The position numbers and the translations under genes were made by a program. This document shows positions 1 to 64,000 of a DNA stretch of 64,000 nucleotides, in pieces (positions within the stretch are counted from its first letter, which is position 1; each line of letters starts with the position of its first letter). The DNA lies in assembly GCA_005790545.1 (NCBI GenBank), contig SXUL01000086.1, positions 1 through 64,000 of the forward strand, written 5' to 3'. The DNA is from Planctomycetia bacterium. GTDB lineage: Bacteria > Planctomycetota > GCA-002687715. The notes under the pieces were generated by a model that was not told the DNA's origin, did not search any database, and saw only the letters and a program-made list of their open reading frames with translations.

Positions 1-500
1 GCATTCCGGTGCACATGATCGAGACCATGAGCAAGCTGCGCAATGTGCAGAAGCGCCTCCTGCAGCACATGGGCCGCGAGCCCACGGTGGAGGAAATCGC
101 GGGCGAATCGGGCATCGCGGTGGATGAAGTCCGACGCGTCACGCGGATTTCGAAGCATCCCATCAGTCTCGACCGGCCCATCGGCGAGAGCGACGATTCG
201 TACTTCGGTGATTTCATCGAGGATCGCGCGGCGGAATCGCCGGTGATCACGGCGACGCACCGCATGTTGAAGGACAAGATCGAGGAGGTCCTGCAATCCC
301 TCAACTACCGCGAGCGCGAGATCATCAAACTGCGCTACGGCATCGGGGACGGCTACACCTACACCCTCGAAGAGGTAGGCCGCATCTTCAAGGTGACGCG
401 CGAGCGCGTCCGTCAGATTGAGGCCAAGGCGGTGGCGAAGCTCCAGAATCCGCGTCGAGCACGGCAGCTCGAGGGTTTCATCGAGGAGCCGGGCTCCTGA
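1..500 (+). CDS. rpoD: Primary RNA polymerase sigma factor RpoD, 3' part (regions 3-4)
   Basis: The 5' end of this gene lies outside the window; the frame is open from base 3 and begins inside the region 2.4/3.0 boundary (IPVHMIET). What remains is region 3 (KRLLQHMGREPTVEEIA) and a complete region 4. Region 4 includes the helix-turn-helix that contacts the -35 element, with LRYGIGDG, TLEEVGRIF and VTRERVRQIEAKAVAKL. This wording is characteristic of group 1 (housekeeping) sigma-70 factors rather than of stress or ECF sigmas. The protein ends shortly after region 4, as expected. A zinc-ribbon coiled-coil protein follows 26 bases later on the same strand and may be cotranscribed. The only oddity is truncation by the window edge. 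Confidence 0.93.
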   Translation, partial: IPVHMIETMSKLRNVQKRLLQHMGREPTVEEIAGESGIAVDEVRRVTRISKHPISLDRPIGESDDSYFGDFIEDRAAESPVITATHRMLKDKIEEVLQSLNYREREIIKLRYGIGDGYTYTLEEVGRIFKVTRERVRQIEAKAVAKLQNPRRARQLEGFIEEPGS

Positions 501-526
501 GCATTCACGCGACGGAACTCGGTGCC

Positions 527-1207
527 TTGCGCCAACTCGCAGAGCTGGATCGCACCGCGGCAAAGCTCGCGCGCGCGGCGGAAGCACGTGCGAAGGAGCT
601 CAAGGCGGAAGATGCAGCCTTGGGCGTGCTCCGTGCGGAGCTGGACACCTTCACCCAGCAGCTCAAGTTGCTGCAGGCGCGTTTGCATACGCGCGAACTG
701 GAACTGAAGACGGTCGAGCAGCAGATCGCACGCAACGAAGATCAGAAACTGCAGTTGAAGTCCAAGGCGGACATGGACCGCATGGACGGCCAGATCGCCG
801 GGCGTCGCATCGAAGCTTCGGCCATTGAAAGCGCGATTCTCGAAAGCATGGAACTGGCCGAACGTGTGGAGAAGGAACTGAACGGGCGCCGCAGCGTGCT
901 TTCCGAACGGGAGGCCCGCTTGGGTGTGCGGCGCGAGAAGGCCGCCACGGAAGCGGCGGAAGCGGCTGCGGTGCTGGCGAGGTTGCCTGCAGAGCGTGCG
1001 GATGTGTCCAACCGTGTGAGCGCCCAAGTGCGCATGGCCTATGAATCCGCACGCCAGACTGCCGGCGATCACGGGCTCTCTGCCCTTGGAGGCGAGGGAT
1101 TCTGCTCAGCCTGTGGCACGCGGCTCACGCCTCAACTGCAATCAGGGGCGCGCGCGGGAAAGCTCCCTCCGTGTCCCGGTTGTGCGCGTCTCCTCGCGGC
1201 GGAGTGA
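527..1207 (+). CDS. Coiled-coil protein with C-terminal C4 zinc ribbon (CT398-like)
   Basis: A 226-residue protein of the CT398-like zinc-ribbon family. Residues 1-170 are an almost uninterrupted charged coiled coil (many E, R, K, A and L heptads). The C-terminus has two CxxC pairs, CSACG and CPGCA, which should bind one zinc ion. Proteins of this family are soluble hairpin-like coiled coils; a nucleic-acid or secretion-adaptor role has been proposed for homologues, but the function here is unknown. No ATG is available: TTG at 527 is the start given in the ORF track, and translation could begin slightly upstream because the frame is open into the rpoD stop. It sits between rpoD and a CapK-like gene on the same strand. 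The family call is fairly secure; the role is not. Confidence 0.7.
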   Translation: MRQLAELDRTAAKLARAAEARAKELKAEDAALGVLRAELDTFTQQLKLLQARLHTRELELKTVEQQIARNEDQKLQLKSKADMDRMDGQIAGRRIEASAIESAILESMELAERVEKELNGRRSVLSEREARLGVRREKAATEAAEAAAVLARLPAERADVSNRVSAQVRMAYESARQTAGDHGLSALGGEGFCSACGTRLTPQLQSGARAGKLPPCPGCARLLAAE

Positions 1208-1234
1208 TGCAGCGGGGATAAACTCCCGCGAGCC

Positions 1235-2581
1235 ATGCTGCCCCGCGCTCTGGTGCGTCGCGTCATCCATCCGCTGCACGAAGTGCTGCGCGGGCGTCCG
1301 ACGAATCGCTTCCTCCGCCTGTACGCAGCTCATGACCGTCTGAGCACGGCAGAGTTGCAGGTGCGACATGATGAGCTCCTCGTCGCGTTGCTCCAACATG
1401 CGGCCGCGCGCGTGCCGTACTACCGCGAACGGGTTGCGGAGATTCGAGCGGCGTCGGACCTCGCGCGGTTTCCCGTTCTCGACAAGTCCGCGGTACGTGC
1501 GGCGGGCGATGGATTGAAAGCGACCGGATTCCGTGGAGCGCTCATCCCTTTGGCGACGGGCGGCAGCAGCGGCGAACCCTTGCGTTTTTTCAGCGATCAG
1601 CAGCGTGAGGCCAGCCAGCTCGCGGCCAAGGCGCGCGGGCGTGCGTGGTTTGGTGTGCATCCCGGGATGCGCGAAACGGATCTTTGGGGTTCTCCCATCG
1701 AGGCCGCTGCGTACAGCGGGCTGCGCCGTTGTGCCGCGTGGGCACTTGGTTGGCGGCTCCTTCCGGCGTTTCAGTTGAACGCACAAACCATGGCTGGCTT
1801 CAGGTCCGTCCTCGGTGGGGGCAGGACGGACCTTCTCTACGGCTACGCATCCGCCCTTGCGCGATACGCACGCTTTCTCGCCGAGCGGAATGAGCGCTTC
1901 GCACCTGGTGAACTGAAATTGGTGGTCTCGACCGCAGAGGTCTTGTTGCCCGCAGATCGTGCCGTCATCGAAGAGCGGCTCGCGGCTCCGCTCGCGAATG
2001 AGTTTGGATGCCGGGATGGCGGTCTCATTGCTCACGGCTGCCCGCGCGGAACCCTGCATCTCATGCACGATGCCGTGCATGTCGAATTGCTCGATGACGC
2101 AGGGTGCCCGGTGCCGTACGGCAGCGAAGGCGAGGTGGTGGTCACCAATCTCCATGCGCGCGGGTATCCGCTCATTCGGTATCGCACGGGTGACCGGGCC
2201 GCGTTTGGTTCCCCTTGCAACTGCGGTCTGCCGCATCCGGTCCTGGCCTCGGTGGCGGGGAGAATGACAGACAGTGTGCGCAAGCGGGACGGCACGCGTG
2301 TGCACGGGCTCGCGCTCATCTACATGCTGCGCGATGTCCCGGGAGTGCAGCGATTCCGTTGCATTCAGCGTGCTGATCTGTCTCTTGACGTGGCGGTGGA
2401 AGTGGGGCCTGGCTGCGCGCGCGAGGATGTACAGGCCCGCCTTGCCGGGGGAGTCGCGCAGGTTCTGGGGCCGGAACTCCCGCTGCGCGTCGCGTTCGTG
2501 AACGGATTCGAGCCCCTGCCCTCTGGGAAGCATCGGTACATCGTCTGCGAGGCAGTGGACGATGCCCCAGTGCGCTCCTGA
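1235..2581 (+). CDS. CapK/PaaK-like adenylate-forming enzyme
   Basis: A 448-residue member of the phenylacetate-CoA ligase (PaaK)/CapK branch of adenylate-forming enzymes. The phosphate-binding loop is LATGGSSGEPL. Further family marks are VSTAEVLLP, EFGCRDGG (where PaaK relatives have the YGxTE-like substrate site), NLHARGYPLIRYRTGD, and the hinge-like VAGRMTDSV before the small C-terminal domain. These enzymes activate a carboxylic acid as the acyl-AMP. The CapK subgroup is usually encoded in capsule or exopolysaccharide loci, which fits the glycosyltransferases and O-antigen ligase nearby, but the substrate cannot be read from sequence. A box TAAACT ends only 10 bases before the ATG, so the transcript could be nearly leaderless. 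The stop codon abuts the rnpB terminator on the other strand. Confidence 0.75.
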   Translation: MLPRALVRRVIHPLHEVLRGRPTNRFLRLYAAHDRLSTAELQVRHDELLVALLQHAAARVPYYRERVAEIRAASDLARFPVLDKSAVRAAGDGLKATGFRGALIPLATGGSSGEPLRFFSDQQREASQLAAKARGRAWFGVHPGMRETDLWGSPIEAAAYSGLRRCAAWALGWRLLPAFQLNAQTMAGFRSVLGGGRTDLLYGYASALARYARFLAERNERFAPGELKLVVSTAEVLLPADRAVIEERLAAPLANEFGCRDGGLIAHGCPRGTLHLMHDAVHVELLDDAGCPVPYGSEGEVVVTNLHARGYPLIRYRTGDRAAFGSPCNCGLPHPVLASVAGRMTDSVRKRDGTRVHGLALIYMLRDVPGVQRFRCIQRADLSLDVAVEVGPGCAREDVQARLAGGVAQVLGPELPLRVAFVNGFEPLPSGKHRYIVCEAVDDAPVRS

Positions 2582-2621
2582 GAAAAGGACGCGGGGCCCG
2601 AGGGTTGACCTCGAGCCCCGC
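2582..2621 (-). terminator. Intrinsic terminator of rnpB
   Basis: Read on the minus strand, a 13-bp stem (GCGGGGCTCGAGG / CCTCGGGCCCCGC, one G-U pair) closes a 5-base loop. It is followed by GTCCTTTTCT, a short U-rich tract. It begins two bases past the P1 helix of RNase P RNA, so it ends that transcript. It also lies directly behind the convergent CapK-like gene, but on the plus strand it lacks a T tract. Confidence 0.8.
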
Positions 2622-2623
2622 GG

Positions 2624-3009
2624 GGGGTGACACATAAGCCGGGTTCTGTGCGGCCCCTCGCGGGACCGCGGCGATCATGCATCTAGGCCGCACGTTGCCG
2701 TGCAGCTCAAACGGCCTACCCGCTGGTCGACTGGCGCGGACCGCGCCACCCCCGCTGTTGGCGGGAATTCCAGCTTATTTGGCCTTTCTCCAGGTGGGGT
2801 TTGCCGTGCCCGCTTCGTCACCGGAGCGGCGGTGGGCTCTTACCCCAGCGTTTCTCCCGTGCCTGAGCCGCGCGAACGCGGCCATCGGCGGTCTGGTCTC
2901 TGTGGCACTTTCCCGGGCCTTGCGGCCGGTTGGCGTTACCCACCACCTCGTCCTGTGGAGCCCGGACTTTCCTCGGCGGATTGCTCCGACGCGATCACCC
3001 GGTCACCCC
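2624..3009 (-). ncRNA. rnpB: RNase P RNA (bacterial type A)
   Basis: This is the catalytic RNA of ribonuclease P, which removes 5' leaders from tRNA precursors. On the minus strand the universally conserved 5' element GAGGAAAGTCCGGGCTCC is present, followed by ACAGGACGAGGTGGTGGGTAACGCC-type sequence. The central GGCAAACCCCACCTGGAG and CCAAATAAG stretch follows, and the conserved 3' element ACAGAACCCGGCTTA closes P4. The ends were set by the P1 helix: GGGGTGAC at the 5' end pairs with GTCACCCC at the 3' end, giving about 386 nt, normal for type A. The 176-residue ORF on the plus strand across this interval is an artefact. A strong terminator follows immediately. Confidence 0.95.
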
Positions 3010-3018
3010 GGCACGCCG

Positions 3019-3024
3019 ATGCTA
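3019..3024 (-). promoter_or_regulatory. Possible extended -10 box for rnpB
   Basis: On the minus strand TGCTAGCAT forms a TGn-extended -10 (TAGCAT) about 8-10 bases before the predicted 5' end of RNase P RNA, the correct distance for a start site. No convincing -35 hexamer is visible upstream. The placement, rather than the hexamer, is the main support. Confidence 0.33.
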
Positions 3025-3206
3025 GCAGCCCGTCTCACGGCCGCAGGTGACCAGCGCACTCGTCGGCACCTGAGTTGGAGCGGCATCGAAAAACCCGCAA
3101 CCCTGAAAGGTCCTCTAGCGGAAGTGGGGCTGGTCACTGCAAGATGTTGCCCATCCGCGGGATCCGCCGATCTTGCGAGATTTCTTCACTGGTTCCCCGC
3201 CCTGTG

Positions 3207-6200
3207 ATGCGAACACTCATTCCGATGTTGTTGATGCTGGCTGCGGCTGCAGGGGCGCAGTCTGTCTCCTTTCCAGTGCCAACGGCTCCACCTCCGCGAC
3301 CGCGGCTCCTGTTTCCAGCGACGGGACTGGCCGTGGTTCAACAACGTATCGCGACACCGGGCTCGCGTGCGGCGCTGGCCTTCGCGCAGCTCAGCACTTC
3401 GTACGCGTTTCAGTGCGGAACGTCGAGCGGACTTTGTCCTGGTGGTTCGCAGGAGTCGTGGCGTGTCTACCGCAGCTTGCGCTTCATGACCGAGCAGGCC
3501 TTCCGCTGGCGTGTGGCCGGTGACGCGGCTGCGGGAACCAGCGCCAAGGCACTGCTCGTCGCGGGCACGTGGAATTGTCTCAACGCGCTCACACCCACCG
3601 GGCAGAACGGTTACGTGAACGGCACCTACCCCGCAGCCATGGGGATCACCTACGACCTCATCCATCCCTTGCTGAGCGTCAGCGAACGCGCGTTGGTGGT
3701 CTCGAAACTCGAGCAGTGGATTGCCGCGTTGCAGCTCGGGAGTTCCGGTGCAGGTCCGCTTTCAGCGTACGGCGGCGCAACGGACAACCACAGCTTTGGC
3801 CTCGCGAGCGGCATTGCTGTTGCCTTGCTCGCTATCTGGGGCGATTCGCAACTGGCGTCGATTCCGGCGAGCATCGCGTCGCGTCTGGATTTCATCCGAG
3901 ACGGTTATCTCGATGCCATCAGCCCGGATGGCAGCATTGACGAGTCCTTCGGTTATGCGTGCTATGGAGCTGAGTACGCGTTGCACGCAATGCTCGCGGG
4001 GTGGCATGCGGGTTTCGGCGACCGCATTGCCGGGACGAACATCTTGAAGACACCGCGTTTCTACGGCATGGCCTTGTGTGGTGATGCGCCGCCGTGGATG
4101 GGGGATTCGTCACCCACGCATCGCGGGTTGCGTTTCGATCCCGTTCTCTATCACACGGTCGATCGTACCAGCGATGCCGAGGGACTGCATGCGTTGCTCC
4201 GGTGGGAACAGAAGCAGCCCATCACGGTGGACGCGAGCACCTTTGCCTACTCGCCATGGATCAGCCTGATCCTGCACTATCCGGAGAATCTCCTTCCCGA
4301 GGCGCCGCTCGTCACCTCCGCGCTTTTTCGCGACAACCTCAACCTGCCATCGGCGACGCTGGGTGCCGGCTGGAACAAGACTCACAACAACGCTGCGCTG
4401 GGCAACGGGGCGCTCGCGTTCCTGCATACAGCACGTCCCGGAGCGCAGGCCTTCGACGTGAGTTACATGATCCGTGATGAGTGGATGAATCATGCCCACG
4501 AAGATGACGGCCACCTCAGCTTCGGTATGGGTGGGAAAATCCACGTCATGGACCGCGGTTATGCGCAGAACGGTGGAGCCTTCCTCGATGCCCAGCACGC
4601 GGATCACAACATCGTCACCGTGCAGGGTGCGGGAGCCTTCGCCAGCGCGAACCACTTTGCTCCGCCCGGAACGGACGGGAGATTCGGCGGTGCGGTGAAG
4701 GCCCGCCTCGTCTCGCGCCAGTCGGGTGTGGACCACGTACGTGGTGACCACGCCGGCATGTGGATGCTCTCCCGCGCGCAGCGCAGCATCTTGCTGGTGA
4801 AGGATGAGAGCGCGCCATTCCTGGTGGTGATGGACGATGTGGCGACCGGGGGGACAGGCAGCGTCGTCTTCGAGGAGCGCTGGAATGCCGCAGGACCGTG
4901 GACCGGACTCGGAACCTTTTCCAGTCCGGCCCTGATGAACGTGGGAGGGTCCACTTTGCGCTCCTTCTGGCTCGGTGACCCCGTGACGCTTGTGCCCGGT
5001 GCGGCCACGCTCACGGCTGCAAGTGCGCTGACTTGCTGGCCACACGTTGTGCGCGGCGGCGCTGCCGCCGGAGAGCGGACCTTCATGAGCGTGCATGCCG
5101 CCGCGGTAGCCACGCAGTTCACCGCGCCGCTGCAGGCTGCGGCTGGTGTCAGCGGTGGAGCGTTCGACATCGGCGGACGGCGGCACAAGATCCTCGGCGC
5201 GCGCAGCGGAGTGACCGCGAGCGACCAGACGGAACAGAGCGACGGGCGCATGCTTTGGGTGCGGCGGATCGGGAATCTGGTCTCGGGATATGCACTGCTT
5301 GAGGGCTCGATGCTCGTGAGTCAGGGCACTCAACTGGTGAATTCCAATCTGCCCATCTCCGTTTCCGTCATGGATGGCCACGTGAGTGTGGAGCATCAAG
5401 GCCCCGCTTCCAGTGCGTTGCTGACGACACTCTTCATCCCCTGGGGCTGGCCCGTGGGAAGCCTGACGGTGAATGGCCAAGCGGCCCAGTTCCACCAGGT
5501 GGGCACCACGCTCGTTATTGGCGGGTTGGCAGGAACACCGGCTCCGTGGGGAAACAGCGATCGATTCTATTCCTTCACCGAAGGCATACTGAGCGACGCC
5601 TTGCCGAGTGCGAATCTCGTGTTCACTTCGGACGGACGTGTCAGTGCCGCGAACGGAACCGCGAGCCTCGATCTCCGCGGCGGCCAGGCTTTCCACGCGG
5701 TTCCTGTGTGGGTGGGCTGTGATGTGCAAGCCACTGGAGCTGTCGGCAGTCTCGCGGGCAGTCTCATCATCGGGACAAGCCCCGGTGCGTCCAATCAGGT
5801 CTTGCTTGAATTGCGCCGGGCGACTGGTGGCATCTCTGCGGTGCTCTCCGCACCCGGGATTCCGCAAGCGAGTGTGCTGGTCCCCGGCGCCGGAGAGCTG
5901 CGGGTTGCGCTCAACTGGTATCCGGTCAACGGACAGATGGCGTTGTTCGACCGCGTGGGGAATCTGCTCGCCGATTTTTCGACCGGCGCGATTACCTCCC
6001 AGCCGTGCTTGGTGCGTTGCAACGTGACCAGCGCAGGCATCATCGACGACGTTTCGTTTTATGAGGGGGCGGGCGCTACTGCTCGCGCCACGGGCCTGTG
6101 TGTCTGGCTGACCCCGCTCGGGCGACTGGGATGGAGTGTCTCTGCCAGCAACTACCTCGGCGGGTTGGGTTACAGCCTCGAAATCAATGGCTGGACCATT

Positions 6201-6413
6201 CCGCCGGAGTTGCTGACGTCGCTCATGGCTGCAGCGCAGTTCCACGAACTGATTGCCACGCCGGGCGGCGGTCAGCCCCCAGCGGGCCTCGAAGAGATCG
6301 CCTACGAATCCAGTTCTCCGATTGTGCCGCTGCTCACGGGGCAACCCTATAACGTGAGTTTTGTGACGGCGGCCGGTGAACTTCTCGCAGCCGGAACCTG
6401 GTATGGACTCTGA
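3207..6413 (+). CDS. Secreted heparinase II/III-like protein
   Basis: A 1068-residue exported protein. I start it at ATG 3207 because it opens with a clean signal peptide (MRTLIPMLLMLAAAAGAQ); the longer ORF runs back towards rnpB. PRLLFPATGLAVVQQRI matches the N-terminal opening of heparinase II/III-type polysaccharide lyases. An alpha-helical toroid region follows (NGTYPAAMGITYDLI, ATDNHSFGLASGI, DGSIDESFGYACYGAEY). The beta-sandwich region carries the family-like segment DEWMNHAHEDDGHLSFG and an aspartate/histidine-rich DAQHADHNI. Such enzymes cleave acidic glycans by beta-elimination, with His/Tyr catalysis and often bound zinc. The last roughly 400 residues (from about 670) are beta-rich and unassigned. 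Its stop is only 9 bases from that of the convergent glycosyltransferase. Substrate unknown; lyase activity is inferred. Confidence 0.68.
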   Translation: MRTLIPMLLMLAAAAGAQSVSFPVPTAPPPRPRLLFPATGLAVVQQRIATPGSRAALAFAQLSTSYAFQCGTSSGLCPGGSQESWRVYRSLRFMTEQAFRWRVAGDAAAGTSAKALLVAGTWNCLNALTPTGQNGYVNGTYPAAMGITYDLIHPLLSVSERALVVSKLEQWIAALQLGSSGAGPLSAYGGATDNHSFGLASGIAVALLAIWGDSQLASIPASIASRLDFIRDGYLDAISPDGSIDESFGYACYGAEYALHAMLAGWHAGFGDRIAGTNILKTPRFYGMALCGDAPPWMGDSSPTHRGLRFDPVLYHTVDRTSDAEGLHALLRWEQKQPITVDASTFAYSPWISLILHYPENLLPEAPLVTSALFRDNLNLPSATLGAGWNKTHNNAALGNGALAFLHTARPGAQAFDVSYMIRDEWMNHAHEDDGHLSFGMGGKIHVMDRGYAQNGGAFLDAQHADHNIVTVQGAGAFASANHFAPPGTDGRFGGAVKARLVSRQSGVDHVRGDHAGMWMLSRAQRSILLVKDESAPFLVVMDDVATGGTGSVVFEERWNAAGPWTGLGTFSSPALMNVGGSTLRSFWLGDPVTLVPGAATLTAASALTCWPHVVRGGAAAGERTFMSVHAAAVATQFTAPLQAAAGVSGGAFDIGGRRHKILGARSGVTASDQTEQSDGRMLWVRRIGNLVSGYALLEGSMLVSQGTQLVNSNLPISVSVMDGHVSVEHQGPASSALLTTLFIPWGWPVGSLTVNGQAAQFHQVGTTLVIGGLAGTPAPWGNSDRFYSFTEGILSDALPSANLVFTSDGRVSAANGTASLDLRGGQAFHAVPVWVGCDVQATGAVGSLAGSLIIGTSPGASNQVLLELRRATGGISAVLSAPGIPQASVLVPGAGELRVALNWYPVNGQMALFDRVGNLLADFSTGAITSQPCLVRCNVTSAGIIDDVSFYEGAGATARATGLCVWLTPLGRLGWSVSASNYLGGLGYSLEINGWTIPPELLTSLMAAAQFHELIATPGGGQPPAGLEEIAYESSSPIVPLLTGQPYNVSFVTAAGELLAAGTWYGL

Positions 6414-6422
6414 GTGGAGCAC

Positions 6423-8534
6423 TCAGCGCGGAGCCGGACCAGTGCGCACGCGCTCCGCGAGGTGTTCGATCAAGGCGTCGCGCGCTGACGGCCCCGCGGC
6501 TTCTCCCGCTTGCGCCAGCAGTACGCGAGCCTCGCTGCCGTCAAGGACATGTGCAGCAAGAGCGCGTTGGACCCAGCGCAGCACTGCGCGCTGATCGCCT
6601 TGCGAGTGATGCTCGGCGACGAGTCTCGCGAGGATCGGAGCCGCGTCGATGCGTGTGTAGTAGTCGTCGCGCAGTGTGAGGAGCCGCGCAGCAGCGCCGT
6701 TGTCTTCCGCGTCGCTCATGGCTGCAACACGTTCAAGGAGCGCGGTCATGTGACTGTGCTGCTGCAGAATCGCCCGCACCGCCACTTTGCGGCGCAGCGG
6801 GTCTTCTGTGTCGAGATCCAGAGCTGCTGCGGGCCAGATGCCGAGATCCACCAGTCGACGCGCGCGCTGCCCGGCCGGTGGCACAGCGCCATCGACGGCT
6901 CTCCATGCGAGGTCGTGGTCGGGGTCCTCGCGGAGAGCAAGGCGCTGCAGCATGTGGCGCGCGGGAGAGGCTTCCAAAGGCGCCCACAGTTCCAGCGCCG
7001 TGCCGTCGGCTGCGGCGAAGCGCGTCAGGGTTCCACAGCCTCTGGCAGTGCCATCGGGATCAAGGAAGGCCTCTTGCACGGCCGCGGCGTGCCGGTGTAC
7101 GGGGAACCTGCTCTGCACGCGCAGCCACAGGCGCCCACGGCGGAGCAGCACGTGCGAAGCATCCAGAAGTCCTGCGGTTCCTTCCGCGCCGGGCGGCGTG
7201 GCGAGGGGAAAACGCCGTGAGGATTCCGGTTCCGGGAGCGCGAGCGGGAGGAGAGGGAAGCGACGCGGATTGGCGTCGGCCAGCATGGCGGCATTGAAAT
7301 CCGTGTCGCGGAGCTCGGGCAAGTGGAACGCGAGCAGGACCCGACTGTCCGGCGCTACGGATGCGGCAACCAGCGCTATGAGCGGCTGCAGGACGGAGGC
7401 GGTTTGCGGCGGCCCCGGGTCATCGCCATGCGGACGCATGGCGATGGGCAGTCCGAGCACCTTCTTCGATTGGACATCGCTCGCAAGAAAACTCGTGCCG
7501 ACCGCGACAGCGAGAGCGGTGAGAGTGAGTGCAAGAAGCATGGCCGCGCGCGCACGCAGTGCGGTGAGCTGCAAGAGACCTTCCACGGCCAAGAGCGCGA
7601 GCAGGGGCAGGATGGGGAGGAGATGCCTCACTTTCTTGGTGGGCACGATGGTGAAAACTGCGAGAGGCAGAAGCACGCCGAGAGCAAGCGTGAGTCCGCG
7701 CCGCGCGTCGCGGCGCAGCCACGCGAGGGTGCCGAGCGTTGCGGCAAGCATGAGGGCGACGCCGCACCACGACCCGGCCAGAGCCTTCGGGTAATGGAGC
7801 CAGCCTTCGCTGCCGGTCACTGTCGAGATATGTCCCGCACCGCCGAGCACGCCGGTCGAGACAAAGCTCGTGATATCGCCGCAATGAGTGATGTACCACG
7901 GGCCTGCCACCACGGCGGCCGTTGCGCTGGCGAGAATCCACATGCGCAGCGGCGCTTGACGCCAGGCTAGTACAAGCGCGGGCAAGGTGAAGATGGGCCA
8001 GGTCCACTTCGCCAGCAGGCCGAGGCCCATGATGGCGCCCAGGCCGAGCATGCGCCGCGCGGTTGCAGGGCGCGTCGTATCCGGGAGAACAAGCCACGTG
8101 GCAAGCACAAGGGGCAGGAGCAGTGTCTCAATGTAGAAAAGATGCTGCACCGAGACCGTGAGCGGAGCGGCAACGGTCAAGGCCAGAGCAGCGAGAGCCG
8201 GAGCGCGTTCCAGGTGGCGTCGAGCGAAGGCGTGCATCAGCCACAGCGTGGCGAGGGCAAGCCCGAGATTCAGCCAGCGCAGGGCGTGGAAGCTCTGACC
8301 CGGGACGAGCGCAGCGAGGGCTGAGTACAGCGGTGGATGTGAAGGGTGAGCCTCCGCGAGCTTGTCACCTCTGAGATGCAGGGCCTGCTCGTAGTACCGG
8401 AACTGGTCGGCGAAGGGGCCGCGCTCATCCAAAGCGAACCAGAGGCCGTGCAGCAAGATCAGCGCGGTTGCGAAGAGGAGAAGCGGGAGCTCTCTCTCAC
8501 GCCATCCAGCGAGCGGCGCCCGCGCATCAGCCAT
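6423..8534 (-). CDS. GT39-type (ArnT/PMT-like) integral-membrane glycosyltransferase
   Basis: A 703-residue polytopic membrane protein. The N-terminal two thirds (to about residue 360) alternate hydrophobic helices with short loops, as in the GT-C fold. The first periplasmic loop carries an acidic residue in FADQFRYYEQAL, and AHPSHPPLYSALAAL resembles the start of PMT/ArnT-like enzymes. These use polyprenyl-phosphate sugars to glycosylate lipids or proteins on the outer face of the inner membrane. The final 300 residues are a soluble helical region without recognised domains. It begins 9 bases after the stop of the TIKI/TraB-like gene and is probably cotranscribed with it; it converges on the heparinase-like gene. 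Donor and acceptor are unknown. Confidence 0.7.
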   Translation of the reverse strand: MADARAPLAGWRERELPLLLFATALILLHGLWFALDERGPFADQFRYYEQALHLRGDKLAEAHPSHPPLYSALAALVPGQSFHALRWLNLGLALATLWLMHAFARRHLERAPALAALALTVAAPLTVSVQHLFYIETLLLPLVLATWLVLPDTTRPATARRMLGLGAIMGLGLLAKWTWPIFTLPALVLAWRQAPLRMWILASATAAVVAGPWYITHCGDITSFVSTGVLGGAGHISTVTGSEGWLHYPKALAGSWCGVALMLAATLGTLAWLRRDARRGLTLALGVLLPLAVFTIVPTKKVRHLLPILPLLALLAVEGLLQLTALRARAAMLLALTLTALAVAVGTSFLASDVQSKKVLGLPIAMRPHGDDPGPPQTASVLQPLIALVAASVAPDSRVLLAFHLPELRDTDFNAAMLADANPRRFPLLPLALPEPESSRRFPLATPPGAEGTAGLLDASHVLLRRGRLWLRVQSRFPVHRHAAAVQEAFLDPDGTARGCGTLTRFAAADGTALELWAPLEASPARHMLQRLALREDPDHDLAWRAVDGAVPPAGQRARRLVDLGIWPAAALDLDTEDPLRRKVAVRAILQQHSHMTALLERVAAMSDAEDNGAAARLLTLRDDYYTRIDAAPILARLVAEHHSQGDQRAVLRWVQRALAAHVLDGSEARVLLAQAGEAAGPSARDALIEHLAERVRTGPAPR

Positions 8535-8543
8535 GCAGAGAGT

Positions 8544-9317
8544 CTAGCGCAGCGAGCGAAAGAGAGGTTCCAGTGCATCAGAACGGAAGAGCAGCACATG
8601 GTGGCCGAGGCGGGTGAGTTCCTCGTGCGCTGATGCGATGTGGCCTGCGCCAAGCAGCAACACAGCTCGCTGGTGTCCGAGGCGCAGCATGGCCGCATGC
8701 AGGTTGGCCGCTGCCGCGCGGCCCCGAGCATCCTTGTGCGAGACGATGTTCGCCACGAGTTGCTGGATGGCTGTGAGTTTCTGGTCTTCAGGCAACCCAT
8801 CCGTCCGCCTGAGACGATTGATGTCGTCGAGTGCACGCACGTCGGCGTCGTAGAGCGTCTTGTCCTCCACGCCGAGCACCGTGAGTTGCGGTATTTCCCA
8901 CTGCACGCGGAGCGGCATGAACATGTTGAGGCTGTCGGGGTCGACGCCGCTTTCGAGGGCCTCTTCGAAGGAGCGGCGTTGCGAACGCGCGAGCTCTTCA
9001 TCGGGCAGCGGGCCCTCGCGATGTTCGGCGCCGAGAAGTGTCCAGCCCTTCAGGGCCATGAAGCGCAGAGCCCGCAGTTGCCACTTGCGGTGCCGCGTCC
9101 AGAGTTGGCCGCCGCCGGTGATGCTGCCATGGGTCTCGTGGAGATCTGGCACCAGAATCACGTCGGATTCTTCCGGCAGGCCTTGGACATCGCCGAGCTT
9201 TCCGAGGCCGGCGGCGAGCGTGTCGCTGCGCGCGGGAAAGACCGTGCTGCAAGCCCAGCAGCACAGGACGAGGAGAAGCGACGCGATGATGTTCGAAAGG
9301 CGCGGCAAGGCGCGCAT
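8544..9317 (-). CDS. TIKI/TraB/ChaN-superfamily-like exported protein
   Basis: A 257-residue protein with an N-terminal hydrophobic segment ending in cysteines (LLLVLCCWACS), so it is exported and possibly lipidated, although the lipobox is poor. VILVPDLHETHG near residue 55, LLGAEHREGPLP, VLGVEDK and the final LLLGAGHIASAHEELTRLGH resemble the metal-site pattern of the TIKI/TraB/ChaN/EreA superfamily (a GExH-like motif and a late GxGH). The first acidic position is D rather than E. Members include metalloproteases and haem-binding proteins, so no reaction is assigned. It precedes the GT39 gene by 9 bases and diverges from the GT4 operon. The family is an inference from short motifs. Confidence 0.45.
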   Translation of the reverse strand: MRALPRLSNIIASLLLVLCCWACSTVFPARSDTLAAGLGKLGDVQGLPEESDVILVPDLHETHGSITGGGQLWTRHRKWQLRALRFMALKGWTLLGAEHREGPLPDEELARSQRRSFEEALESGVDPDSLNMFMPLRVQWEIPQLTVLGVEDKTLYDADVRALDDINRLRRTDGLPEDQKLTAIQQLVANIVSHKDARGRAAAANLHAAMLRLGHQRAVLLLGAGHIASAHEELTRLGHHVLLFRSDALEPLFRSLR

Positions 9318-9427
9318 CTTGCAGGTGTGCCGCGCTCATGGCAAGCGTCTGAACCGGCATCGTCACGGATGTTCGACAGTGGCGAAGAGAGTCCCCGTCC
9401 GCGGTCGATACCATGCGGGGAATGTCC

Positions 9428-10681
9428 ATGCGGGTGTTGCACATTCAGGATCACACGATTCCTGAGCTCTCCGGCTATGCCGTCCGCAGCCGCTACGTGG
9501 TCGCCTGCCAGCGGGAGCTCGGCATCGATGCACGTGTCCTCAGTTCCGCGCGCCATCCTGCTGGCGGAGCATTCGAGGAAACGCTCGAGGGGATTCCGTT
9601 TCACCGCACGAGTCAGCCGGGCGGTCTTGTGGCCCGGCTGCTGCGTCCCGTTCCGATCCTGAGAGAGTGGCCGATGACCGCAGCTCTTGAGCAGCGCATC
9701 ATCGAAGTCGCAGAGGGTTTTGCTCCGCAGGTGCTTCACGCGCACTCGCCCATCTTCAATGGTTGGGCGACGCGGCGCGCAGCACGGCGTCTTGGTCTGC
9801 CGTGGGTCTACGAGATTCGCGCCTTCTGGGAAGACGATGCAGTGGACAAGGGGAAGATCCGCGAGAACGGGTTCACCTATCGCCAGGTGCGCAATTCCGA
9901 AACGCGCCTCTGTCGTGACGCGTCGGCGGTCGTCACCATCTGCGAAGGATTGAGACAGGATCTGGTGCAGCGTGGCATTGATGAGGCCAAGGTCCATGTC
10001 ATCACCAATGGTGTGGATGCTGCGCGATTCGTGCCGCGTGCGCGGGACGAGAGCTTCGCTGCGAAAGCCGGTCTGGGCGCCGCGCGCGTGGTGGGATTCG
10101 TCGGGTCCTTCTTCCGGTACGAGGGGTTGCCTCTCCTGGTGGAGGCCTTTGCTGACATCGCACGCACACGCGGCGATGTGAAGCTGCTGCTGCTTGGTGG
10201 CGGCGAGGACGAAGGTGCCGTACGCGCCGCAGTGCAGGCGGCCGGCCTCGGGGAGCGAGTGATCCTTCCTGGTCGTGTGCCGCATGCGGCCGTGGACGAT
10301 TGGTACTCGCTCATCGATCTGTTGGTGTATCCGAGGCTCTCCGTGCGCCTCACGGAATTGGTGACGCCGCTGAAGCCGCTGGAGGCGGCCGCGGCCGGAA
10401 AAAGCATTCTCGGCAGCGATGTGGGCGGCGTGAAGGAACTCCTCGAGCGCGTCGGTTGCCAACGCCTGTTCAAGGCAGGGTCGAAGGACGCCCTCATTGC
10501 AGCGCTGTCGGATTGGATGGCTGCGCCGCTCTCCCAGTTGCAACAAGAGCGCCAGCGGCACGTGGATCTTGCCAGACAGAACTGCAGCTGGATGCAGGCT
10601 GTGGAGCCGATTCAACACGTCTACGCAGGACTCCTCGGACGCCGAGGACTGGCTGTGACAGTTCCCGGGTGGCGGGGATAG
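9428..10681 (+). CDS. GT4 glycosyltransferase, exosortase/EPS-associated type
   Basis: A 417-residue soluble GT-B glycosyltransferase. MRVLHIQDHTIPELSGY, a histidine-rich HAHSPIFNGWA stretch, PWVYEIRAFWEDDAVD and VVTICEGLRQDL are the marks of the group associated with exosortase A and exopolysaccharide clusters. The C-terminal donor domain has VIGFVGSFFRYEGL-like and LKPLEAAAAGK segments, where the usual ExxxxxE motif sits. Three in-frame ATGs occur (9413, 9422, 9428); I chose 9428 because GGGGA lies 6 bases upstream and family members begin with MR-LH. A radical SAM gene follows after 14 bases. The likely role is adding a sugar to a surface glycan; donor and acceptor are unknown. Confidence 0.78.
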   Translation: MRVLHIQDHTIPELSGYAVRSRYVVACQRELGIDARVLSSARHPAGGAFEETLEGIPFHRTSQPGGLVARLLRPVPILREWPMTAALEQRIIEVAEGFAPQVLHAHSPIFNGWATRRAARRLGLPWVYEIRAFWEDDAVDKGKIRENGFTYRQVRNSETRLCRDASAVVTICEGLRQDLVQRGIDEAKVHVITNGVDAARFVPRARDESFAAKAGLGAARVVGFVGSFFRYEGLPLLVEAFADIARTRGDVKLLLLGGGEDEGAVRAAVQAAGLGERVILPGRVPHAAVDDWYSLIDLLVYPRLSVRLTELVTPLKPLEAAAAGKSILGSDVGGVKELLERVGCQRLFKAGSKDALIAALSDWMAAPLSQLQQERQRHVDLARQNCSWMQAVEPIQHVYAGLLGRRGLAVTVPGWRG

Positions 10682-10684
10682 AAT
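10655..10684 (+). promoter_or_regulatory. Possible internal promoter before the radical SAM gene
   Basis: GTGACA (10655-10660) and TAGAAT (10679-10684) are separated by 18 bases, a good sigma-70 arrangement inside the 3' end of the GT4 gene. The -10 ends 11 bases before the ATG at 10696, so the message would have almost no leader. Confidence 0.42.
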
Positions 10685-10695
10685 CAGAGACCCGC

Positions 10696-11799
10696 ATGGC
10701 AACAACACTGCGCCTTCTCAACTCCGGCATTGCCGTTCTCGCGAGGCCCCACAAGGCCTGGTCGAAGCCGCTGCACCTGCAGATCGAACCCACGACAGTC
10801 TGCAATCTGAAGTGTGCCTTCTGCGTGCGCGAGAAGAATGTCTTTCGGCCGAGGAGTTTGAGTCTCGAGCAGTTCACGAGCGTGTTCGACCAAATCCGGC
10901 CTCTGCGCGTGACTTTTGCCGGCGATGGCGAGCCGACCTTGGCTCCGGATATCTGGAAGATGATCTCCTATGCGCGGGAACATGGCGCGCGCACGATCAT
11001 CACCAGCAATTGGACGGTGGGACCTCGGATTGCCGAGAAGGCCATCGAGTCCGGACTGACGGCGCTGCGCGTGAGCATCGACGCAGCCACCGCGAAGACT
11101 TACGTCGCCATGCGCAAGGCGGACTACCACCACGTGATTGTGGAGGGGATTCGCGTGCTGCAGCGCCTGAAGCAGGAACGCGGCGTCCGCGAGCCGGATG
11201 TGGGGTTTGAATACGTCCTCGGACGCGACAACTTGCATGAGATGTGTGCCGTGCTCGACCTTGCGAAGGAACTCGGCGTCTGCCGGGTGAACTTCCGGCC
11301 GCTCAATCTGGTCGGTATCGAGGAGCGCGAAGACGAACTTCTTGGCGGGATGACGCGTGAGCAATACCGGAAGTCTCTGGAAGACGCGCGCCAGCACGCC
11401 GCACGCTTGAAGATGCCCGTGAACCTCGGCGAGATCATCGAGCTCCTGCCCTTCTACGAAGTGCGCTACACGAAGGATTTCAATCCGGAGAAGAAGAGCC
11501 CTGATTGCATCTACCCGTGGGTGCAGGTCTACATCGCGGTGGACGGTCAAGTCACCCCCTGCTGCGCGTTGCAGATGGACGAGAAGGTCAGCCTCGGCAA
11601 CATGTTCGAGGCAGGGTTTGACGCGGTGTGGAACGGAAAGCCGTACCGCAAGATGCGCGCCGACACGGTGAAACGACGCATCGAATACAAGTCCTGCATT
11701 ACTTGCGAGGGACGCGGCCTCGGCAAGGTTGCAAGTCTCGCGTTCCGTACGCCGGGATTCCTGAAGAAGCCCGACGCTCCCGGAGCAGGGCACGGCTAG
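10696..11799 (+). CDS. Radical SAM protein with SPASM domain
   Basis: A 367-residue radical SAM enzyme. The [4Fe-4S]/SAM-binding motif CNLKCAFC (CxxxCxxC) lies near residue 36. The glycine-rich SAM site follows (FAGDGEPTLAP), then further barrel strands (TIITSNWT, ALRVSIDAA). The C-terminal third contains a SPASM-type region with cysteines CIYPWVQ, VTPCCALQ and ITCEGRG, expected to bind an auxiliary cluster. GNMFEAGFDAVWNG is the usual SPASM closing segment. ATG 10696 is chosen because the longer ORF runs through the GT4 gene. It lies between GT4 and glutamine amidotransferase genes in a tight same-strand set (gaps of 14 and 11 bases). No precursor peptide is visible, so peptide modification is not supported; a role in sugar or small-molecule chemistry is equally possible. 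Confidence 0.82.
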   Translation: MATTLRLLNSGIAVLARPHKAWSKPLHLQIEPTTVCNLKCAFCVREKNVFRPRSLSLEQFTSVFDQIRPLRVTFAGDGEPTLAPDIWKMISYAREHGARTIITSNWTVGPRIAEKAIESGLTALRVSIDAATAKTYVAMRKADYHHVIVEGIRVLQRLKQERGVREPDVGFEYVLGRDNLHEMCAVLDLAKELGVCRVNFRPLNLVGIEEREDELLGGMTREQYRKSLEDARQHAARLKMPVNLGEIIELLPFYEVRYTKDFNPEKKSPDCIYPWVQVYIAVDGQVTPCCALQMDEKVSLGNMFEAGFDAVWNGKPYRKMRADTVKRRIEYKSCITCEGRGLGKVASLAFRTPGFLKKPDAPGAGHG

Positions 11800-11810
11800 G
11801 GGAGGAAAGC

Positions 11811-12563
11811 ATGAAGAGACGTCCTGTCATCGGCATCACGAGTCGTGTGTGCCCATTCACGCACGATGGGCGCTCGCACGACCGCTATGGCGTCGCCATC
11901 TCCTACTGCGAGGCGGTTGAAGCCGCGGGGGGCACACCGATCATCCTGCCGCTGACGGAAGAGGCGAGCACCATTGAGTCTTGGTGGCGCCTCATGGACG
12001 GACTGATGCTGCCCGGCGGCCAGGACATTGCGCCACAGCATTATGGCGAAGAGCCGCGCCCTGAACTGGAGACCGTCGATCCGCGTCGCGACCGCGTGGA
12101 GCTTGTGCTGGCGCGCCGCGCCATGGCCATGGGGTTCCCCCTGCTCGCCATCTGTCGCGGCGCACAACTGCTCAATGTCGCCGCCGGTGGATCACTGCAT
12201 CAAGATATTCACGCCTGTGTCGGGCGACATTGCATGCGTCACTTCCAGAAGACCATGGAGGAGACGACGTGGCATCGTGTGAACACGGTGGAGGGCAGCC
12301 TGCTTGAGCAGGTGATGGGTGAGCACAATCCCGCGGTGAATTCCTACCACCACCAGTCCGTCGCCAGATTGGCGGAGGGGTTCAAAGTCGTTGCGGTCGC
12401 TCCCGACGGCATTGTCGAAGCCATCGAGCACACGTCACACCCGTTCGCACTCGGAGTGCAGTGGCACCCGGAACTGCTCTGGCGTGAGCACGCCGCCCAC
12501 CACGCCCTCTTCAGGGCGCACGTGGAAGCAGCGCGTCGCGCCATCGCGGCCAGCAACGCCTGA
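11811..12563 (+). CDS. Class I glutamine amidotransferase, PuuD-like (peptidase C26)
   Basis: A 250-residue protein of the gamma-glutamyl hydrolase/PuuD group. The nucleophile cysteine is in LAICRGAQLLNVAAGG, and the triad His and Glu are in GVQWHPELLW. LPGGQDIAPQHYGE is the oxyanion-side signature of the C26 family. PuuD hydrolyses gamma-glutamyl-GABA in putrescine use, but other members act on other gamma-glutamyl amides. No other putrescine gene is nearby, so the substrate is open. GGAGGA lies 6 bases upstream of the ATG. It follows the radical SAM gene closely and ends exactly where the convergent glycyl-tRNA synthetase gene ends (stop codons abut). Confidence 0.85.
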   Translation: MKRRPVIGITSRVCPFTHDGRSHDRYGVAISYCEAVEAAGGTPIILPLTEEASTIESWWRLMDGLMLPGGQDIAPQHYGEEPRPELETVDPRRDRVELVLARRAMAMGFPLLAICRGAQLLNVAAGGSLHQDIHACVGRHCMRHFQKTMEETTWHRVNTVEGSLLEQVMGEHNPAVNSYHHQSVARLAEGFKVVAVAPDGIVEAIEHTSHPFALGVQWHPELLWREHAAHHALFRAHVEAARRAIAASNA

Positions 12564-13919
12564 TCAACCGAGGCAGCGTTCGCGGATGAATCCGGCGAGT
12601 GCCGCGATGGAGAGGCGCTCCTGTCGGCAATCATCACGGTGGCGCACTGTGACCGTCTGATCATCCTTGGTCTGGAAGTCCACAGTGATGCACCAGGGCG
12701 TGCCGCACTCGTCCTGACGGCGGTAGCGCCGTCCAATGGCGCCCTTCTCGTCATAGAACACGCTGAATTCGCGCGAGAGTTCCTTCTCGATGGCGTGGCC
12801 GATTTCTGGCAGACCCTCTTTCTTCACCAGCGGGAAGATGCCAGCCTTGATCGGCGCAAGCGCCGGATGGAAGCGGAGCACGCTGCGGGCTTCACCATCG
12901 ATCTCATCTTCGGCCCAGGCGTCGCAGAGGAATGCAAGGAAGGCGCGGTCCACACCGAGCGCAGGCTCGATGACATACGGGATCCAGCGTTCGCGCGTGA
13001 TGTCGTCGAACCAGGCAAGGTCCTTGCCCGTCGCCTCGGAATGCCGCTTGAGATCGAAGTCCGTGCGGTTGGCGATGCCTTCCAGTTCCTTCCAGCCGAA
13101 GGGGAACTGATACTCCACATCCGCGCAGGCAGCGCTGTAGTGCGCTAGTTCGTCCTGGGCATGGTCGCGCAGACGCAGATTCTCGGCGCGCACGCCGAGA
13201 CCGAGGAACCAGTCGAGACGAGCCTTGCGCCAGTACTCGTACCACGGCATCGCTTCTGCCGGGGGGCAGAAAAACTCCAACTCCATCTGCTCGAACTCGC
13301 GGCTTCTGAAGATGAAGTTCTCGGTCACGATTTCGTTGCGGAAGCTCTTCCCTTGCTGAGCGATGCCGAAGGGAGGGCGCATGCGGCTGGTGTCGCACAC
13401 ATTCTTGAAATTCACGAAGATGCCCTGGGCTGTTTCCGGGCGGAGGTAGACGATGGCGCTGGCATCCTCGACAGGGCCCATGAACGTCTTGAACATGAGG
13501 TTGAACTGGCGTGGCGCCGTGAGCTCGCCCTCGCATTCGCCGGGCTTCTTCGATGGCTTCTCGGGGCAGCGTTGCGCATCGAGTGTGTCGGCGCGGAAGC
13601 GGGCCTTGCACTTCTTGCAGTCCACCATGGGGTCGTTGAAGCCTGCGATGTGGCCTGACGTTTCCCAAACCTTCGGGTGCATCAGAATGGAGCAGTCGAT
13701 GCCCACGACATCCGGACGGCCGCGCACCATGTAACGCCACCAAGCGTCCTTCACGTTGCGTTTCAGTTCGACACCGAGCGGGCCGTAATCCCAACAGGAC
13801 TTGAGCCCGCCGTAGATCTCGCTGCTCTGGAAGACGAACCCGCGCCGCTTGCAGAGGGCGACGATCTGTTCCATGCGGTCTGTGGCCACGGCGCTTGCTC
13901 CCGCTCGCGACGGCGGCAT
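12564..13919 (-). CDS. glyQS: Glycyl-tRNA synthetase, dimeric (alpha2) type
   Basis: A class II aminoacyl-tRNA synthetase of the single-chain form, which charges tRNA-Gly. The opening MEQIVALCKRRGFVFQSSEIYGG and WDYGPLGVELKRN are diagnostic. Motif 2 is FRNEIVTENFIFRSREFEQMELEFF, and motif 3 includes GVDRAFLAFL. A cysteine pair typical of the family insert is present (CKKCKARF). The C-terminal anticodon-binding domain ends with DECGTPWCITVDFQ and RHRDD. The ORF extends further upstream; I start at ATG 13919, though ATG 13874 (MEQIV) is an alternative. Its stop abuts the PuuD-like stop. The gene lies downstream of the kelch lipoprotein gene on the same strand, with a strong hairpin between them. 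Confidence 0.93.
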   Translation of the reverse strand: MPPSRAGASAVATDRMEQIVALCKRRGFVFQSSEIYGGLKSCWDYGPLGVELKRNVKDAWWRYMVRGRPDVVGIDCSILMHPKVWETSGHIAGFNDPMVDCKKCKARFRADTLDAQRCPEKPSKKPGECEGELTAPRQFNLMFKTFMGPVEDASAIVYLRPETAQGIFVNFKNVCDTSRMRPPFGIAQQGKSFRNEIVTENFIFRSREFEQMELEFFCPPAEAMPWYEYWRKARLDWFLGLGVRAENLRLRDHAQDELAHYSAACADVEYQFPFGWKELEGIANRTDFDLKRHSEATGKDLAWFDDITRERWIPYVIEPALGVDRAFLAFLCDAWAEDEIDGEARSVLRFHPALAPIKAGIFPLVKKEGLPEIGHAIEKELSREFSVFYDEKGAIGRRYRRQDECGTPWCITVDFQTKDDQTVTVRHRDDCRQERLSIAALAGFIRERCLG

Positions 13920-13979
13920 GCCGTCACAAGCGGCGCATGTTAGCCGTGCGGGTTCTCCTTGCGAGGGCGGGCATCCAAC

Positions 13980-14019
13980 ACCACGGCCCGCCAACTCTTG
14001 CGAGCGGGCGGGCCGTGGT
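13980..14019 (-). terminator. Hairpin between kelch lipoprotein gene and glyQS
   Basis: Perfect 13-bp inverted repeat ACCACGGCCCGCC / GGCGGGCCGTGGT with a 14-base loop in the 121-base gap. It lacks a U tract on the minus strand, so it may pause or protect RNA rather than terminate fully. The gap is too short for a T-box leader. Confidence 0.5.
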
Positions 14020-14040
14020 TGTCGCGTTCAGCGTGCTGGA

Positions 14041-16167
14041 TCAGGGCATCACGAAGGTGCGGCTTGCAGCGGTGCCCAGCGTCGCGCCGAAGGGCAGGAT
14101 CTGCACTTCGACGGGTGTGCCCGAGCTGACGGAATCCGCGGCGAAGTTCCACACCATCGTCGTGGCACCGGGTGCCACTTCACCCGTGTGCCCCGTGATG
14201 CCGGGGGACGCGGGGGTCTGACCGGAGATGGTGGCCTGCTTCCACGGACTGCCCGGGATGCTCGCGACGCGGTAGCGCACGATGACGTAGCCGCCGTCAC
14301 CATCCACGTCACTGACGTTGAAGGTGATGTTGATGTTGCCGGCTGTGGCATTCGCCGAGGTATTCACGTCGGCCACCACGGGCACCTGATTCGAGAATGC
14401 GAAGACTTCCGCATCATCGAGGTAGCCGTAACCCGCTGCGGTCTGGTTGCGCCCGCCCACGATGAACACGTTGCCGCCACCAACCGATGTCGCGGTGTGG
14501 AGTCCGCGCGCCGTGTTGAGTTGCGAGTTCGTCGCGCTGGCCGTGAAGCCTGTTGGTGCAGCTGAGGAGAAGATCGTGGGCATCAGGAACAGGCTGGTGT
14601 CATTGGTGAAGTTCTCCGATGTGCCGTCATTCCACAGGCCGCCGCTGAGCATGACCGTCATGTTGCCGAGCAGCGTGGCTGCGTGCAGCGAGCGGGCCAG
14701 AGGCATGGCGGGCAAGCCTGGAGCATCCAGCGTCCCGACCAGATCAAAGGTTGCGAGTTCCGGTTTGTAGATGTAAGCCGAGTTGAGCAGGTTGCCGGTC
14801 GCGGTGGACCTGCCACCTGCGATGAGCACCCAGCCGTTGGCCAGACGAGTGGCGGTGTGGCCGAAACGATTGTTGGCCGAACTCGCGCCGAAGAGCCCAT
14901 TCAGGGCTGTGGACACGTAAGTGCTCGGATCGATCAGCATCGGCCCAGTGGTGCCGAGTCCCGTCGCGGGGTCGAGTCCGCCAAGGACGAGGATCGAGCC
15001 ATTGGCGAGCAAGGTGGCCGTGTGCTCCGCACGCGTGACGAGTGTCGTGGGTGCTGGACTGCTGAACGAACTGGTGGCGGGATCGAACACTTCAATACCG
15101 TCAGTCGCTACCAGGTTGGCGCCGCTGATGGCGGCACCGCCGAGGATGAGCACCTTGTTGCCAGGTACCCACGTGGCCGTGTGTGCAATGCGGGCCGAGG
15201 CGAGCCCATTGGTGGTGCCCGTCGCGGATTCAGGTGAAGGTACATAGATCACGCCGGTCGCTGAGGACATCGCCCTGCCGGTAACCCGGGCCAGAAGTGT
15301 GTAGCCAGCGGTGGTGGGATCCAGATTGTTTTCGCCGCTCACACCACCCGTGATGAGTACATGGGTGGCACCTGTGCTCGGATCCATGAAGAAACTGGAG
15401 GCGTGCAGGGTGCGTGCGCCACCAATCGCGCTGACGCTTCCGAGAGTGAGCGCGTAGGTGCTCGGGTTGAACACATATCGTTCAGCCGTTGAGTAGGCGC
15501 CGGTGAGAGAGCCACTGCCGCCCGCAAGCAGGAACTGTATTGAGTTGCCACTGGCCGGAAGTGCATCCGCCGTGTGATTGAGTCGGCCCGTTCCGACTCC
15601 CGGCACAGGTGGCGCTTGATTGATTCCGCCGGCGGCGCCGGAGGAGGGCAGGCCGCTGGTGTAGTTGATGTTGGGAGAACCGCCGCTCGTGCCCTGCTGG
15701 CTCGTCGCGGTGTTCACCGGAGTGAGGTGGAATTGGCAAATGGTGCCGATGAATCCGAGGTCTGCACCGGCGAACCAATTGAAGACACCCGAGACCGAGC
15801 CGCTGCCAGGAATGACAAAGGTGAGCGGTGACGGTGTGGGAAGCACGGAGAAGCTGCCACCCGTTGGTGCCGGAGTTGCCGGCAATCCTGGTATTCCGCC
15901 CATGGAATCTGCACCAGCTCCCAATGAATAGCTCGGCGCAACATCGACGGACGTTCCCGGCGGGCCCGAGACAGTCCAGTTGAAGACCAGCACACCGAGA
16001 GTCGGAGCGAAGGCTTCGTTCGGCGCACCAACGTTGGCATCAAGACCGCCCGGAGGCGGCAAGGTGCTCGTGTCGTGATCGAAGCAGCTGGTGAGCAACA
16101 GGCAGCTGGCGAAGACGACCACTAGAGCGCGGGTTGCAAGTGTTGGAGCGAGCATGTCTTTCCCCAT
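14041..16167 (-). CDS. Kelch-repeat lipoprotein
   Basis: A secreted lipoprotein of about 700 residues. The signal sequence ends in a lipobox (LLLTSC), after which the chain is DHDTSTLPPPGG-like linker. From about residue 210 to 600, kelch blades recur with the pattern RxxHTATxLxNGxVLxxGG (for example HTATLLANGSILVLGG and FGHTATRLANGWVLIAGG), predicting a beta-propeller. A C-terminal beta-sandwich region follows (DVDGDGGYVIVRYRV). Function is unknown; such proteins usually bind partners at the cell surface. ATG 16167 and ATG 16155 are both possible, the latter having GGGGAAAGAC in front. It diverges from the O-antigen-ligase-like gene across 180 bases in which I see no clear regulatory site. 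Confidence 0.75.
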   Translation of the reverse strand: MGKDMLAPTLATRALVVVFASCLLLTSCFDHDTSTLPPPGGLDANVGAPNEAFAPTLGVLVFNWTVSGPPGTSVDVAPSYSLGAGADSMGGIPGLPATPAPTGGSFSVLPTPSPLTFVIPGSGSVSGVFNWFAGADLGFIGTICQFHLTPVNTATSQQGTSGGSPNINYTSGLPSSGAAGGINQAPPVPGVGTGRLNHTADALPASGNSIQFLLAGGSGSLTGAYSTAERYVFNPSTYALTLGSVSAIGGARTLHASSFFMDPSTGATHVLITGGVSGENNLDPTTAGYTLLARVTGRAMSSATGVIYVPSPESATGTTNGLASARIAHTATWVPGNKVLILGGAAISGANLVATDGIEVFDPATSSFSSPAPTTLVTRAEHTATLLANGSILVLGGLDPATGLGTTGPMLIDPSTYVSTALNGLFGASSANNRFGHTATRLANGWVLIAGGRSTATGNLLNSAYIYKPELATFDLVGTLDAPGLPAMPLARSLHAATLLGNMTVMLSGGLWNDGTSENFTNDTSLFLMPTIFSSAAPTGFTASATNSQLNTARGLHTATSVGGGNVFIVGGRNQTAAGYGYLDDAEVFAFSNQVPVVADVNTSANATAGNINITFNVSDVDGDGGYVIVRYRVASIPGSPWKQATISGQTPASPGITGHTGEVAPGATTMVWNFAADSVSSGTPVEVQILPFGATLGTAASRTFVMP

Positions 16168-16347
16168 GTGATTCCCTTAGCGTCGGCTGGGAGCCAACGC
16201 GCAATTCCCTTCATCCCACAGAGGCCCCGTGGGTGGCGTTAGGTTATGAGCGCCCGCAGGATTGGTCAATGCCACGGAACCCCAGAGTGGGTGGGCATTT
16301 GCCGCAGTCTTGCAGGAAATTCTTGTGCGTTCCAAGAGTGAACTTCC

Positions 16348-18798
16348 TTGTTGACGAAGCGCAGCAATCCATTGGCCGGACCAACTGAGAAGCACGGCCT
16401 CGAAGCGGGAACCGCAGGCCTGATGAGTGCCGGCCTCGGAGTCTTGTTGGTCCTTGGCGCATTCGCTTTCGACCTTGGCAGTGCGTCTACCTACAGCTTG
16501 CCGAAGAGCCTCTTCGTTGGGGTGTTTCCTGCGGCGCTGCTGGCGCTGACCCTGCTGCGGTGCGCTTTGCGAAAAAACCCTAGATTGTTGCTGCCCCGAG
16601 AGTTCTGGTTGTTGACCACTTTCGGAGTAGTGGCGTTGGCTTCGGCCGCTTCGGCCGCGTGCCCCGGAGGGTCGGTTTCCTGTCTCGTGCACTTGTTGCA
16701 AATGTCCGTGTGGCTTGTGCTTGGGTCCTTGACCCTCAACAGTGCTACGGCGCAGAGGCGCTTTCTGTTGGGTCTCAGCGTCGCCGGCGCCGGCGTGAGT
16801 GCCTTGGGACTGCTGCAATGGCTGGCCTTGGACGGTTGGCTTGTGGAAAGTCCACTCGCGAGGCTGGCTGGGTTGCCTCAGGTGGACCGACCAGCCTCCA
16901 CTTTCGGCCATGTCAACATGGCTTCTGAAGTCGCTTTGCTTGGATTCCTCGCGGTCGCCATGTTGCCGAAGGGGCGCGCCTTCCCGCGCCTCGGAACGGC
17001 TTGGCGCAGTGTCGCTGCGCTTCTTTGCGTGTCTTTCATTCTCGTCGGTGGCAGCCGCGCGGCCTGGTTTGGGGGGCTTCTTGGTGCGACCGGGATCATG
17101 GCTGTGCGTTTCTGGCGCCTTGATTCGGCAGCACGCCGAGAAGTCGCCCGGCGTTGGGGACTCGTGATCGCAGCCTTGGTGGTTGTGCTTGTCGCCGTCG
17201 ATGCGCACGTCGATGTGCCCGGCCGTGGTGGGGGCGCCAGCGTGCACCCCAGTGACCGTGTGCTCGAGTTGCTGAGTCTCGATTCAGGCACCGAACACGA
17301 GCGTCTTGTTCTTTGGAGAAACTCGGTCGCCATGTGGCTGGATGCGCCGCTCCTGGGAGTAGGGCCCGGGAACTGGGTGGTGAAGTTTCCGGCCTATGCA
17401 CGCGCCTCCGCAACTCTGGATCCGGAGGCTTACAACCTGCAACGTCAGCCCGAGGCGGCGCACATGGAGAGTCTGCAACTCCTCTGCGAAACCGGGGTCG
17501 CTGGATTTCTGTTGATGGCGCTCGTGTTTGTCGGCGCACTCGCGCGTGGTGTGCGGCGCGCCGAGAATGATGCGTTCGTGGGACTCGTGGTGGCGACGCT
17601 CGCGATGTCGGTCGCGGCGTATGTGTTCCAAAACCCGTTCCCCGCTGCGGTCTGCTGGCTGGCGCTGGGAGCTCTCGCGGGCTCCGCTCCGCCGCTGCTG
17701 CGCGGTGACGCAGTGGTCACGCGCGTCTGGCCGATGGCATTTCTTTGTGCAGCCGGTGCAGCGGTTCTCGCGCTCTTCTTCGATGCGGAACAGGATGCGT
17801 CACGTGCGTTGCAGGAAGGCCGTGTTCTCAGGAACTCAATCCGCAGCGCACCCGAGCTCCACGGTCGCGCGTTGCGCCAGCGCGCACTGGATGCCCTTGA
17901 TCGGGCGGTGGCCGCGCGCCCGGGAGACTGGCGCTTGCAGGCGGAACGCGCACTCGCGCTGTGGGATCTCGGGCTGATGGACGATGCGCTCGCAGCCTTC
18001 GACCGCACGCTCGCAATCAACCCGGACTTTGTGAATGCGTTGCTGCTGAAGGCGATCCTCCTGCACGAGAGGGATGACCTCGACGCGAGTTTCGAGCTCC
18101 TGCGGCGGGCCCTCTTTGTTCAACCTGAAGCGCCGGAACTGCGCTTCGCGTTGGGCCGCGTCCTTGAGGCCAAGGCGAGGAAGGATAGTGCGCAACCGCT
18201 GCTCGTGCACGCGGCGGCGAGCCAGTACCGGCAGGCGGCCAACGCGCGGGAGTTCATGCCGCTCGCGCGCGTGGCGTTGGCGCGCATCCTGCTCGCAGAG
18301 GAAGGCTCGGTGGCCGAGATCATGCGGCTGCTCGACAAGGCGGAAGAAAATGCAGCGCTCATGCCTGGCGTGCTTGTGCTGGTGGCGCGCTTGCGCGAGC
18401 ACCCGGCGCTCGCCGCTGCCGCGCCGGGCATCCAAGGCCCGGGCGGCGTGCGCACGCAGAGAATCTGGCAGCGAGTTCTCGGACTTGCACCAGGTCATGC
18501 AGAGGCCGGAATGGAACTCGCGCTCGCCCACTGGCAACAGGGGAGCACAGGACGGCACGATCCGGAGCCCGTGCTTGCTGCTCTGGATGCCGCGGCACGT
18601 GGCGGCGTGGCCCCTGCGCGCGTGCACTATCATCGGGCGCGCGTGCTCGAAGCCGCGGAACGCATCCACGAGGCGCTCGTGGAGTGGACCTGGATCGCGC
18701 GCGCGGGAGTGGCTGCGTGGCGCGACGAACCTCTGGGCCTCTTGTTGACGGAAGAAGCCCACGTCGCGGTTGTGCGTTTGCGGCAGCGTTTGCCCTGA
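16348..18798 (+). CDS. O-antigen ligase-like membrane protein with TPR tail
   Basis: An 816-residue protein. Residues 25-450 form about ten or more membrane helices; LLGVGPGNWVVKFPAYAR is the large-loop signature of the O-antigen ligase/polymerase (WaaL/Wzy) superfamily. From about 490 to 720, tetratricopeptide-like helical repeats occur (ALDRAVAARPGDWRLQAERAL, FDRTLAINPDFVNALLLKA). Enzymes of this type join or polymerise undecaprenyl-linked glycans outside the inner membrane. The added TPR tail suggests a periplasmic docking surface. The reported start is TTG 16348; the first ATG is 16423, which would still keep all helices. The downstream small membrane-protein gene overlaps its 3' end. Ligase versus polymerase cannot be decided. 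Confidence 0.72.
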   Translation: MLTKRSNPLAGPTEKHGLEAGTAGLMSAGLGVLLVLGAFAFDLGSASTYSLPKSLFVGVFPAALLALTLLRCALRKNPRLLLPREFWLLTTFGVVALASAASAACPGGSVSCLVHLLQMSVWLVLGSLTLNSATAQRRFLLGLSVAGAGVSALGLLQWLALDGWLVESPLARLAGLPQVDRPASTFGHVNMASEVALLGFLAVAMLPKGRAFPRLGTAWRSVAALLCVSFILVGGSRAAWFGGLLGATGIMAVRFWRLDSAARREVARRWGLVIAALVVVLVAVDAHVDVPGRGGGASVHPSDRVLELLSLDSGTEHERLVLWRNSVAMWLDAPLLGVGPGNWVVKFPAYARASATLDPEAYNLQRQPEAAHMESLQLLCETGVAGFLLMALVFVGALARGVRRAENDAFVGLVVATLAMSVAAYVFQNPFPAAVCWLALGALAGSAPPLLRGDAVVTRVWPMAFLCAAGAAVLALFFDAEQDASRALQEGRVLRNSIRSAPELHGRALRQRALDALDRAVAARPGDWRLQAERALALWDLGLMDDALAAFDRTLAINPDFVNALLLKAILLHERDDLDASFELLRRALFVQPEAPELRFALGRVLEAKARKDSAQPLLVHAAASQYRQAANAREFMPLARVALARILLAEEGSVAEIMRLLDKAEENAALMPGVLVLVARLREHPALAAAAPGIQGPGGVRTQRIWQRVLGLAPGHAEAGMELALAHWQQGSTGRHDPEPVLAALDAAARGGVAPARVHYHRARVLEAAERIHEALVEWTWIARAGVAAWRDEPLGLLLTEEAHVAVVRLRQRLP

Positions 18799-19160
18799 GC
18801 TTTCTCCTCGGCGCGCTCTGTTGCGCCCAGGATCCTCTGCGCCCGCAACCGGTCGTGGTCAACCAGAAGGCGCTGCCTGCGGATGGTCGGCCGCAAGTGC
18901 CGGCACCTGCCGCCGGAGCTCCACGGGAACGGATCGACGCGAGCGAACCACCCACGCTCGGCACCAACGATCTTGAGAGCACCATGGCCGGCGCGTCGAC
19001 GGAGTCGCGCGCCGCAGCAGAGGCGGGGCACCGGGAACTCGAGGCCGCGGCGCCAGAGGCACTCTGGAAGCGCTGGCTCATGGTCGGGCTCGTCCTCTCC
19101 GGTGCTGGAGGCCTGCTCCTCTTTGCGATCGCGCGCTGGTTCCGCCAGCGCACCTTGTAG
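18717..19160 (+). CDS. Small exported protein with C-terminal membrane anchor
   Basis: A 147-residue protein of unknown function. It starts with an arginine-rich n-region and a hydrophobic core ending in LLGALCCAQ (signal peptide). It continues with a proline/alanine-rich linker and finishes with one membrane helix followed by basic residues (WLMVGLVLSGAGGLLLFAIARWF). The start is uncertain: GTG 18717 gives a sensible signal peptide, GTG 18684 is a longer option. Either way it overlaps the end of the O-antigen-ligase-like gene by about 80 bases in another frame. The M14 peptidase gene begins 20 bases after its stop, so the three may form one transcript. Confidence 0.55.
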   Translation: MARRTSGPLVDGRSPRRGCAFAAAFALSFLLGALCCAQDPLRPQPVVVNQKALPADGRPQVPAPAAGAPRERIDASEPPTLGTNDLESTMAGASTESRAAAEAGHRELEAAAPEALWKRWLMVGLVLSGAGGLLLFAIARWFRQRTL

Positions 19161-19180
19161 GCTCTGCCCGGGAGAAGTGC

Positions 19181-21697
19181 ATGTCGCGATCATTGTTTGT
19201 GCTGGCGCTGTTCTGCACGGTTGTGGCTGCGCAGGAAGTTCCCGCCTTCGAACCCGTGCTCGGGCACGTTCCGGGTACCGCCTTCACGCCGCACGCAGCC
19301 ATGGAGACATGGGTGCGCGCGGCCGCGCATTCACCGCGGGCACGGCTCATCGAGTACGGGCGCACGCCCGAGGGGCGTGCGCTGCTCCTGATGGTCATTA
19401 CGGCACCTTCCAACCACGACAACATGCCGGAGATCCGCACGCGCATCGAGCGTCTCGCGGCTGGCGTCGAGGTCGCCGAAGCCGCGAAGCTCAGCGAGAA
19501 CCTGCCCACGGTGGTCTGGCTTTCACACACCGTGCATGGTGATGAAGCGTCCGGCACGGAGGCCGCCCTGTTGCTCATGCGGCGGCTGCTCACGAGCGAG
19601 GACGAATCCACGCTCGAGCTGCTGCAACGGACCATCGCCATCATCGATCCCTGTCTCAATCCGGATGGTCGTGAGCGCTACGTGCAGTGGTACCGCTCCG
19701 TGGTCGGTACCGCGCCCGATCCCGAGCCGCTCAGTGCCGAGCATGATCAGCCGTGGCCGGGCGGACGCGAGAACCACTGGTACTTCGACCTCAACCGGGA
19801 CTGGTGCTGGATGACGCAGCCGGAAACGCGCGCGCGTCACAAGGAGTTTCTCGCGTGGCATCCGCAGGTGCACGCGGACCTGCACGAGATGGGCTGGCGC
19901 AGCACCTACTTCTTCTTCCCGGCGGAGAAGCCAGTGAACGCCAATCTTCCGGAGCAGATCCTCAAGTGGGGACGCCGCTTCGGCGAGGGCAACGCGCGCG
20001 CATTCGATGCGCGCGGTTGGCCTTACTACACGGCCGAAGATTTTGATCTCTTCTACCCGGGCTACGGAGATACGTGGCCCAGTTTGCACGGGGCCATCGG
20101 AATGACTTACGAGCAGGCCGGCGGTGGCCGCGCGGGCTCGGCTGTGCGCCTCTCAGATGGACGCATCCTCACTCTGGCGGACCGTGCCGCGCATCATGAA
20201 CTCGCGGCTCTCACCACCCTGCAGACCGCGGCGGGGCACCGCGAGGAACTGCTCCGCGATTACGCGGCATTCCGTCAGAGTGCCGTGGAGGAGGGGCGGA
20301 CGGGGCCTTTGCGCGCGTTTCTCATGCCGGCGCAATCCGATCCTGCGGCGCTCGACGCCCTGGCGGTGGTGCTGCGCGGGCAAGGCATAGCGGTGCAACG
20401 TGCGCGTGAGGCCTTCACGCTTCCGCGCGTGAAGGATGCTCTTGGCGCCACCGTGCAGGACCGCACGTTCGAGGCGGGCACGCTGGTCGTCGACCTTGCA
20501 CAGCCTGCAAAGCGTCTTGCGAAGACGCTGCTTGAAGCGCGCACGGAGGTGAAGGAACTCTTCTTCTACGACATTGCAGCGTGGAGCCTGCCGCTTGCTT
20601 ACGGAGTGCCCGTCTTTGAATCGGCTGTGTTGCCGGACGTGCCTTTGCTCGCTGCAGACGAACCACTCCAGGCAACAGGCAGTGTTGACAACCCCGCTGC
20701 CAAGGTGGGCTGGCTGCTCTCCTTCGGCACGCGCTCGGCGGTCGAGGCGCTCTCGGACCTTCTCGTCCGCGGCGTGCGCGTGAAATCGAGCCAGAAGGAG
20801 TTTCTCCTCGGCGAGAAACTGCACGCGCGCGGCACGCTGCTCATTCGTCGCGATGAGAACCAGCCGGACGTGGCCGCTGTGCTGGCGGAAGTAGCGGCGA
20901 GTCGGCGCGTGCACTTTGTCGGCGCAGACTCTGGACTCACTGCACAGGGCATCGATCTCGGCAGCACCGCGATCCAGTCCGTTGTGCCCCCGCGCATTGC
21001 GCTGCTGGGTGGTCCGAGCCTCTCGGAAACGTCGTTTGGCGCCACACGTCACATCCTCGACGCAGTGCTGCATGCTCCAGTGAGTGTGTTTTTCCCGGAA
21101 GATTTTCAACGCGCGGATCTTGCGCGCTACACGGCGGTGGTCGTTCCCGAGGGCGGAGTGAAGCCCGAAGTGCGTGAGCATCTGAAGAAATTTGCAGAGG
21201 ATGGCGGTGTGGTGGTGGCCTTCGGATCGGCTGCGTTTCAGCTCTTTCCGGAGACGAAGAGGAAGGAAGAGGCTCCGGGTCCGAAGGAGGCCACGGCCAA
21301 ACCTCCGCGCTGGATCGAGGAGCGCGAAGAATTCGAGCGGCGTCGGCAGCAACCGGGCAGTGTCTTCCGTGTGGAGCTCGATCCGGCGCATCCTCTGAAC
21401 TTCGGCGCGCGCAGCGAGCTGGCAGCGTTCAAGGAGGGCACACGTGCTTTCGATACGGCTCTCCCGGGGCTGCATGTGGCGCTCTTCAAGGAGGCACGCG
21501 AGATCTCAGGCTACGTTGCGCCAGAGGACGCGCAGCAACTCATGGGCAGGGCTTACGCGACGGTGTTGCCCGTGGGCGACGGTGCCATCGTGGGCTTTGC
21601 GGATGACCCGAATTTCCGTGGCGCCTGGCGGGCGACGACGCGCCTGTTCATGAACGCAGTGTTGCTCTTGCCGACGCGCCAGATTCGCAGGGATTGA
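19181..21697 (+). CDS. Secreted M14-family zinc carboxypeptidase-like protein
   Basis: An 838-residue exported protein with a short signal peptide (MSRSLFVLALFCTVVAAQ). The M14 catalytic domain has the HxxE zinc motif in HTVHGDEAS (His119, Glu122), NPDGRERY, and the third ligand in HADLHEMG (His235). The catalytic Glu is in MTYEQAGGGRAG (Glu311). All key residues are therefore present. The second half (from about 380) is an alpha/beta region resembling the glutamine-amidotransferase-like tail often attached to large bacterial M14 proteins. The likely role is trimming C-terminal residues from peptides in the periplasm or outside the cell. GGGAGAAG precedes the ATG. It converges on the next minus-strand gene with a hairpin between. 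Confidence 0.83.
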   Translation: MSRSLFVLALFCTVVAAQEVPAFEPVLGHVPGTAFTPHAAMETWVRAAAHSPRARLIEYGRTPEGRALLLMVITAPSNHDNMPEIRTRIERLAAGVEVAEAAKLSENLPTVVWLSHTVHGDEASGTEAALLLMRRLLTSEDESTLELLQRTIAIIDPCLNPDGRERYVQWYRSVVGTAPDPEPLSAEHDQPWPGGRENHWYFDLNRDWCWMTQPETRARHKEFLAWHPQVHADLHEMGWRSTYFFFPAEKPVNANLPEQILKWGRRFGEGNARAFDARGWPYYTAEDFDLFYPGYGDTWPSLHGAIGMTYEQAGGGRAGSAVRLSDGRILTLADRAAHHELAALTTLQTAAGHREELLRDYAAFRQSAVEEGRTGPLRAFLMPAQSDPAALDALAVVLRGQGIAVQRAREAFTLPRVKDALGATVQDRTFEAGTLVVDLAQPAKRLAKTLLEARTEVKELFFYDIAAWSLPLAYGVPVFESAVLPDVPLLAADEPLQATGSVDNPAAKVGWLLSFGTRSAVEALSDLLVRGVRVKSSQKEFLLGEKLHARGTLLIRRDENQPDVAAVLAEVAASRRVHFVGADSGLTAQGIDLGSTAIQSVVPPRIALLGGPSLSETSFGATRHILDAVLHAPVSVFFPEDFQRADLARYTAVVVPEGGVKPEVREHLKKFAEDGGVVVAFGSAAFQLFPETKRKEEAPGPKEATAKPPRWIEEREEFERRRQQPGSVFRVELDPAHPLNFGARSELAAFKEGTRAFDTALPGLHVALFKEAREISGYVAPEDAQQLMGRAYATVLPVGDGAIVGFADDPNFRGAWRATTRLFMNAVLLLPTRQIRRD

Positions 21698-21701
21698 TCC
21701 C

Positions 21702-21726
21702 GACGGCTGCCGCGAAAGCAGCCGTC
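21702..21726. terminator. Hairpin between convergent genes
   Basis: GACGGCTGC / GCAGCCGTC, a perfect 9-bp stem with a 7-base loop, in the 38-base gap between convergent genes. There is no T tract on either side, so termination is inferred from position. Confidence 0.5.
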
Positions 21727-21735
21727 ACACACTCT

Positions 21736-23238
21736 TCAGAAGCCGGCCTTCAGAATCTTCCGCCACTCTTCATCCAGTTGTTCCGTGGACCAACCCTCGA
21801 ACGCGCGCGCGAGCGCCTGATCGGTCTGCGCGGTGTTCATGCCTTCGAGCCAGGCCACGAGCTTGTCAGGATGCAGCTTCAGCATCCAGGCAATGAGCGT
21901 CCAGCCCTTGGTGAGGTGATCGCCGTTCAAACTGTTGAGATCGAGCGCATTGAGCGCGTTGAAAACTTCATCCTTGCCAGTTCTCGCAAGCGCCTTCCCG
22001 CGGGTCATGGCGTCCTTGGTGGAAAACTCCTTCTGAGCCACGCCGCCGCCCGAGGCGTATTTCGCCAGCGAGCTGCAGTTCACCACACCGTTGCCCAGAT
22101 GTTCGTGCTCGGCCATGTGTCCGAAGGCTTCTGCGAGCCACGCCGGAGTGCCCTGCACACCGCGACAGTGATGACCGATGAGAAAGTGCCCGGCCACATG
22201 CACGAGTTGGTTCCTGATGTCACCGGATTGATTCGGGACCTGGGTCGCAATGAGTTGCCCCGGGCTTTGCACGTTTCCGCCACCGCGCTCGAGCAGGGTG
22301 GAGAAGCCATCATCCAGTGAATAGCGGTTTCTGTAGTTCTTGAACCAGTCCATCACGGCAGCCTTGTCCTTCAGCACCCAGACATGGCCCTTGTTGCCGC
22401 GGAACACGTCATGCTCCGGCGGTTTTTTCATGATCTTCAGGAACCAGGAGTACACCTTCTCGAGCAGCGTGCCGAACTCGGCCACCTTGTCCGGCTGGAA
22501 CTGCTGCATGTGCAACTTGAAGTGCGCCGTGGTGTGGATCCAGATGCCTTCGCCGGTGAGCTCCTTGTAGCGGGCCATCTCCGCCTGATCTTCGGGCGAG
22601 CCAGCGCGGACCCACTTGCCGGCCACGAGGGTGTAACCCTGAGCCTTCATGACGGTCGCCTTGTCGCGGTAGATCAGGTCCTCGCCCTTCATGAAGGAGT
22701 TCGCATCCTTCTGCGCTGCGGGGAGGTCTTCCTTCTTGATCCATCCGTCCTTGTACTTCAGGTATCCCTCGGCCTTGTACTTGTCCGCGAGTTCCTTCCC
22801 GAGCGCGGCTTCGGCGTCCTTCGGGTTCGAGTACCACTTCTCTCCGACCTTCATGTGCCCGAGCAGTTCGTGAGCGGTGTCGCAGTTCTCGTCGCGGCGC
22901 AGTGCGAGTTTGGCGCCGAGGGCCGCAGCTCGCGAACCCTCCGCCTTGGCGGCAGCCGCGGCGTCGGCGATGGCTTGCGCGTTGTCACTGGCAAGAGCCT
23001 TCAACTTGGCATCGAGAACCGCGTCGCCGGTTTCGAGGCTTTCAGCCACGCTGGTGACCTCGTCCATCTTGATGCGCATGACCTTGCCGTCGGCGAGCTC
23101 AAGGCGCACGAAGGTGTCCTTCTGCTCGGCGATGTAACCCTTCAGAACCTGACCGTTCTTGAGGGTCACTTCATCAGCGTGAAGCGTGGCAAGGAAGAGC
23201 GGCAGCAATGCGGCCGCGAGCGCGTGGCGAGAATTCAT
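21736..23238 (-). CDS. Secreted protein with degenerate gluzincin-like domain
   Basis: A 500-residue exported protein (signal peptide MNSRHALAAALLPLFLATLHA). ATG 23238 is chosen over the upstream ATG because GGAG sits 8 bases before it. Residues 22-65 form a small beta domain (EVTLKNGQVLKGYI) common at the N-terminus of planctomycete secreted proteins. The C-terminal half looks like an MA-clan metallopeptidase: a hydrophobic helix with HVAGHFLIGH where HExxH would be, then TPAWLAEAFGHMAEHEHLG, the usual place of the third ligand. The catalytic glutamate is replaced by valine, so proteolysis is doubtful and a binding role is more likely. A -10-like TATAAA occurs about 60 bases upstream of the start. 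Confidence 0.6.
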   Translation of the reverse strand: MNSRHALAAALLPLFLATLHADEVTLKNGQVLKGYIAEQKDTFVRLELADGKVMRIKMDEVTSVAESLETGDAVLDAKLKALASDNAQAIADAAAAAKAEGSRAAALGAKLALRRDENCDTAHELLGHMKVGEKWYSNPKDAEAALGKELADKYKAEGYLKYKDGWIKKEDLPAAQKDANSFMKGEDLIYRDKATVMKAQGYTLVAGKWVRAGSPEDQAEMARYKELTGEGIWIHTTAHFKLHMQQFQPDKVAEFGTLLEKVYSWFLKIMKKPPEHDVFRGNKGHVWVLKDKAAVMDWFKNYRNRYSLDDGFSTLLERGGGNVQSPGQLIATQVPNQSGDIRNQLVHVAGHFLIGHHCRGVQGTPAWLAEAFGHMAEHEHLGNGVVNCSSLAKYASGGGVAQKEFSTKDAMTRGKALARTGKDEVFNALNALDLNSLNGDHLTKGWTLIAWMLKLHPDKLVAWLEGMNTAQTDQALARAFEGWSTEQLDEEWRKILKAGF

Positions 23239-23359
23239 GGCGAGCACTCCGGAAGTCCCCCTTGGCGCGCCGGGTGCGCGTCCGGGAGGCTCTTTTATAT
23301 CACCGTGCTACGCCGAGGCGGCCATGCCGCTCCTGCTCTGCCCCTCGGGCCGGGCGTGA

Positions 23360-24406
23360 CTACTTGAGCAGTTCGGAGACCGAACGCCGTCGATTGATGT
23401 TGAAAATCACGCGGGCAAAGAGGTTGGCCACCGACACTTCGCGGTACCAGGCATGCTCCGCCGCGAACTTCGCGCCACGCCACACCGCGTCCGTACCGAG
23501 GACCATCTGGAACAGCCCTTCGGCATAGGCCTTGTCGAGCTTCTCGACGGCCGGACCGTTGAAGAAGGGCAGCGAGCAGGCGACGTAGATTTCCCGCGCG
23601 CCTTGGTCGCGGAGCAGGCGGCAGGCATTGATGAGCGTTCCGCCAGTGGCGATGAGATCGTCCGGCAGCAGCACGCGCTTGCCGTTCACGTCGCCGACGA
23701 GACGCATGGATTCGACCACGGACGCGCGGCTGTAGTCGCGGGCCTTGTCCACGACAGCGAAGCCGCAGCCGAAGACCATGGAGTAGTGCCGCGCCATGTG
23801 TGCGCCGCCGGTGTCGGGTGCGACCACGACGAGGTCCTCTTCCGAGCCGGGCGGAAGAATGGTGCGGAAGTAGCTGATGATCTCCTTGCTGGCGTGGAGA
23901 TCTTCGAGGATGGCGCGGCGGAAGAAACCCTCGATGGCCTCTGCATGGATGTCCAGAGTGATCACGCGGTTGGCGCCGGCCTCTTCGAGTGCAGCCGCGA
24001 CCAGCCGGGCGGTGATGGCTTCGCGGGCCTTCTTCCGCTCCTGGCGCGAGTAGGGGAACTGCGGGATGACGGCCGTGATCGAGTCCGGATCGCTCTGATA
24101 GACCGCATTGACCGCCGTGAGCAGGGCCATGAAATTGTCGTTGACCGTGCGTTGGCTCAAGGGGTCATCGACGCACTGGATGACATAGACATCGTCGCCG
24201 CGGATGTTTTCGCGAACCACCGTCTTCACCTCGCCGTTGGCGAAGGCGACTTCCTCCGTGGAGCGGAGCAGGGGGCCCGCATCCGGTGCTTCCGCACGCA
24301 CGATGTCAAGCAGGCAGTGATGCATGCGGTCCGCAAACTTGCGGCCGGATTCACATGCGACCACGGAAAGGCGACCACGGTTGTTGATGGGCTGGCTGGG
24401 GGGCAA
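23360..24406 (-). CDS. prs: Ribose-phosphate pyrophosphokinase (PRPP synthase)
   Basis: A 348-residue enzyme that makes phosphoribosyl pyrophosphate from ribose 5-phosphate and ATP, feeding nucleotide, His and Trp synthesis. Family signatures: FANGEVKTVVRENIRG (usual FxxGExxVxIxExVRG), PYSRQERKKAREAITARLVA, ITLDIHAEAIEGFF, and the PRPP loop LPDDLIATGGT. That loop reads DDxxxTGGT rather than the DDMxDTAGT of the common bacterial enzyme. The ORF opens at a farther TTG (24466), but TTG 24406 has GAGGAG six bases upstream and is preferred. The protein is somewhat longer than the usual 315 residues. It lies just downstream of polA with its own likely promoter. Confidence 0.9.
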   Translation of the reverse strand: MPPSQPINNRGRLSVVACESGRKFADRMHHCLLDIVRAEAPDAGPLLRSTEEVAFANGEVKTVVRENIRGDDVYVIQCVDDPLSQRTVNDNFMALLTAVNAVYQSDPDSITAVIPQFPYSRQERKKAREAITARLVAAALEEAGANRVITLDIHAEAIEGFFRRAILEDLHASKEIISYFRTILPPGSEEDLVVVAPDTGGAHMARHYSMVFGCGFAVVDKARDYSRASVVESMRLVGDVNGKRVLLPDDLIATGGTLINACRLLRDQGAREIYVACSLPFFNGPAVEKLDKAYAEGLFQMVLGTDAVWRGAKFAAEHAWYREVSVANLFARVIFNINRRRSVSELLK

Positions 24407-24438
24407 GGCTCGCTCCTCGTCGTCGGCACGACGAGCGG

Positions 24439-24466
24439 ATTCTAGGGAGGAGGCGCCGCGCGGCAA
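24439..24466 (-). promoter_or_regulatory. Candidate prs promoter
   Basis: On the minus strand TTGCCG, a 16-base spacer and TAGAAT lie between the polA stop and the prs TTG start. The -10 ends 32 bases before the start codon, leaving room for the GAGGAG ribosome-binding site. Confidence 0.42.
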
Positions 24467-24475
24467 CTCGGCGTT

Positions 24476-27220
24476 CTAGTGCGCCGTGGCCCAGCTCTTG
24501 CCGCGGCCGACTTCCACCACCAGAGGTACGCTCAAGGGGAAGGCAGATTCCATTTCGCGGCGCGTGAGTTCCTCGATCGCGTCCGCCTCCGCAGCCGGTG
24601 TGTCAAGCACCAGCTCGTCATGCACGGTGAGCACCATGCGCGCGCGCCAGCCGCCGGTTTGGAGGGCACGGTGCAGCCGGAGCATCGCCAGCTTCAGAAT
24701 GTCCGCGGCGCTGCCCTGGATGGGTGTATTGACAGCCATGTTCTCCGCGAAGGCCTTGAGCATGGGGTCGGTGCCTGCGAGTTCCGGGAGCGGCCGCCGC
24801 CGACCGAGCAGCGTCTCGGCATAGCCGCGCTCGCGTGCGGAGGCCTTGAGCCCTTCAAGGAAGCCCTTCACAGCGGGGAAGACCGCGAAGTAGCGGCTGA
24901 TGAACTCCTGCGCCTCTTTCAGCGAGAGGCCAGTCTCGCGCGCGAGGCGGCGCGGCCCCATGCCGTAGAGGATGCCGAAGTTGATGGCCTTGGCGCGGCT
25001 TCTTTGCACGGCATCCACGGCGCCCGGTTCGAGATTGAAGATGCGGGCTGCCGTGTCGCGATGGATATCAAGACCTGCACGGAATGCGGCGGCGAGTGCC
25101 GCATCACCGCTCATGTGTGCGAGGATGCGCAGTTCCACTTGCGAGTAGTCGGCGCTGATGAGGACACCGTCCGCCGTCGAAGGAACGAAGGCCTCGCGGA
25201 TGCGCCGGCCGGTGGCACTGCGGATGGGGATGTTCTGGAGATTCGGGTCGGAACTGGAGAGTCGGCCTGTGATGGCGACGGTCTGGTGGAAGGAGGCATG
25301 GATGCGCCCATCCTCCTGCACGAGGGCCGGCAGCGTCTCCACGTAGGTGCCGAGGAGTTTCGTGAGCGAGCGGTATTCGAGGACGAGTCGCGGCAGTTCG
25401 TGCACATCGCCGAGGGATTCCAGCACTTCCTGATTGGTACCCCAGCCCGTGGCGGTCTTCTTGGGTTTGATGCCTGCGAGTTCGTGAAGCTTCAGCTTCT
25501 CGAAGAGCAAGACGCCGAGTTGGCGCGGACTGTTGCAATTGAAGGACTCGCCGGCGAGCGCGTAGATGCGTTGTTCGAAGGACTTCACCTCGCGGCGCAA
25601 CTCGATCTGCAGGTCGTCCAAGACCTGTCGTTCCACGCGAATGCCGAAGTCCTCGATGTCCGCAAGGACGTCGATCAACGGGCGTTCCACTTCCTCGTGC
25701 AGACGCCGGATGGGCTCGAGGGCGAGCAGGGGCTCGAACTTGCGCGCGAGGCGGAAGGTGAAATCCGCATCCTCGCAGGCATAGCGCCCCACGTCCTCGA
25801 CGGGTGCCTGAGCCATGGTCATGAGCGACGAACCCTCGCCGATGAGCGTTGCCGTCTTGATCTTCACGTGCTGGAAGTGGCGCAGGGTGAGCGCATCCAG
25901 ATTGCGTTCGCGCTGTTCCGGTTCGAGCAGATAACTCGCCACCATCGTGTCGAGCTTGAGACCGCGGAGCTGGATGCCGTGATGCCGGAGAACGAGCAGG
26001 TCGTACTTGGCGTTTTGACCACACTTCCTGGGGCGCGGATCCTCAAGCAGACCGCGGAACCGTTCAAGAATGGCGCTGCCGCGCCGCGTGCCGGGCAGAT
26101 CCGAGAGGATGGGCGGTTCGAGATTGAGGGGCACGTAGAACGCGCGCCCGTTGGCCGTCGCGAACGAGAGCCCCACGATGTCCACCGTGCGCGTGTTGAG
26201 CCCTGTCGTTTCGGTGTCCACGGAGAAGAGGTCGGCCGCATCCAGCTCGAGCAGCAGGGCTTCCAGCGCCGCGAGGTCGCGCACGATGGTCCAGGTGATG
26301 TTCGCCGCGGCTGTGATGGGCGTCGCGGGACTTCGTGCGGCGTAGCGGGATGCGAGCGTGCGGAAACCGAGGCGTGAGAAGTGCGCTGCTGCGGCCGCCG
26401 CATCCACCTCGAACACGAGACTGTCGAGGCTGCGGGGCAGCGGGGCGTCACAGTGAATCGTCGCGAGCTCGCGCGAGAACAGCGCGGCTTCACGTTCGTC
26501 TTCGAGGGCCTTCTTGATCTTCGGAGAGATGTCCGCTGGCGGATTCTGCAGCACCGCATCCAGCGAGCCCATCTTCTGGATCAGGCGTACAGCACCCTTC
26601 TCGCCGATGCCGCTCACGCCGGGGATGTTGTCGGAGGTGTCGCCCATGAGGGCGAGCACATCCACGACGCCGCCCGGAGGGACGCCGAAGAGCTTCTCGA
26701 CGCCGGCAGGGTCGAGGCGCAGTGGCTCTTCGCCCTGACGCGCCGGTTTCCACACACTCGTCTTCTCCGTGACGAGTTGCAGCATGTCCTTGTCCGGCGT
26801 GACGATGATGGTGCTCATGCCACGCGCTTCGGCCGCTTTCGCCAGCGTGCCGATGAGGTCGTCCGCCTCGAAGCCGGGCACTTCGATCAACGGGAATCCC
26901 ATCACTCCGGCCGTCTCTTTGATGCGTTGCAACTGCTCCACCAGTGCCTCGGGCATGGGGCTTCGGTGAGCCTTGTATTCCGGGTACTTCTCGTGGCGGA
27001 ACGTGGGGTGGGCCGTGTCGAAGCACAGCGCTGCATGCGTGGGTTCCACGGTGGCAAGGAGACGCTGGATCTCGGAGGCCACGCCGAACACGGCGGCCAC
27101 GGGTTTGCCGTCCGGCGCAGACATGTTCGAGCGCAGCAGCGCGTGATACGCGCGGTAAGCGAGTGCCGCACCGTCGAGCAGGACGAGAATGGGTGAAGTG
27201 CGCGTTGCCGGTTCGCTCAT
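24476..27220 (-). CDS. polA: DNA polymerase I
   Basis: A 914-residue, three-domain repair and replication polymerase. The N-terminal 5'-3' exonuclease (about 1-300) has FEADDLIGTLA, TPDKDMLQLV and GIGEKGAVRLI. The proofreading domain (about 315-510) keeps the metal-binding DxE in SVDTETTGLNT, so 3'-5' exonuclease activity is likely retained. The polymerase domain has motif A SADYSQVELRILAHMSGD, motif B RSRAKAINFGILYGMG and motif C VLTVHDELVLD. Length is typical. It is divergently arranged with the giant kinase gene, sharing a 75-base gap with TATAAT on its strand, and is followed by prs. Confidence 0.97.
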   Translation of the reverse strand: MSEPATRTSPILVLLDGAALAYRAYHALLRSNMSAPDGKPVAAVFGVASEIQRLLATVEPTHAALCFDTAHPTFRHEKYPEYKAHRSPMPEALVEQLQRIKETAGVMGFPLIEVPGFEADDLIGTLAKAAEARGMSTIIVTPDKDMLQLVTEKTSVWKPARQGEEPLRLDPAGVEKLFGVPPGGVVDVLALMGDTSDNIPGVSGIGEKGAVRLIQKMGSLDAVLQNPPADISPKIKKALEDEREAALFSRELATIHCDAPLPRSLDSLVFEVDAAAAAAHFSRLGFRTLASRYAARSPATPITAAANITWTIVRDLAALEALLLELDAADLFSVDTETTGLNTRTVDIVGLSFATANGRAFYVPLNLEPPILSDLPGTRRGSAILERFRGLLEDPRPRKCGQNAKYDLLVLRHHGIQLRGLKLDTMVASYLLEPEQRERNLDALTLRHFQHVKIKTATLIGEGSSLMTMAQAPVEDVGRYACEDADFTFRLARKFEPLLALEPIRRLHEEVERPLIDVLADIEDFGIRVERQVLDDLQIELRREVKSFEQRIYALAGESFNCNSPRQLGVLLFEKLKLHELAGIKPKKTATGWGTNQEVLESLGDVHELPRLVLEYRSLTKLLGTYVETLPALVQEDGRIHASFHQTVAITGRLSSSDPNLQNIPIRSATGRRIREAFVPSTADGVLISADYSQVELRILAHMSGDAALAAAFRAGLDIHRDTAARIFNLEPGAVDAVQRSRAKAINFGILYGMGPRRLARETGLSLKEAQEFISRYFAVFPAVKGFLEGLKASARERGYAETLLGRRRPLPELAGTDPMLKAFAENMAVNTPIQGSAADILKLAMLRLHRALQTGGWRARMVLTVHDELVLDTPAAEADAIEELTRREMESAFPLSVPLVVEVGRGKSWATAH

Positions 27221-27254
27221 GCAGTGGCGCGCTCGCGGACGCCAGCGGCGCGTG

Positions 27255-27262
27255 ATTATACT
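27255..27262. promoter_or_regulatory. Overlapping divergent -10 boxes (polA / sensor kinase)
   Basis: GATTATACTC reads TATACT on the plus strand (27257-27262) and, on the minus strand, the exact consensus TATAAT (27255-27260). One A/T island in a very GC-rich 75-base gap could therefore serve both polA and the multidomain kinase. No good -35 hexamer is visible on either side. Confidence 0.45.
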
Positions 27263-27295
27263 CAGCCTGCGTCGGTAGGACGCGGCAGGGGAGCC

Positions 27296-30200
27296 TTGGA
27301 CTCGCGGCGGACGGACAACGAATCGGTGTCAGACAACATCTTCGCGCGCCGTTGGAGCGCGGAGGCTCTGGTTGTTCGCGGCGCGGCCACGGAAGTGTGG
27401 AAGGTCGAGGATCGCCTTCTGCCCGGAGTCCATGGTGCCCTGAAGCGCGCTCTTGGGGGGCCGGTGGATTCAACGCGCGCCGCACGCCTCGCTGCGGAGT
27501 ACCGCTTGCTGCGCGGGATCGCTCATCCGAATCTCCCGGAGGCGCTGGATTGGCGCCATGATGTCGGCGAGGGATCCAGCTTCCTCGTCACGCGTTTCAT
27601 CGATGGGCCGAGCCTCGAGGCCCTGCCGGCGGCAGAGCGGCGTCAGCGCTTCGTGCCGCTGCTTGCGGATGTGTTGCGCGCGCTCTCCTTTCTGCACGCG
27701 CGCGGCGTGCTCCATCTTGATGTGAAGCCCTCGAACATCCTGGTGGATGCGCATGCGCCGCGAGCCGTGCTCATCGATCTGGATCTGGCCGGTACGCCAG
27801 TGGCGGCGCGGGGCCGCGGAACCGCACCCTTCGCGGCACCTGAAGTCATGGCGGGCGATGCCCTGGCGGACGCACGTTGCGATCTGTTTTCGCTGGGTGT
27901 CACGGCTTGCGGCATGCTCACCGGAGATTGGCCATCAGGAGCGACGCCTGCCTCGGATCTCGACCCCGGTGAGGAACACCCGGAGTGGCTGCGCACCTTG
28001 GTGCGCCGGCTGACGGCTGCCAGCCCGGAGCTGCGCCCGCGTTCGGCGCGCGAAGTGTTGCGCATGCTGAGAGCTTCGGGCGAACGCATCGCGCTTGAAA
28101 CAGCAGCCACTCGCGCAGCCATGTTGAGGCGGGCACCACTCACCGGTCGTCGCGCCGCACTGCACGGACTGCTTGCGGCGCTCCCCATGCGTCGTGAGCG
28201 CGGAAAGAGCGCCGGGGTCGCGCTCATTCATGGTCCTCCGGGACTCGGCAAGTCGCGTCTCGTCGAGGAAGGGCTCACGCAGTGGACACTCGCCGGTGCG
28301 CGCGTGCTCGTGAGCGAACCGGAGCGTGGCCCCCCCAGCACGCTCGGCATCGTGCGTTCGCTGCTCGAACGACTCGAAGCTCTGACGGGCATTCGCGCTG
28401 CATGGGATGCGGTGGACCTCCGTTCTGATCGGCATGGTCTCGTGGACCGTCTCGCCGGTGAGGTGCTGCGCCGCGTGCGCGCACGGCGCACGGTGTTCGT
28501 CTTCGAGGATGTTCAGGACTTCGATCCGGGCAGCAGGTTGTTCGTGCTGCACCTGCTCCGGCGCACAGTGCATGAGCATTGGGAAGCGCGGGGACGCAGC
28601 CCGTGCGAGATCGTTCTCACCACGCATCTGCCGGAGCTGCGCGACGATGGGTTGCGGGCCTGGCTCGAACAGGCGGTCGAGAACGGAGCGGTGGTCTCCA
28701 TTCCGCTGGAGCCGCTCGACAGCCGTGCGACTTCCGGCCTGGTGCGACGCATGGTCGCACCGGAACCGGTGCGGCGGCCAGTCCTCGACTTCCTGCATGA
28801 CGTCACAGGCGGAGTGCCGCTGTTCGTGATCGAGACGTTGCTCGCTCATCCCCTCAACGCGCGCGGTTCCGGCACACTGCTGGGATCCATCGCGCGTCAG
28901 TTGCCATCACGCGAAGAGGTGCCTGCGTCTCTGGATGCGGTGGTGCGTCGGCGCTTGGCGCGTCTTTCCTCCGAAGTGCGCCAGGACCTGCGCCGTCTCG
29001 CGATTCCGGAAGGCAGCGTGGATCCCGAACTGGCCAGCGGCGTCCTGCACATCCGGGATGTGGAAGCGGCGCTGGCCTCTGGCCTCGCCGTGCGGACCGA
29101 AGAGGGAATCCGCATTCTGGATGCGACCGTGCGTCAGGTGTTGCGCACGGAAATCGACCCTGTGCAAGCGCTGGAATTGGAGGACCTGCTGGCGGACGCA
29201 CTGGCGGCCGGTGGGGCTCCGGAGCATGTGGTGCTGCGCGCACGCCTGCGAGGTGCGAGCGCGAGCAAGGCCGCCCTGACGGTCCACGAGCTTGTGCCGG
29301 TGCTGCTCGCACGAGGCGCCGAGGAGGAAGCCGCAGGGCTGCTCGACCTCACTCTGCGTGTGCGCGCGTTGCCGTCCTTCCTGCGGCGGCTCGCACGGCT
29401 CAGGCTTGCGGAGCTCTCGCTCCAGCGTGGGCAACTGCGGCGCGCGCACGCGCTGCTCGCGGACGTCCTCGGCGAGGCTTCGATCGGCGATCCGGGCGCG
29501 CAGCGTCGCTTGAGTCAGTTGCACGCGCGGGAAGGAAACTGGGTTGCGGCACGGCAAGCCCTTGAAGCGCTGAAGACCAGACCTGAGTTTTTCTCGCCAG
29601 TGGACCACCTCGGTCTCGCGGTGGATCTCGCGGAGGTGCAGCACCAATCCGGACACGTGGCAGAAGCCCGCGAGACGCTTGCCGCCGTCGAAGATGTCGT
29701 GGGTGCGTATTTCCCGCTGGAGCACTTGCGTGCGCAGATTTCGGAAGAGGCTGAACCACGCGGACCGCGTTTCCGCTGGCCGGGCGAAGCGGCGCGCGCG
29801 GTCATGCGCTGGCTGGTCCTGCTGGGGGAACTCGAGCGCGGTGGCAAGAACTTCCTCCTGGCATTCCGCGCGTTCATGGCGGCCATGAAACTGCAGGCGC
29901 GGCTCGCCGATCTGCCAGGCCAGGGACGGGTGTTGCACGGACTCGGGACTCTGCACATGTCCACGGGGCGCTCCGAGGATGCGGAGCGCTTTCTCCGTCG
30001 CGCCGTGGCGTTGCGTCAACACATCGGTGACCTGGCCGGGCTCGCGGACAGCGCGAACAACCTCGGTGTGTTGTTGCGCCGCTCGGGACGCGCTGCCGAA
30101 GCCATCGAACAGTTCCGCGAGTCGTTGCGTTTGCGGCGTCAAATCGGACATGTGAGTGGCGAGGTGTGGAGCTGCATCAACATCGCCAACGTGCATGTCG

Positions 30201-32821
30201 AGCGTAGGGATCTGCTCGCTGCCGAACGCTACTTGAAGCGTGCTCTCGAAGTTTCGAGACGGCTTGGAGATCTGCGCTCGCTGGCACAGATCTTGAACAA
30301 TCTCGGCGCGGTGCAGCACATGCGTGACCGGCCTCTGCACGCGCTCCGCTGCTACCGCGAGGCGGAGGCACTCGACCGCAGCGTCGGCAATATTGGCGCA
30401 GCGCTGGCCCGGCGTCTCAACATGGCCGAGGAATACGTGCGGCTCGGCGTGCGCGACCGCGCGGAGCGTCTGCTGCTCGTGGTGCGACGCGTACTGGCCC
30501 AGCGCAAGGACCGCGATCTCTTGCGGCGCGCGACGTTGGTCACGGCGCGGCTCGAAGCCGTGCACGGCAGGCTGGTCGAGGCGTTGCAACTGCTGGAGGC
30601 CCTGCTGGCTGAGGATGGCCTGGACGCGGACACCAGGGCCGAGGCCGCCCTCGATGCGTCGGCCGTCGCCCTCCGCTCCGGTCTGATTGAACGGGCGCAG
30701 CGGGTCCTGCCGGCGACGACGGATGGCTTGAGCCCGGAAGCGGCGCTGCGGGTGGAATTGATGCGGGCGCGGGTGCAGCTTGCCGACGGGGCCGATGCGG
30801 TCGGGCTGGCCCTGCCACGGTTGGTTGAAGGCGCGCGCTTTGCACAGCAAGCGCACATGCCGCAACTGGCTCATGAGTGCGCCTTTCTGGAAGCGCGTAT
30901 TCGCACGCACATCGGAGACCTCGGTCCGGCCCAAGGTGCCTGGCTGCGCGCCTGTGACGCACTGGAGAACGTGCTCTCCGGCGTCGGCGAGGGCCAGATC
31001 CTCAAGTGTTTCCTGCAGACTGCACTCGTCACCGACTTTGCCTCAGAGGCGCGTGCCTTCGCGCAGCGCGTCCGTCCGGCACCCAAGACGCGCGTGGCGA
31101 CCCAGGCCAGCGATCTTCTGCGCAGCCTGCGCACCACTTTGCTTGAAGCCGGCTATCGCGGGGATGGCTCGGGTCATCAACCGCGCCGCATGGATGAAGC
31201 CCTGGCGCGGGTCCTGCAACTCGGGCGTACCCTGAAAAGCACTGCTGCTCTCGAGGAACTCCTGCTCGAGGCGGTGGATGGGGTGGTCGCCTACTGCCGG
31301 GCAGAGCGTGGCTATCTCATCACGGTGGACGAGCGCGGCCGACTGCACGTGCCCATGGCCCGCACACGTGACCGCGAGAACATCCAGGATGCCTTCGAGG
31401 AAATCTCGCGCTCCATCGTGCAACGGGTGGTGGAAACCGGGCGTGGCGTGCGCATCGAGAATGCCGCCGTCGAGGGGGGCTTCGAGCATCGGGAAAGCGT
31501 GGTGAATCTTGAACTCCGCAGCGTGCTCTGCGCTCCATTGCTGCGCTCCGAGCAGGTGACCGGCGTCATCTACGTGGATCACCGCGCGCGCGTGGCCCAT
31601 TTTGATGACACGGATCTCGAATTGCTCGACCTTTTCGCGACCCAGGTCGCCATCGCCCTCGAGAACGCTCATCTCGTGCGCCAGTTCACCCGCGACGAGA
31701 AGATCCGCGTCATGGGCAATCTCGCAGGCGGCGTTGCCCACGATTTCAACAACCTGCTCGCCGGCATCATTGGTTGGGCGGAGACCTTGCAGGATCCCGC
31801 GCGACGCCACGAGTTGGAACACGGCCTCGAGACCATCCTGAAGGCGGCCCGCGACGGAGCCGCGGCGGTGCGGCGTCTGCAGGATTTCACGCGCGTGCGC
31901 CGAGGCAGCGAATTCGAACCCGTGGATCTCGCGGATGCTGTGAAGAGTTGCGTCGAATTCACGCGCGGGCGCTGGGAGGGGGATGCGCTCAGGACCGGAC
32001 ACACCATCCGCCTCGTCACGGATGTGGATCACGGACTCTTTGTGCTGGGCAACCCCACAGAGCTCCGCGAGGTCATCACGAACCTCGTCTTGAACAGCGT
32101 GCACGCCTTGCCGAAGGGCGGGACCATCACGATCGCGGCTCACGCGCAGGGCGACAAGGTGCTCATGTCCGTCGAGGACGATGGCGTCGGCATGACCGAG
32201 GAGGTACGCGAGAGCATCTTCGATCCGTACTTCACCACCAAGGGGCGCGAGGGCTCGGGGCTCGGCATGAGCATCGTCTACAGCATCATCATGCGCCATC
32301 AGGGCACGTTGCGTGTGGACAGTGCGCCCGGCGAAGGAACGCGGATCCATTTCGAACTCCGCAGGACAGAACCCAAGTCGGCCTCAGCTGCGAAGAAATC
32401 GGCGACGGGAGAACTGCCCGTCGGCGGCCGCCTGCTTGTTGTCGACGATGAGCCTTCCATCCTCGAACTTCTGGCCGGACTCCTTGAACGTGCTGGCTAT
32501 GAAGTCAGTACCGCGCCGGATGGCGGGGCTGCGTTCCGGCTGCTTGAAGCGAGCACCTTCGATCTCGTGTTGACGGATCTCGGCATGGTGCCGCTCACAG
32601 GCTTCGATGTAGCGAGGAAAGCCAGACAGACTCATCCCGGCATCAAGGTGGCGATGGTCACTGGCTGGGCCGGCGAAATGGATGCGGCCGCGGCACAGCG
32701 TCAGTGCGTGGATGCGGTGGTGACCAAGCCCTGCAGCCTGCCGCGCGTGCTGGAAGTGGTGAGAGAACTCCTGGCACGCGGAGAGGAGCCACCCGCCGGA
32801 CCCGAGGGTGCCGGCGGGTAG
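27296..32821 (+). CDS. Ser/Thr kinase-ATPase-TPR-GAF-histidine kinase-receiver fusion
   Basis: A 1841-residue cytoplasmic signalling protein. In order: a Ser/Thr kinase domain (about 1-270) with HLDVKPSN at 140 (HRD-type loop, catalytic Asp kept), IDLDLAG in place of DFG and FAAPEV; an AAA/STAND-like ATPase with P-loop GPPGLGKS near 312; a long helical region with TPRs (about 830-1040); a GAF domain (about 1305-1460). Then comes a histidine kinase with phospho-acceptor His1482 in GVAHDFNNLL, and N, G1 and G2 boxes (NLVLNSVHALP, DDGVGM, GSGLGMSIV). Last is a receiver with acceptor Asp1761 (LVLTDLGM) and late Lys in VTKPCS. The start is TTG 27296, with AGGGGAG five bases upstream; ATG 27224 would extend into the polA promoter. 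It has no membrane helices. The signal and output are unknown. Confidence 0.9.
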   Translation: MDSRRTDNESVSDNIFARRWSAEALVVRGAATEVWKVEDRLLPGVHGALKRALGGPVDSTRAARLAAEYRLLRGIAHPNLPEALDWRHDVGEGSSFLVTRFIDGPSLEALPAAERRQRFVPLLADVLRALSFLHARGVLHLDVKPSNILVDAHAPRAVLIDLDLAGTPVAARGRGTAPFAAPEVMAGDALADARCDLFSLGVTACGMLTGDWPSGATPASDLDPGEEHPEWLRTLVRRLTAASPELRPRSAREVLRMLRASGERIALETAATRAAMLRRAPLTGRRAALHGLLAALPMRRERGKSAGVALIHGPPGLGKSRLVEEGLTQWTLAGARVLVSEPERGPPSTLGIVRSLLERLEALTGIRAAWDAVDLRSDRHGLVDRLAGEVLRRVRARRTVFVFEDVQDFDPGSRLFVLHLLRRTVHEHWEARGRSPCEIVLTTHLPELRDDGLRAWLEQAVENGAVVSIPLEPLDSRATSGLVRRMVAPEPVRRPVLDFLHDVTGGVPLFVIETLLAHPLNARGSGTLLGSIARQLPSREEVPASLDAVVRRRLARLSSEVRQDLRRLAIPEGSVDPELASGVLHIRDVEAALASGLAVRTEEGIRILDATVRQVLRTEIDPVQALELEDLLADALAAGGAPEHVVLRARLRGASASKAALTVHELVPVLLARGAEEEAAGLLDLTLRVRALPSFLRRLARLRLAELSLQRGQLRRAHALLADVLGEASIGDPGAQRRLSQLHAREGNWVAARQALEALKTRPEFFSPVDHLGLAVDLAEVQHQSGHVAEARETLAAVEDVVGAYFPLEHLRAQISEEAEPRGPRFRWPGEAARAVMRWLVLLGELERGGKNFLLAFRAFMAAMKLQARLADLPGQGRVLHGLGTLHMSTGRSEDAERFLRRAVALRQHIGDLAGLADSANNLGVLLRRSGRAAEAIEQFRESLRLRRQIGHVSGEVWSCINIANVHVERRDLLAAERYLKRALEVSRRLGDLRSLAQILNNLGAVQHMRDRPLHALRCYREAEALDRSVGNIGAALARRLNMAEEYVRLGVRDRAERLLLVVRRVLAQRKDRDLLRRATLVTARLEAVHGRLVEALQLLEALLAEDGLDADTRAEAALDASAVALRSGLIERAQRVLPATTDGLSPEAALRVELMRARVQLADGADAVGLALPRLVEGARFAQQAHMPQLAHECAFLEARIRTHIGDLGPAQGAWLRACDALENVLSGVGEGQILKCFLQTALVTDFASEARAFAQRVRPAPKTRVATQASDLLRSLRTTLLEAGYRGDGSGHQPRRMDEALARVLQLGRTLKSTAALEELLLEAVDGVVAYCRAERGYLITVDERGRLHVPMARTRDRENIQDAFEEISRSIVQRVVETGRGVRIENAAVEGGFEHRESVVNLELRSVLCAPLLRSEQVTGVIYVDHRARVAHFDDTDLELLDLFATQVAIALENAHLVRQFTRDEKIRVMGNLAGGVAHDFNNLLAGIIGWAETLQDPARRHELEHGLETILKAARDGAAAVRRLQDFTRVRRGSEFEPVDLADAVKSCVEFTRGRWEGDALRTGHTIRLVTDVDHGLFVLGNPTELREVITNLVLNSVHALPKGGTITIAAHAQGDKVLMSVEDDGVGMTEEVRESIFDPYFTTKGREGSGLGMSIVYSIIMRHQGTLRVDSAPGEGTRIHFELRRTEPKSASAAKKSATGELPVGGRLLVVDDEPSILELLAGLLERAGYEVSTAPDGGAAFRLLEASTFDLVLTDLGMVPLTGFDVARKARQTHPGIKVAMVTGWAGEMDAAAAQRQCVDAVVTKPCSLPRVLEVVRELLARGEEPPAGPEGAGG
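32791..32819. terminator. Hairpin spanning the end of the sensor kinase gene
   Basis: ACCCGCCGG / CCGGCGGGT with an inner ACCC/GGGT pairing forms a strong stem at the last codons of the kinase gene. It is just beyond the end of the convergent small secreted-protein gene. There is no U tract. Confidence 0.45.
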
Positions 32822-32827
32822 GGCGCC

Positions 32828-33262
32828 TCACTGGATCGAATCTTCGATGATCGGCCCGAAGGGAACCGCAGCGCTGACCCGCAGGAGACCCTGTGAGACG
32901 GTCATCCCAGACGCGCGAGGAAGAATCCCCGTGAGAGTAGGCAGCGCTGGTGCCACGAACCAGGAGGTCACCCGGTTCGAGGAACTGGTTCCCGCCGCGA
33001 CGAGCACCATGGCCGGATCGAGGGGAACGATGAACGTCCCCGCAGTAGTGCTCACCGACGTCAGCCCGGCCTGGGGCGCGACGAACAGTACGTAATCCAC
33101 AGGCCCTGGAGCCGGATGGATAAGCGTGAAAGGCAGCACTTCGCCCACGGCTACAGGGCCGCAGGGCACCATGAGTTTCGAACAAACGGCTTGGGCTACG
33201 ACCCCGGTCCGCACTGCACCAAGGACGCATCCCAAGACCACAAGGGTCCTGAGACACGACAT
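32828..33262 (-). CDS. Small secreted protein of unknown function
   Basis: A 144-residue exported protein. I do not recognise a family. A signal peptide (MSCLRTLVVLGCVLGAVRTGVVAQ) is followed by a compact, probably all-beta domain with two cysteines (CSKLMVPCG) close to its N-terminus. It has the PLDPAMVLVA and short Gly/Val/Pro-rich strands common in planctomycete surface proteins. The start at 33262 has AAGGAG six bases upstream; the ORF track's longer form adds a charged, non-signal N-terminus. It converges on the sensor kinase gene, 6 bases apart, and diverges from the HEAT-repeat gene. Confidence 0.6.
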   Translation of the reverse strand: MSCLRTLVVLGCVLGAVRTGVVAQAVCSKLMVPCGPVAVGEVLPFTLIHPAPGPVDYVLFVAPQAGLTSVSTTAGTFIVPLDPAMVLVAAGTSSSNRVTSWFVAPALPTLTGILPRASGMTVSQGLLRVSAAVPFGPIIEDSIQ

Positions 33263-33394
33263 CGACGGCTCCTTCTTCGCTGCCGCTCGCGCTGACGCGG
33301 TCTTCCCGTTCCCTGTCATCCGCGGAGCCGTGTCAACGAGTCCACGAGCGACAGGTTCCTCACTGTAAGCTTTTGAAACGCGCTGTCCATGATT

Positions 33395-33423
33395 TTTTGG
33401 AACGACTTGACCAAACGTATTTT
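33395..33423 (+). promoter_or_regulatory. Possible promoter in an AT-rich patch before the HEAT gene
   Basis: TTTTGG (33395-33400), a 17-base spacer and TATTTT (33418-33423) fall in a conspicuously AT-rich stretch upstream of the HEAT-repeat gene. The -35 match is weak. Confidence 0.3.
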
Positions 33424-33460
33424 GTTATGGGCCGCCGTGCTCTCGTTTCACACAAAAAAC

Positions 33461-35002
33461 ATGAAAAGGCGTGTGTCGCTTGTGCTTCTGGCAGTGATCG
33501 GCTCCTCGGCCGGGGGGCAGGTGCGCCAGATTCCGGCACGAGTGCCCCTCGAAACAGTGGTGCACAGAGCCGAAACCGAGACCCTCGCGACACTGTTGCG
33601 GCTGCTCCAGCATGGGTCGGGTGCCGATCGAGCGCGGACGCGTTGCGATCTCCTACGCGTGCTCCCTTCCGTGCGCGAGCACGTGGAACTGGAATTGGCC
33701 CACGCCAATCAGTTTCTTCAGACGGAACTCATCCTCGTGCATATGGCCGAGGGGCAGGCCCCCGATGTGTTGCGAAAACTGGCCAGTGGGTCGTTGCGCG
33801 GAGAGCGCGGCTTGGCCGCCTTGGCGTTGGCGATCGGTGGCCGGGGGGAGGACTTCACGCACATTCTCTCCGCGACTCGCTCCGCGCAGTCCGAGGACAA
33901 GAGGAAGGCCATGTTGGCGCTTGGACGACTCGGAGGAGAGGCTGCCGAGAGCGTACTGATCCAACAACTCTCGAGTGGCACGGAACTGGATCGGCTGACG
34001 GCGCTGCTCGGCCTCGCCCTCGCCAGGGCCGCGCCGCCGCCACAGCAACTTCTGGACCTGTATGCATCGCGTGAAGACCGCGTGCGGCGCGCGGTGCTTC
34101 TGGTCGCCGGCAACGCGCGCCAAGGCTCAGGGCGCGCCTTGCTCTTGCGCGGTCTTGAGGACGAGGATGCCGTCTCCCGGCGCATCGCGTTGGAAGGACT
34201 CGCCCTTGCGACTTTGAGCGCAACGGAACTCGAGCAAGTGGCGAAGCACTGGAAGCGCCTTCCTGAGGGTGCCGACCTCGAACGCGCGCGGCTCTTGCTC
34301 GCGCTTGTGGCCAACGGCTGGCAAGAGGACACGCGCGTGCGCGCCGCTGCCGAACGTGCGGCGGACATCCGCCTGCGCGTGGTTGCTGCTGCTGCGGCGC
34401 TGTGGCAACCGCGTTGTCTTGAGCTCAGTCGCACGTTGCTCGCCGATCAAGAAGCCTCAGTGCGCACTGCAGCTCTGGTGAGCCTCGCGCATGCCGGCGC
34501 AGCCGATGAAACGCTTCTGCTGCACGCGCGAGACCAGTCCGAACTCGTTCGCCGCGCTGCGCTCTTCGCCCATGTCTGGAGGAGCCCTCATGATCCGCAA
34601 CCCGGACTCGCGAAGGTTGATGCTTCGCCGCATGCGGACGTGCGCCAGTTGGCGCGGGAGCTGGCTCTGGAATGGGAACGTGATCCCGAGGCCGCACGAC
34701 GTGTGGCCGCGGCGAGGCTGCAGACCTTGCTGGATGACACAGGCGCGGCGGTCTCATGGAACCTGCGCATGAGTCTCGAAGATCAACTGCACGAAGTGCT
34801 CGATCTGAAAAACGCGTTGCCGCGTGGTGGTGGCGGGGCGGCGCCCGGCGGTGGGGGTGCGGCCGGGCGGGCACTGGGTGCGGCGGCATCCCGTGTGAGC
34901 GTTGCGGATGAGGATCTGAAGCGGCATCTCGATGTCTGGCCGCTCGCCGCTGTGCGCGAACGATGGGAACTCGCAGCGGACGCACGCAGAAGCGCACGCT
35001 GA
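33461..35002 (+). CDS. Exported HEAT-repeat-like protein
   Basis: A 513-residue protein made largely of paired helices. The start at ATG 33461 is chosen because MKRRVSLVLLAVIGSSAGGQ is a good signal peptide; ATG 33389 would place 24 residues before it. Units of about 30 residues such as KRKAMLALGRLGGEAAESVLIQQL and VRRAVLLVAGNARQGSGRALLLRGL recall HEAT/PBS-lyase-like repeats. These form solenoids for protein binding. Near the C-terminus there is a Gly/Ala-rich linker (RGGGGAAPGGGGAAGRAL). Function is unknown. It is followed on the same strand, after 133 bases, by the DUF1549/DUF1553 gene. An AT-rich stretch upstream may hold its promoter. Confidence 0.6.
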   Translation: MKRRVSLVLLAVIGSSAGGQVRQIPARVPLETVVHRAETETLATLLRLLQHGSGADRARTRCDLLRVLPSVREHVELELAHANQFLQTELILVHMAEGQAPDVLRKLASGSLRGERGLAALALAIGGRGEDFTHILSATRSAQSEDKRKAMLALGRLGGEAAESVLIQQLSSGTELDRLTALLGLALARAAPPPQQLLDLYASREDRVRRAVLLVAGNARQGSGRALLLRGLEDEDAVSRRIALEGLALATLSATELEQVAKHWKRLPEGADLERARLLLALVANGWQEDTRVRAAAERAADIRLRVVAAAAALWQPRCLELSRTLLADQEASVRTAALVSLAHAGAADETLLLHARDQSELVRRAALFAHVWRSPHDPQPGLAKVDASPHADVRQLARELALEWERDPEAARRVAAARLQTLLDDTGAAVSWNLRMSLEDQLHEVLDLKNALPRGGGGAAPGGGGAAGRALGAAASRVSVADEDLKRHLDVWPLAAVRERWELAADARRSAR

Positions 35003-35135
35003 ATGGTCGCGAGGTGGCCGCCGGTCAGCGGGCTGTGAACGAGGCGGCAGCGCTCTCTGCGGTCATTTTCGCGCGGCATTGACTGTGCACGCGTGGCTGG
35101 ACATGCGGTGTAGGATCGGCATTGGACGGCACCGC

Positions 35136-38100
35136 ATGACACCGCGCTACAGCTCCGGTCTTCTCGCAATCGGAACGCTCATTCTTGTCGCTCTGGTTCC
35201 CCCTGCGGGGATTGATGCTGGAGGGGATGACGAGCCGGTGCGCTTCGGCCGGGACATCCGGCCCATTCTGTCCGAGCGCTGTTTCCTCTGTCACGGACCC
35301 GATCCCTCGTCGCGCGAAGCCGAACTCCGCCTCGATCTCCGCGCAGAGGCGCTGCAGGAGCGGGATGGCATCCGGCCGATCGTGCCGGGCAATCCGGAGG
35401 CGAGCGAAATCCTGCGGCGCATGCGTGCGCACGGCACGGAGGACGTCATGCCTCCGCCCTCTGCCAAGAAGCCCGCACTCAGCGAGCGCGAGGTCGCGTT
35501 GTTCGAGCGCTGGATCCGGGAAGGCGCGACATACGAGCCCCACTGGTCGTTCACGGCGCCGAAGCGACCTGCTGTTCCAGACGCGAGTGCTTCTTCATGG
35601 CCACGCAATGCCGTGGACCACTTCGTGCTCGTGGAACTCGAACAGCGCGGGCTCGATCCAGCTCCGGAAGCGGACAAGGCAACACTGCTGCGGAGGGTGT
35701 TTCTCGACCTCACGGGGCTGCCTCCGGAACCGGAGGATCTGGATGCCTTCGTCGCGGACGCTGATCCGGAAGCGTACGCGCGCTGGGTGCACCGGCTGAT
35801 GCATGAGGAGCCTTGGCGTTCGCGTCACGCGGAACGCATGGCAACGCCCTGGCTCGATGCGGCGCGTTACGGCGACACCAACGGCATTCATATGGACGCC
35901 GGGCGGCAGATGTGGGCTTGGCGCGACTGGGTGCTGTCCGCGTTCCGCGACGGCCTGCCTTTCGACCGCTTCGTGCGTGATCAACTCGCTGGCGACCTCA
36001 TTCCCGGGGCCACGCGTGAGCAACTCATCGCCAGCGGGTTTCATCGCAATCACGTGATCACCGACGAGGGCGGTGCCATCGACGAGGAGTATCGCGTTGA
36101 GTATGCCGTGGATCGGGTGAACACCACCGGCACGGTGTTTCTCGGTCTCACGCTCGGCTGCGCGCGCTGTCACGAACACAAGTTCGATCCGGTGAGTCAG
36201 GAGGAGTACTACCGGCTTTTCGCCTTCTTCAATTCCAACGACGAGAAGGGGCTCTACTCGCAGGAACCGAATGCCAACCGTGCCTTCGAGCCGTCCATGC
36301 GCGTTCCCACGCAGGACGAGTCTGTGGAGCTTGAGCGCCTGCGCAGCGCGGTAGCGGACAAGAAGACGGCCATCGAGACGCGCTCGCCGGAGGATGCGGC
36401 AGCGTTCGCCACGTTCCTCACCGCGGTTCCGGCTGGAGCTGGTGCCCGCTGGAATCCGCTGCCGGCCCAGAGCGCTGCTTCGACGGATGGAGCCACATTG
36501 GCGTGTCTTGAGGATGGTTCGGTGCGCGCGACCGGTGTGAACCCGGTGCGTGACACGCACCAACTCGTCCTCCGGACCGCAGAGACCAGGCAACGCCTGT
36601 TGCTCCTTGAGGCACTCGCCGATGCCGAGGGGAAGGGGCGCGTCGGTCGTGCGCAGAATGGCAATGCCGTGCTCACCGGCATCAAGGCCATGGCCGTGTC
36701 GGAGCGCGAGCCGGCCCTGCGCATGGCGGTCGAGTTCATCTGGGCCTCTGCGGACAACGAACAGCAGAACGGTGACTTCGATGTCGTGAACGTTCTCGGC
36801 AACGACCTGGGCGAGGGTTGGGCCGTGGATGCTCATCGTGCCGCGGGCGGCCGGGCCGCGCTGTTTCTCAGCCGAGAGCCTTTCGGATTCGAAGGCGGCA
36901 CAAGGCTCGAACTCACCTTGGAGTATCGCTCACAGCACGCGCACCACGCGTTCGGGCATGTGCGCTTCGCGACTTCGGGCGTCTTGGACGCAGCCCTCGA
37001 CAAACTGCCAGTGGCGGATTCCCGCTGGCTCGGCACCTGGCCCTACAAGGCGAGCTCGCGTTATGCGGGCTACGACGAGGTCTTCGGCCCGGAACGGGAC
37101 AAGACCATCGATCCCGCGAAAAAATATGCACCGGACAACTATTCCTGGGTTTACGTGGAGGGGCTCGCTGATGGCCGCAGGAATACGAATCTTCCGCAGG
37201 GCGAAGTGGTGTCATTCGCCGGCAAGCGGCTGTACGTCCCGTCACGACGCACGCTGAAGGCCGGCTTCAGCAGCGATGACGGCATCCAGGTGTTCCTCGA
37301 TGGCGAGCGCATCTTCGAGCGGCGCGTGGATCGCGGAGTGGGTGTTGATGATGACACGCTGGAATGCGTTCTCGAGCCGGGCGTGCATGCGCTGGTTCTG
37401 AAGATCGTCAACACCGGCGGTGTCGGCGGGTTCCAGTGGCGCGGGCGTGATGCCGAGGGCACATTGCAAGGCGCTCTCGCGAGCGCTTTGCTGCCGGCAG
37501 AGGTGCGTGCACGCTGCGTGGCGAGGCTCGACGAGCGCTTGTTTGAAGACTGGCGCAATGAGGCGTCCCCCGAGCACAGGACACGACGCCGGGAGTTCAT
37601 CGCTCTCGAAGCAGAATTGAAGCTGCTCGAAGAGCGTGTGCCAGAGACCATGGTCATGCGCGAGCTGGCAGAGCCGCGTCAGGCCTACGTACTCATGCGC
37701 GGGCAGTACGACCAACCTGCCAAGGACCGCCCCGTCACGCGCGGTGTACCCGCGGCGTTGGGCTCGCTTCCACAGGCGGCGCCGCAGAACCGCCTCGGCC
37801 TCGCCGAATGGCTGGTGAGTCCGGCGAACCCGTTGCTCGCGCGTGTCACCGTCAATCGATACTTCGAGATGGTCTTCGGTACGGGGCTCGTCGAGACGAG
37901 CGAGGACTTCGGACTGCAAGGTGCGTGGCCGAGTCACCCGGAACTTCTCGATTGGCTGGCGGTGGAGTTCCGCGAGAGTGGTTGGAATACGAAGCACATG
38001 CTCGAGTTGCTCGTGACTTCAGCCACCTATCGCCAGTCTTCCCGCCTGAGACCTGAGGCTGCTGAGAAGGACCCGGGGCGCCGCTGGCTTTCGAGCTATC

Positions 38101-38741
38101 CCCGTCGGCGTCTTGGCGCAGAGGAGATCCGCGATCAAGCCTTGCACCTCGCGGGGTTGCTCGTGGAGAAATTCGGCGGACCGTCGGTGAAGCCTTACCA
38201 ACCCGAAGGGCTCTGGCAGGAAGTCGCCATGCTCCAATCGAACACGCGTGTCTACGAACAGGGAGAGGGAGAGGCCCTGCATCGACGCAGTCTCTACACT
38301 TACTGGAAGCGCGCTTGTCCACCGCCTTCGTTGCTGACGCTGGATGCTCCGACGCGGGAAGCCTGCGTGGTGCGGCGCAGCACCACCAACACGCCTTTGC
38401 AGGCGCTTGTGCTCATGAACGATGTGCAGTTCGTGGAGGCAGCGAGAAAACTCGCGGAGCGCACGCTTGCGAGAACCGGCACGGCAGGGGATCGCGAGAT
38501 CCTCGCGAGCCTCTTCCGACGGGTCACGGGACGCGCCGCGGAGCGCGGCGAATTGAACCGGCTGGAGTCTGCTCTTGAAGCAGCGCTTGAGCGCTACACA
38601 GCGGATGCCAGCGCTGCGGCTGCACTCCTCAGTGTGGGCGCATCCATGCGTGACGCGACGCTTCCTGCTCCGCGTCTCGCTGCGCTGACGCTGCTGGCAA
38701 GCACGCTGCTGGTCCTTGATGAAGTGATCTCCCGGAGGTGA
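35136..38741 (+). CDS. Planctomycete cytochrome c / DUF1549 / DUF1553 protein
   Basis: A 1201-residue exported protein with the domain set typical of Planctomycetes. After a signal segment ([17 protein letters not shown]) comes the cytochrome-C-like domain with haem motif CFLCH in [15 protein letters not shown]. DUF1549 follows ([15 protein letters not shown] through [15 protein letters not shown]) with a second CxxCH, [11 protein letters not shown]. The middle (about 480-820) is beta-rich and may bind carbohydrate. DUF1553 follows ([55 protein letters not shown]). Function is unproven; genomic habit links these proteins with polysaccharide breakdown. The DUF1501 gene begins 3 bases after its stop, so they are almost certainly cotranscribed. 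ATG 35136 is selected by the signal peptide. Confidence 0.88.
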   Translation: [1201 protein letters not shown]

Positions 38742-38744
38742 GGC

Positions 38745-40226
38745 ATGGCTGAACAACCGACCGATGATCTTCTGCGTGCGCGTCTCCTGCTCACTCGGCG
38801 TCGCTTTTTCGCGGCCGGTGCGACGGGCCTCGGTGCGGGCCTTTCCGCACTCGCGTTGTCGCAGTTGCTCGGATGCGCTCATGAGGAGAAGGCGCCCCTT
38901 GCCGGCGGCCCCGTCGCGCTGGGTCCGCACTTTCCACCGCGCGCGAAGCGCGTCATCTACATGCACATGGAGGGCGGCCCCAGTCAGTTGGATCTCTTCG
39001 ATCACAAGCCGGGCTTGAAGGCTCAATTCAACAAAGACTTGCCTGATTCCGTGCGCATGGGCCAGCGCCTGACCGGCATGACCAGCGGTCAGAAGCGTTT
39101 CCCCTCGGCACCCTCCATCTTCAAGTTCTCGCGGCATGACAACGGCGGCGACGGGTTGTGGCTGAGCGAGCTGCTGCCCGAAACCGCCAAGATCGCGCCG
39201 GAGATGCTGCTCATCCGGTCCATGCACACGGAAGCCATCAACCACGAGCCGGCCATCACCTTCATGCAGACCGGTACGCAGCAGCCAGGTCGCCCGTCCT
39301 TCGGAGCGTGGACCTCCTACGGTCTCGGGAGTGCCAACAAGGATCTGCCGACGTTTGTGGTGCTGATCAGCCAGGGGCTCGGCAACATGCAAGCGTTGGC
39401 AGCGCGCTTCTGGGGCTCGGCTTTTCTGCCCAGCGAGCACCAGGGCTGCAAGCTCCGTTCGGGCGCGGACCCCGTGCTGCATCTTTCCGACCCCGCAGGT
39501 GTCGCGCGCGCCGATCGACGCCGCATGCTCGACATGCTCCTCGATCTCAACGAACGCGAGTACGAACGGAGCCTCGATCCGGAGGTGCGGACGCGCATCG
39601 CGCAGTTCGAGATGGCGTACCGCATGCAGATGTCCGTTCCGGAACTCACGGACTTCAAGGACGAAAGCGAGGAGACGCTCGCACTCTATGGGCCGGATGT
39701 GAGAAAGCCGGGCACCTTCGCCGCGAACTGCCTGCTCGCACGGCGCCTGGCTGAGCGCGGCGTGCGTTTCATCCAGCTCTACATGCGCGGTTGGGACCAG
39801 CACAACAACTTGCCGAAGGAGATGCAGGCCCAGTGCGGGGCGGTGGACCGCGCCCAGTCGGCGCTGGTTCAGGATCTGAGGCGCCGCGGGTTGCTGGACG
39901 ACACGTTGGTCCTCTGGGGCGGGGAATTCGGGCGCACAGTCTACTCGCAGGGCGAACTTTCGGACACGAACTACGGCCGCGACCACCACCCGCGTTGTTT
40001 CAGCATGTGGCTGGCCGGGGGCGGCGTGCGGCGTGGCCATGTGCACGGGGCCACCGATGACTTCTCCTACAACATCGCCGAGAGTCCGGTCTCGGTCCAT
40101 GATCTGCATGCCACGCTGCAGCATCTGCTCGGGTTCGATCATCAGCGGCTCGGCTACCGCTACCTCGGGCGCGACATGCGCCTGACGGACGTGTTCGGGG
40201 AAGTGCGCCGCGAACTGATTGCCTGA
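38745..40226 (+). CDS. Tat-exported DUF1501 protein
   Basis: A 493-residue protein of the DUF1501 (sulfatase-fold-like) family. The N-terminus has a twin-arginine signal (TRRRFFAAGATGLGAGLSALAL) with a possible lipobox cysteine further on (LLGC), implying export in folded form. The core begins with YMHMEGGPSQLDLFDHKPGL and includes GRPSFGAWTSYGLG, RLAERGVRFIQLYMRGWDQHNN, WGGEFGRT and GRDHHPRCFSMWLAGGG, residues that could hold metal. GGAGGTGAGGC precedes the ATG. It partners the DUF1549/DUF1553 protein, an arrangement repeated many times in planctomycete genomes. The reaction is not known. Confidence 0.88.
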   Translation: MAEQPTDDLLRARLLLTRRRFFAAGATGLGAGLSALALSQLLGCAHEEKAPLAGGPVALGPHFPPRAKRVIYMHMEGGPSQLDLFDHKPGLKAQFNKDLPDSVRMGQRLTGMTSGQKRFPSAPSIFKFSRHDNGGDGLWLSELLPETAKIAPEMLLIRSMHTEAINHEPAITFMQTGTQQPGRPSFGAWTSYGLGSANKDLPTFVVLISQGLGNMQALAARFWGSAFLPSEHQGCKLRSGADPVLHLSDPAGVARADRRRMLDMLLDLNEREYERSLDPEVRTRIAQFEMAYRMQMSVPELTDFKDESEETLALYGPDVRKPGTFAANCLLARRLAERGVRFIQLYMRGWDQHNNLPKEMQAQCGAVDRAQSALVQDLRRRGLLDDTLVLWGGEFGRTVYSQGELSDTNYGRDHHPRCFSMWLAGGGVRRGHVHGATDDFSYNIAESPVSVHDLHATLQHLLGFDHQRLGYRYLGRDMRLTDVFGEVRRELIA

Positions 40227-40259
40227 GGCAACCCGCGCGGCGCAAGTAAGATCCCGGCC

Positions 40260-41549
40260 ATGGCGGTCTGGATGGTGGCGGTGCGCTGGCTCGTGACGCG
40301 GAGAGTCGCTCTCGTTGCGGCGCTCTGCATCGCGGCCACCGTGGCGGCCATGATCCTCATCACTGCGGTGATGGATGGATTTCGTTCCCGCATCCATACC
40401 CACATTCGCTCCATGGAGCCGGATCTCTGCCTGCAGTGGAAGGGGAGCCCGCCCCGCGATCTCTTGGCGCGCATCGAGGCGGAGTTGCGCGGCGAAATGG
40501 CCGCGAGCGGTGGCCCCTTGGTTGCGCTCGCGCCGCATTACGAAAGTGTCGGCGTGGTGCTTGCCGAGAGAAACGGCGCCTGGCGCATGGATGGAACACG
40601 CCTCATCGGCGTGGACTGGGCACGTGAGCAAGCGGTGCTCGATCTCGGTGCAGTGATTCATGCAGGTCCCGGTGAGGAACCCGGATCCGATCTTCTCGGA
40701 GGCCGGGCCATGCCGGGCCTTGTGGGTGGGCGTTCGCTTCTCCGAAGCCTTGGTGCCATGACGGGTGATGAAGCGACGGTCATGACCGGGCGCATGGACA
40801 AGCTCGGTTCCGCCGAGGCTCATTTCGAACCAGCGAGCCGCATTTTTGAAGTGACGGGTTCCCTCGATTCCGGGCGCGACGAGTTGGATCAGCGACGCGT
40901 GCTGCTCTCGCGCTCCGAGCTCTTGCGCCTGCGGCGTGGAAGTGTGACTGCCGGGCCGGATGCGACGAGCGTGCACGCGCGCCTCGCGGATGCGTTGCGC
41001 GCCGATGCACCCGCGGTCGCGAAGAAACTCGCGCTGGATCACCCCTTGCTCGTGGTGACCAGTTGGGAGGATCGCCACCGCGGCCTCGTGGATGCACTCA
41101 CGGTGGAGCGGCGCGTGATGGCCATGGTTCTCGCCTGTGTGGTGGCTTTCAGCGTGGCTCTCCTCGGCGCGTTGCAACTGATGATGGTGCTCGAGAAGGC
41201 GCGCGATGTGGGCGTGCTGCGCAGCATGGGGCTCACGCGCCGTGAGGTGCTCGCCATCTTCACCTTGCAGGGGGGCGTGCTCGGCCTTGTCGGCGTGCTG
41301 CTGGGATGCTGGGCGGGCATCGCCATCGTGCATCATTTGGACGGACTCGTGCTTGCGCTCGAAGAGGCGGGGTTCCCGATCTTTGATCCTTCCATTCCGT
41401 ACCGCACCCGCAGCATTCCGGCCAGGCTCGATGACACACTCGTCCTTGGCATCGGCCTTGCAACCTTCATGCTCACACTGATCATGTCGGCACTGGCTGC
41501 ATGGCGTGCGGTCCGCAACGATCCCCTGAAAGCGCTGGGCTGCGAATGA
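40260..41549 (+). CDS. LolC/LolE-type ABC transporter permease (first of two)
   Basis: A 429-residue permease of the MacB/FtsX family. One membrane helix near the N-terminus (ALVAALCIAATVAAMILITAV) is followed by a large extracytoplasmic domain (about 45-275). Three C-terminal helices come last, with the family segment KARDVGVLRSMGLTRREVLAIFTLQG. This topology is that of LolC/LolE, which pull lipoproteins out of the inner membrane, and of related mechanotransmission pumps. Its stop overlaps the ATG of the ATPase gene (ATGA), and a second permease follows. The cargo could be lipoprotein or another lipid-linked molecule. Confidence 0.82.
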   Translation: MAVWMVAVRWLVTRRVALVAALCIAATVAAMILITAVMDGFRSRIHTHIRSMEPDLCLQWKGSPPRDLLARIEAELRGEMAASGGPLVALAPHYESVGVVLAERNGAWRMDGTRLIGVDWAREQAVLDLGAVIHAGPGEEPGSDLLGGRAMPGLVGGRSLLRSLGAMTGDEATVMTGRMDKLGSAEAHFEPASRIFEVTGSLDSGRDELDQRRVLLSRSELLRLRRGSVTAGPDATSVHARLADALRADAPAVAKKLALDHPLLVVTSWEDRHRGLVDALTVERRVMAMVLACVVAFSVALLGALQLMMVLEKARDVGVLRSMGLTRREVLAIFTLQGGVLGLVGVLLGCWAGIAIVHHLDGLVLALEEAGFPIFDPSIPYRTRSIPARLDDTLVLGIGLATFMLTLIMSALAAWRAVRNDPLKALGCE

Positions 41550-42271
41550 ACCCTGTTGACGGTCAAACTGCTCCGGAAGTCGTGCTCGAAGCGCGCGGAC
41601 TCGTCCGGCGCTTCCCGATGGGCAAAGCGGATGTGGAAGTGCTCCGCGGCGTGAATTTCAGCGTCGCACGGGGAGAGTTCACGGCCATCCTCGGTTCGAG
41701 TGGCAGCGGCAAGAGCACCTTGCTGCATGTGCTCGGGCTGCTCGATCGACCGGACGCGGGGGAAGTCCTCTGGAATGGCGAAGCTCTCGCGGCGGCCGGT
41801 GAATCGCGGCGCGCTGAACTGCGTGCGACGGAATCGGCCTTTGTCTTCCAGTTCTACTTCCTGCTCCCGGAATTCACCGCCATCGAGAATGTGCTCATCG
41901 CGGCTGCCATCGCGCGCGGCCGCGGTCGCGCTCCTGCCAGCCGGAAAGAGCGGCATGAGCGCGCGGTGGAATTGCTCGAGCGTGTGGGCCTCAAGGAGCG
42001 CATGCAGCACCGGCCTGCCGAGCTCTCGGGCGGCGAACGCCAGCGCGTGGCCATCGCGCGCGGCCTCATGAACCGTCCGTCCATTCTCTTTTGCGACGAA
42101 CCCACGGGCAACCTCGACTCACGCACGGCTGCGCGCATCCACGAACTGCTGCAGCAGGTGAATGCGGACCTCGGCCAGACCATTCTCGCGGTGACCCATG
42201 AGAAGGTGATGGCCGAGTGCGCACGCCGGAGGCTCGTGATGCGAGATGGCGTGATCGGCGAGGAGAGCTGA
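41546..42271 (+). CDS. LolD-like ABC transporter ATPase
   Basis: A 241-residue nucleotide-binding subunit. Walker A GSSGSGKSTLL, Q-loop region FVFQFYFLLPEFTAIENV, signature LSGGERQRVAIARGL, Walker B ILFCDEPTGNLD and H-loop VTHE are all intact. EPTGNLDSRTA and the LLPEFTAIENV segment place it in the LolD/MacB-type subgroup that energises FtsX-fold permeases. It starts at ATG 41546, overlapping the previous stop by four bases, and its own stop is followed immediately by the GTG of the second permease. The three genes are thus translationally coupled. Confidence 0.9.
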   Translation: MNPVDGQTAPEVVLEARGLVRRFPMGKADVEVLRGVNFSVARGEFTAILGSSGSGKSTLLHVLGLLDRPDAGEVLWNGEALAAAGESRRAELRATESAFVFQFYFLLPEFTAIENVLIAAAIARGRGRAPASRKERHERAVELLERVGLKERMQHRPAELSGGERQRVAIARGLMNRPSILFCDEPTGNLDSRTAARIHELLQQVNADLGQTILAVTHEKVMAECARRRLVMRDGVIGEES

Positions 42272-43582
42272 GTGGTGGGGCTCGTCTGGCGCTGGCTCCG
42301 GACGCGCAGGATCGCGCTCCTTGCGGCGAGTGCCATTGCCCTCGGCGTGATGGCCATGGTGGTCATCCTCGCGCTCATGGCCGGTGTGCAGCGCTTTCTC
42401 GTCGATCATTTTCGGAGCACACAGGCGGACCTCGTGGTGCATGCGCGCGACCTCTTGGCCGACGAAGAGAGCGTGCTGAAGGCCGCCTTGGCTGGAGAGT
42501 TCGCTCCGCACGGTGCCCTGCTGGCCGCTGCGCCACGCATGGAGATGCTGGCACTGTTGCTGCCGGGAGATGAGAAGAAGGCTGCAGAGGAAGAGCGTCT
42601 CGCTGGGGTGCGCATCCTGGGGGTGGAGTGGCAGGACGAAATCAGGGTCTCCGGACTGGGCGCAATGCTGGATGCCGTCAGCGCGGCGGGGCTGCAGGTT
42701 CCTCTTGAGAAGCGCGCCGCACCGTTCGCGGAGGCAGGCATCCTGCTGGGTGACGCGCTCGCCGAGGCGCTGGGAGTCACAGGCCCCGCCGGCAGCGGTC
42801 CGCATGAAGTGACAGTGGTGGCGGCTCGTGCGCAGGCGACTGCGAACGGCCAGCCGCATTTCGATCAGACCCGCACGGCACGCCTCAAGGTGCTCGGGAC
42901 CTTCAGCAGCGGACACGCCGAACATGACGCTGCTACAGCGGTCATGGACCGGCGTGCCCTCATGGAACTGAAGCATGGCCGCGTGGTGCAGCCGTTCGAA
43001 ACCGATGGTCTGCACGTCCGCGTGGTGGCGGAGCGCGCTGCTCCCGATGTGGCGGCGGAACTCCGCGCCCGTCATCCGGATCTGGTGGTGCGCAGCTTCG
43101 AAGAGGAGCATCGCCCGGAGTTGATGGCCATCGAAGACCAAAAGCGCATCATGCTGATCATCCTTTCATCAGTGATCGTGGTGGCGGCCGTGGCCATTCT
43201 CGGGATGGTCTGGCTGATGGTGCGCGAGAAGACGCGCGACATCGGCATTCTGCGCAGCATGGGGCTCGTGCGCTGGCGCCTCGTCACCATGTTTCTCGCC
43301 TATGGCAGTCTGCTCGGAATCATCGGAACACTCGCCGGGTTTCTCGCCGGCTGGGTGGTGGCGCTGAATCTCGATGCCGTGATCAGCGCTGCCAGTGCGG
43401 CGCTCGGGATCGAGCTTCTGAATCCGGCCGTCTACCACTTCGAGGAAATCCCGGTGCGCTTCGAAGCCGGTTCGCTCCTCAGTGTGGCCGCCATCGCGCT
43501 GGTGGCTTCGCTGTTGGCGAGTGTGATCCCGGCGTTGCGGGCTGCGCGTATGCAGCCGGTGGAGTGTCTGCGCTCAGATTGA
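42272..43582 (+). CDS. LolC/LolE-type ABC transporter permease (second)
   Basis: A 436-residue permease with the same plan as the first: an N-terminal helix (IALLAASAIALGVMAMVVILAL), an external domain, and three C-terminal helices with REKTRDIGILRSMGLVRWRLVTMFL. The two permeases are clearly related but diverged, as LolC and LolE are, so the complex is probably a heterodimer with two copies of the ATPase. GTG 42272 directly follows the ATPase stop, with GGAGAG upstream. The gene ends by overlapping (9 bases) the convergent small coiled-coil membrane-protein gene of the flotillin operon. Confidence 0.82.
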   Translation: MVGLVWRWLRTRRIALLAASAIALGVMAMVVILALMAGVQRFLVDHFRSTQADLVVHARDLLADEESVLKAALAGEFAPHGALLAAAPRMEMLALLLPGDEKKAAEEERLAGVRILGVEWQDEIRVSGLGAMLDAVSAAGLQVPLEKRAAPFAEAGILLGDALAEALGVTGPAGSGPHEVTVVAARAQATANGQPHFDQTRTARLKVLGTFSSGHAEHDAATAVMDRRALMELKHGRVVQPFETDGLHVRVVAERAAPDVAAELRARHPDLVVRSFEEEHRPELMAIEDQKRIMLIILSSVIVVAAVAILGMVWLMVREKTRDIGILRSMGLVRWRLVTMFLAYGSLLGIIGTLAGFLAGWVVALNLDAVISAASAALGIELLNPAVYHFEEIPVRFEAGSLLSVAAIALVASLLASVIPALRAARMQPVECLRSD

Positions 43583-44041
43583 GCCGCGGCCGCCCGGGGG
43601 CCCGAGAACCACGGACCAGAGAATGCCACTCCGGGCATTGCCGGCGAGGAGAGGCTGCCCGCTGGCGACCGCACGGGCAACTGCGACACCTGGTTTGCGT
43701 TGACGCCCGTGCGGCGGCTGCGCGGCTTGCACTTGGGCGAGCCTGGTCTTCGCTTCTGCGAGGCTCGCCGCAGCCTGGCGCGCGAGGACCTGCAACTGGG
43801 CGATGCTCTCGCGCTGCGTGTCCAGCTCAACGTCGCCAGATTCATCCTCTGCGTCCTCATCCTCGGTCGGATCGGCGCTGCGTCCTCGCTGTCCAGATTC
43901 GATGCCTCGTCGCACCAGCGCGGCACGTTGCTCTGCTTCTTCGCGCGCCTTCCGCGCGGCCTTCAGCACTTGGACGACGATCGGGATCGCGATGGCCGCG
44001 AGGGCGATGAGGAGTTCAAAGATCTGGCGCTTGGAGCCCAT
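43574..44041 (-). CDS. Small membrane-anchored coiled-coil protein in the flotillin operon
   Basis: A 155-residue protein of unknown family. One N-terminal membrane helix (FELLIALAAIAIPIVVQVLKAA) is followed by basic and acidic low-complexity segments (TEDEDAEDESGD) and an alanine-rich helix likely to form a coiled coil (QLQVLARQAAASLAEAKTRLAQ). It ends in a Gly/Pro tail. It starts 2 bases after the floA stop, so it is the last gene of the NfeD-NfeD-FloA transcript. That suggests a partner of the flotillin scaffold, which is inference only. Its 3' end overlaps the second LolE-like gene by 9 bases on the opposite strand. Confidence 0.6.
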   Translation of the reverse strand: MGSKRQIFELLIALAAIAIPIVVQVLKAARKAREEAEQRAALVRRGIESGQRGRSADPTEDEDAEDESGDVELDTQRESIAQLQVLARQAAASLAEAKTRLAQVQAAQPPHGRQRKPGVAVARAVASGQPLLAGNARSGILWSVVLGPPGGRGSI

Positions 44042-44043
44042 GC

Positions 44044-45057
44044 TCAGGCTTGCGGTGGTTCGGCAATGTTCTGGCGCATGGAGGTGTCAGCCTCGATGTT
44101 CTTCATGCGCAGATAGTCCATCACGCCGAGGCGCCCGCTCTTGAAGGCTTCGGCCATGGCCAGCGGCACTGCCGCTTCGGCTGCGATCTTCTTGGCCTCG
44201 TTTTCGGCGATGTCCGCCCGCATCTCGTGTTCGCGGGCGATGGCCATGGCCTTGCGTTCTTCGGCGCGGGCCTGCGCGACGAGAAGGTCCGCCTGCGCCT
44301 GGTCGGTCTGCAGTTTCGATCCGATGTTGTCGCCGACGTCGATGTCGGCGATGTCGATGGAGAGGATCTCGAATGCGGTGCCGCTGTCGAGGCCCTTCGC
44401 GAGAACGGTCTTCGAGATGCGGTCAGGATTCGCGAGCACTTCCTTGTGATCGTGCGACGAACCAATTGTGGTCAGGATGCCTTCACCCACGCGGGCCACG
44501 ATGGTCTCCTGCGTGGCGCCGCCGACGAGGCGCGGGATATGCGTGCGCACGGTCACTCGCGCGCGCACGCGCAGCTCGATGCCATTCTTCGCCATGGCAG
44601 AGATGACCGTGCGTTCGGAGCCCTTGGACGGGCAATCAATGACTTTCGGATCCACGGAAGTGTGGATGGCTTCGACGACATTGCGTCCGGCGAGATCAAT
44701 GGCGGCCGCGATCTTGAAGGGCAGGTCGATGCCTGCGCGATCTGCCGCAATGATGGCACTGGTCACGGCTGGCACGTTGCCCCCGGCGAGAAAGTGCGCC
44801 TCCAGTTCCTGCGTGCTGATGGTGAGCCCGGCCTGCACGAGACGGATCTTGTTCTGCACGATGAGCGGCGCATTCACCTTGCGGAGGCTCATGCCGACGA
44901 GTTGGAAGAGGCTCACCTCGGCGCGCGAGAACAGCGCACGGACATAGAGCGAGAGGTGCTTGAAGAGGAACATGAGGATGAGCAGCGCGACGATGGCGCC
45001 GACCACCAGCAACACGATGTCCATCTGGATCCCGTTGGACGTTTGCATGATCTGCAT
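44044..45057 (-). CDS. floA: Flotillin-like protein FloA
   Basis: A 337-residue SPFH-family membrane scaffold protein. A single N-terminal hairpin helix ([19 protein letters not shown]) is followed by the FloA-specific SPFH region ([79 protein letters not shown]). The rest is an alanine/glutamate-rich helical stalk ([22 protein letters not shown]). FloA organises membrane microdomains and influences fluidity and the assembly of membrane complexes. GGAGGA lies 7 bases upstream, and the ATG overlaps the stop of the short NfeD gene by one base. The usual nfeD-floA order supports the call. Confidence 0.95.
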
Positions 45058-45524
45058 CAGACTTCCTCCTCAAGGGGGGCCACGAGCACGCGCCCGCCTT
45101 GCACTGAAACCACGCGCACTGCCGTACCGCTGGAAATGAACTTGCCTGCGGACACTACGTCCGTGCGCTTGCCCTGAATCTCGGCCATGCCGGCTGGGCG
45201 CAGATCCGTGACGGCTTTGCCACGGGCCTCTGGCTGAACTCCGGCTTCCATGCCCGGCCCGGCTGCTGCTGGCTGCAACACGAGCGAGCGCCCGAGCGGC
45301 GTCTTCGGCAGTACGCGGAAGCCCGTGAAGAGAGCGAGCGGGAAGAGCACCACTCCCAGAGTGACGAAGGTCCAACCCGTGGCCTCTTCCACAGCGAAGG
45401 CCTCCACGAGAGCGAGCCCGTAACAACCCGCAGCGAGCAGCCCGAGGAGCCCGAAGCTCGGGATGAGAGTCTCGATCATCACGAGCAGGAAGGCGACGAG
45501 CGTGAGCACCGCCGCGAGGATCAT
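45057..45524 (-). CDS. Short NfeD-family membrane protein
   Basis: A 155-residue NfeD-like protein without the protease domain. Two to three membrane helices occupy the first 80 residues ([28 protein letters not shown]). The C-terminal 70 residues are the OB-fold NfeD domain ([35 protein letters not shown] in outline). NfeD OB domains interact with flotillin/stomatin partners. Translation is coupled to the long NfeD gene through an ATGA overlap, which fixes the start at 45524 rather than at the ORF-track start, and to floA through a one-base overlap. Confidence 0.85.
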
Positions 45525-47059
45525 GACTTCGCTTCCTCGCACGGGCGCACTTCCACGCGGTTGCCAGCCGTGGCGATGACAATCACGGCCGTTCCTTCGT
45601 CGATGAAGCGCCCATCGCTCACCACATCCACTTCATGGCCGGCGAGGAGCGCGCGGCCGGATGGGCGCAGGGTCGTGAGGGCCTTCCCTTGTGTCCCCAC
45701 AGCGATGGTGACGAAGCCCGTCGGCGTGACGGCACCGAGAGCCGCAGGACTCACTCCGCCTGCAGCCACAGGCTCGAGGATGGGCGGAGCGAGAAAAGCC
45801 TGTCGGAAAAAGGGCAGATGGCGCAGCGCAGGGAAGAGCAAGAGTGCCGCCGTGACGGAAGCGATGAGGCTGATGAGGAAGCGCAGGCCGAAACCGCGCA
45901 CGAGGGCCCAGTCGCCGTCCGAATCGGGAATGGTTTGTTCGAGGAAAGTCTGCCCCGGGAGATGAACCGTGGCGGCGTAGATGGAGAAGAGGATCAAGAG
46001 CACACCGGCGACTCCGGCGACACCGAAGCCGGGGAGGATGAGCAGTTCGACGGCGAGCAGCAGCAAGCCGAGGATCAGGAGCCCGGCGGTGATGAACAGC
46101 GGGGGACCTTCGCCTCCCTGCAGCATGAACCCGGCGATGAAGCAGACCAAGGCCAGCGCACCGGAGAGCCCCATGCCCGGCGTCTTGAACTCGATGGTGA
46201 GGAAGAAGAGTCCGAGGGCGATGAGCAGGATGCCGACGAGCGAATCGCCGAAGCTGAGTCCGAACAGGCTGCGGGGTTCGAGGGCGAGCTTGCGCACCTC
46301 AAGGGGCAGCGTGCAGCCGAGGGCCGTTGCAGCATCCTCGCGCGAGAGCGCTTGTGGGAGGAGCAGTCCGGGAATGCCCACGGTGTTGCCGCCGGAACTG
46401 AGCACGAGTTCCTGCCCCGCAGCCTTCCAGATGGTGGTGGTCGCACCACTCTCCAGAGGGCCGTCGCGGCGGGAAGAGGAGGCTTCGACGAGTCGCGTCC
46501 CGCGTCGATCCTTCAGCAGCAAGAGCTCCCGTTCGGGATGCACCATGGCGTCCAGCAGCGTCAGCGGTGCGAAGGTTCCGTGCGCCGCTGCACTCTTGAC
46601 GATGCGATCCATGCGATCGTTGAGAGCGCGAGCCTCGCCGCTGAAATCGGCAGCACCGCGAGTGCTGATTTCCGCGCTCGGAGCGGCCACCACTTCAGCA
46701 CACGCCATGAGCACGAGGGCAGCCGCGCCATGCGCGTGCTCGGGGACATAGCCGACCACGCGCACAGTCCGCTCACGAAGCGCGAACAAGTCGTCCACGA
46801 CCGCTTCGGCAACTTCGAGCGAACCATGCTGGCTGGTCAGTTCGAGAAAGATGGTCTTTGTGCCATCTGCAAGGAGAGAGTCGCGTTCGCGGCGCCAGGC
46901 CTTGAGGAAGGCCTCATCCAGCGGCATCCCGTTGGGAGCAACAGTGCCCTCAAGGTCTGCGGCAGCGGGCATCGCAATCACGCGCACGGACGCTTGCGCG
47001 GGCAGCAGAACTGCCGCGAGGAGGAGCAGGCCGAGAATGCGCGCGAGGAACCGTGCCAT
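45521..47059 (-). CDS. nfeD: Long NfeD protein with ClpP-class N-terminal domain
   Basis: A 512-residue NfeD1b-type protein. Signal segment (LARILGLLLLAAVLLPAQA), an extracytoplasmic ClpP-like domain (about 30-240), four to six membrane helices (about 240-410) and a C-terminal OB domain (VTIAVGTQGKALTTLRPSGRALLAGHEVDVV in outline). In archaeal and bacterial relatives the ClpP-like part is a Ser-Lys protease that cuts stomatin. Here the segment where SAGAY-type sequence carries the nucleophile reads AHGAAALVLMA, so the serine seems to be missing and the domain may be inactive. It heads the NfeD-NfeD-FloA operon and diverges from cutA, sharing a TATA-rich patch near 47080. Confidence 0.82.
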   Translation of the reverse strand: MARFLARILGLLLLAAVLLPAQASVRVIAMPAAADLEGTVAPNGMPLDEAFLKAWRRERDSLLADGTKTIFLELTSQHGSLEVAEAVVDDLFALRERTVRVVGYVPEHAHGAAALVLMACAEVVAAPSAEISTRGAADFSGEARALNDRMDRIVKSAAAHGTFAPLTLLDAMVHPERELLLLKDRRGTRLVEASSSRRDGPLESGATTTIWKAAGQELVLSSGGNTVGIPGLLLPQALSREDAATALGCTLPLEVRKLALEPRSLFGLSFGDSLVGILLIALGLFFLTIEFKTPGMGLSGALALVCFIAGFMLQGGEGPPLFITAGLLILGLLLLAVELLILPGFGVAGVAGVLLILFSIYAATVHLPGQTFLEQTIPDSDGDWALVRGFGLRFLISLIASVTAALLLFPALRHLPFFRQAFLAPPILEPVAAGGVSPAALGAVTPTGFVTIAVGTQGKALTTLRPSGRALLAGHEVDVVSDGRFIDEGTAVIVIATAGNRVEVRPCEEAKS

Positions 47060-47107
47060 GAGCGCCACTGCCATGCATCCTATACGCTTTCCGGCGAGAG
47101 AGAATGC

Positions 47108-47458
47108 ATGCCCGCAGAGCCGCGCGTCACCTTGAGTCTCACGACCGTCGCGAACGCGGCGGAGGCGGAACGACTTTCACGCGCGCTGGTGGATGAGGGG
47201 TTGGCAGCTTGTGTGACGGCGCTCCCCGGGGCGCGTTCGATCTACCGTTGGCAGGGAAGGGTGGAGGCTACCGAAGAGGTGCTGCTGCTCATCAAGCATC
47301 CGACCAGCGCGACACCACTCCTTGCGCAACGAGTGCGCGAACTGCACGGCTACGAGGTTCCGGAACTCATCCACTTCGAGGCGACGGGCGGGCTCGAGAG
47401 CTATGTCGCGTGGGTTCTGCGTGCCGGCAAAAACGAAGAGAGCCCGCCAACCTCGTGA
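47108..47458 (+). CDS. cutA: Divalent-cation tolerance protein CutA
   Basis: A 116-residue CutA1 protein: a small trimeric ferredoxin-like fold that binds divalent metals such as copper, with a still unclear physiological role. VTLSLTTVANAAEAERLSRALVDEGLAACV, SIYRWQGRVE and VPELIHFEATGG (with the family P-E-[IL]) are the standard signatures. ATG 47108 is preceded by GGCGAGAGAGA. The long ORF that contains it in the track is a shadow of the minus-strand nfeD gene. It diverges from nfeD and converges on rpmG. Confidence 0.92.
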   Translation: MPAEPRVTLSLTTVANAAEAERLSRALVDEGLAACVTALPGARSIYRWQGRVEATEEVLLLIKHPTSATPLLAQRVRELHGYEVPELIHFEATGGLESYVAWVLRAGKNEESPPTS

Positions 47459-47465
47459 GGCGGGC
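47442..47465. terminator. Hairpin at the cutA/rpmG convergence
   Basis: GCCCGCC / GGCGGGC, a 7-bp stem with a 10-base loop, spans the cutA stop codon and the short gap before the end of rpmG. No U tract; termination inferred from position. Confidence 0.38.
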
Positions 47466-47490
47466 GGGCGGCCCTTTCAACGCACCGCGA

Positions 47491-47658
47491 TCACTTCTTC
47501 TTTTCGGTGTGCTTGGTGTGCTTCCGGACGCGCGGGCTGTACTTCATGAGTTCGAGCTTCTTGCCCTTCGACTTCTTGCGCAGCGTGTAGTTGCGGTCGC
47601 CCGTTTCGGAGCACACGAGGAAGATCACTTCATTCTTGTCCTTGGACTTCTTGCCCAT
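47491..47658 (-). CDS. rpmG: 50S ribosomal protein L33, zinc-free form
   Basis: A 55-residue ribosomal protein of the large subunit. MGKKSKDKNEVIFLVCSETG, RNYTLRKKSKGKKLELMKYSPRVRKHTKHTEKKK in outline is the L33 pattern. The four zinc cysteines of the classical form (CxxC and CxxC) are lost: only one cysteine remains, and YCPRCRKHT has become YSPRVRKHT, so this is a C-minus protein. ATG 47658 has AAGGAG six bases upstream; the 13 extra residues in the ORF track are not native. It stands alone between cutA and a secreted-protein gene. Confidence 0.92.
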   Translation of the reverse strand: MGKKSKDKNEVIFLVCSETGDRNYTLRKKSKGKKLELMKYSPRVRKHTKHTEKKK

Positions 47659-47734
47659 GGGGCGCTCCTTCGGGCCATTTGGCCAGCGGTGGCGCATCTT
47701 CTATCAACTGGCCCTGCGTGGTTCAATCAGCGCC

Positions 47735-48976
47735 ATGCGCAACCTCGGTCTTTCCCTCGCCATTCTTGCGGCCTGCTTCACCACGTTGGGCGCTCAGGAC
47801 ATCTCTGATGCCACGGTTCTGGATGCCGTCGCCCGCGGCGCTGCCGTGATTCTCGAAGGTCAGGAGCACTACGACTTCGACAAGGAAGCCGAGGCGCTGA
47901 AGGCCGCACGCTCCGAGAAGAAGGCCGCTACGGGAATCCCCGGCTTCAGCAATGGCGCGGAGTGGCCGTACCAAGGCGTGTACCGCGTGGCATCCGGCGC
48001 ACTGCCTCCGGGGTATCGCGTGGGAGGCAGCTCCATCACGGCCCTCGGGCTGCTCGCGGCACCCGGCTTCGAGAAGGACTCAGCGCGGCAGAAGGCGGTG
48101 CTCGCCGCGACGGAGTTCATCCTCAAGGAACTTGCATCCGAGCCGCTGCTGGCCGAGGGCTTCCTCGGGAACTATGACGTGCGCGGTTGGGGACACGCCT
48201 ACGCCCTCGAGTGGCTTTTGCGCGGGCTCGATGCCAAGGTGTTCACTGGAGACCTCGCCGTGCGCGCGCGGAAGACCGCGGAGAGCCTGGTGAGGATCCT
48301 CGAGCGCACAGAGATCGCTGAATCGGGTGGCTGGAACTACTCACGCCGGGGCGCTGACAAGGCGAGTCCGGCGAGCACCTTCATGACCGCTCCAACCTTG
48401 CAGACGCTCTTTCTTGCGGAAGCGCGCGGGCTGCACGTGCGCGGCGACGTGGTGGAGCGGGCCTTGAAGACACTTGAAGCTGCGCGGCTTCCGAACACGG
48501 CCTTTCAGTACGGGACCGATCCCGCGCGCGCGACCGGCAAGGGCTTCGAGGATGTCGCAGGAGCGTGTGCACGCATGGCGGTTTGCGAATCCACGCTCTT
48601 TCTCGCGGGACGTGGCTCGACGGAGCGCGTGCGTGGAGCCGTCAACGCCTTCTTCACACACTGGGAGTGGCTCGAGAAACGGCGCCAGCAGAATGGGACG
48701 CACATTCCGCCCTACATGATCGCCCCTTACTACTTCCACTACGCACACACCTACTGTGCACAGGCCATCGAGTTGCTGCCGGAGGCGGAGCGAGCGGCAC
48801 TCCGCCAGCAACTCCGTGCTCTCTATTGGAAGACCCGCGAACAGGATGGCAGTTGGAACGACCGTGTGTTCGCCCGCTCGAAGCACTACAGCACGGCCAT
48901 GAGCATCCTGGGATTGATGGCGCCGTCGCTCCCGAAAGTGCCGACCTGGCCTGCCGCAAGCGCGCCCACGAAATGA
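47735..48976 (+). CDS. Secreted helical-toroid protein (prenyltransferase/squalene-cyclase-like fold)
   Basis: A 413-residue exported protein with a signal peptide (LGLSLAILAACFTTLGAQ). The body has repeated hydrophobic helix pairs with aromatic/Gly turns (GWGHAYALEWLLRGL, SGGWNYSRRG, YYFHYAHTYCAQAIELL, QDGSWNDRVFARSKHYSTAMSILGL). They resemble the alpha/alpha toroid of terpene cyclases and prenyltransferases found in many planctomycete secreted proteins of unknown job. The aspartate-rich cyclase motif is not seen, so enzymatic activity is not claimed. It is not clearly linked to its neighbours. A strong bidirectional hairpin follows, before the convergent tRNA gene. Confidence 0.6.
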   Translation: MRNLGLSLAILAACFTTLGAQDISDATVLDAVARGAAVILEGQEHYDFDKEAEALKAARSEKKAATGIPGFSNGAEWPYQGVYRVASGALPPGYRVGGSSITALGLLAAPGFEKDSARQKAVLAATEFILKELASEPLLAEGFLGNYDVRGWGHAYALEWLLRGLDAKVFTGDLAVRARKTAESLVRILERTEIAESGGWNYSRRGADKASPASTFMTAPTLQTLFLAEARGLHVRGDVVERALKTLEAARLPNTAFQYGTDPARATGKGFEDVAGACARMAVCESTLFLAGRGSTERVRGAVNAFFTHWEWLEKRRQQNGTHIPPYMIAPYYFHYAHTYCAQAIELLPEAERAALRQQLRALYWKTREQDGSWNDRVFARSKHYSTAMSILGLMAPSLPKVPTWPAASAPTK

Positions 48977-48978
48977 AG

Positions 48979-49010
48979 TGACCCGCGTCACCTTGCGGTG
49001 CCGCGGGTCA
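48979..49010. terminator. Bidirectional terminator-like hairpin
   Basis: TGACCCGCG / CGCGGGTCA with an inner CACC-TTGC-GGTG extension sits between the toroid-protein gene and the convergent tRNA-Ala gene. No clear U tract, but the stem is long and very GC-rich. Confidence 0.55.
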
Positions 49011-49021
49011 TCTTGCCGGGA

Positions 49022-49094
49022 TGGAGGATAGGGGAGTTGAACCCCTGACCCCCACAATGCCATTGTGGTGCTCTCCCAACTGAGCTAATCCCCC
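49022..49094 (-). tRNA. tRNA-Ala (anticodon GGC)
   Basis: A 73-nt cloverleaf on the minus strand. Acceptor GGGGGAT pairs with ATCCTCC including G3-U70, the identity pair for alanine. The D arm is AGCTCAGTTGGGAGAGC, the anticodon stem CCACA/TGTGG encloses ATGGCAT with anticodon GGC, and the T arm GGGGTTCAACTCCCC is canonical. Discriminator A; CCA is not encoded. It reads GCC codons, heavily used in this GC-rich genome. Confidence 0.97.
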
Positions 49095-49183
49095 AGCTTT
49101 TGAAGCGCGCGCATCGTACTCGGGGCGAAGCCTGCTTCAAGCGCGGGCGAGGCGCAGGATGGCACGGCTAGACTTCGCGCGCC

Positions 49184-50191
49184 ATGTCACGCACGCGCCA
49201 CGCAGCCAGTGCTTCCGCGTCCCGCGTGCTCCTTGCGCTCATTCTCGGGATAGTCCTGCTGGGCGGTGCGCTCGTCCTCGCAGCCCGCGTTGGCCCCACG
49301 TCTCTCGATTTTCAGAAGGCACTCGAGGATCAGGCCTCCACGGATCACGCGAAGCTCTTCGAACTCCGCTTGCCGCGAGCGGCCGCGGCCGCGCTCACCG
49401 GGGCGGCCCTCACTCTCGCGGGCGTCGTCTTTCAGGCGCTCTTCCGCAACCCGCTCGCTTCGCCCTATGTTCTTGGCGTGAGCAGTGGAGGAGCGTTTGT
49501 GGCCGTGCTCGCTTTCAGTGCGGGCGCAGCGTTCGTGGAGCCCTTCGCATTTCTCGGTGCGCTGCTGGCTCTTCTGCTCGCGCTGCTCATCGGACGCGCC
49601 GCGGGGGGGACGAGCGATGCCCTGCTGCTCGCGGGTGTGGTCATCAATGCGCTCTTCAGTGCCGCGATCCTGCTGGTGAACGTGTTGGTGGAACCGCGGA
49701 ACCAGGAACGCATCCTGCGCTGGATGGTGGGTGGCTTCGAACAGCGCTACGAAGCGCTGGAACTCATGGTTGCCGCTGTGTCCGTACTGCTGGCGGCGGG
49801 CCTGCATTTCTTCCGGGCGCGGGAACTGGATCTTCTTTCGCTGGGTGAGGGGCTGGCCGCGGAAGCTGGCGTGGATGTGCAGCGCGTGCGCCGCGAACAG
49901 CTCGTGGCTGGCACTCTGCTGGCGGCAACGGCGGTGGCCCTCGCTGGTCCCATCGGCTTCGTTGGATTGCTGGTGCCACATCTCCTGCGGGGTGTGGTCG
50001 GGCCGGACCACCGGCTCCTGCTCGCCGCGGGCATCGGTGCCGGAGCCGCGTTTCTCGTGTCCGTGGATGTGGCTGCGCAGGTCACCCTCGCAGTGCCACT
50101 GCCTGCGGGTGTCGTGACAGCACTTCTCGGAGGGCCGCTCTTCCTGCTCGTGTTCGTGCAGCGCCGCGCGCGGCGGGGGCTCGACGCATGA
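49184..50191 (+). CDS. FecCD/BtuC-family ABC importer permease
   Basis: A 335-residue permease with about nine to ten membrane helices, of the type that imports ferric siderophores, haem or cobalamin. RLPRAAAAALTGAALTLAGVVFQALFRNPLASPYVLGVSSGGAF is, in parts, the family hallmark (RLPR, NPLA-P-LG-SGA). GPIGFVGLLVPHLLRGVVGPDHR contains the coupling-helix signature. The ATPase gene overlaps its stop (ATGA). No periplasmic binding protein or TonB receptor is nearby, and no cobalamin riboswitch is visible upstream, so the ligand is undetermined. Confidence 0.88.
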   Translation: MSRTRHAASASASRVLLALILGIVLLGGALVLAARVGPTSLDFQKALEDQASTDHAKLFELRLPRAAAAALTGAALTLAGVVFQALFRNPLASPYVLGVSSGGAFVAVLAFSAGAAFVEPFAFLGALLALLLALLIGRAAGGTSDALLLAGVVINALFSAAILLVNVLVEPRNQERILRWMVGGFEQRYEALELMVAAVSVLLAAGLHFFRARELDLLSLGEGLAAEAGVDVQRVRREQLVAGTLLAATAVALAGPIGFVGLLVPHLLRGVVGPDHRLLLAAGIGAGAAFLVSVDVAAQVTLAVPLPAGVVTALLGGPLFLLVFVQRRARRGLDA

Positions 50192-50982
50192 CGGAACTCC
50201 GCGTTGCAGACGTCGGATTCGACCGCGACGGGCGCACGGTGCTCGCCGGGGTCGAGTGCGTGGCGCGTTCCGGAACGCTCACCGTCATCGCCGGTCCCAA
50301 TGGAGCGGGGAAGAGCACGTTGCTGAAGCTCTGTGCCGGTCTGTTGCGACCCTCGACAGGCGAGGTGCTCCTCGATGGAGCGCAGCTCGCGTCGCTTCCG
50401 TCGCGTGAACGCGCGCGGCGTGTTGCTCATCTCGCGCAGTCCGGTGTCACCACAGGGCCCTTCACCGTGCGCGAACTCCTGCTGCAACAGCGTTACGCAC
50501 ATCAGGGGTTCTGGCCCTTTGCGACGCAACAGGATGAAATCGCGTGCGAGGGCATGTTGCGTGAAGCGGAGCTCGGAAAGCTTGCCGACCGGAAGCCCTC
50601 AGAGCTTTCCGGTGGTGAGCGCCAGCGGCTCGCCCTCGCTCTTGCCATGGTGCGCGACCCCGAGGTGCTCTTGCTCGACGAACCGGCTGCGGCGCTCGAC
50701 GTGGCCCATCAAGTGACGACCTTCCGCCGCCTCAGAGACTTGGCCGATCGTGGCAAGACCGTGGTCGTCGTGAGTCACGACCTCAATCTTGCGGCAGCGG
50801 TTGCGGATGCCATGTTGATTCTGGTTGCGGGCCGCGTGGCCGTTGCCGGAACGCCAGCCGAGGTGCTGCGCCAGGATGTGCTCGAACGCTGCTTCGGTGT
50901 GGAGTTCACGGAGTGGAAGCTTGCGGGGTTGCCGTTTCCTCTCCAGTTGCCCCTGCCGCCGTTCCGAGCCGCGCGGCACTGA
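50188..50982 (+). CDS. FecE/BtuD-family ABC importer ATPase
   Basis: A 264-residue ATPase that pairs with the upstream permease. Walker A GPNGAGKSTLL, Q-loop HLAQSGVTTGPFTVRELLLQQRY in outline, signature LSGGERQRLALALAM, Walker B VLLLDEPAAALD and H-loop VSHDLNLAAAVADAM are intact. The VREL and SHDLN wording is typical of siderophore/cobalamin importers. It starts inside the permease stop codon. The last 77 bases overlap the 3' end of the GH57 gene on the opposite strand, an unusually long tail-to-tail overlap. Confidence 0.9.
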   Translation: MTELRVADVGFDRDGRTVLAGVECVARSGTLTVIAGPNGAGKSTLLKLCAGLLRPSTGEVLLDGAQLASLPSRERARRVAHLAQSGVTTGPFTVRELLLQQRYAHQGFWPFATQQDEIACEGMLREAELGKLADRKPSELSGGERQRLALALAMVRDPEVLLLDEPAAALDVAHQVTTFRRLRDLADRGKTVVVVSHDLNLAAAVADAMLILVAGRVAVAGTPAEVLRQDVLERCFGVEFTEWKLAGLPFPLQLPLPPFRAARH

Positions 50983-52555
50983 GCGCCACGCTGCCATCGG
51001 AGGTGGCACGGAGCCCGGGGAAGAGTGCATCTTCGCGGGCGAGTTCGCGGAACCATTCCGAGTTCTCGAGACCTGGCTGCGCCATACCCTCGATCAGCCC
51101 GAGGATGCGTGCCACATGCGTACACACGCGCTGGCGTGCGTAGTGATCAGATGTGCCCTTGGTGATGATGAAGGCCCAATCGGAAGACTGCAGCAGCAGC
51201 AATTCGCGGACGAGCTGGTCCTTTTGTGCAGCGGGAGTCTCTGCATGCGCTTGGTCGAGTGCCCGTGCCACCTGCACCTCGAGTTCCTGCTGTTGCCGGA
51301 GCACCCATGCATTGGCGTCGTTCAGCCAGACCTTCAGGTAGCCGTCCTCACCCCATGTGCAGAGGGGTGGATCAGCCACGGCGAAGGGCCGTGCTTCCGT
51401 GATGAGCGTGGCGGGCAGCGCGAAAGGTGCCGCGCCGACTCCTGCCGCTGACTGACGGAAGAGTTCCTCGAGGAACCAGGGGCCTTCGTACCACCAGTGT
51501 CCGTAAAGCTCCATGTCGAAGGGTGCTGTGAGGACTGCGCCATCAATGCCCGTCGCATCCTCGCCGCGGCGTGTGAGGAAGTGCCGCGCGTGCTCCACGG
51601 TGCGTGCGCGCGCGTGCTCCACATTCCACGGAGCCTTCTCGTGCAGCGGCACCTTCCCGGTCACGCGGTGATACTTGAAGCCGAGATTGCGACGCACACC
51701 GTCGCGCTTGAGAAAACGGCGTACATACGCCCAGGGCCCGTCGTAGCCGAGATCGCGATAGAGCTCTCGATACTCAGGATCGCCGGGGTAGCCCACTTCA
51801 TGGGCCCACACCTGACGCGAGGCTTCGGGATCGCGCGCGAAGGCGATCACTCCCGCCGGTAATTCCAGTGGGCGGCGATGATCGTGCGGGACCGGCGGCC
51901 AAGCGTCGGCAATGGCATGGGTTTCGAGGACGGTCCACTGGATGCCGTGCTCTGCAAGCAGGCGATCGAGGCCCGGCTCGAAGGCGCACTCCGGCAGCCA
52001 GAAGCCTTGCGGCGCAGCTCCGAAGACTTCCTCGAAGAGTCGGCAGCCGAGGGCCACTTGGCGTCTGCGCGCGGCCGCGGTGGCGACCAGCGGCAGCACC
52101 GCATGGGTGGCGGCCGAAGCCATGGCCGCGATGCGGCCCTCCCGCACGTGTGCAGCAAAGAGTGCCGGCAGGTCGCCGTCCGCGCTGCGCCAGATTTCAC
52201 GACACTCTTCCGCGCGTTCGAGATAGTGGCGCGCGGCTGCGGCCTCGGGCACAGAGCCCTTGAGGCGACGCACCTCAAGGCTCGCCAGTTTGAGCCGCGT
52301 GGTGAGGTGCTCACCGATCTTCCTCCGCAGCGAGGGTGCGCGAAGCATTTCGAGCAGGGGCGGGGTGAGTCCGACCACGCAGGGTGTCGGAATCGCATCA
52401 TCTGCGAGGCGCTGGAAAACAGACAGCAACGGAAGATAGGTGCCGCTCACCGCCTCGAAGAGCCAGTCCTCTTCGAGGAACTCTGGATGAGCCGGCATGT
52501 GCACCCATGGGAGGTGCCCGTGCAGCACGAGCAGCGTGCGTGCGGGACGGAGCAT
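50906..52555 (-). CDS. GH57 family 1,4-alpha-glucan branching enzyme
   Basis: A 549-residue GH57 (beta/alpha)7-barrel enzyme. LLVLHGHLPWVHMP opens the catalytic domain. The nucleophile is Glu189 in GFWLPECAFEPGLDRLL, and the acid/base is Asp347 in TAPFDMELYGHWWYEGP. The following helical region (RPFAVADPPLCTWGEDGYLKVWLNDANAWV in outline) is the branching-enzyme C-terminal domain. The enzyme makes alpha-1,6 branches in glycogen. Start ATG 52555 is set by its position 2 bases after the glgA stop, so the two form a glycogen operon; the ORF-track N-terminal extension lies inside glgA. The tail overlaps the ABC ATPase gene. Confidence 0.88.
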   Translation of the reverse strand: MLRPARTLLVLHGHLPWVHMPAHPEFLEEDWLFEAVSGTYLPLLSVFQRLADDAIPTPCVVGLTPPLLEMLRAPSLRRKIGEHLTTRLKLASLEVRRLKGSVPEAAAARHYLERAEECREIWRSADGDLPALFAAHVREGRIAAMASAATHAVLPLVATAAARRRQVALGCRLFEEVFGAAPQGFWLPECAFEPGLDRLLAEHGIQWTVLETHAIADAWPPVPHDHRRPLELPAGVIAFARDPEASRQVWAHEVGYPGDPEYRELYRDLGYDGPWAYVRRFLKRDGVRRNLGFKYHRVTGKVPLHEKAPWNVEHARARTVEHARHFLTRRGEDATGIDGAVLTAPFDMELYGHWWYEGPWFLEELFRQSAAGVGAAPFALPATLITEARPFAVADPPLCTWGEDGYLKVWLNDANAWVLRQQQELEVQVARALDQAHAETPAAQKDQLVRELLLLQSSDWAFIITKGTSDHYARQRVCTHVARILGLIEGMAQPGLENSEWFRELAREDALFPGLRATSDGSVALSAARLGTAAGATGEETATPQASTP

Positions 52556-52557
52556 TC

Positions 52558-54384
52558 TCAGCCGCGCCGCCTCGGAGTTCTGACCACCGTGCTCTGAAGC
52601 AGCTCTTGCCCGCCGCTCGTCAGCAGCCGTGCTCGGTAGCGGGTATCCGGGCGGGTGGTGAAGAAGGCCTGGCGCTCGAGGACGCGCGCAGCGCGGCGTT
52701 CGCTGCCGGCGCATTCGAGATCCGTGAGTTCGAGCACGATCTCCGCGTGTTCGGGCAGTGCGAGATCCCACAGCACAGCGAGCGTCTCTGGGTCGCGCGG
52801 CATCAAGCGCAGCGAGTTCGCACCGTAGCCCGCGGGCACGTGCGGGAGGATGGGGAGTTCCACTTCGATGGGATCAGGCGGCAGGATGTCGCGCACCCAG
52901 CGCGCAGCGCTGCCGTGAATGCGCGCATTGCTGGCCTCGCTGTAGAGGGCTGCGTAGGCCTGTGCAGAACGTTTCCAAGTCCAGTCTTCGCTCATGCCGC
53001 GTTGGATGAGTTGGGCGAAGCGTGGCTTGTCAGCGAAGAGCGCGAGTGCGTCCTGGATGCGCGCGAACAGTGCAGCGGCGGTCGGCGCCTCGAAGGCGAA
53101 GCCGGTGGCCGTGCCATCGGAGAGAGTGCGCTCTGTGGTGTCCGTGACGGTGTCTGCAAGCCCTCCAGTGCGCCGGACAATGGGAGGCGTTCCGTAGCGC
53201 ATGCTGATGAGTTGATTGAGCCCGCACGGTTCGCAGCGCGAGGGCATGAGAAAGAGATCGCAGCCGGCTTCGACAAGACTCGCAAACGCGGGGTCGAAAG
53301 CGAGGCGCGCCGCAGCACGACCGGAATGGCGTGCCTCGAGAGCGCGGAATCCTGCTTCGAGCCGGGGCTCGCCACTGCCGAGCACGACCAAGCGCACGTC
53401 GGCCCGTTGCTGCAGCACGGTATCCATGGCTTCGAGGGCCAGATCGAGTCCCTTCTGGGCTGCGAGTCTGGAGACAATGCCGAAGATGGGGCCGTCGGTG
53501 GGAGCAAGGCGCGCGCGCGCGAGCAGCGCATTCCTGCACGCGGTCTTGCCATCCATCCGGTCGACATCGTAGTGATGGGAAAGATGTGGATCGGTGGCGG
53601 GGTTCCACACGCTGGTGTCGAGACCATTGGCGATGCCGCAGAGGTCCTGTGCGCGGTGCTGAAGCAGGCCTTCGAGCCCGTTGCCGAACTCGGCGCTCAG
53701 GATCTCGCGTGCGTAGGTGCGGCTGACCGTGCTGATCCTGTCGGCGGCGCGCAGCCCTCCGGCGAGGAGATTGCCGTTGCCCGCGTGCAGCAGCACGCCC
53801 TCCCGCAAGAGTGCGTCCGCAATACCCGCGCGGCGGAGATCCGCGACGGGGAACACACCCTGATATGCGAGGTTGTGAATGGTCAGCAGCGTGGCTGCCT
53901 TCGCCAGCGGGAAGTTCTTCTCGACGCCGGTACGCAGCAGCAGGGCGGCGAGAGCCGTCTGCCAATCATTCAGATGCAGGATGTCCGGCGTGAATCCTGC
54001 TGCTGCGGGCACGCGCAAGAGGGCACGTGCGAAGTAGGCAAAACGGAGATGTCCATCGCCATAGCTCCCCGGCTCCACGCCATAGATGGCGTCCTCCGCT
54101 TCGAACACGCCGCCGTTCTCGACCAGCAGGATGGGTGTGCCATCGGGAAGCGTGGATTCCAGCAGGTGAAAGGGCCGGTTGCTTCCGGCAAACGGACAAG
54201 GCACGTGTTCGGCGATGCGGCGCGCGTTCTTGAGCTTCGGGCGCACGCCCGGGTAGAGCGGCATGACAACACGCACGTCCAAGCCGAGCGCGCGCAGGGA
54301 ACCGGGGAGTGCACCCGTCACATCCGCGAGACCGCCAGTCTTCGCGAGGGGATGAACTTCGGATGCGGCGAAGAGGACCAGCAT
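52558..54384 (-). CDS. glgA: Glycogen synthase with C-terminal DUF4912-like domain
   Basis: A 608-residue GT5 glycogen synthase. The ADP-glucose-binding KTGGLADV is at residues 15-22. GT-B segments include HLNDWQTALAALLLRTG, GLDTSVWNPATDP, GIVSRLAAQKGLDL, and PSRCEPCGLNQLISMRYGTPPIVRRTGGL with the acidic catalytic site. Ordinary GlgA ends near residue 480-500. Here about 100 more residues follow, with LRLMPRDPETLAVLWDL and a final STVVRTP, resembling the DUF4912 domain. It may bind glucan or a partner. It is translated with the GH57 branching enzyme 2 bases downstream. It diverges from a small membrane-protein gene across 50 bases. Confidence 0.92.
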   Translation of the reverse strand: MLVLFAASEVHPLAKTGGLADVTGALPGSLRALGLDVRVVMPLYPGVRPKLKNARRIAEHVPCPFAGSNRPFHLLESTLPDGTPILLVENGGVFEAEDAIYGVEPGSYGDGHLRFAYFARALLRVPAAAGFTPDILHLNDWQTALAALLLRTGVEKNFPLAKAATLLTIHNLAYQGVFPVADLRRAGIADALLREGVLLHAGNGNLLAGGLRAADRISTVSRTYAREILSAEFGNGLEGLLQHRAQDLCGIANGLDTSVWNPATDPHLSHHYDVDRMDGKTACRNALLARARLAPTDGPIFGIVSRLAAQKGLDLALEAMDTVLQQRADVRLVVLGSGEPRLEAGFRALEARHSGRAAARLAFDPAFASLVEAGCDLFLMPSRCEPCGLNQLISMRYGTPPIVRRTGGLADTVTDTTERTLSDGTATGFAFEAPTAAALFARIQDALALFADKPRFAQLIQRGMSEDWTWKRSAQAYAALYSEASNARIHGSAARWVRDILPPDPIEVELPILPHVPAGYGANSLRLMPRDPETLAVLWDLALPEHAEIVLELTDLECAGSERRAARVLERQAFFTTRPDTRYRARLLTSGGQELLQSTVVRTPRRRG

Positions 54385-54434
54385 GAGGCAGAGTGTAGCC
54401 GTGCTGCTACGATCGCCACGGACGGAGTCTTGCG

Positions 54435-54632
54435 ATGAGCCTGATCAAATTCCATCGCGTCCTCATTGTGACCTTCATTCTCATGTGCGGCGTTCTTGGC
54501 TGGGTGCTCTGGCAGCGCTGGGACAAGCATGGCGCCACGACGGACCTCGCTGGAGCCGTAGGCTCGGCCGTGGTGGGCATCGGCTGTGGTTTTTATCTGC
54601 GCACCGTGGGCCGGAAGCACCCGAAGATCTGA
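54435..54632 (+). CDS. Small two-helix membrane protein
   Basis: A 65-residue hypothetical protein with two predicted membrane helices (FHRVLIVTFILMCGVLGWVLW and LAGAVGSAVVGIGCGFYL) joined by a short polar loop. The C-terminus is basic. GGAGT lies 6 bases before the ATG. No family recognised. It sits between glgA (divergent) and ppsA, 171 bases upstream of the latter; the gap shows no terminator or strong promoter. Confidence 0.5.
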   Translation: MSLIKFHRVLIVTFILMCGVLGWVLWQRWDKHGATTDLAGAVGSAVVGIGCGFYLRTVGRKHPKI

Positions 54633-54803
54633 CCCGGCAAGGTCGATTTTTCCCGGCAACAGCCGTGTTTCGCTGTGTCAAGCGAATGGAGCGGCATAGA
54701 GCTGGATTGTGAAGCATCTTTCCTTCGATGAGTTTCCTGAGGTAGTCTCGTCAGTACGGCGATTGACTCCGAATCCCGTTCCCCATCCTGCCTGGAGACG
54801 GCC

Positions 54804-57485
54804 GTGGACAAGAGTTCCCAACCCATCATCTGGTTCAAAGACCTGAAGCGCGACGATGCGGCCCTCGTGGGCGGCAAGGGCGCTTCCCTCGGTGAGATGT
54901 TCGGTGCGCTCGTGCCCAAGGGGGTGCGCGTGCCGGATGGCTTCGCGAGCACGGCCAGCGCCTTCCGAGCGTTCGTTTCGGCCACTGTGCCGGAGCGCTT
55001 CTTCGAAAGCGTCGAGGACGACGGCCACGTGCAGGGGCTGCGGATGCGCGTCGCGCGTGCGCGCACGCTCGCGGATGCACTGCACGCCTGCTTCCAGGAT
55101 GCGGTGGTCAAGGATCACCTGGAGATGCACGCTCGTGCCGCGTACGCGCGTGCCCTCGTGGTGGCGACGCCGGTCCCGACGGACATCGAGACAGCGCTCG
55201 CTCACGGCTATGCAGAACTCTGCCGCCAGTACGGACCAGAGGTGGATGTGGCCGTGCGCTCATCCGCAACCTGCGAAGACAGCGCCATCAATTCCTTTGC
55301 CGGCCAGTGCGAGTCGTACCTCAACGTGCACGGCGCGGCGAGCGTCGTGCTGCACTGGAAGCGCTGCGTTGCGAGCCTCTTCACCGAGCGCGCTGTGAGC
55401 TACCAGATCGAGCGCGGCATGGACCCTCTCGCCGCGGCGCTCGCCGTGGTGGTGATGAAGATGGTGCGCTCGGACCTCGCCACCAGCGGTGTGATGTTCA
55501 CGCTCGACCCCGAGAGCGGCCACCGCGGCGTGATTCACATCTCGAGTTCCTACGGACTCGGCGAGCTCGTGGTGCAGGGCAGCGTTTCACCGGACACGTT
55601 TACGGTCTGGAAGGAAGGTCTGCGTCGGCACAAGCTCGCCATCGTGCACAAGACCCTCGGCGCGAAAGACCGGAAGATGGTCTATGCCGTGCAAGGTGGT
55701 GCAAGCACGGAAAGCGTGGACGTGCTTTCCGCCATGCGCCGCGCCTGGTCCCTCAAGACCGAGGAAGTGCTCGACCTCGGACGCATGGCTCTCATCATCG
55801 AAGCGCACTACGGCCAGCCCATGGATATCGAGTGGGCCAAGGATGGTCGCACAGGCGATCTCTTCATCGTCCAGGCACGCCCGGAGACGGTGCACGCGCG
55901 CAACAGCAGCAACAAGCTCGAGCGCTGGAGCATGGATGGGACGCTGATTCGAGAGCTCACTGCAGGCGGCAAGCGCGTGCTGGCTGGCCAGGCGGTGGGC
56001 ACGCGTATCGGTTCAGGGAAGGTGCGTGTCTACGACAGCTACGAAGAGGTGATTCTCCGCAAGCGCGCGCTCAGAAACCGCATCCTGAAGGGGGAGGCGC
56101 TGGAAGACATTCCTGTGGAGGAGCGCGTCTTCGACAAGGGCGACGTCCTGGTCACGAGCATGACCACCCCGGACTGGGAGCCGATGATGAAGGAGGCCAG
56201 CCTCATCGTCACGGAGCGCGGCGGGCGCACCAGCCACGCCGCCATCATCGCCCGCGAATTCGGCATTCCGGCCATCGTGGGTGCCGAGAAAGCGACCAGC
56301 GTTCTGAAGGCTCTGGAGCCCGTCACGGGTTCCTGCGCCGAGGGCGAGATCGGCGTGGTCTATCGCGGCTTGCACCCCGTGCATGTCGAAGAAGTGGATC
56401 TCGGTGAGCCGGTCCAGTTGAAGACCAAGATCAACCTGAACGTGGGCTTTCCGGACAAAGCGCTCAGGGATGCGTTGCTTCCGGCGGACGGCGTCGGTCT
56501 GGCGCGCATCGAGTTCATCCTCACATCGGAAGTGGGCATTCACCCGCTCGCGCTCGCTTATCGCGAGGAACTCTGGCACTTCCACGACACCGGCGAGATC
56601 ATGCCCGAGATCGCGGCCTTCGCGGAGCGCATCAAGGAGGAGCCGCAGGAAGAGCTGCGCGGGCTTCTCGGTGCCATCGACCGGCGCACCGCTGGCTATG
56701 CCGACAAACGCGAGTTTTTTGTGGATCGCCTCAAGATGGGTGTGGGGCTCATTTGTGCCGCATTCCATCCCCGTCCGGTGCTGGTGCGCCTCTCCGATCT
56801 GAAGAGCAACGAGTATCGCGAGTTGCTCGGTGGGCGCATCTTCGAGCCTCAGGAAGAGAATCCCATGATCGCGTGGCGTGGTGCATCGCGCTATGTCGAT
56901 CCGCGCTTCCTGCCGGCCTTCGACATGGAATGCGAAGCCCTGCGCTGCGTGCGGCGCGAACTCGGGCTCGACAATCTGCAGGTGATGGTGCCGTTCTGCC
57001 GCAGCCCCGAGGAGGGGCGTGACGTGCGCCGCCTCATGGACGATCGCGGACTTGCGCCGGAAACAGGTGTGCCCGTCTATCTCATGATCGAGCTTCCGAG
57101 CAACGTCATCGAAGCGGAGGAGTTCATCGCGGCCATGCGCCTTGATGGCGGCAGCATCGGCAGCAACGACCTCGTGCAGACGGTGTACGCCGTCTCGCGT
57201 GACGACCTCGAACGCTATGCCTACGCGGTCGATGCGCGGAGTTCCGCGGTGAAGAAGATGATCCGCGAGGCCGTGCGGGCGTTCCGTGAGGCGGGTCTGC
57301 CCATCGGCATCTGCGGCCAGGCGCCTTCCGATTTCCCCGACGAAGTGCCGCCCTTCCTCGTGGAGTGCGGCATCACCTCCATCAGTGTCACACCCGACAC
57401 CGTGATGGCGGTGCGTCAGGCCGTGACCAAGGCCGAGGCCAAGCTCTCCGAGGGAGTCCAAACCGGCGCCAAGCTGCGACTTTGA
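54804..57485 (+). CDS. ppsA: Phosphoenolpyruvate synthase (pyruvate, water dikinase)
   Basis: An 893-residue enzyme converting pyruvate, ATP and water to PEP, AMP and phosphate, the entry step of gluconeogenesis. The N-terminal ATP-grasp domain has FKDLKRDDAALVGGKGASLGEM, RSSATCEDSAINSFAGQ, and TLDPESGHRG. The swivelling domain carries phospho-His478 in GRTSHAAIIAREFGIPAIVG. The PEP-binding barrel has GVGLARIEFIL, VMVPFCRSPEE, GSNDLVQ and ICGQAPSD. GTG 54804 is the start, with GGAGA seven bases upstream. It is somewhat longer than typical enterobacterial PpsA (about 790). PPDK, the close relative, is excluded by the VGGKGASLGEM and ICGQAPSD wording. Adjacent glycogen genes suit a carbon-storage theme. 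Confidence 0.92.
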   Translation: MDKSSQPIIWFKDLKRDDAALVGGKGASLGEMFGALVPKGVRVPDGFASTASAFRAFVSATVPERFFESVEDDGHVQGLRMRVARARTLADALHACFQDAVVKDHLEMHARAAYARALVVATPVPTDIETALAHGYAELCRQYGPEVDVAVRSSATCEDSAINSFAGQCESYLNVHGAASVVLHWKRCVASLFTERAVSYQIERGMDPLAAALAVVVMKMVRSDLATSGVMFTLDPESGHRGVIHISSSYGLGELVVQGSVSPDTFTVWKEGLRRHKLAIVHKTLGAKDRKMVYAVQGGASTESVDVLSAMRRAWSLKTEEVLDLGRMALIIEAHYGQPMDIEWAKDGRTGDLFIVQARPETVHARNSSNKLERWSMDGTLIRELTAGGKRVLAGQAVGTRIGSGKVRVYDSYEEVILRKRALRNRILKGEALEDIPVEERVFDKGDVLVTSMTTPDWEPMMKEASLIVTERGGRTSHAAIIAREFGIPAIVGAEKATSVLKALEPVTGSCAEGEIGVVYRGLHPVHVEEVDLGEPVQLKTKINLNVGFPDKALRDALLPADGVGLARIEFILTSEVGIHPLALAYREELWHFHDTGEIMPEIAAFAERIKEEPQEELRGLLGAIDRRTAGYADKREFFVDRLKMGVGLICAAFHPRPVLVRLSDLKSNEYRELLGGRIFEPQEENPMIAWRGASRYVDPRFLPAFDMECEALRCVRRELGLDNLQVMVPFCRSPEEGRDVRRLMDDRGLAPETGVPVYLMIELPSNVIEAEEFIAAMRLDGGSIGSNDLVQTVYAVSRDDLERYAYAVDARSSAVKKMIREAVRAFREAGLPIGICGQAPSDFPDEVPPFLVECGITSISVTPDTVMAVRQAVTKAEAKLSEGVQTGAKLRL

Positions 57486-57510
57486 GACCGAGTCGCCGAA
57501 CCAGTTGACG

Positions 57511-57540
57511 TTGCAACGCCGGGTCGACGCAGGCTATTCT
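57511..57540 (+). promoter_or_regulatory. Candidate promoter of the CxxCH secreted-protein gene
   Basis: TTGCAA, an 18-base spacer and TATTCT lie in the 77-base gap after ppsA. The -10 ends 22 bases before ATG 57563, with CGGAG between them as ribosome-binding site. Confidence 0.48.
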
Positions 57541-57562
57541 TCAAGTGCCCGGAGCAGCAGCC

Positions 57563-58453
57563 ATGATCCGCATCCAATCCATTGTCCGCACGACAGGGTT
57601 CGTGCTCGCAGCGCTGGCGAGCAGCGTTGCTTTCACGTCAGGTCCTCCGGCCGGTTTCACCGGTGGCGGAGGCGAGTCGAGTTGCGTCGCGTGTCACTCG
57701 GGAGGCACGGTCAACAGTGGGCCTGCGGTCTTCGTGACCGGTGGCGCCGCGAGTGTCGCCTTCACAGGCTCGGCACTGGTCACGGCGGCGTTCACCACCA
57801 CACCGAGCATCAAGCACGGGTTCCAGTTCTGTGTGCGTGATTCCGCCAACGCTCTCGTGTCCGGCTGGTCGGTGAACAACACCACGGTGCAGAAGACCGG
57901 CAGCTTCCATGTGAACCACCTGGCTGCAGGAACCTCGCTGACGGGTTGGAATGCGACCCTTGCTCCCAGCGCACTGCCTGCCGGTCCTCTTTCCGTTTAC
58001 GCCGCAGGGAATCAGACGAACAACAACAATGCTCCGAGCGGGGACCTCATCTACACGACGAGCCACAAGATCTACCAAGCCGGTCTCAGTGCTGCGGCCA
58101 GTTGGCCGCTCGGGTCGCTGCAGACGTTGAGCCTCTCGGCACCGACGCGTCCGAGTGACAGCTATGTGCTCGCGCTTTCAGAGCTCTCGGGCAGCACGAG
58201 CCTTGGCGGCGTGTTCACGGTGCCGGTGAATCTGGCAGGCATGTTCACGCCGCTCGCATGGGACCCGGCCTTCAGTCCCTTCTTCATGAACTTCATCGGG
58301 ACGCTGGATGTGGCTGGCAGCGCCAGCGCGGCCATGTTCATCCCGGCTTTGCCAGTGCTCAGCGGGATGACGATGCACTTCGCCTACGCGACGGTGAATC
58401 CGTCCACACTGGCCGTGACGGAGGTCTCCAACGCTGTGGACCGCACGCTCTGA
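57563..58453 (+). CDS. Secreted protein with CxxCH motif (choice-of-anchor V-like)
   Basis: A 296-residue exported protein. A signal peptide (TTGFVLAALASSVAFTSG) is followed by GGGGESSCVACHSGGTVN, in which CVACH could bind haem c. The Gly-rich ESSCxxCH context is that of the choice-of-anchor V/Reeler-like domain. A beta-sandwich follows (VTAAFTTTPSIKHGFQFCVRD, SHKIYQAGL), then a second beta region with no recognised family. ATG 57563 is preferred over the GTG at 57545 because CGGAG is correctly spaced. Redox function is only possible, not shown. Convergent with the ATP-grasp gene. Confidence 0.6.
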   Translation: MIRIQSIVRTTGFVLAALASSVAFTSGPPAGFTGGGGESSCVACHSGGTVNSGPAVFVTGGAASVAFTGSALVTAAFTTTPSIKHGFQFCVRDSANALVSGWSVNNTTVQKTGSFHVNHLAAGTSLTGWNATLAPSALPAGPLSVYAAGNQTNNNNAPSGDLIYTTSHKIYQAGLSAAASWPLGSLQTLSLSAPTRPSDSYVLALSELSGSTSLGGVFTVPVNLAGMFTPLAWDPAFSPFFMNFIGTLDVAGSASAAMFIPALPVLSGMTMHFAYATVNPSTLAVTEVSNAVDRTL

Positions 58454-58470
58454 GCCTGCTGCTCGCGCGC

Positions 58471-59394
58471 TCAGATGAGCGCGGCGCAGCGGGGCGGGAC
58501 ATCCGCCGGGCCGGGGTTCTTGGCGAGGCGGATGGTCAGGTCGGCCATCTTCGAGACGACCCAGGTGAAGGTCTCTGGCGTCAGGCTGTTGGCATCGAAG
58601 TCCGGTGAGGTATTCATGAAATCGATGGCGTAGGGCACACCATCCCGGATGGCGAATTCCACGGTGTTCATGTCGTAGCCGAGAGCTTCGTTGAGCAGCT
58701 CGCCTTGCCGGAGCATCAGCGCCTCGAGATCCGCGCCATAGTTGAAGTGAGCCTTCGAGTAGCGCTCGTGGTGCGGCATGTCCGGGTTCCACGGCGCGAT
58801 CTTGATGTCCTTCTTGCCGATGCAGACGAGGCGCGCGTACGCATCCCAAGTGATGCCTTCCTGCAGCATCATGAGCGTCTGACCGCTCTTGTTGTAGTTG
58901 TGCAGGAGTTCGTCCATGTTCGAGCACTTGAAGACGGATTTCCAGCCTCCGCCGTGAGTGGGCTTGAGGTAGCAGGGCCAGCCGCTGAAGGAGGCGACTT
59001 CCTCCCAGTTCACCAGCAGCATGTTGGTGAGACTCTCGGGAGAGATGTCCTCCACGTACGCGCGCTGTGGCAGCACCATCGAGCGCGGCACGGCGATGCC
59101 GAGCTTGGCCGCGAGGCAGGTGCCGAAGTACTTGTCATCCGCGAGGCGCCAGAACGGATTGTTGATGATGCGCGCGCCCTCGAGGGCCTGCTGCTTCAAC
59201 CACGTCTGATAGAAGGGCACCTCGTGGCTGATGCGGTCCACGATCACGTCGTACTGCCGCGTGTTGGCTGTGGAACCAAACGCAATGCGTGCTTCTTCTG
59301 CGACGACGCCGGTGTTACGTCGATTGACCTCGGCGATGAAAGCGGCGGGGAAAGTGCGTTCACGGCCGTGCAGGATGGCGATGCGCTGAGTCAT
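58471..59394 (-). CDS. RimK-like ATP-grasp ligase
   Basis: A 307-residue ATP-grasp protein. The ATP-binding face is visible in LADDKYFGTCLAAKLGIAVPRSMVL, YLKPTHGGGWKSVF (lysine and Gly loop) and MMLQEGITWDAYARLVCIG. The metal site is in NTVEFAIRDGVPYAIDFMNTSPDFD (Glu, Asp, Asn). Enzymes of this fold join a carboxylate to an amine or thiol through an acyl-phosphate. The closest wording is to RimK/glutathione-synthase-like ligases. No neighbouring gene reveals the substrate: a CxxCH secreted protein is convergent, and the S9 peptidase gene is divergent across about 75 bases. Confidence 0.78.
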   Translation of the reverse strand: MTQRIAILHGRERTFPAAFIAEVNRRNTGVVAEEARIAFGSTANTRQYDVIVDRISHEVPFYQTWLKQQALEGARIINNPFWRLADDKYFGTCLAAKLGIAVPRSMVLPQRAYVEDISPESLTNMLLVNWEEVASFSGWPCYLKPTHGGGWKSVFKCSNMDELLHNYNKSGQTLMMLQEGITWDAYARLVCIGKKDIKIAPWNPDMPHHERYSKAHFNYGADLEALMLRQGELLNEALGYDMNTVEFAIRDGVPYAIDFMNTSPDFDANSLTPETFTWVVSKMADLTIRLAKNPGPADVPPRCAALI

Positions 59395-59468
59395 GGGGTT
59401 TCCTTCGGCGCGGACCTTAGCACTCCGGCTTATGCTCGCGGGGCCGGCAGGCCCGGCAGGAGTTGATG

Positions 59469-62231
59469 ATGCTCATGCGCACGCTGGTGCTCTTCATGCT
59501 CGTGGCTCAGCTCTTCGCTCAGGAACCACTGCGGCCATGGACGCCTGAAGATTTCTCGGGGCTTGTCACGGTGGAGGGCGCCGAACTCTCCGCCGATGGA
59601 CGGCTGGCACTCTTCGAGATCAGCCGCCCCGATGTGAAGCAGGACCTCCGACGCACGAGTCTGCATCTCTCGCGTGATGCGGAAGAGCCACGCCAGATTC
59701 TCTTCTCCCATGAAAGCTGCGGCGGCGGGCACATTGCGCCGGATGGCTCTGCCATCTCATTCCTCTCACAGCGGATGCCCGCAGCAGGTCAGGGGCCGGA
59801 GGATGCCGAGGATGCGGACACGGACGAGGAGCGTCCGGACCAACTCTGGTTGCTCCGCCTCGATGGAGGCGAGCCCCGATGTCTCTCTTCGTTCCCGCTG
59901 GGTGTCAGTCGCGCTGAATGGGCGGGTCCTCGAGCACTGCTTGTCGTGGCCCGCGAGCGGAGAAGTGCGCGCGAAGTGGAAGAGAAAGAGGCCCAAGATG
60001 AATCGGTGGTCGTGGAAGGCGCATCCGAGTGGGCCGCTGCATCCGAGCATGTGTTCCGGATCGAACTCGATGCGGACTTCGTTGTGTCGAAGATCAGGCG
60101 CCTCACGGATCAACCGGGACGGATTGCCGGTCTGGAAGTCGCCCCTGACGGTTCGCGTGCAGTGCTGGTGCGCATCACTTCTCCTCAGCATGAGGTGGAT
60201 GAACGCGATCCGCCTGTGGTGACTCTGCTCGACACCAGCACCGGTGCGGAGCTGACGCTCTTCGCCGAGCGCAAGAACAGGCCGCTCGAATTCTCGTGGC
60301 AGCCGGACAGCCGTGCTTTCTTCGCGCTCATGCCGCGTTCGACCGAGGATGGCGCCAGCACCGCGGCAGTGCTGGATCTCGTGCGCTGGCAGGACCGCAA
60401 GGTCGAAGCCCTCGATCTCGGCTGGGAGGCTGGCGCACAACCAGGATCACTCGCAGCCCTGAATGATGGTTGTCTCGTGATCCTCATGCGCGGCTGTGTT
60501 CCGCGTCCCGTGCGTGTGCGCCATGGTCTCGCGACCGCGTTGGTGGAGGATCTGGGCGCGGAGGTGCCGGGGCACATTCATCATTGGGTGCGTGCGCGGG
60601 ATGCGTCGCGCGTGATGTTTGTCGAGGGCACGGCCATGCAGCCGGATCGGTGGCATGTGGCAGAACTCGGCGCATCAACATTGAGCGCAGCGCGACTGGT
60701 CTTTGAACCGCACTCGGAACTCACGCAGCGCCGCTTCGCGGACGCGCGCGTGATCCAGTGGATCGGCGCCGCAAAGGAAGGCGTGGAAGGCATCCTCTTC
60801 TCGCCTCCGGATGCCGGCACGAAGCCGCTGCCTCTCATCGTCATGCCCCACGGCGGCCCCTTCGCTCTCGATTACGACCGTTTCGAGGAAGGCTACGCCT
60901 ACGCGCCGCAGCTCTATTGCCAGCGCGGAGCGCGCGTGCTCTACGTGAACTACCACGGTTCGTCGGGCTACGGACTCGCGTTTGGTGAGTCCATTCGCGG
61001 GCGCAATTACGAATTGGAGTTGGAGGACATCCTCGCGGGCGTCGAGGCGCTCGTGCAGGACGGGCTCGTGGATGCGAACGCTCTTGCCGTGGGCGGCTGG
61101 AGCAACGGCGCCATTCTTGCGACGGCGCTTGTGAGCATGGCCGATGTGTTCGCGCCGCGCTTCCACCTCCGCTTCAAGGCCTGCATCGACGGTGCGGGGG
61201 ATGTGAACTGGACCAGCGATTACGGCAACTGCGCCTTCGGGCCGGTCTTCGATGACTTCTACATGGGCGGGCCACCGTGGAAGCGCGCTGCCGACTACAT
61301 CAGGAAGTCGCCGCTGTTCCACGTGGAGAAGGTGACCACACCGACGCTCATCTTCTTCGGCACGGAAGACACATCCGTTCCCACGGAACAGGGCCATGAA
61401 TGGCATCGCGCTCTGCAGCAGCTCGGCAAGGCACCGGTGCGCTTCATCCTGTTTCCCGGCGAGGAACACGGGCTCAGAAAGCCGAACTCTCAACTCAGGA
61501 AACTGCGCGAGGAAATGGTCTGGATGGAGCGCCACTTCTTTGGTGCGGCCGTCGACAGCCCACCGCTCGCGAAGGGCTCGCCGCTGGAGTTGTTGCTCGC
61601 GCAGCAAGGGCGCGCGAGCAGCGTCCTCGGCCTGCCTATGCAGGGCGTGCTTGCTCCCGAGACAGTGTCGTACGAGGGCCTCGCTGTAGGCGTGCATGAA
61701 GTCACTCTCGCACAGTGGCAGTCGGTCTTCCCGGACCGGCAGATTCCGCCGGGGCGCGAGAATTGGCCCGTGACGGGCATCACGGAAGAGGAGGCCATGG
61801 AATACGCCGCGCGCCTCACGCAGCGCACAGGGACAGCTTGGCGGCTGCTCACGTTGGATGAACAGGAAGCGCTCCCGCGCGGGCCGGATGAGAACAACCT
61901 CGCCTGGTGGGCAGGCTTCGAACCCGCACCCGCGGAAGCACGTGCGCTGAGAGAACGCATCGAGGCGCTGCCGGAACGCGGAGCCCCCCCGCTCCTCGAA
62001 GCGGCGGGTTCACGCCGCGGCGGTGTGTTCCACACAGCGTCCAAGCCCGCGCTCATTCATGATGCGGGCGGCAATGCTCAGGAATGGTGCCTCGCGGCCG
62101 ACGGAGGCACCTGCCTCGCTGGTGCGAGCGCCGTCACCGTGCTGGACATCACCGGTCAGGCCGAGATCGCTCCGTTGCGCTGGACGGGCCTCCGCGTGGC
62201 CATGGCCGGGCCCCCAGCGCAACCGCGCTGA
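59469..62231 (+). CDS. Secreted S9 prolyl-oligopeptidase-like protein fused to an FGE-like domain
   Basis: A 920-residue exported protein (signal MLMRTLVLFMLVAQLFAQ). The first 400 residues form a beta-propeller-like region with WD-type strands (DQLWLLRLDGGEPRCL). The alpha/beta-hydrolase domain of family S9 follows: MPHGGPFALDYD, nucleophile Ser545 in GGWSNGAIL, Asp634 in FGTEDTSVP and His667 in GEEHGL, so it should be active on peptides. Residues about 720-915 are unlike any S9 tail: VGVHEVTLAQW, ITEEEAMEYAARLTQRTGTAWRLLTLDEQEAL, GGNAQEWC, GLRVA match the formylglycine-generating enzyme/SUMF1 fold. The catalytic GGSW-cysteine segment is absent, hence a binding role is likely. AGGAG precedes ATG 59469 by 6 bases. 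Confidence 0.83.
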   Translation: MLMRTLVLFMLVAQLFAQEPLRPWTPEDFSGLVTVEGAELSADGRLALFEISRPDVKQDLRRTSLHLSRDAEEPRQILFSHESCGGGHIAPDGSAISFLSQRMPAAGQGPEDAEDADTDEERPDQLWLLRLDGGEPRCLSSFPLGVSRAEWAGPRALLVVARERRSAREVEEKEAQDESVVVEGASEWAAASEHVFRIELDADFVVSKIRRLTDQPGRIAGLEVAPDGSRAVLVRITSPQHEVDERDPPVVTLLDTSTGAELTLFAERKNRPLEFSWQPDSRAFFALMPRSTEDGASTAAVLDLVRWQDRKVEALDLGWEAGAQPGSLAALNDGCLVILMRGCVPRPVRVRHGLATALVEDLGAEVPGHIHHWVRARDASRVMFVEGTAMQPDRWHVAELGASTLSAARLVFEPHSELTQRRFADARVIQWIGAAKEGVEGILFSPPDAGTKPLPLIVMPHGGPFALDYDRFEEGYAYAPQLYCQRGARVLYVNYHGSSGYGLAFGESIRGRNYELELEDILAGVEALVQDGLVDANALAVGGWSNGAILATALVSMADVFAPRFHLRFKACIDGAGDVNWTSDYGNCAFGPVFDDFYMGGPPWKRAADYIRKSPLFHVEKVTTPTLIFFGTEDTSVPTEQGHEWHRALQQLGKAPVRFILFPGEEHGLRKPNSQLRKLREEMVWMERHFFGAAVDSPPLAKGSPLELLLAQQGRASSVLGLPMQGVLAPETVSYEGLAVGVHEVTLAQWQSVFPDRQIPPGRENWPVTGITEEEAMEYAARLTQRTGTAWRLLTLDEQEALPRGPDENNLAWWAGFEPAPAEARALRERIEALPERGAPPLLEAAGSRRGGVFHTASKPALIHDAGGNAQEWCLAADGGTCLAGASAVTVLDITGQAEIAPLRWTGLRVAMAGPPAQPR

Positions 62232-62236
62232 GCCGA

Positions 62237-62261
62237 AGCGCGCAGGAACGACCTGCGCGCT
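62237..62261. terminator. Hairpin after the S9-FGE gene
   Basis: AGCGCGCAGG / CCTGCGCGCT, perfect 10-bp stem with loop AACGA, six bases past the S9-FGE stop and ahead of the convergent RCC1/TIG gene remnant. No U tract on either strand. The remaining bases to 62397 hold nothing recognisable. Confidence 0.55.
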
Positions 62262-62397
62262 ACAGATCCCCGTGCTGTGCCCAGGCGCCCACGCAGTGAT
62301 CCCGCTTCGCAGAGCCGCTTGGATGCACTTGAGAACTTTGCCCAACGGGACTCAACGTGTAGCGAGCGCACACTTGTTCTGGCGAGTTGGCTGGTGC

Positions 62398-64000
62398 TCA
62401 ATTGCAAGTGAATGCCGCTGGCACGAATCCACTGACGCCACCCGGGTTGGTGATGGAGACCCACAGGGTTGTGATCGTTCCCGCTGCATGTGGTGGTGCA
62501 GTGCAGGTCAGCAGTCCTGAATTCTGGAAGGTCACAGCAGTCGCGGCTGAGAACCCGAACATCACCGCAGCCGATGGGTGAAAATTGGCTCCACGTTTGG
62601 AAACGACGGTGCCCCCGGCAGCAGGTCCACTATTCGGAGTCACAGAACTGATCGATGGCGCAAGCCACGTGAACTGGCCGCTCCATGTTCCTGCCGTGGT
62701 GCCTGGATTGGTGACGACGACGCGACCGGTTCCGGCGGCATGCTCAGGTGCCGTGAGGTAATGACCCATTGATCCAAGACAGCGACATTTGCGGCAGCAT
62801 CGCCGCCGATGGTCACCGTTGCACCCGGCATGAAACCATCACCAAAGATGGCCAGAGCTTCTCCGCAACTGGTGAGAGCCGTCGCTGGGAGGACCGAGTT
62901 GACTACGGCAACCGACGACACCAGCTGCGTGTCAACGGGGAGCGTGGTGGCCGCCAGCGGCGCCGAACTCGTTGGATTCGGCCTGAGAGCTGCCCCAGTG
63001 AGGGTGATCCCGACCAAGCCAGTCACGTGCGGTACCACGCCCAGCCCAGGCAGCGATGTCACCGGGAGGCTCCCTGTCATGCGGAGATCGAACGCGTAGA
63101 GCGCGCCGGACGCTATTCCCATGAAGCAGCCCACATCCCAGGAGAGAGTGCTCCCAATGACGCTTGTCGATGGCGCGGTGGCATCCAAGCCCGTCATGGA
63201 GAGGCCCGGGACAAATTGCGGTATGGACTGTGAGGAGTCGATCCCGAGGCCCAGCTGGCCATCGGTGTTCTGGCCCCATCTCTTGACACGTCCGTTCCCG
63301 AGGACGGCGCTGGAAGAATATGAGTTCGGGCCACCCGCGCTGAGCGTGAGCACATTGCTCAGAGTGGTTGGCGGAATGAGCTGAGGAGCGGCCGACATAT
63401 TGACGGATCCCCCGAAGCCTGGCTGCCCGACGGTGTTGCTGCCCCAAGCCTTGATGGTGCCATCGAGTGGTTCGCGCCTGCTGCAATGGCCACTACATCG
63501 CTCAAGGAGGACTGGGAAATGAGCGATGGAAATTGTTGGTTGATCGCGTTGTTGATTCCCAACTGCCCATTATCGTTCTTGCCCCAAGTCTTCACCATTC
63601 CGATTCCGAGCAAAGCAAGGCTGTGGTTTTGACCGGCCGCTATGGCAACGACGCCACCAAGGTTTGCTGGCGGGATGAGTTGTGGCGTTGATTGATCAGT
63701 TGTGTGACCCAGTCCCAATTGGCCTAAAGAGTTGGTGCCCCAAGATACCACAAGGTCTGCAGTGTGGAGAAGCTTGTGTTGCCTCCCAATCCACGCGCGC
63801 CATTACTGTTGTTGCCACAAGACTGAATCTGACCAGTGGGGAGCACCACCAGCATGAAGTTGCTTCCCATTGCGATGCGGTTTGTGAGGTGTGGTGTCTG
63901 CGCCGAGACCGGCGCGACCAGAAAGTTGAGCAAGAATAGTGCCGCGAAGGTGAGCCATGAATTGCGCGCCCCTCTAGCGCTGCGGATTGGCACCAGACCA
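62398..64000 (-). pseudogene. Frameshifted RCC1-repeat / TIG-domain secreted protein gene
   Basis: Four minus-strand ORF pieces read as one protein. Piece one (from about 63993, possibly further upstream outside the window) has a signal peptide (WLTFAALFLLNFLVAPVSAQ) and a first RCC1-like strand. Piece two has RCC1 blades (VVSWGTNSLGQLGLG, VKTWGKNDNGQLGI, NHSLALL). Piece three has IKAWGSNTVGQPGFGG only if the frame changes, then VKRWGQNTDGQLGLG and a TIG domain (IFGDGFMPGATVTIGG). Piece four completes two TIG domains (TAPEHAAGTGRVVVTNPG, ITPNSG-like SVTPNSGPAAGG). Frame changes lie near 63750, 63463 and 62755. The third is explained by one lost base: ITCTAPEH would be restored. The first two seem to remove parts of a blade. 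It is either a decaying gene or consensus error; the original role would be a surface propeller protein. Confidence 0.75.

Follow-up and report, generated by a model that had tools for sequence, protein, structure and literature searches.

Peptidases of the S9 family cleave short peptides that enter via the side of a beta-propeller. The best solved structures for the protein described here, both by fold (target TM-score 0.85) and by sequence (3.2e-32), are the S9C-type Geobacillus S9 carboxypeptidase (8wt1) and Deinococcus S9 peptidase (5yzm-5yzo). They consist of a propeller and an alpha/beta hydrolase with a Ser-Asp-His triad, and their chains stop after the hydrolase. The published serine motifs of S9A, S9B, S9C, and S9D are GGSXGGLL, GWSYGGY, GGSYGG, and GGHSYGAFMT, respectively, and S9 enzymes vary in oligomeric state, with oligomeric state and cap opening used to control access (PMC12871690).

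The fold of the formylglycine-generating enzyme (FGE/SUMF1; Pfam PF03781) is marked by the motifs EVT, RLPTxxE, GNxxEW, and GFR, and the enzyme itself has a segment carrying RGGSW and cysteines. The FGE fold is related to C-type-lectin-like folds, and its superfamily includes TvpA and other variable proteins of diversity-generating type (DGR), PvdO, ToxD, and EgtB, which are found in differing contexts; EgtB requires an N-terminal DinB domain. PorK, GldK, and GldJ of the type IX secretion system have an FGE fold that lacks the active-site cysteines. In PorK, a secretion-ring lipoprotein that is not fused to a peptidase, this cysteine-free fold acts as a docking hub (PMC12421860).

The window, a 64,000-nucleotide stretch of planctomycete DNA, brings these two families together in one gene of 922 codons at 59463..62231 (+). 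Its start may be TTG at 59463 or ATG at 59466, 59469, or 59475. The first 20 residues (59463..59522, +; ...VAQLFA-QEP) form a probable Sec signal peptide, judging by sequence and by an AlphaFold2 helix at residues 2-18, in line with the secretion implied by the original prediction. A hydrophobic N-terminal stretch is present in 68 of the 73 relatives that begin at M, and no lipobox is found in the window protein. Next come a beta-propeller cap at residues ~24-430 (59532..60752, +), delineated by AlphaFold2 strands and Foldseek matches to the S9 peptidases 8wt1 and 5yzo; the hydrolase; a linker at residues 693-729 (61539..61649, +; pLDDT 61-76) in which SPL at 706-708 is conserved; and the FGE-like domain, within the span first marked out (61630-62231), which corresponds to residues ~723-922. 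The product is probably an exported, periplasmic S9 serine oligopeptidase.

The contig belongs to a draft genome of 2.87 Mb in 133 contigs, a setting in which two genes could be merged by a frameshift or an assembly error. However, the frame is intact over all 922 residues, with none of the stops or frameshifts between the domains that had been named as grounds for doubt. Sister-genome orthologues are full-length with an identical layout, which excludes an assembly join, and some 80 further species, isolates and complete chromosomes among them, repeat the full-length layout. The relatives already refute such an artefact, whose chance is negligible.

The alpha/beta-hydrolase domain occupies residues 481-692 (60903..61538, +) and matches PF00326 with an E-value of 1.7e-39. 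Together with the Foldseek match to 8wt1, which shares both propeller and hydrolase, this bears out the claim of a complete S9 catalytic domain. The triad is intact: Ser547 lies in the nucleophile motif GWSNGAIL (residues 545-552; 61095..61118, +), followed by Asp636 (61368..61370, +), assigned from the S9 order Ser-Asp-His, and His669 (61467..61469, +). All three residues, as well as the pentapeptide GWSNG, are invariant in 80 of 80 aligned rows. Neither GWSNGAIL nor the invariant GWSNG fits any of the four published S9A-S9D motifs, and the Dpp5 equivalog NF053518 scores 80.7 bits against an NCBIfam cut-off of 900. Relative to 8wt1 and 5yzm-5yzo, the window protein has GWSNGAIL where they have GGSYGG, shares 22% identity, and goes on beyond the hydrolase into the FGE-like domain.

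This domain comprises residues 730-914 (61650..62204, +). PF03781 matches residues 743-876 of the whole protein (E 9.2e-06, 25.9 bits) and the isolated C-terminus more strongly (E 4.7e-07, 30.2 bits), both passing the curated cut-off of 23.3 bits; it also matches 75 of 76 related C-termini, with a best E-value of 8.3e-19. The motifs by which the domain was first recognized are all in place: GVHEVTLAQW at 743-752, AMEYAARLTQRTG at 778-790, GGNAQEWC at 869-876, and GLRVA at 909-913. When a profile built from the 76 related domains was searched against the PDB, the leading matches were PorK/GldK (2.6e-14), ToxD (3.1e-12), PvdO (1.9e-11), and TvpA (2.5e-10), with weaker ones to EgtB-IV (1.6e-08), SUMF2 (4.3e-05), and bacterial FGE (5e-04). 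The AlphaFold2 model of the domain has a pLDDT of 92.4 and a pTM of 0.88. In a Foldseek search of the PDB with this model, the first 30 matches are all FGE-fold or related variable proteins, at modest TM-scores of about 0.3-0.47, among them 5aoh (1.5e-05), 2y3c (1.6e-05), PvdO (6.5e-05), and FGE itself (3.6e-03). Lack of a structural match, which had been named as grounds for rejecting the assignment, is thus not what was found. As judged by sequence profiles and the predicted structure, the window C-terminus has the FGE fold.

The catalytic segment of the enzyme is gone. The stretch from GGNxxEW to GxR (residues 869-911; 62067..62195, +) is ~40 residues shorter than in true FGE and is without RGGSF/W and the two cysteines. 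As the original prediction held, an RGGSW-like motif is absent from the window protein, and it occurs in 0 of 76 rows; the same 76 rows have no conserved cysteine after GNxxEW. The GN-to-R distance has a median of 42 residues in the fused family, whereas a true FGE of a sister genome reads GNVWEW...RGGSFLCDVDVCHGYR...GFR over ~83 residues. The site-bearing stretch has therefore been lost, which goes beyond mere mutation. The protein is not a formylglycine-generating enzyme proper, nor is it an ergothioneine sulfoxide synthase of the EgtB/OvoA type, as Pfam detects no DinB-like iron-binding domain in it. Several of the matched FGE-fold proteins, such as EgtB and OvoA, are enzymes, and the domain might likewise act through a different active site. 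This is very improbable for a domain with the FGE-site segment deleted, no conserved cysteine, no RGGSW, and no DinB-type iron-ligand domain. The window genome also encodes a strong FGE-type protein (C83, 2.9e-69) with an RGGSF motif. Another partial FGE-sulfatase match lies at a contig end (G000:C71:6799-7104) in a long frame of 889 residues.

The fusion was originally described as uncommon, a view that does not hold. Scanning 84,980 species genomes with an orthologue alignment yielded 212 relatives, and among the best 80 of these nearly all extend to residue ~912; the exceptions are L089 and L110, truncated where their contigs end, and L081, interrupted by a frame change. These best 80 amount to about 80 species and fall into one ancient S9 clade. 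The many phyla represented include Planctomycetota, Acidobacteriota, Bacteroidota with Rhodothermota and Balneolota, Calditrichota, KSB1, Aminicenantota, Gemmatimonadota, and Krumholzibacteriota. The closest are the planctomycete metagenome genomes Baikal-deep-G176 and TH-11nov19-101, and the fusion is also found in isolates (for example Flexithrix dorotheae DSM 6795 and Fodinibius halophilus) and in complete chromosomes (CP070727, AP024675). Plasmids searched gave only unfused S9 proteins of low identity.

Two whole-genome surveys, done without the pattern filter of the relatives scan and counting fused genomes from full-length matches, found the fusion in the window's phylum in 16 of 392 genomes and, in a second phylum (that of genome G392), in 13 of 297. 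Scores are bimodal: fused proteins reach at least 645 bits, the minimum coming from an incomplete gene on a contig edge, and unfused S9 proteins reach 440 bits at most. In both surveys (392 and 297 genomes), the upper score group contains no clade member without the FGE-like domain. The fusion, a variant of two known families, is widespread and ancient rather than peculiar to the window genome; no description of it was found in the open-access literature searched, though absence there is not proof.

A tree of the hydrolase domain (45 fused and 36 unfused proteins), built by a quick method and rooted at the midpoint, needs only one change, with an SH-aLRT support of 100 on the fused branch; on this sequence evidence, the fusion arose once. 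The fused rows were collected with a fused-protein alignment and may be biased toward fusion, a bias not fully shared by the whole-genome surveys. The serine motif follows the same division, being GWSNGA[IV]L or a close form in the fused clade and GWSAGG, GWSYGG, or GGSYGG in unfused neighbors. The nearest neighbors in the tree (support 88) are the unfused S9 paralogues L128, L160, L161, L144, and L012, with GWSAGG or GWSNGG; these end 5-41 residues past the hydrolase and are separated from the fused clade by the branch with support of 100.

The extra domain is under constraint. With a mean pairwise identity of 0.42, it varies less than the propeller (0.34) and more than the hydrolase (0.58). 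For eight close pairs with measurable dS, rough Nei-Gojobori estimates of dN/dS in the FGE-like domain are 0.09-0.27, with one pair at 0.40, and exceed those of the hydrolase in every close pair. Residues E746, T748, Q751, P769, G870, E874, and R911 are invariant, although many such residues are general positions of the FGE fold and may be structural only. Since dN/dS is low and these residues never vary, the domain is, by sequence comparison, maintained by purifying selection, as is the hydrolase.

One suggestion for such a domain had been that it gates or inhibits the peptidase before export or maturation. There is precedent for regulation by a C-terminal segment in at least one S9 enzyme, the plant S9D peptidase CGEP, which autocatalytically removes its last 15 residues (PMC12871690). 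Here, however, the addition is a folded domain of ~185 residues under purifying selection, and SPL is the one conserved element of an otherwise variable linker, with no conserved processing motif recognized in an unsystematic look. A domain that stays covalently attached, with no cleavage motif recognized, makes inhibition a weaker proposal than targeting to a surface ligand, and an improbable one.

The proposal of targeting holds that the domain binds a glycan, peptidoglycan, or an envelope peptide and directs the peptidase to its substrate, as C-type-lectin-like folds do. The kinship of the FGE and C-type-lectin-like folds and the signal peptide are consistent with it, as is the presence in the Foldseek list of 2y3c, a treponemal variable protein (1.6e-05), and, weakly, of TaqVP. 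Conservation is nonetheless moderate throughout the domain, and no hypervariable surface is evident. Targeting of this kind is possible but unlikely.

Comparison of gene neighbors at 80 loci found no recurring gene family, except for synteny within the window's own family, so the genomic context offers no hint of a docking partner. Upstream of the gene, the 302-residue product of 57545-58450 (+) looks exported, carries a CVACH (CxxCH-type) haem motif, and has no Pfam match; proteins resembling it are encoded close to the orthologue in sister genomes. Downstream, four overlapping frames with RCC1 and IPT/TIG matches at 62398-63999 (-), of which 62640-63398 was scanned, look like pieces of a single RCC1/TIG surface-type protein whose frame has been broken, either through real decay or through draft-sequence errors. 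Elsewhere in the window, a 607-residue frame at 45635-47455 (+) has a CutA1 domain at residues 501-595 only, its first 500 residues having no Pfam match, and a 1105-residue frame at 38022-41336 (-) has no Pfam match at 0.001.

By analogy with PorK, we favor, at a probability of roughly 0.6, a periplasmic S9 oligopeptidase of a distinct clade whose FGE-like domain would serve permanently, and without catalysis, in docking or assembly. The hydrolase would cleave short peptides entering under the propeller cap. The FGE-like domain would remain covalently attached and either keep the enzyme in an oligomer or tie it to a partner or ligand, much as PorK uses its repurposed FGE fold. Taken by itself, a role in assembly or protein docking has about an even chance by this analogy; recognition of a small ligand or glycan is less likely, and some other role less likely again. 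Assembly is placed ahead of ligand recognition because S9 enzymes use oligomeric state and cap opening for access control, a preference that is weakly supported. Counting against docking are the modest Foldseek TM-scores (0.40-0.47) and the divergence of the window copy at V744, H745, L749, and R784, where most relatives share other residues.

The fused clade is not covered by the published S9 motifs. Tentatively, at slightly under even odds, it may be a separate S9 subfamily, marked by GWSNGA[IV]L, whose FGE fold lost its enzyme function and became an obligatory structural part, for example in oligomeric state or substrate entry; such a subfamily would either predate the divergence of the phyla that carry it or have spread by early transfer. 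The unfused paralogues L128, L160, and L161, with their GWSAGG motif, would lend themselves naturally as controls for what the extra domain does. A PF03781 match in fused proteins of this type should not lead to annotation as either a sulfatase-modifying enzyme or a nonheme iron enzyme. Besides PorK/GldK, they present a second setting in which the FGE fold is retained without its chemistry, here attached to a peptidase.
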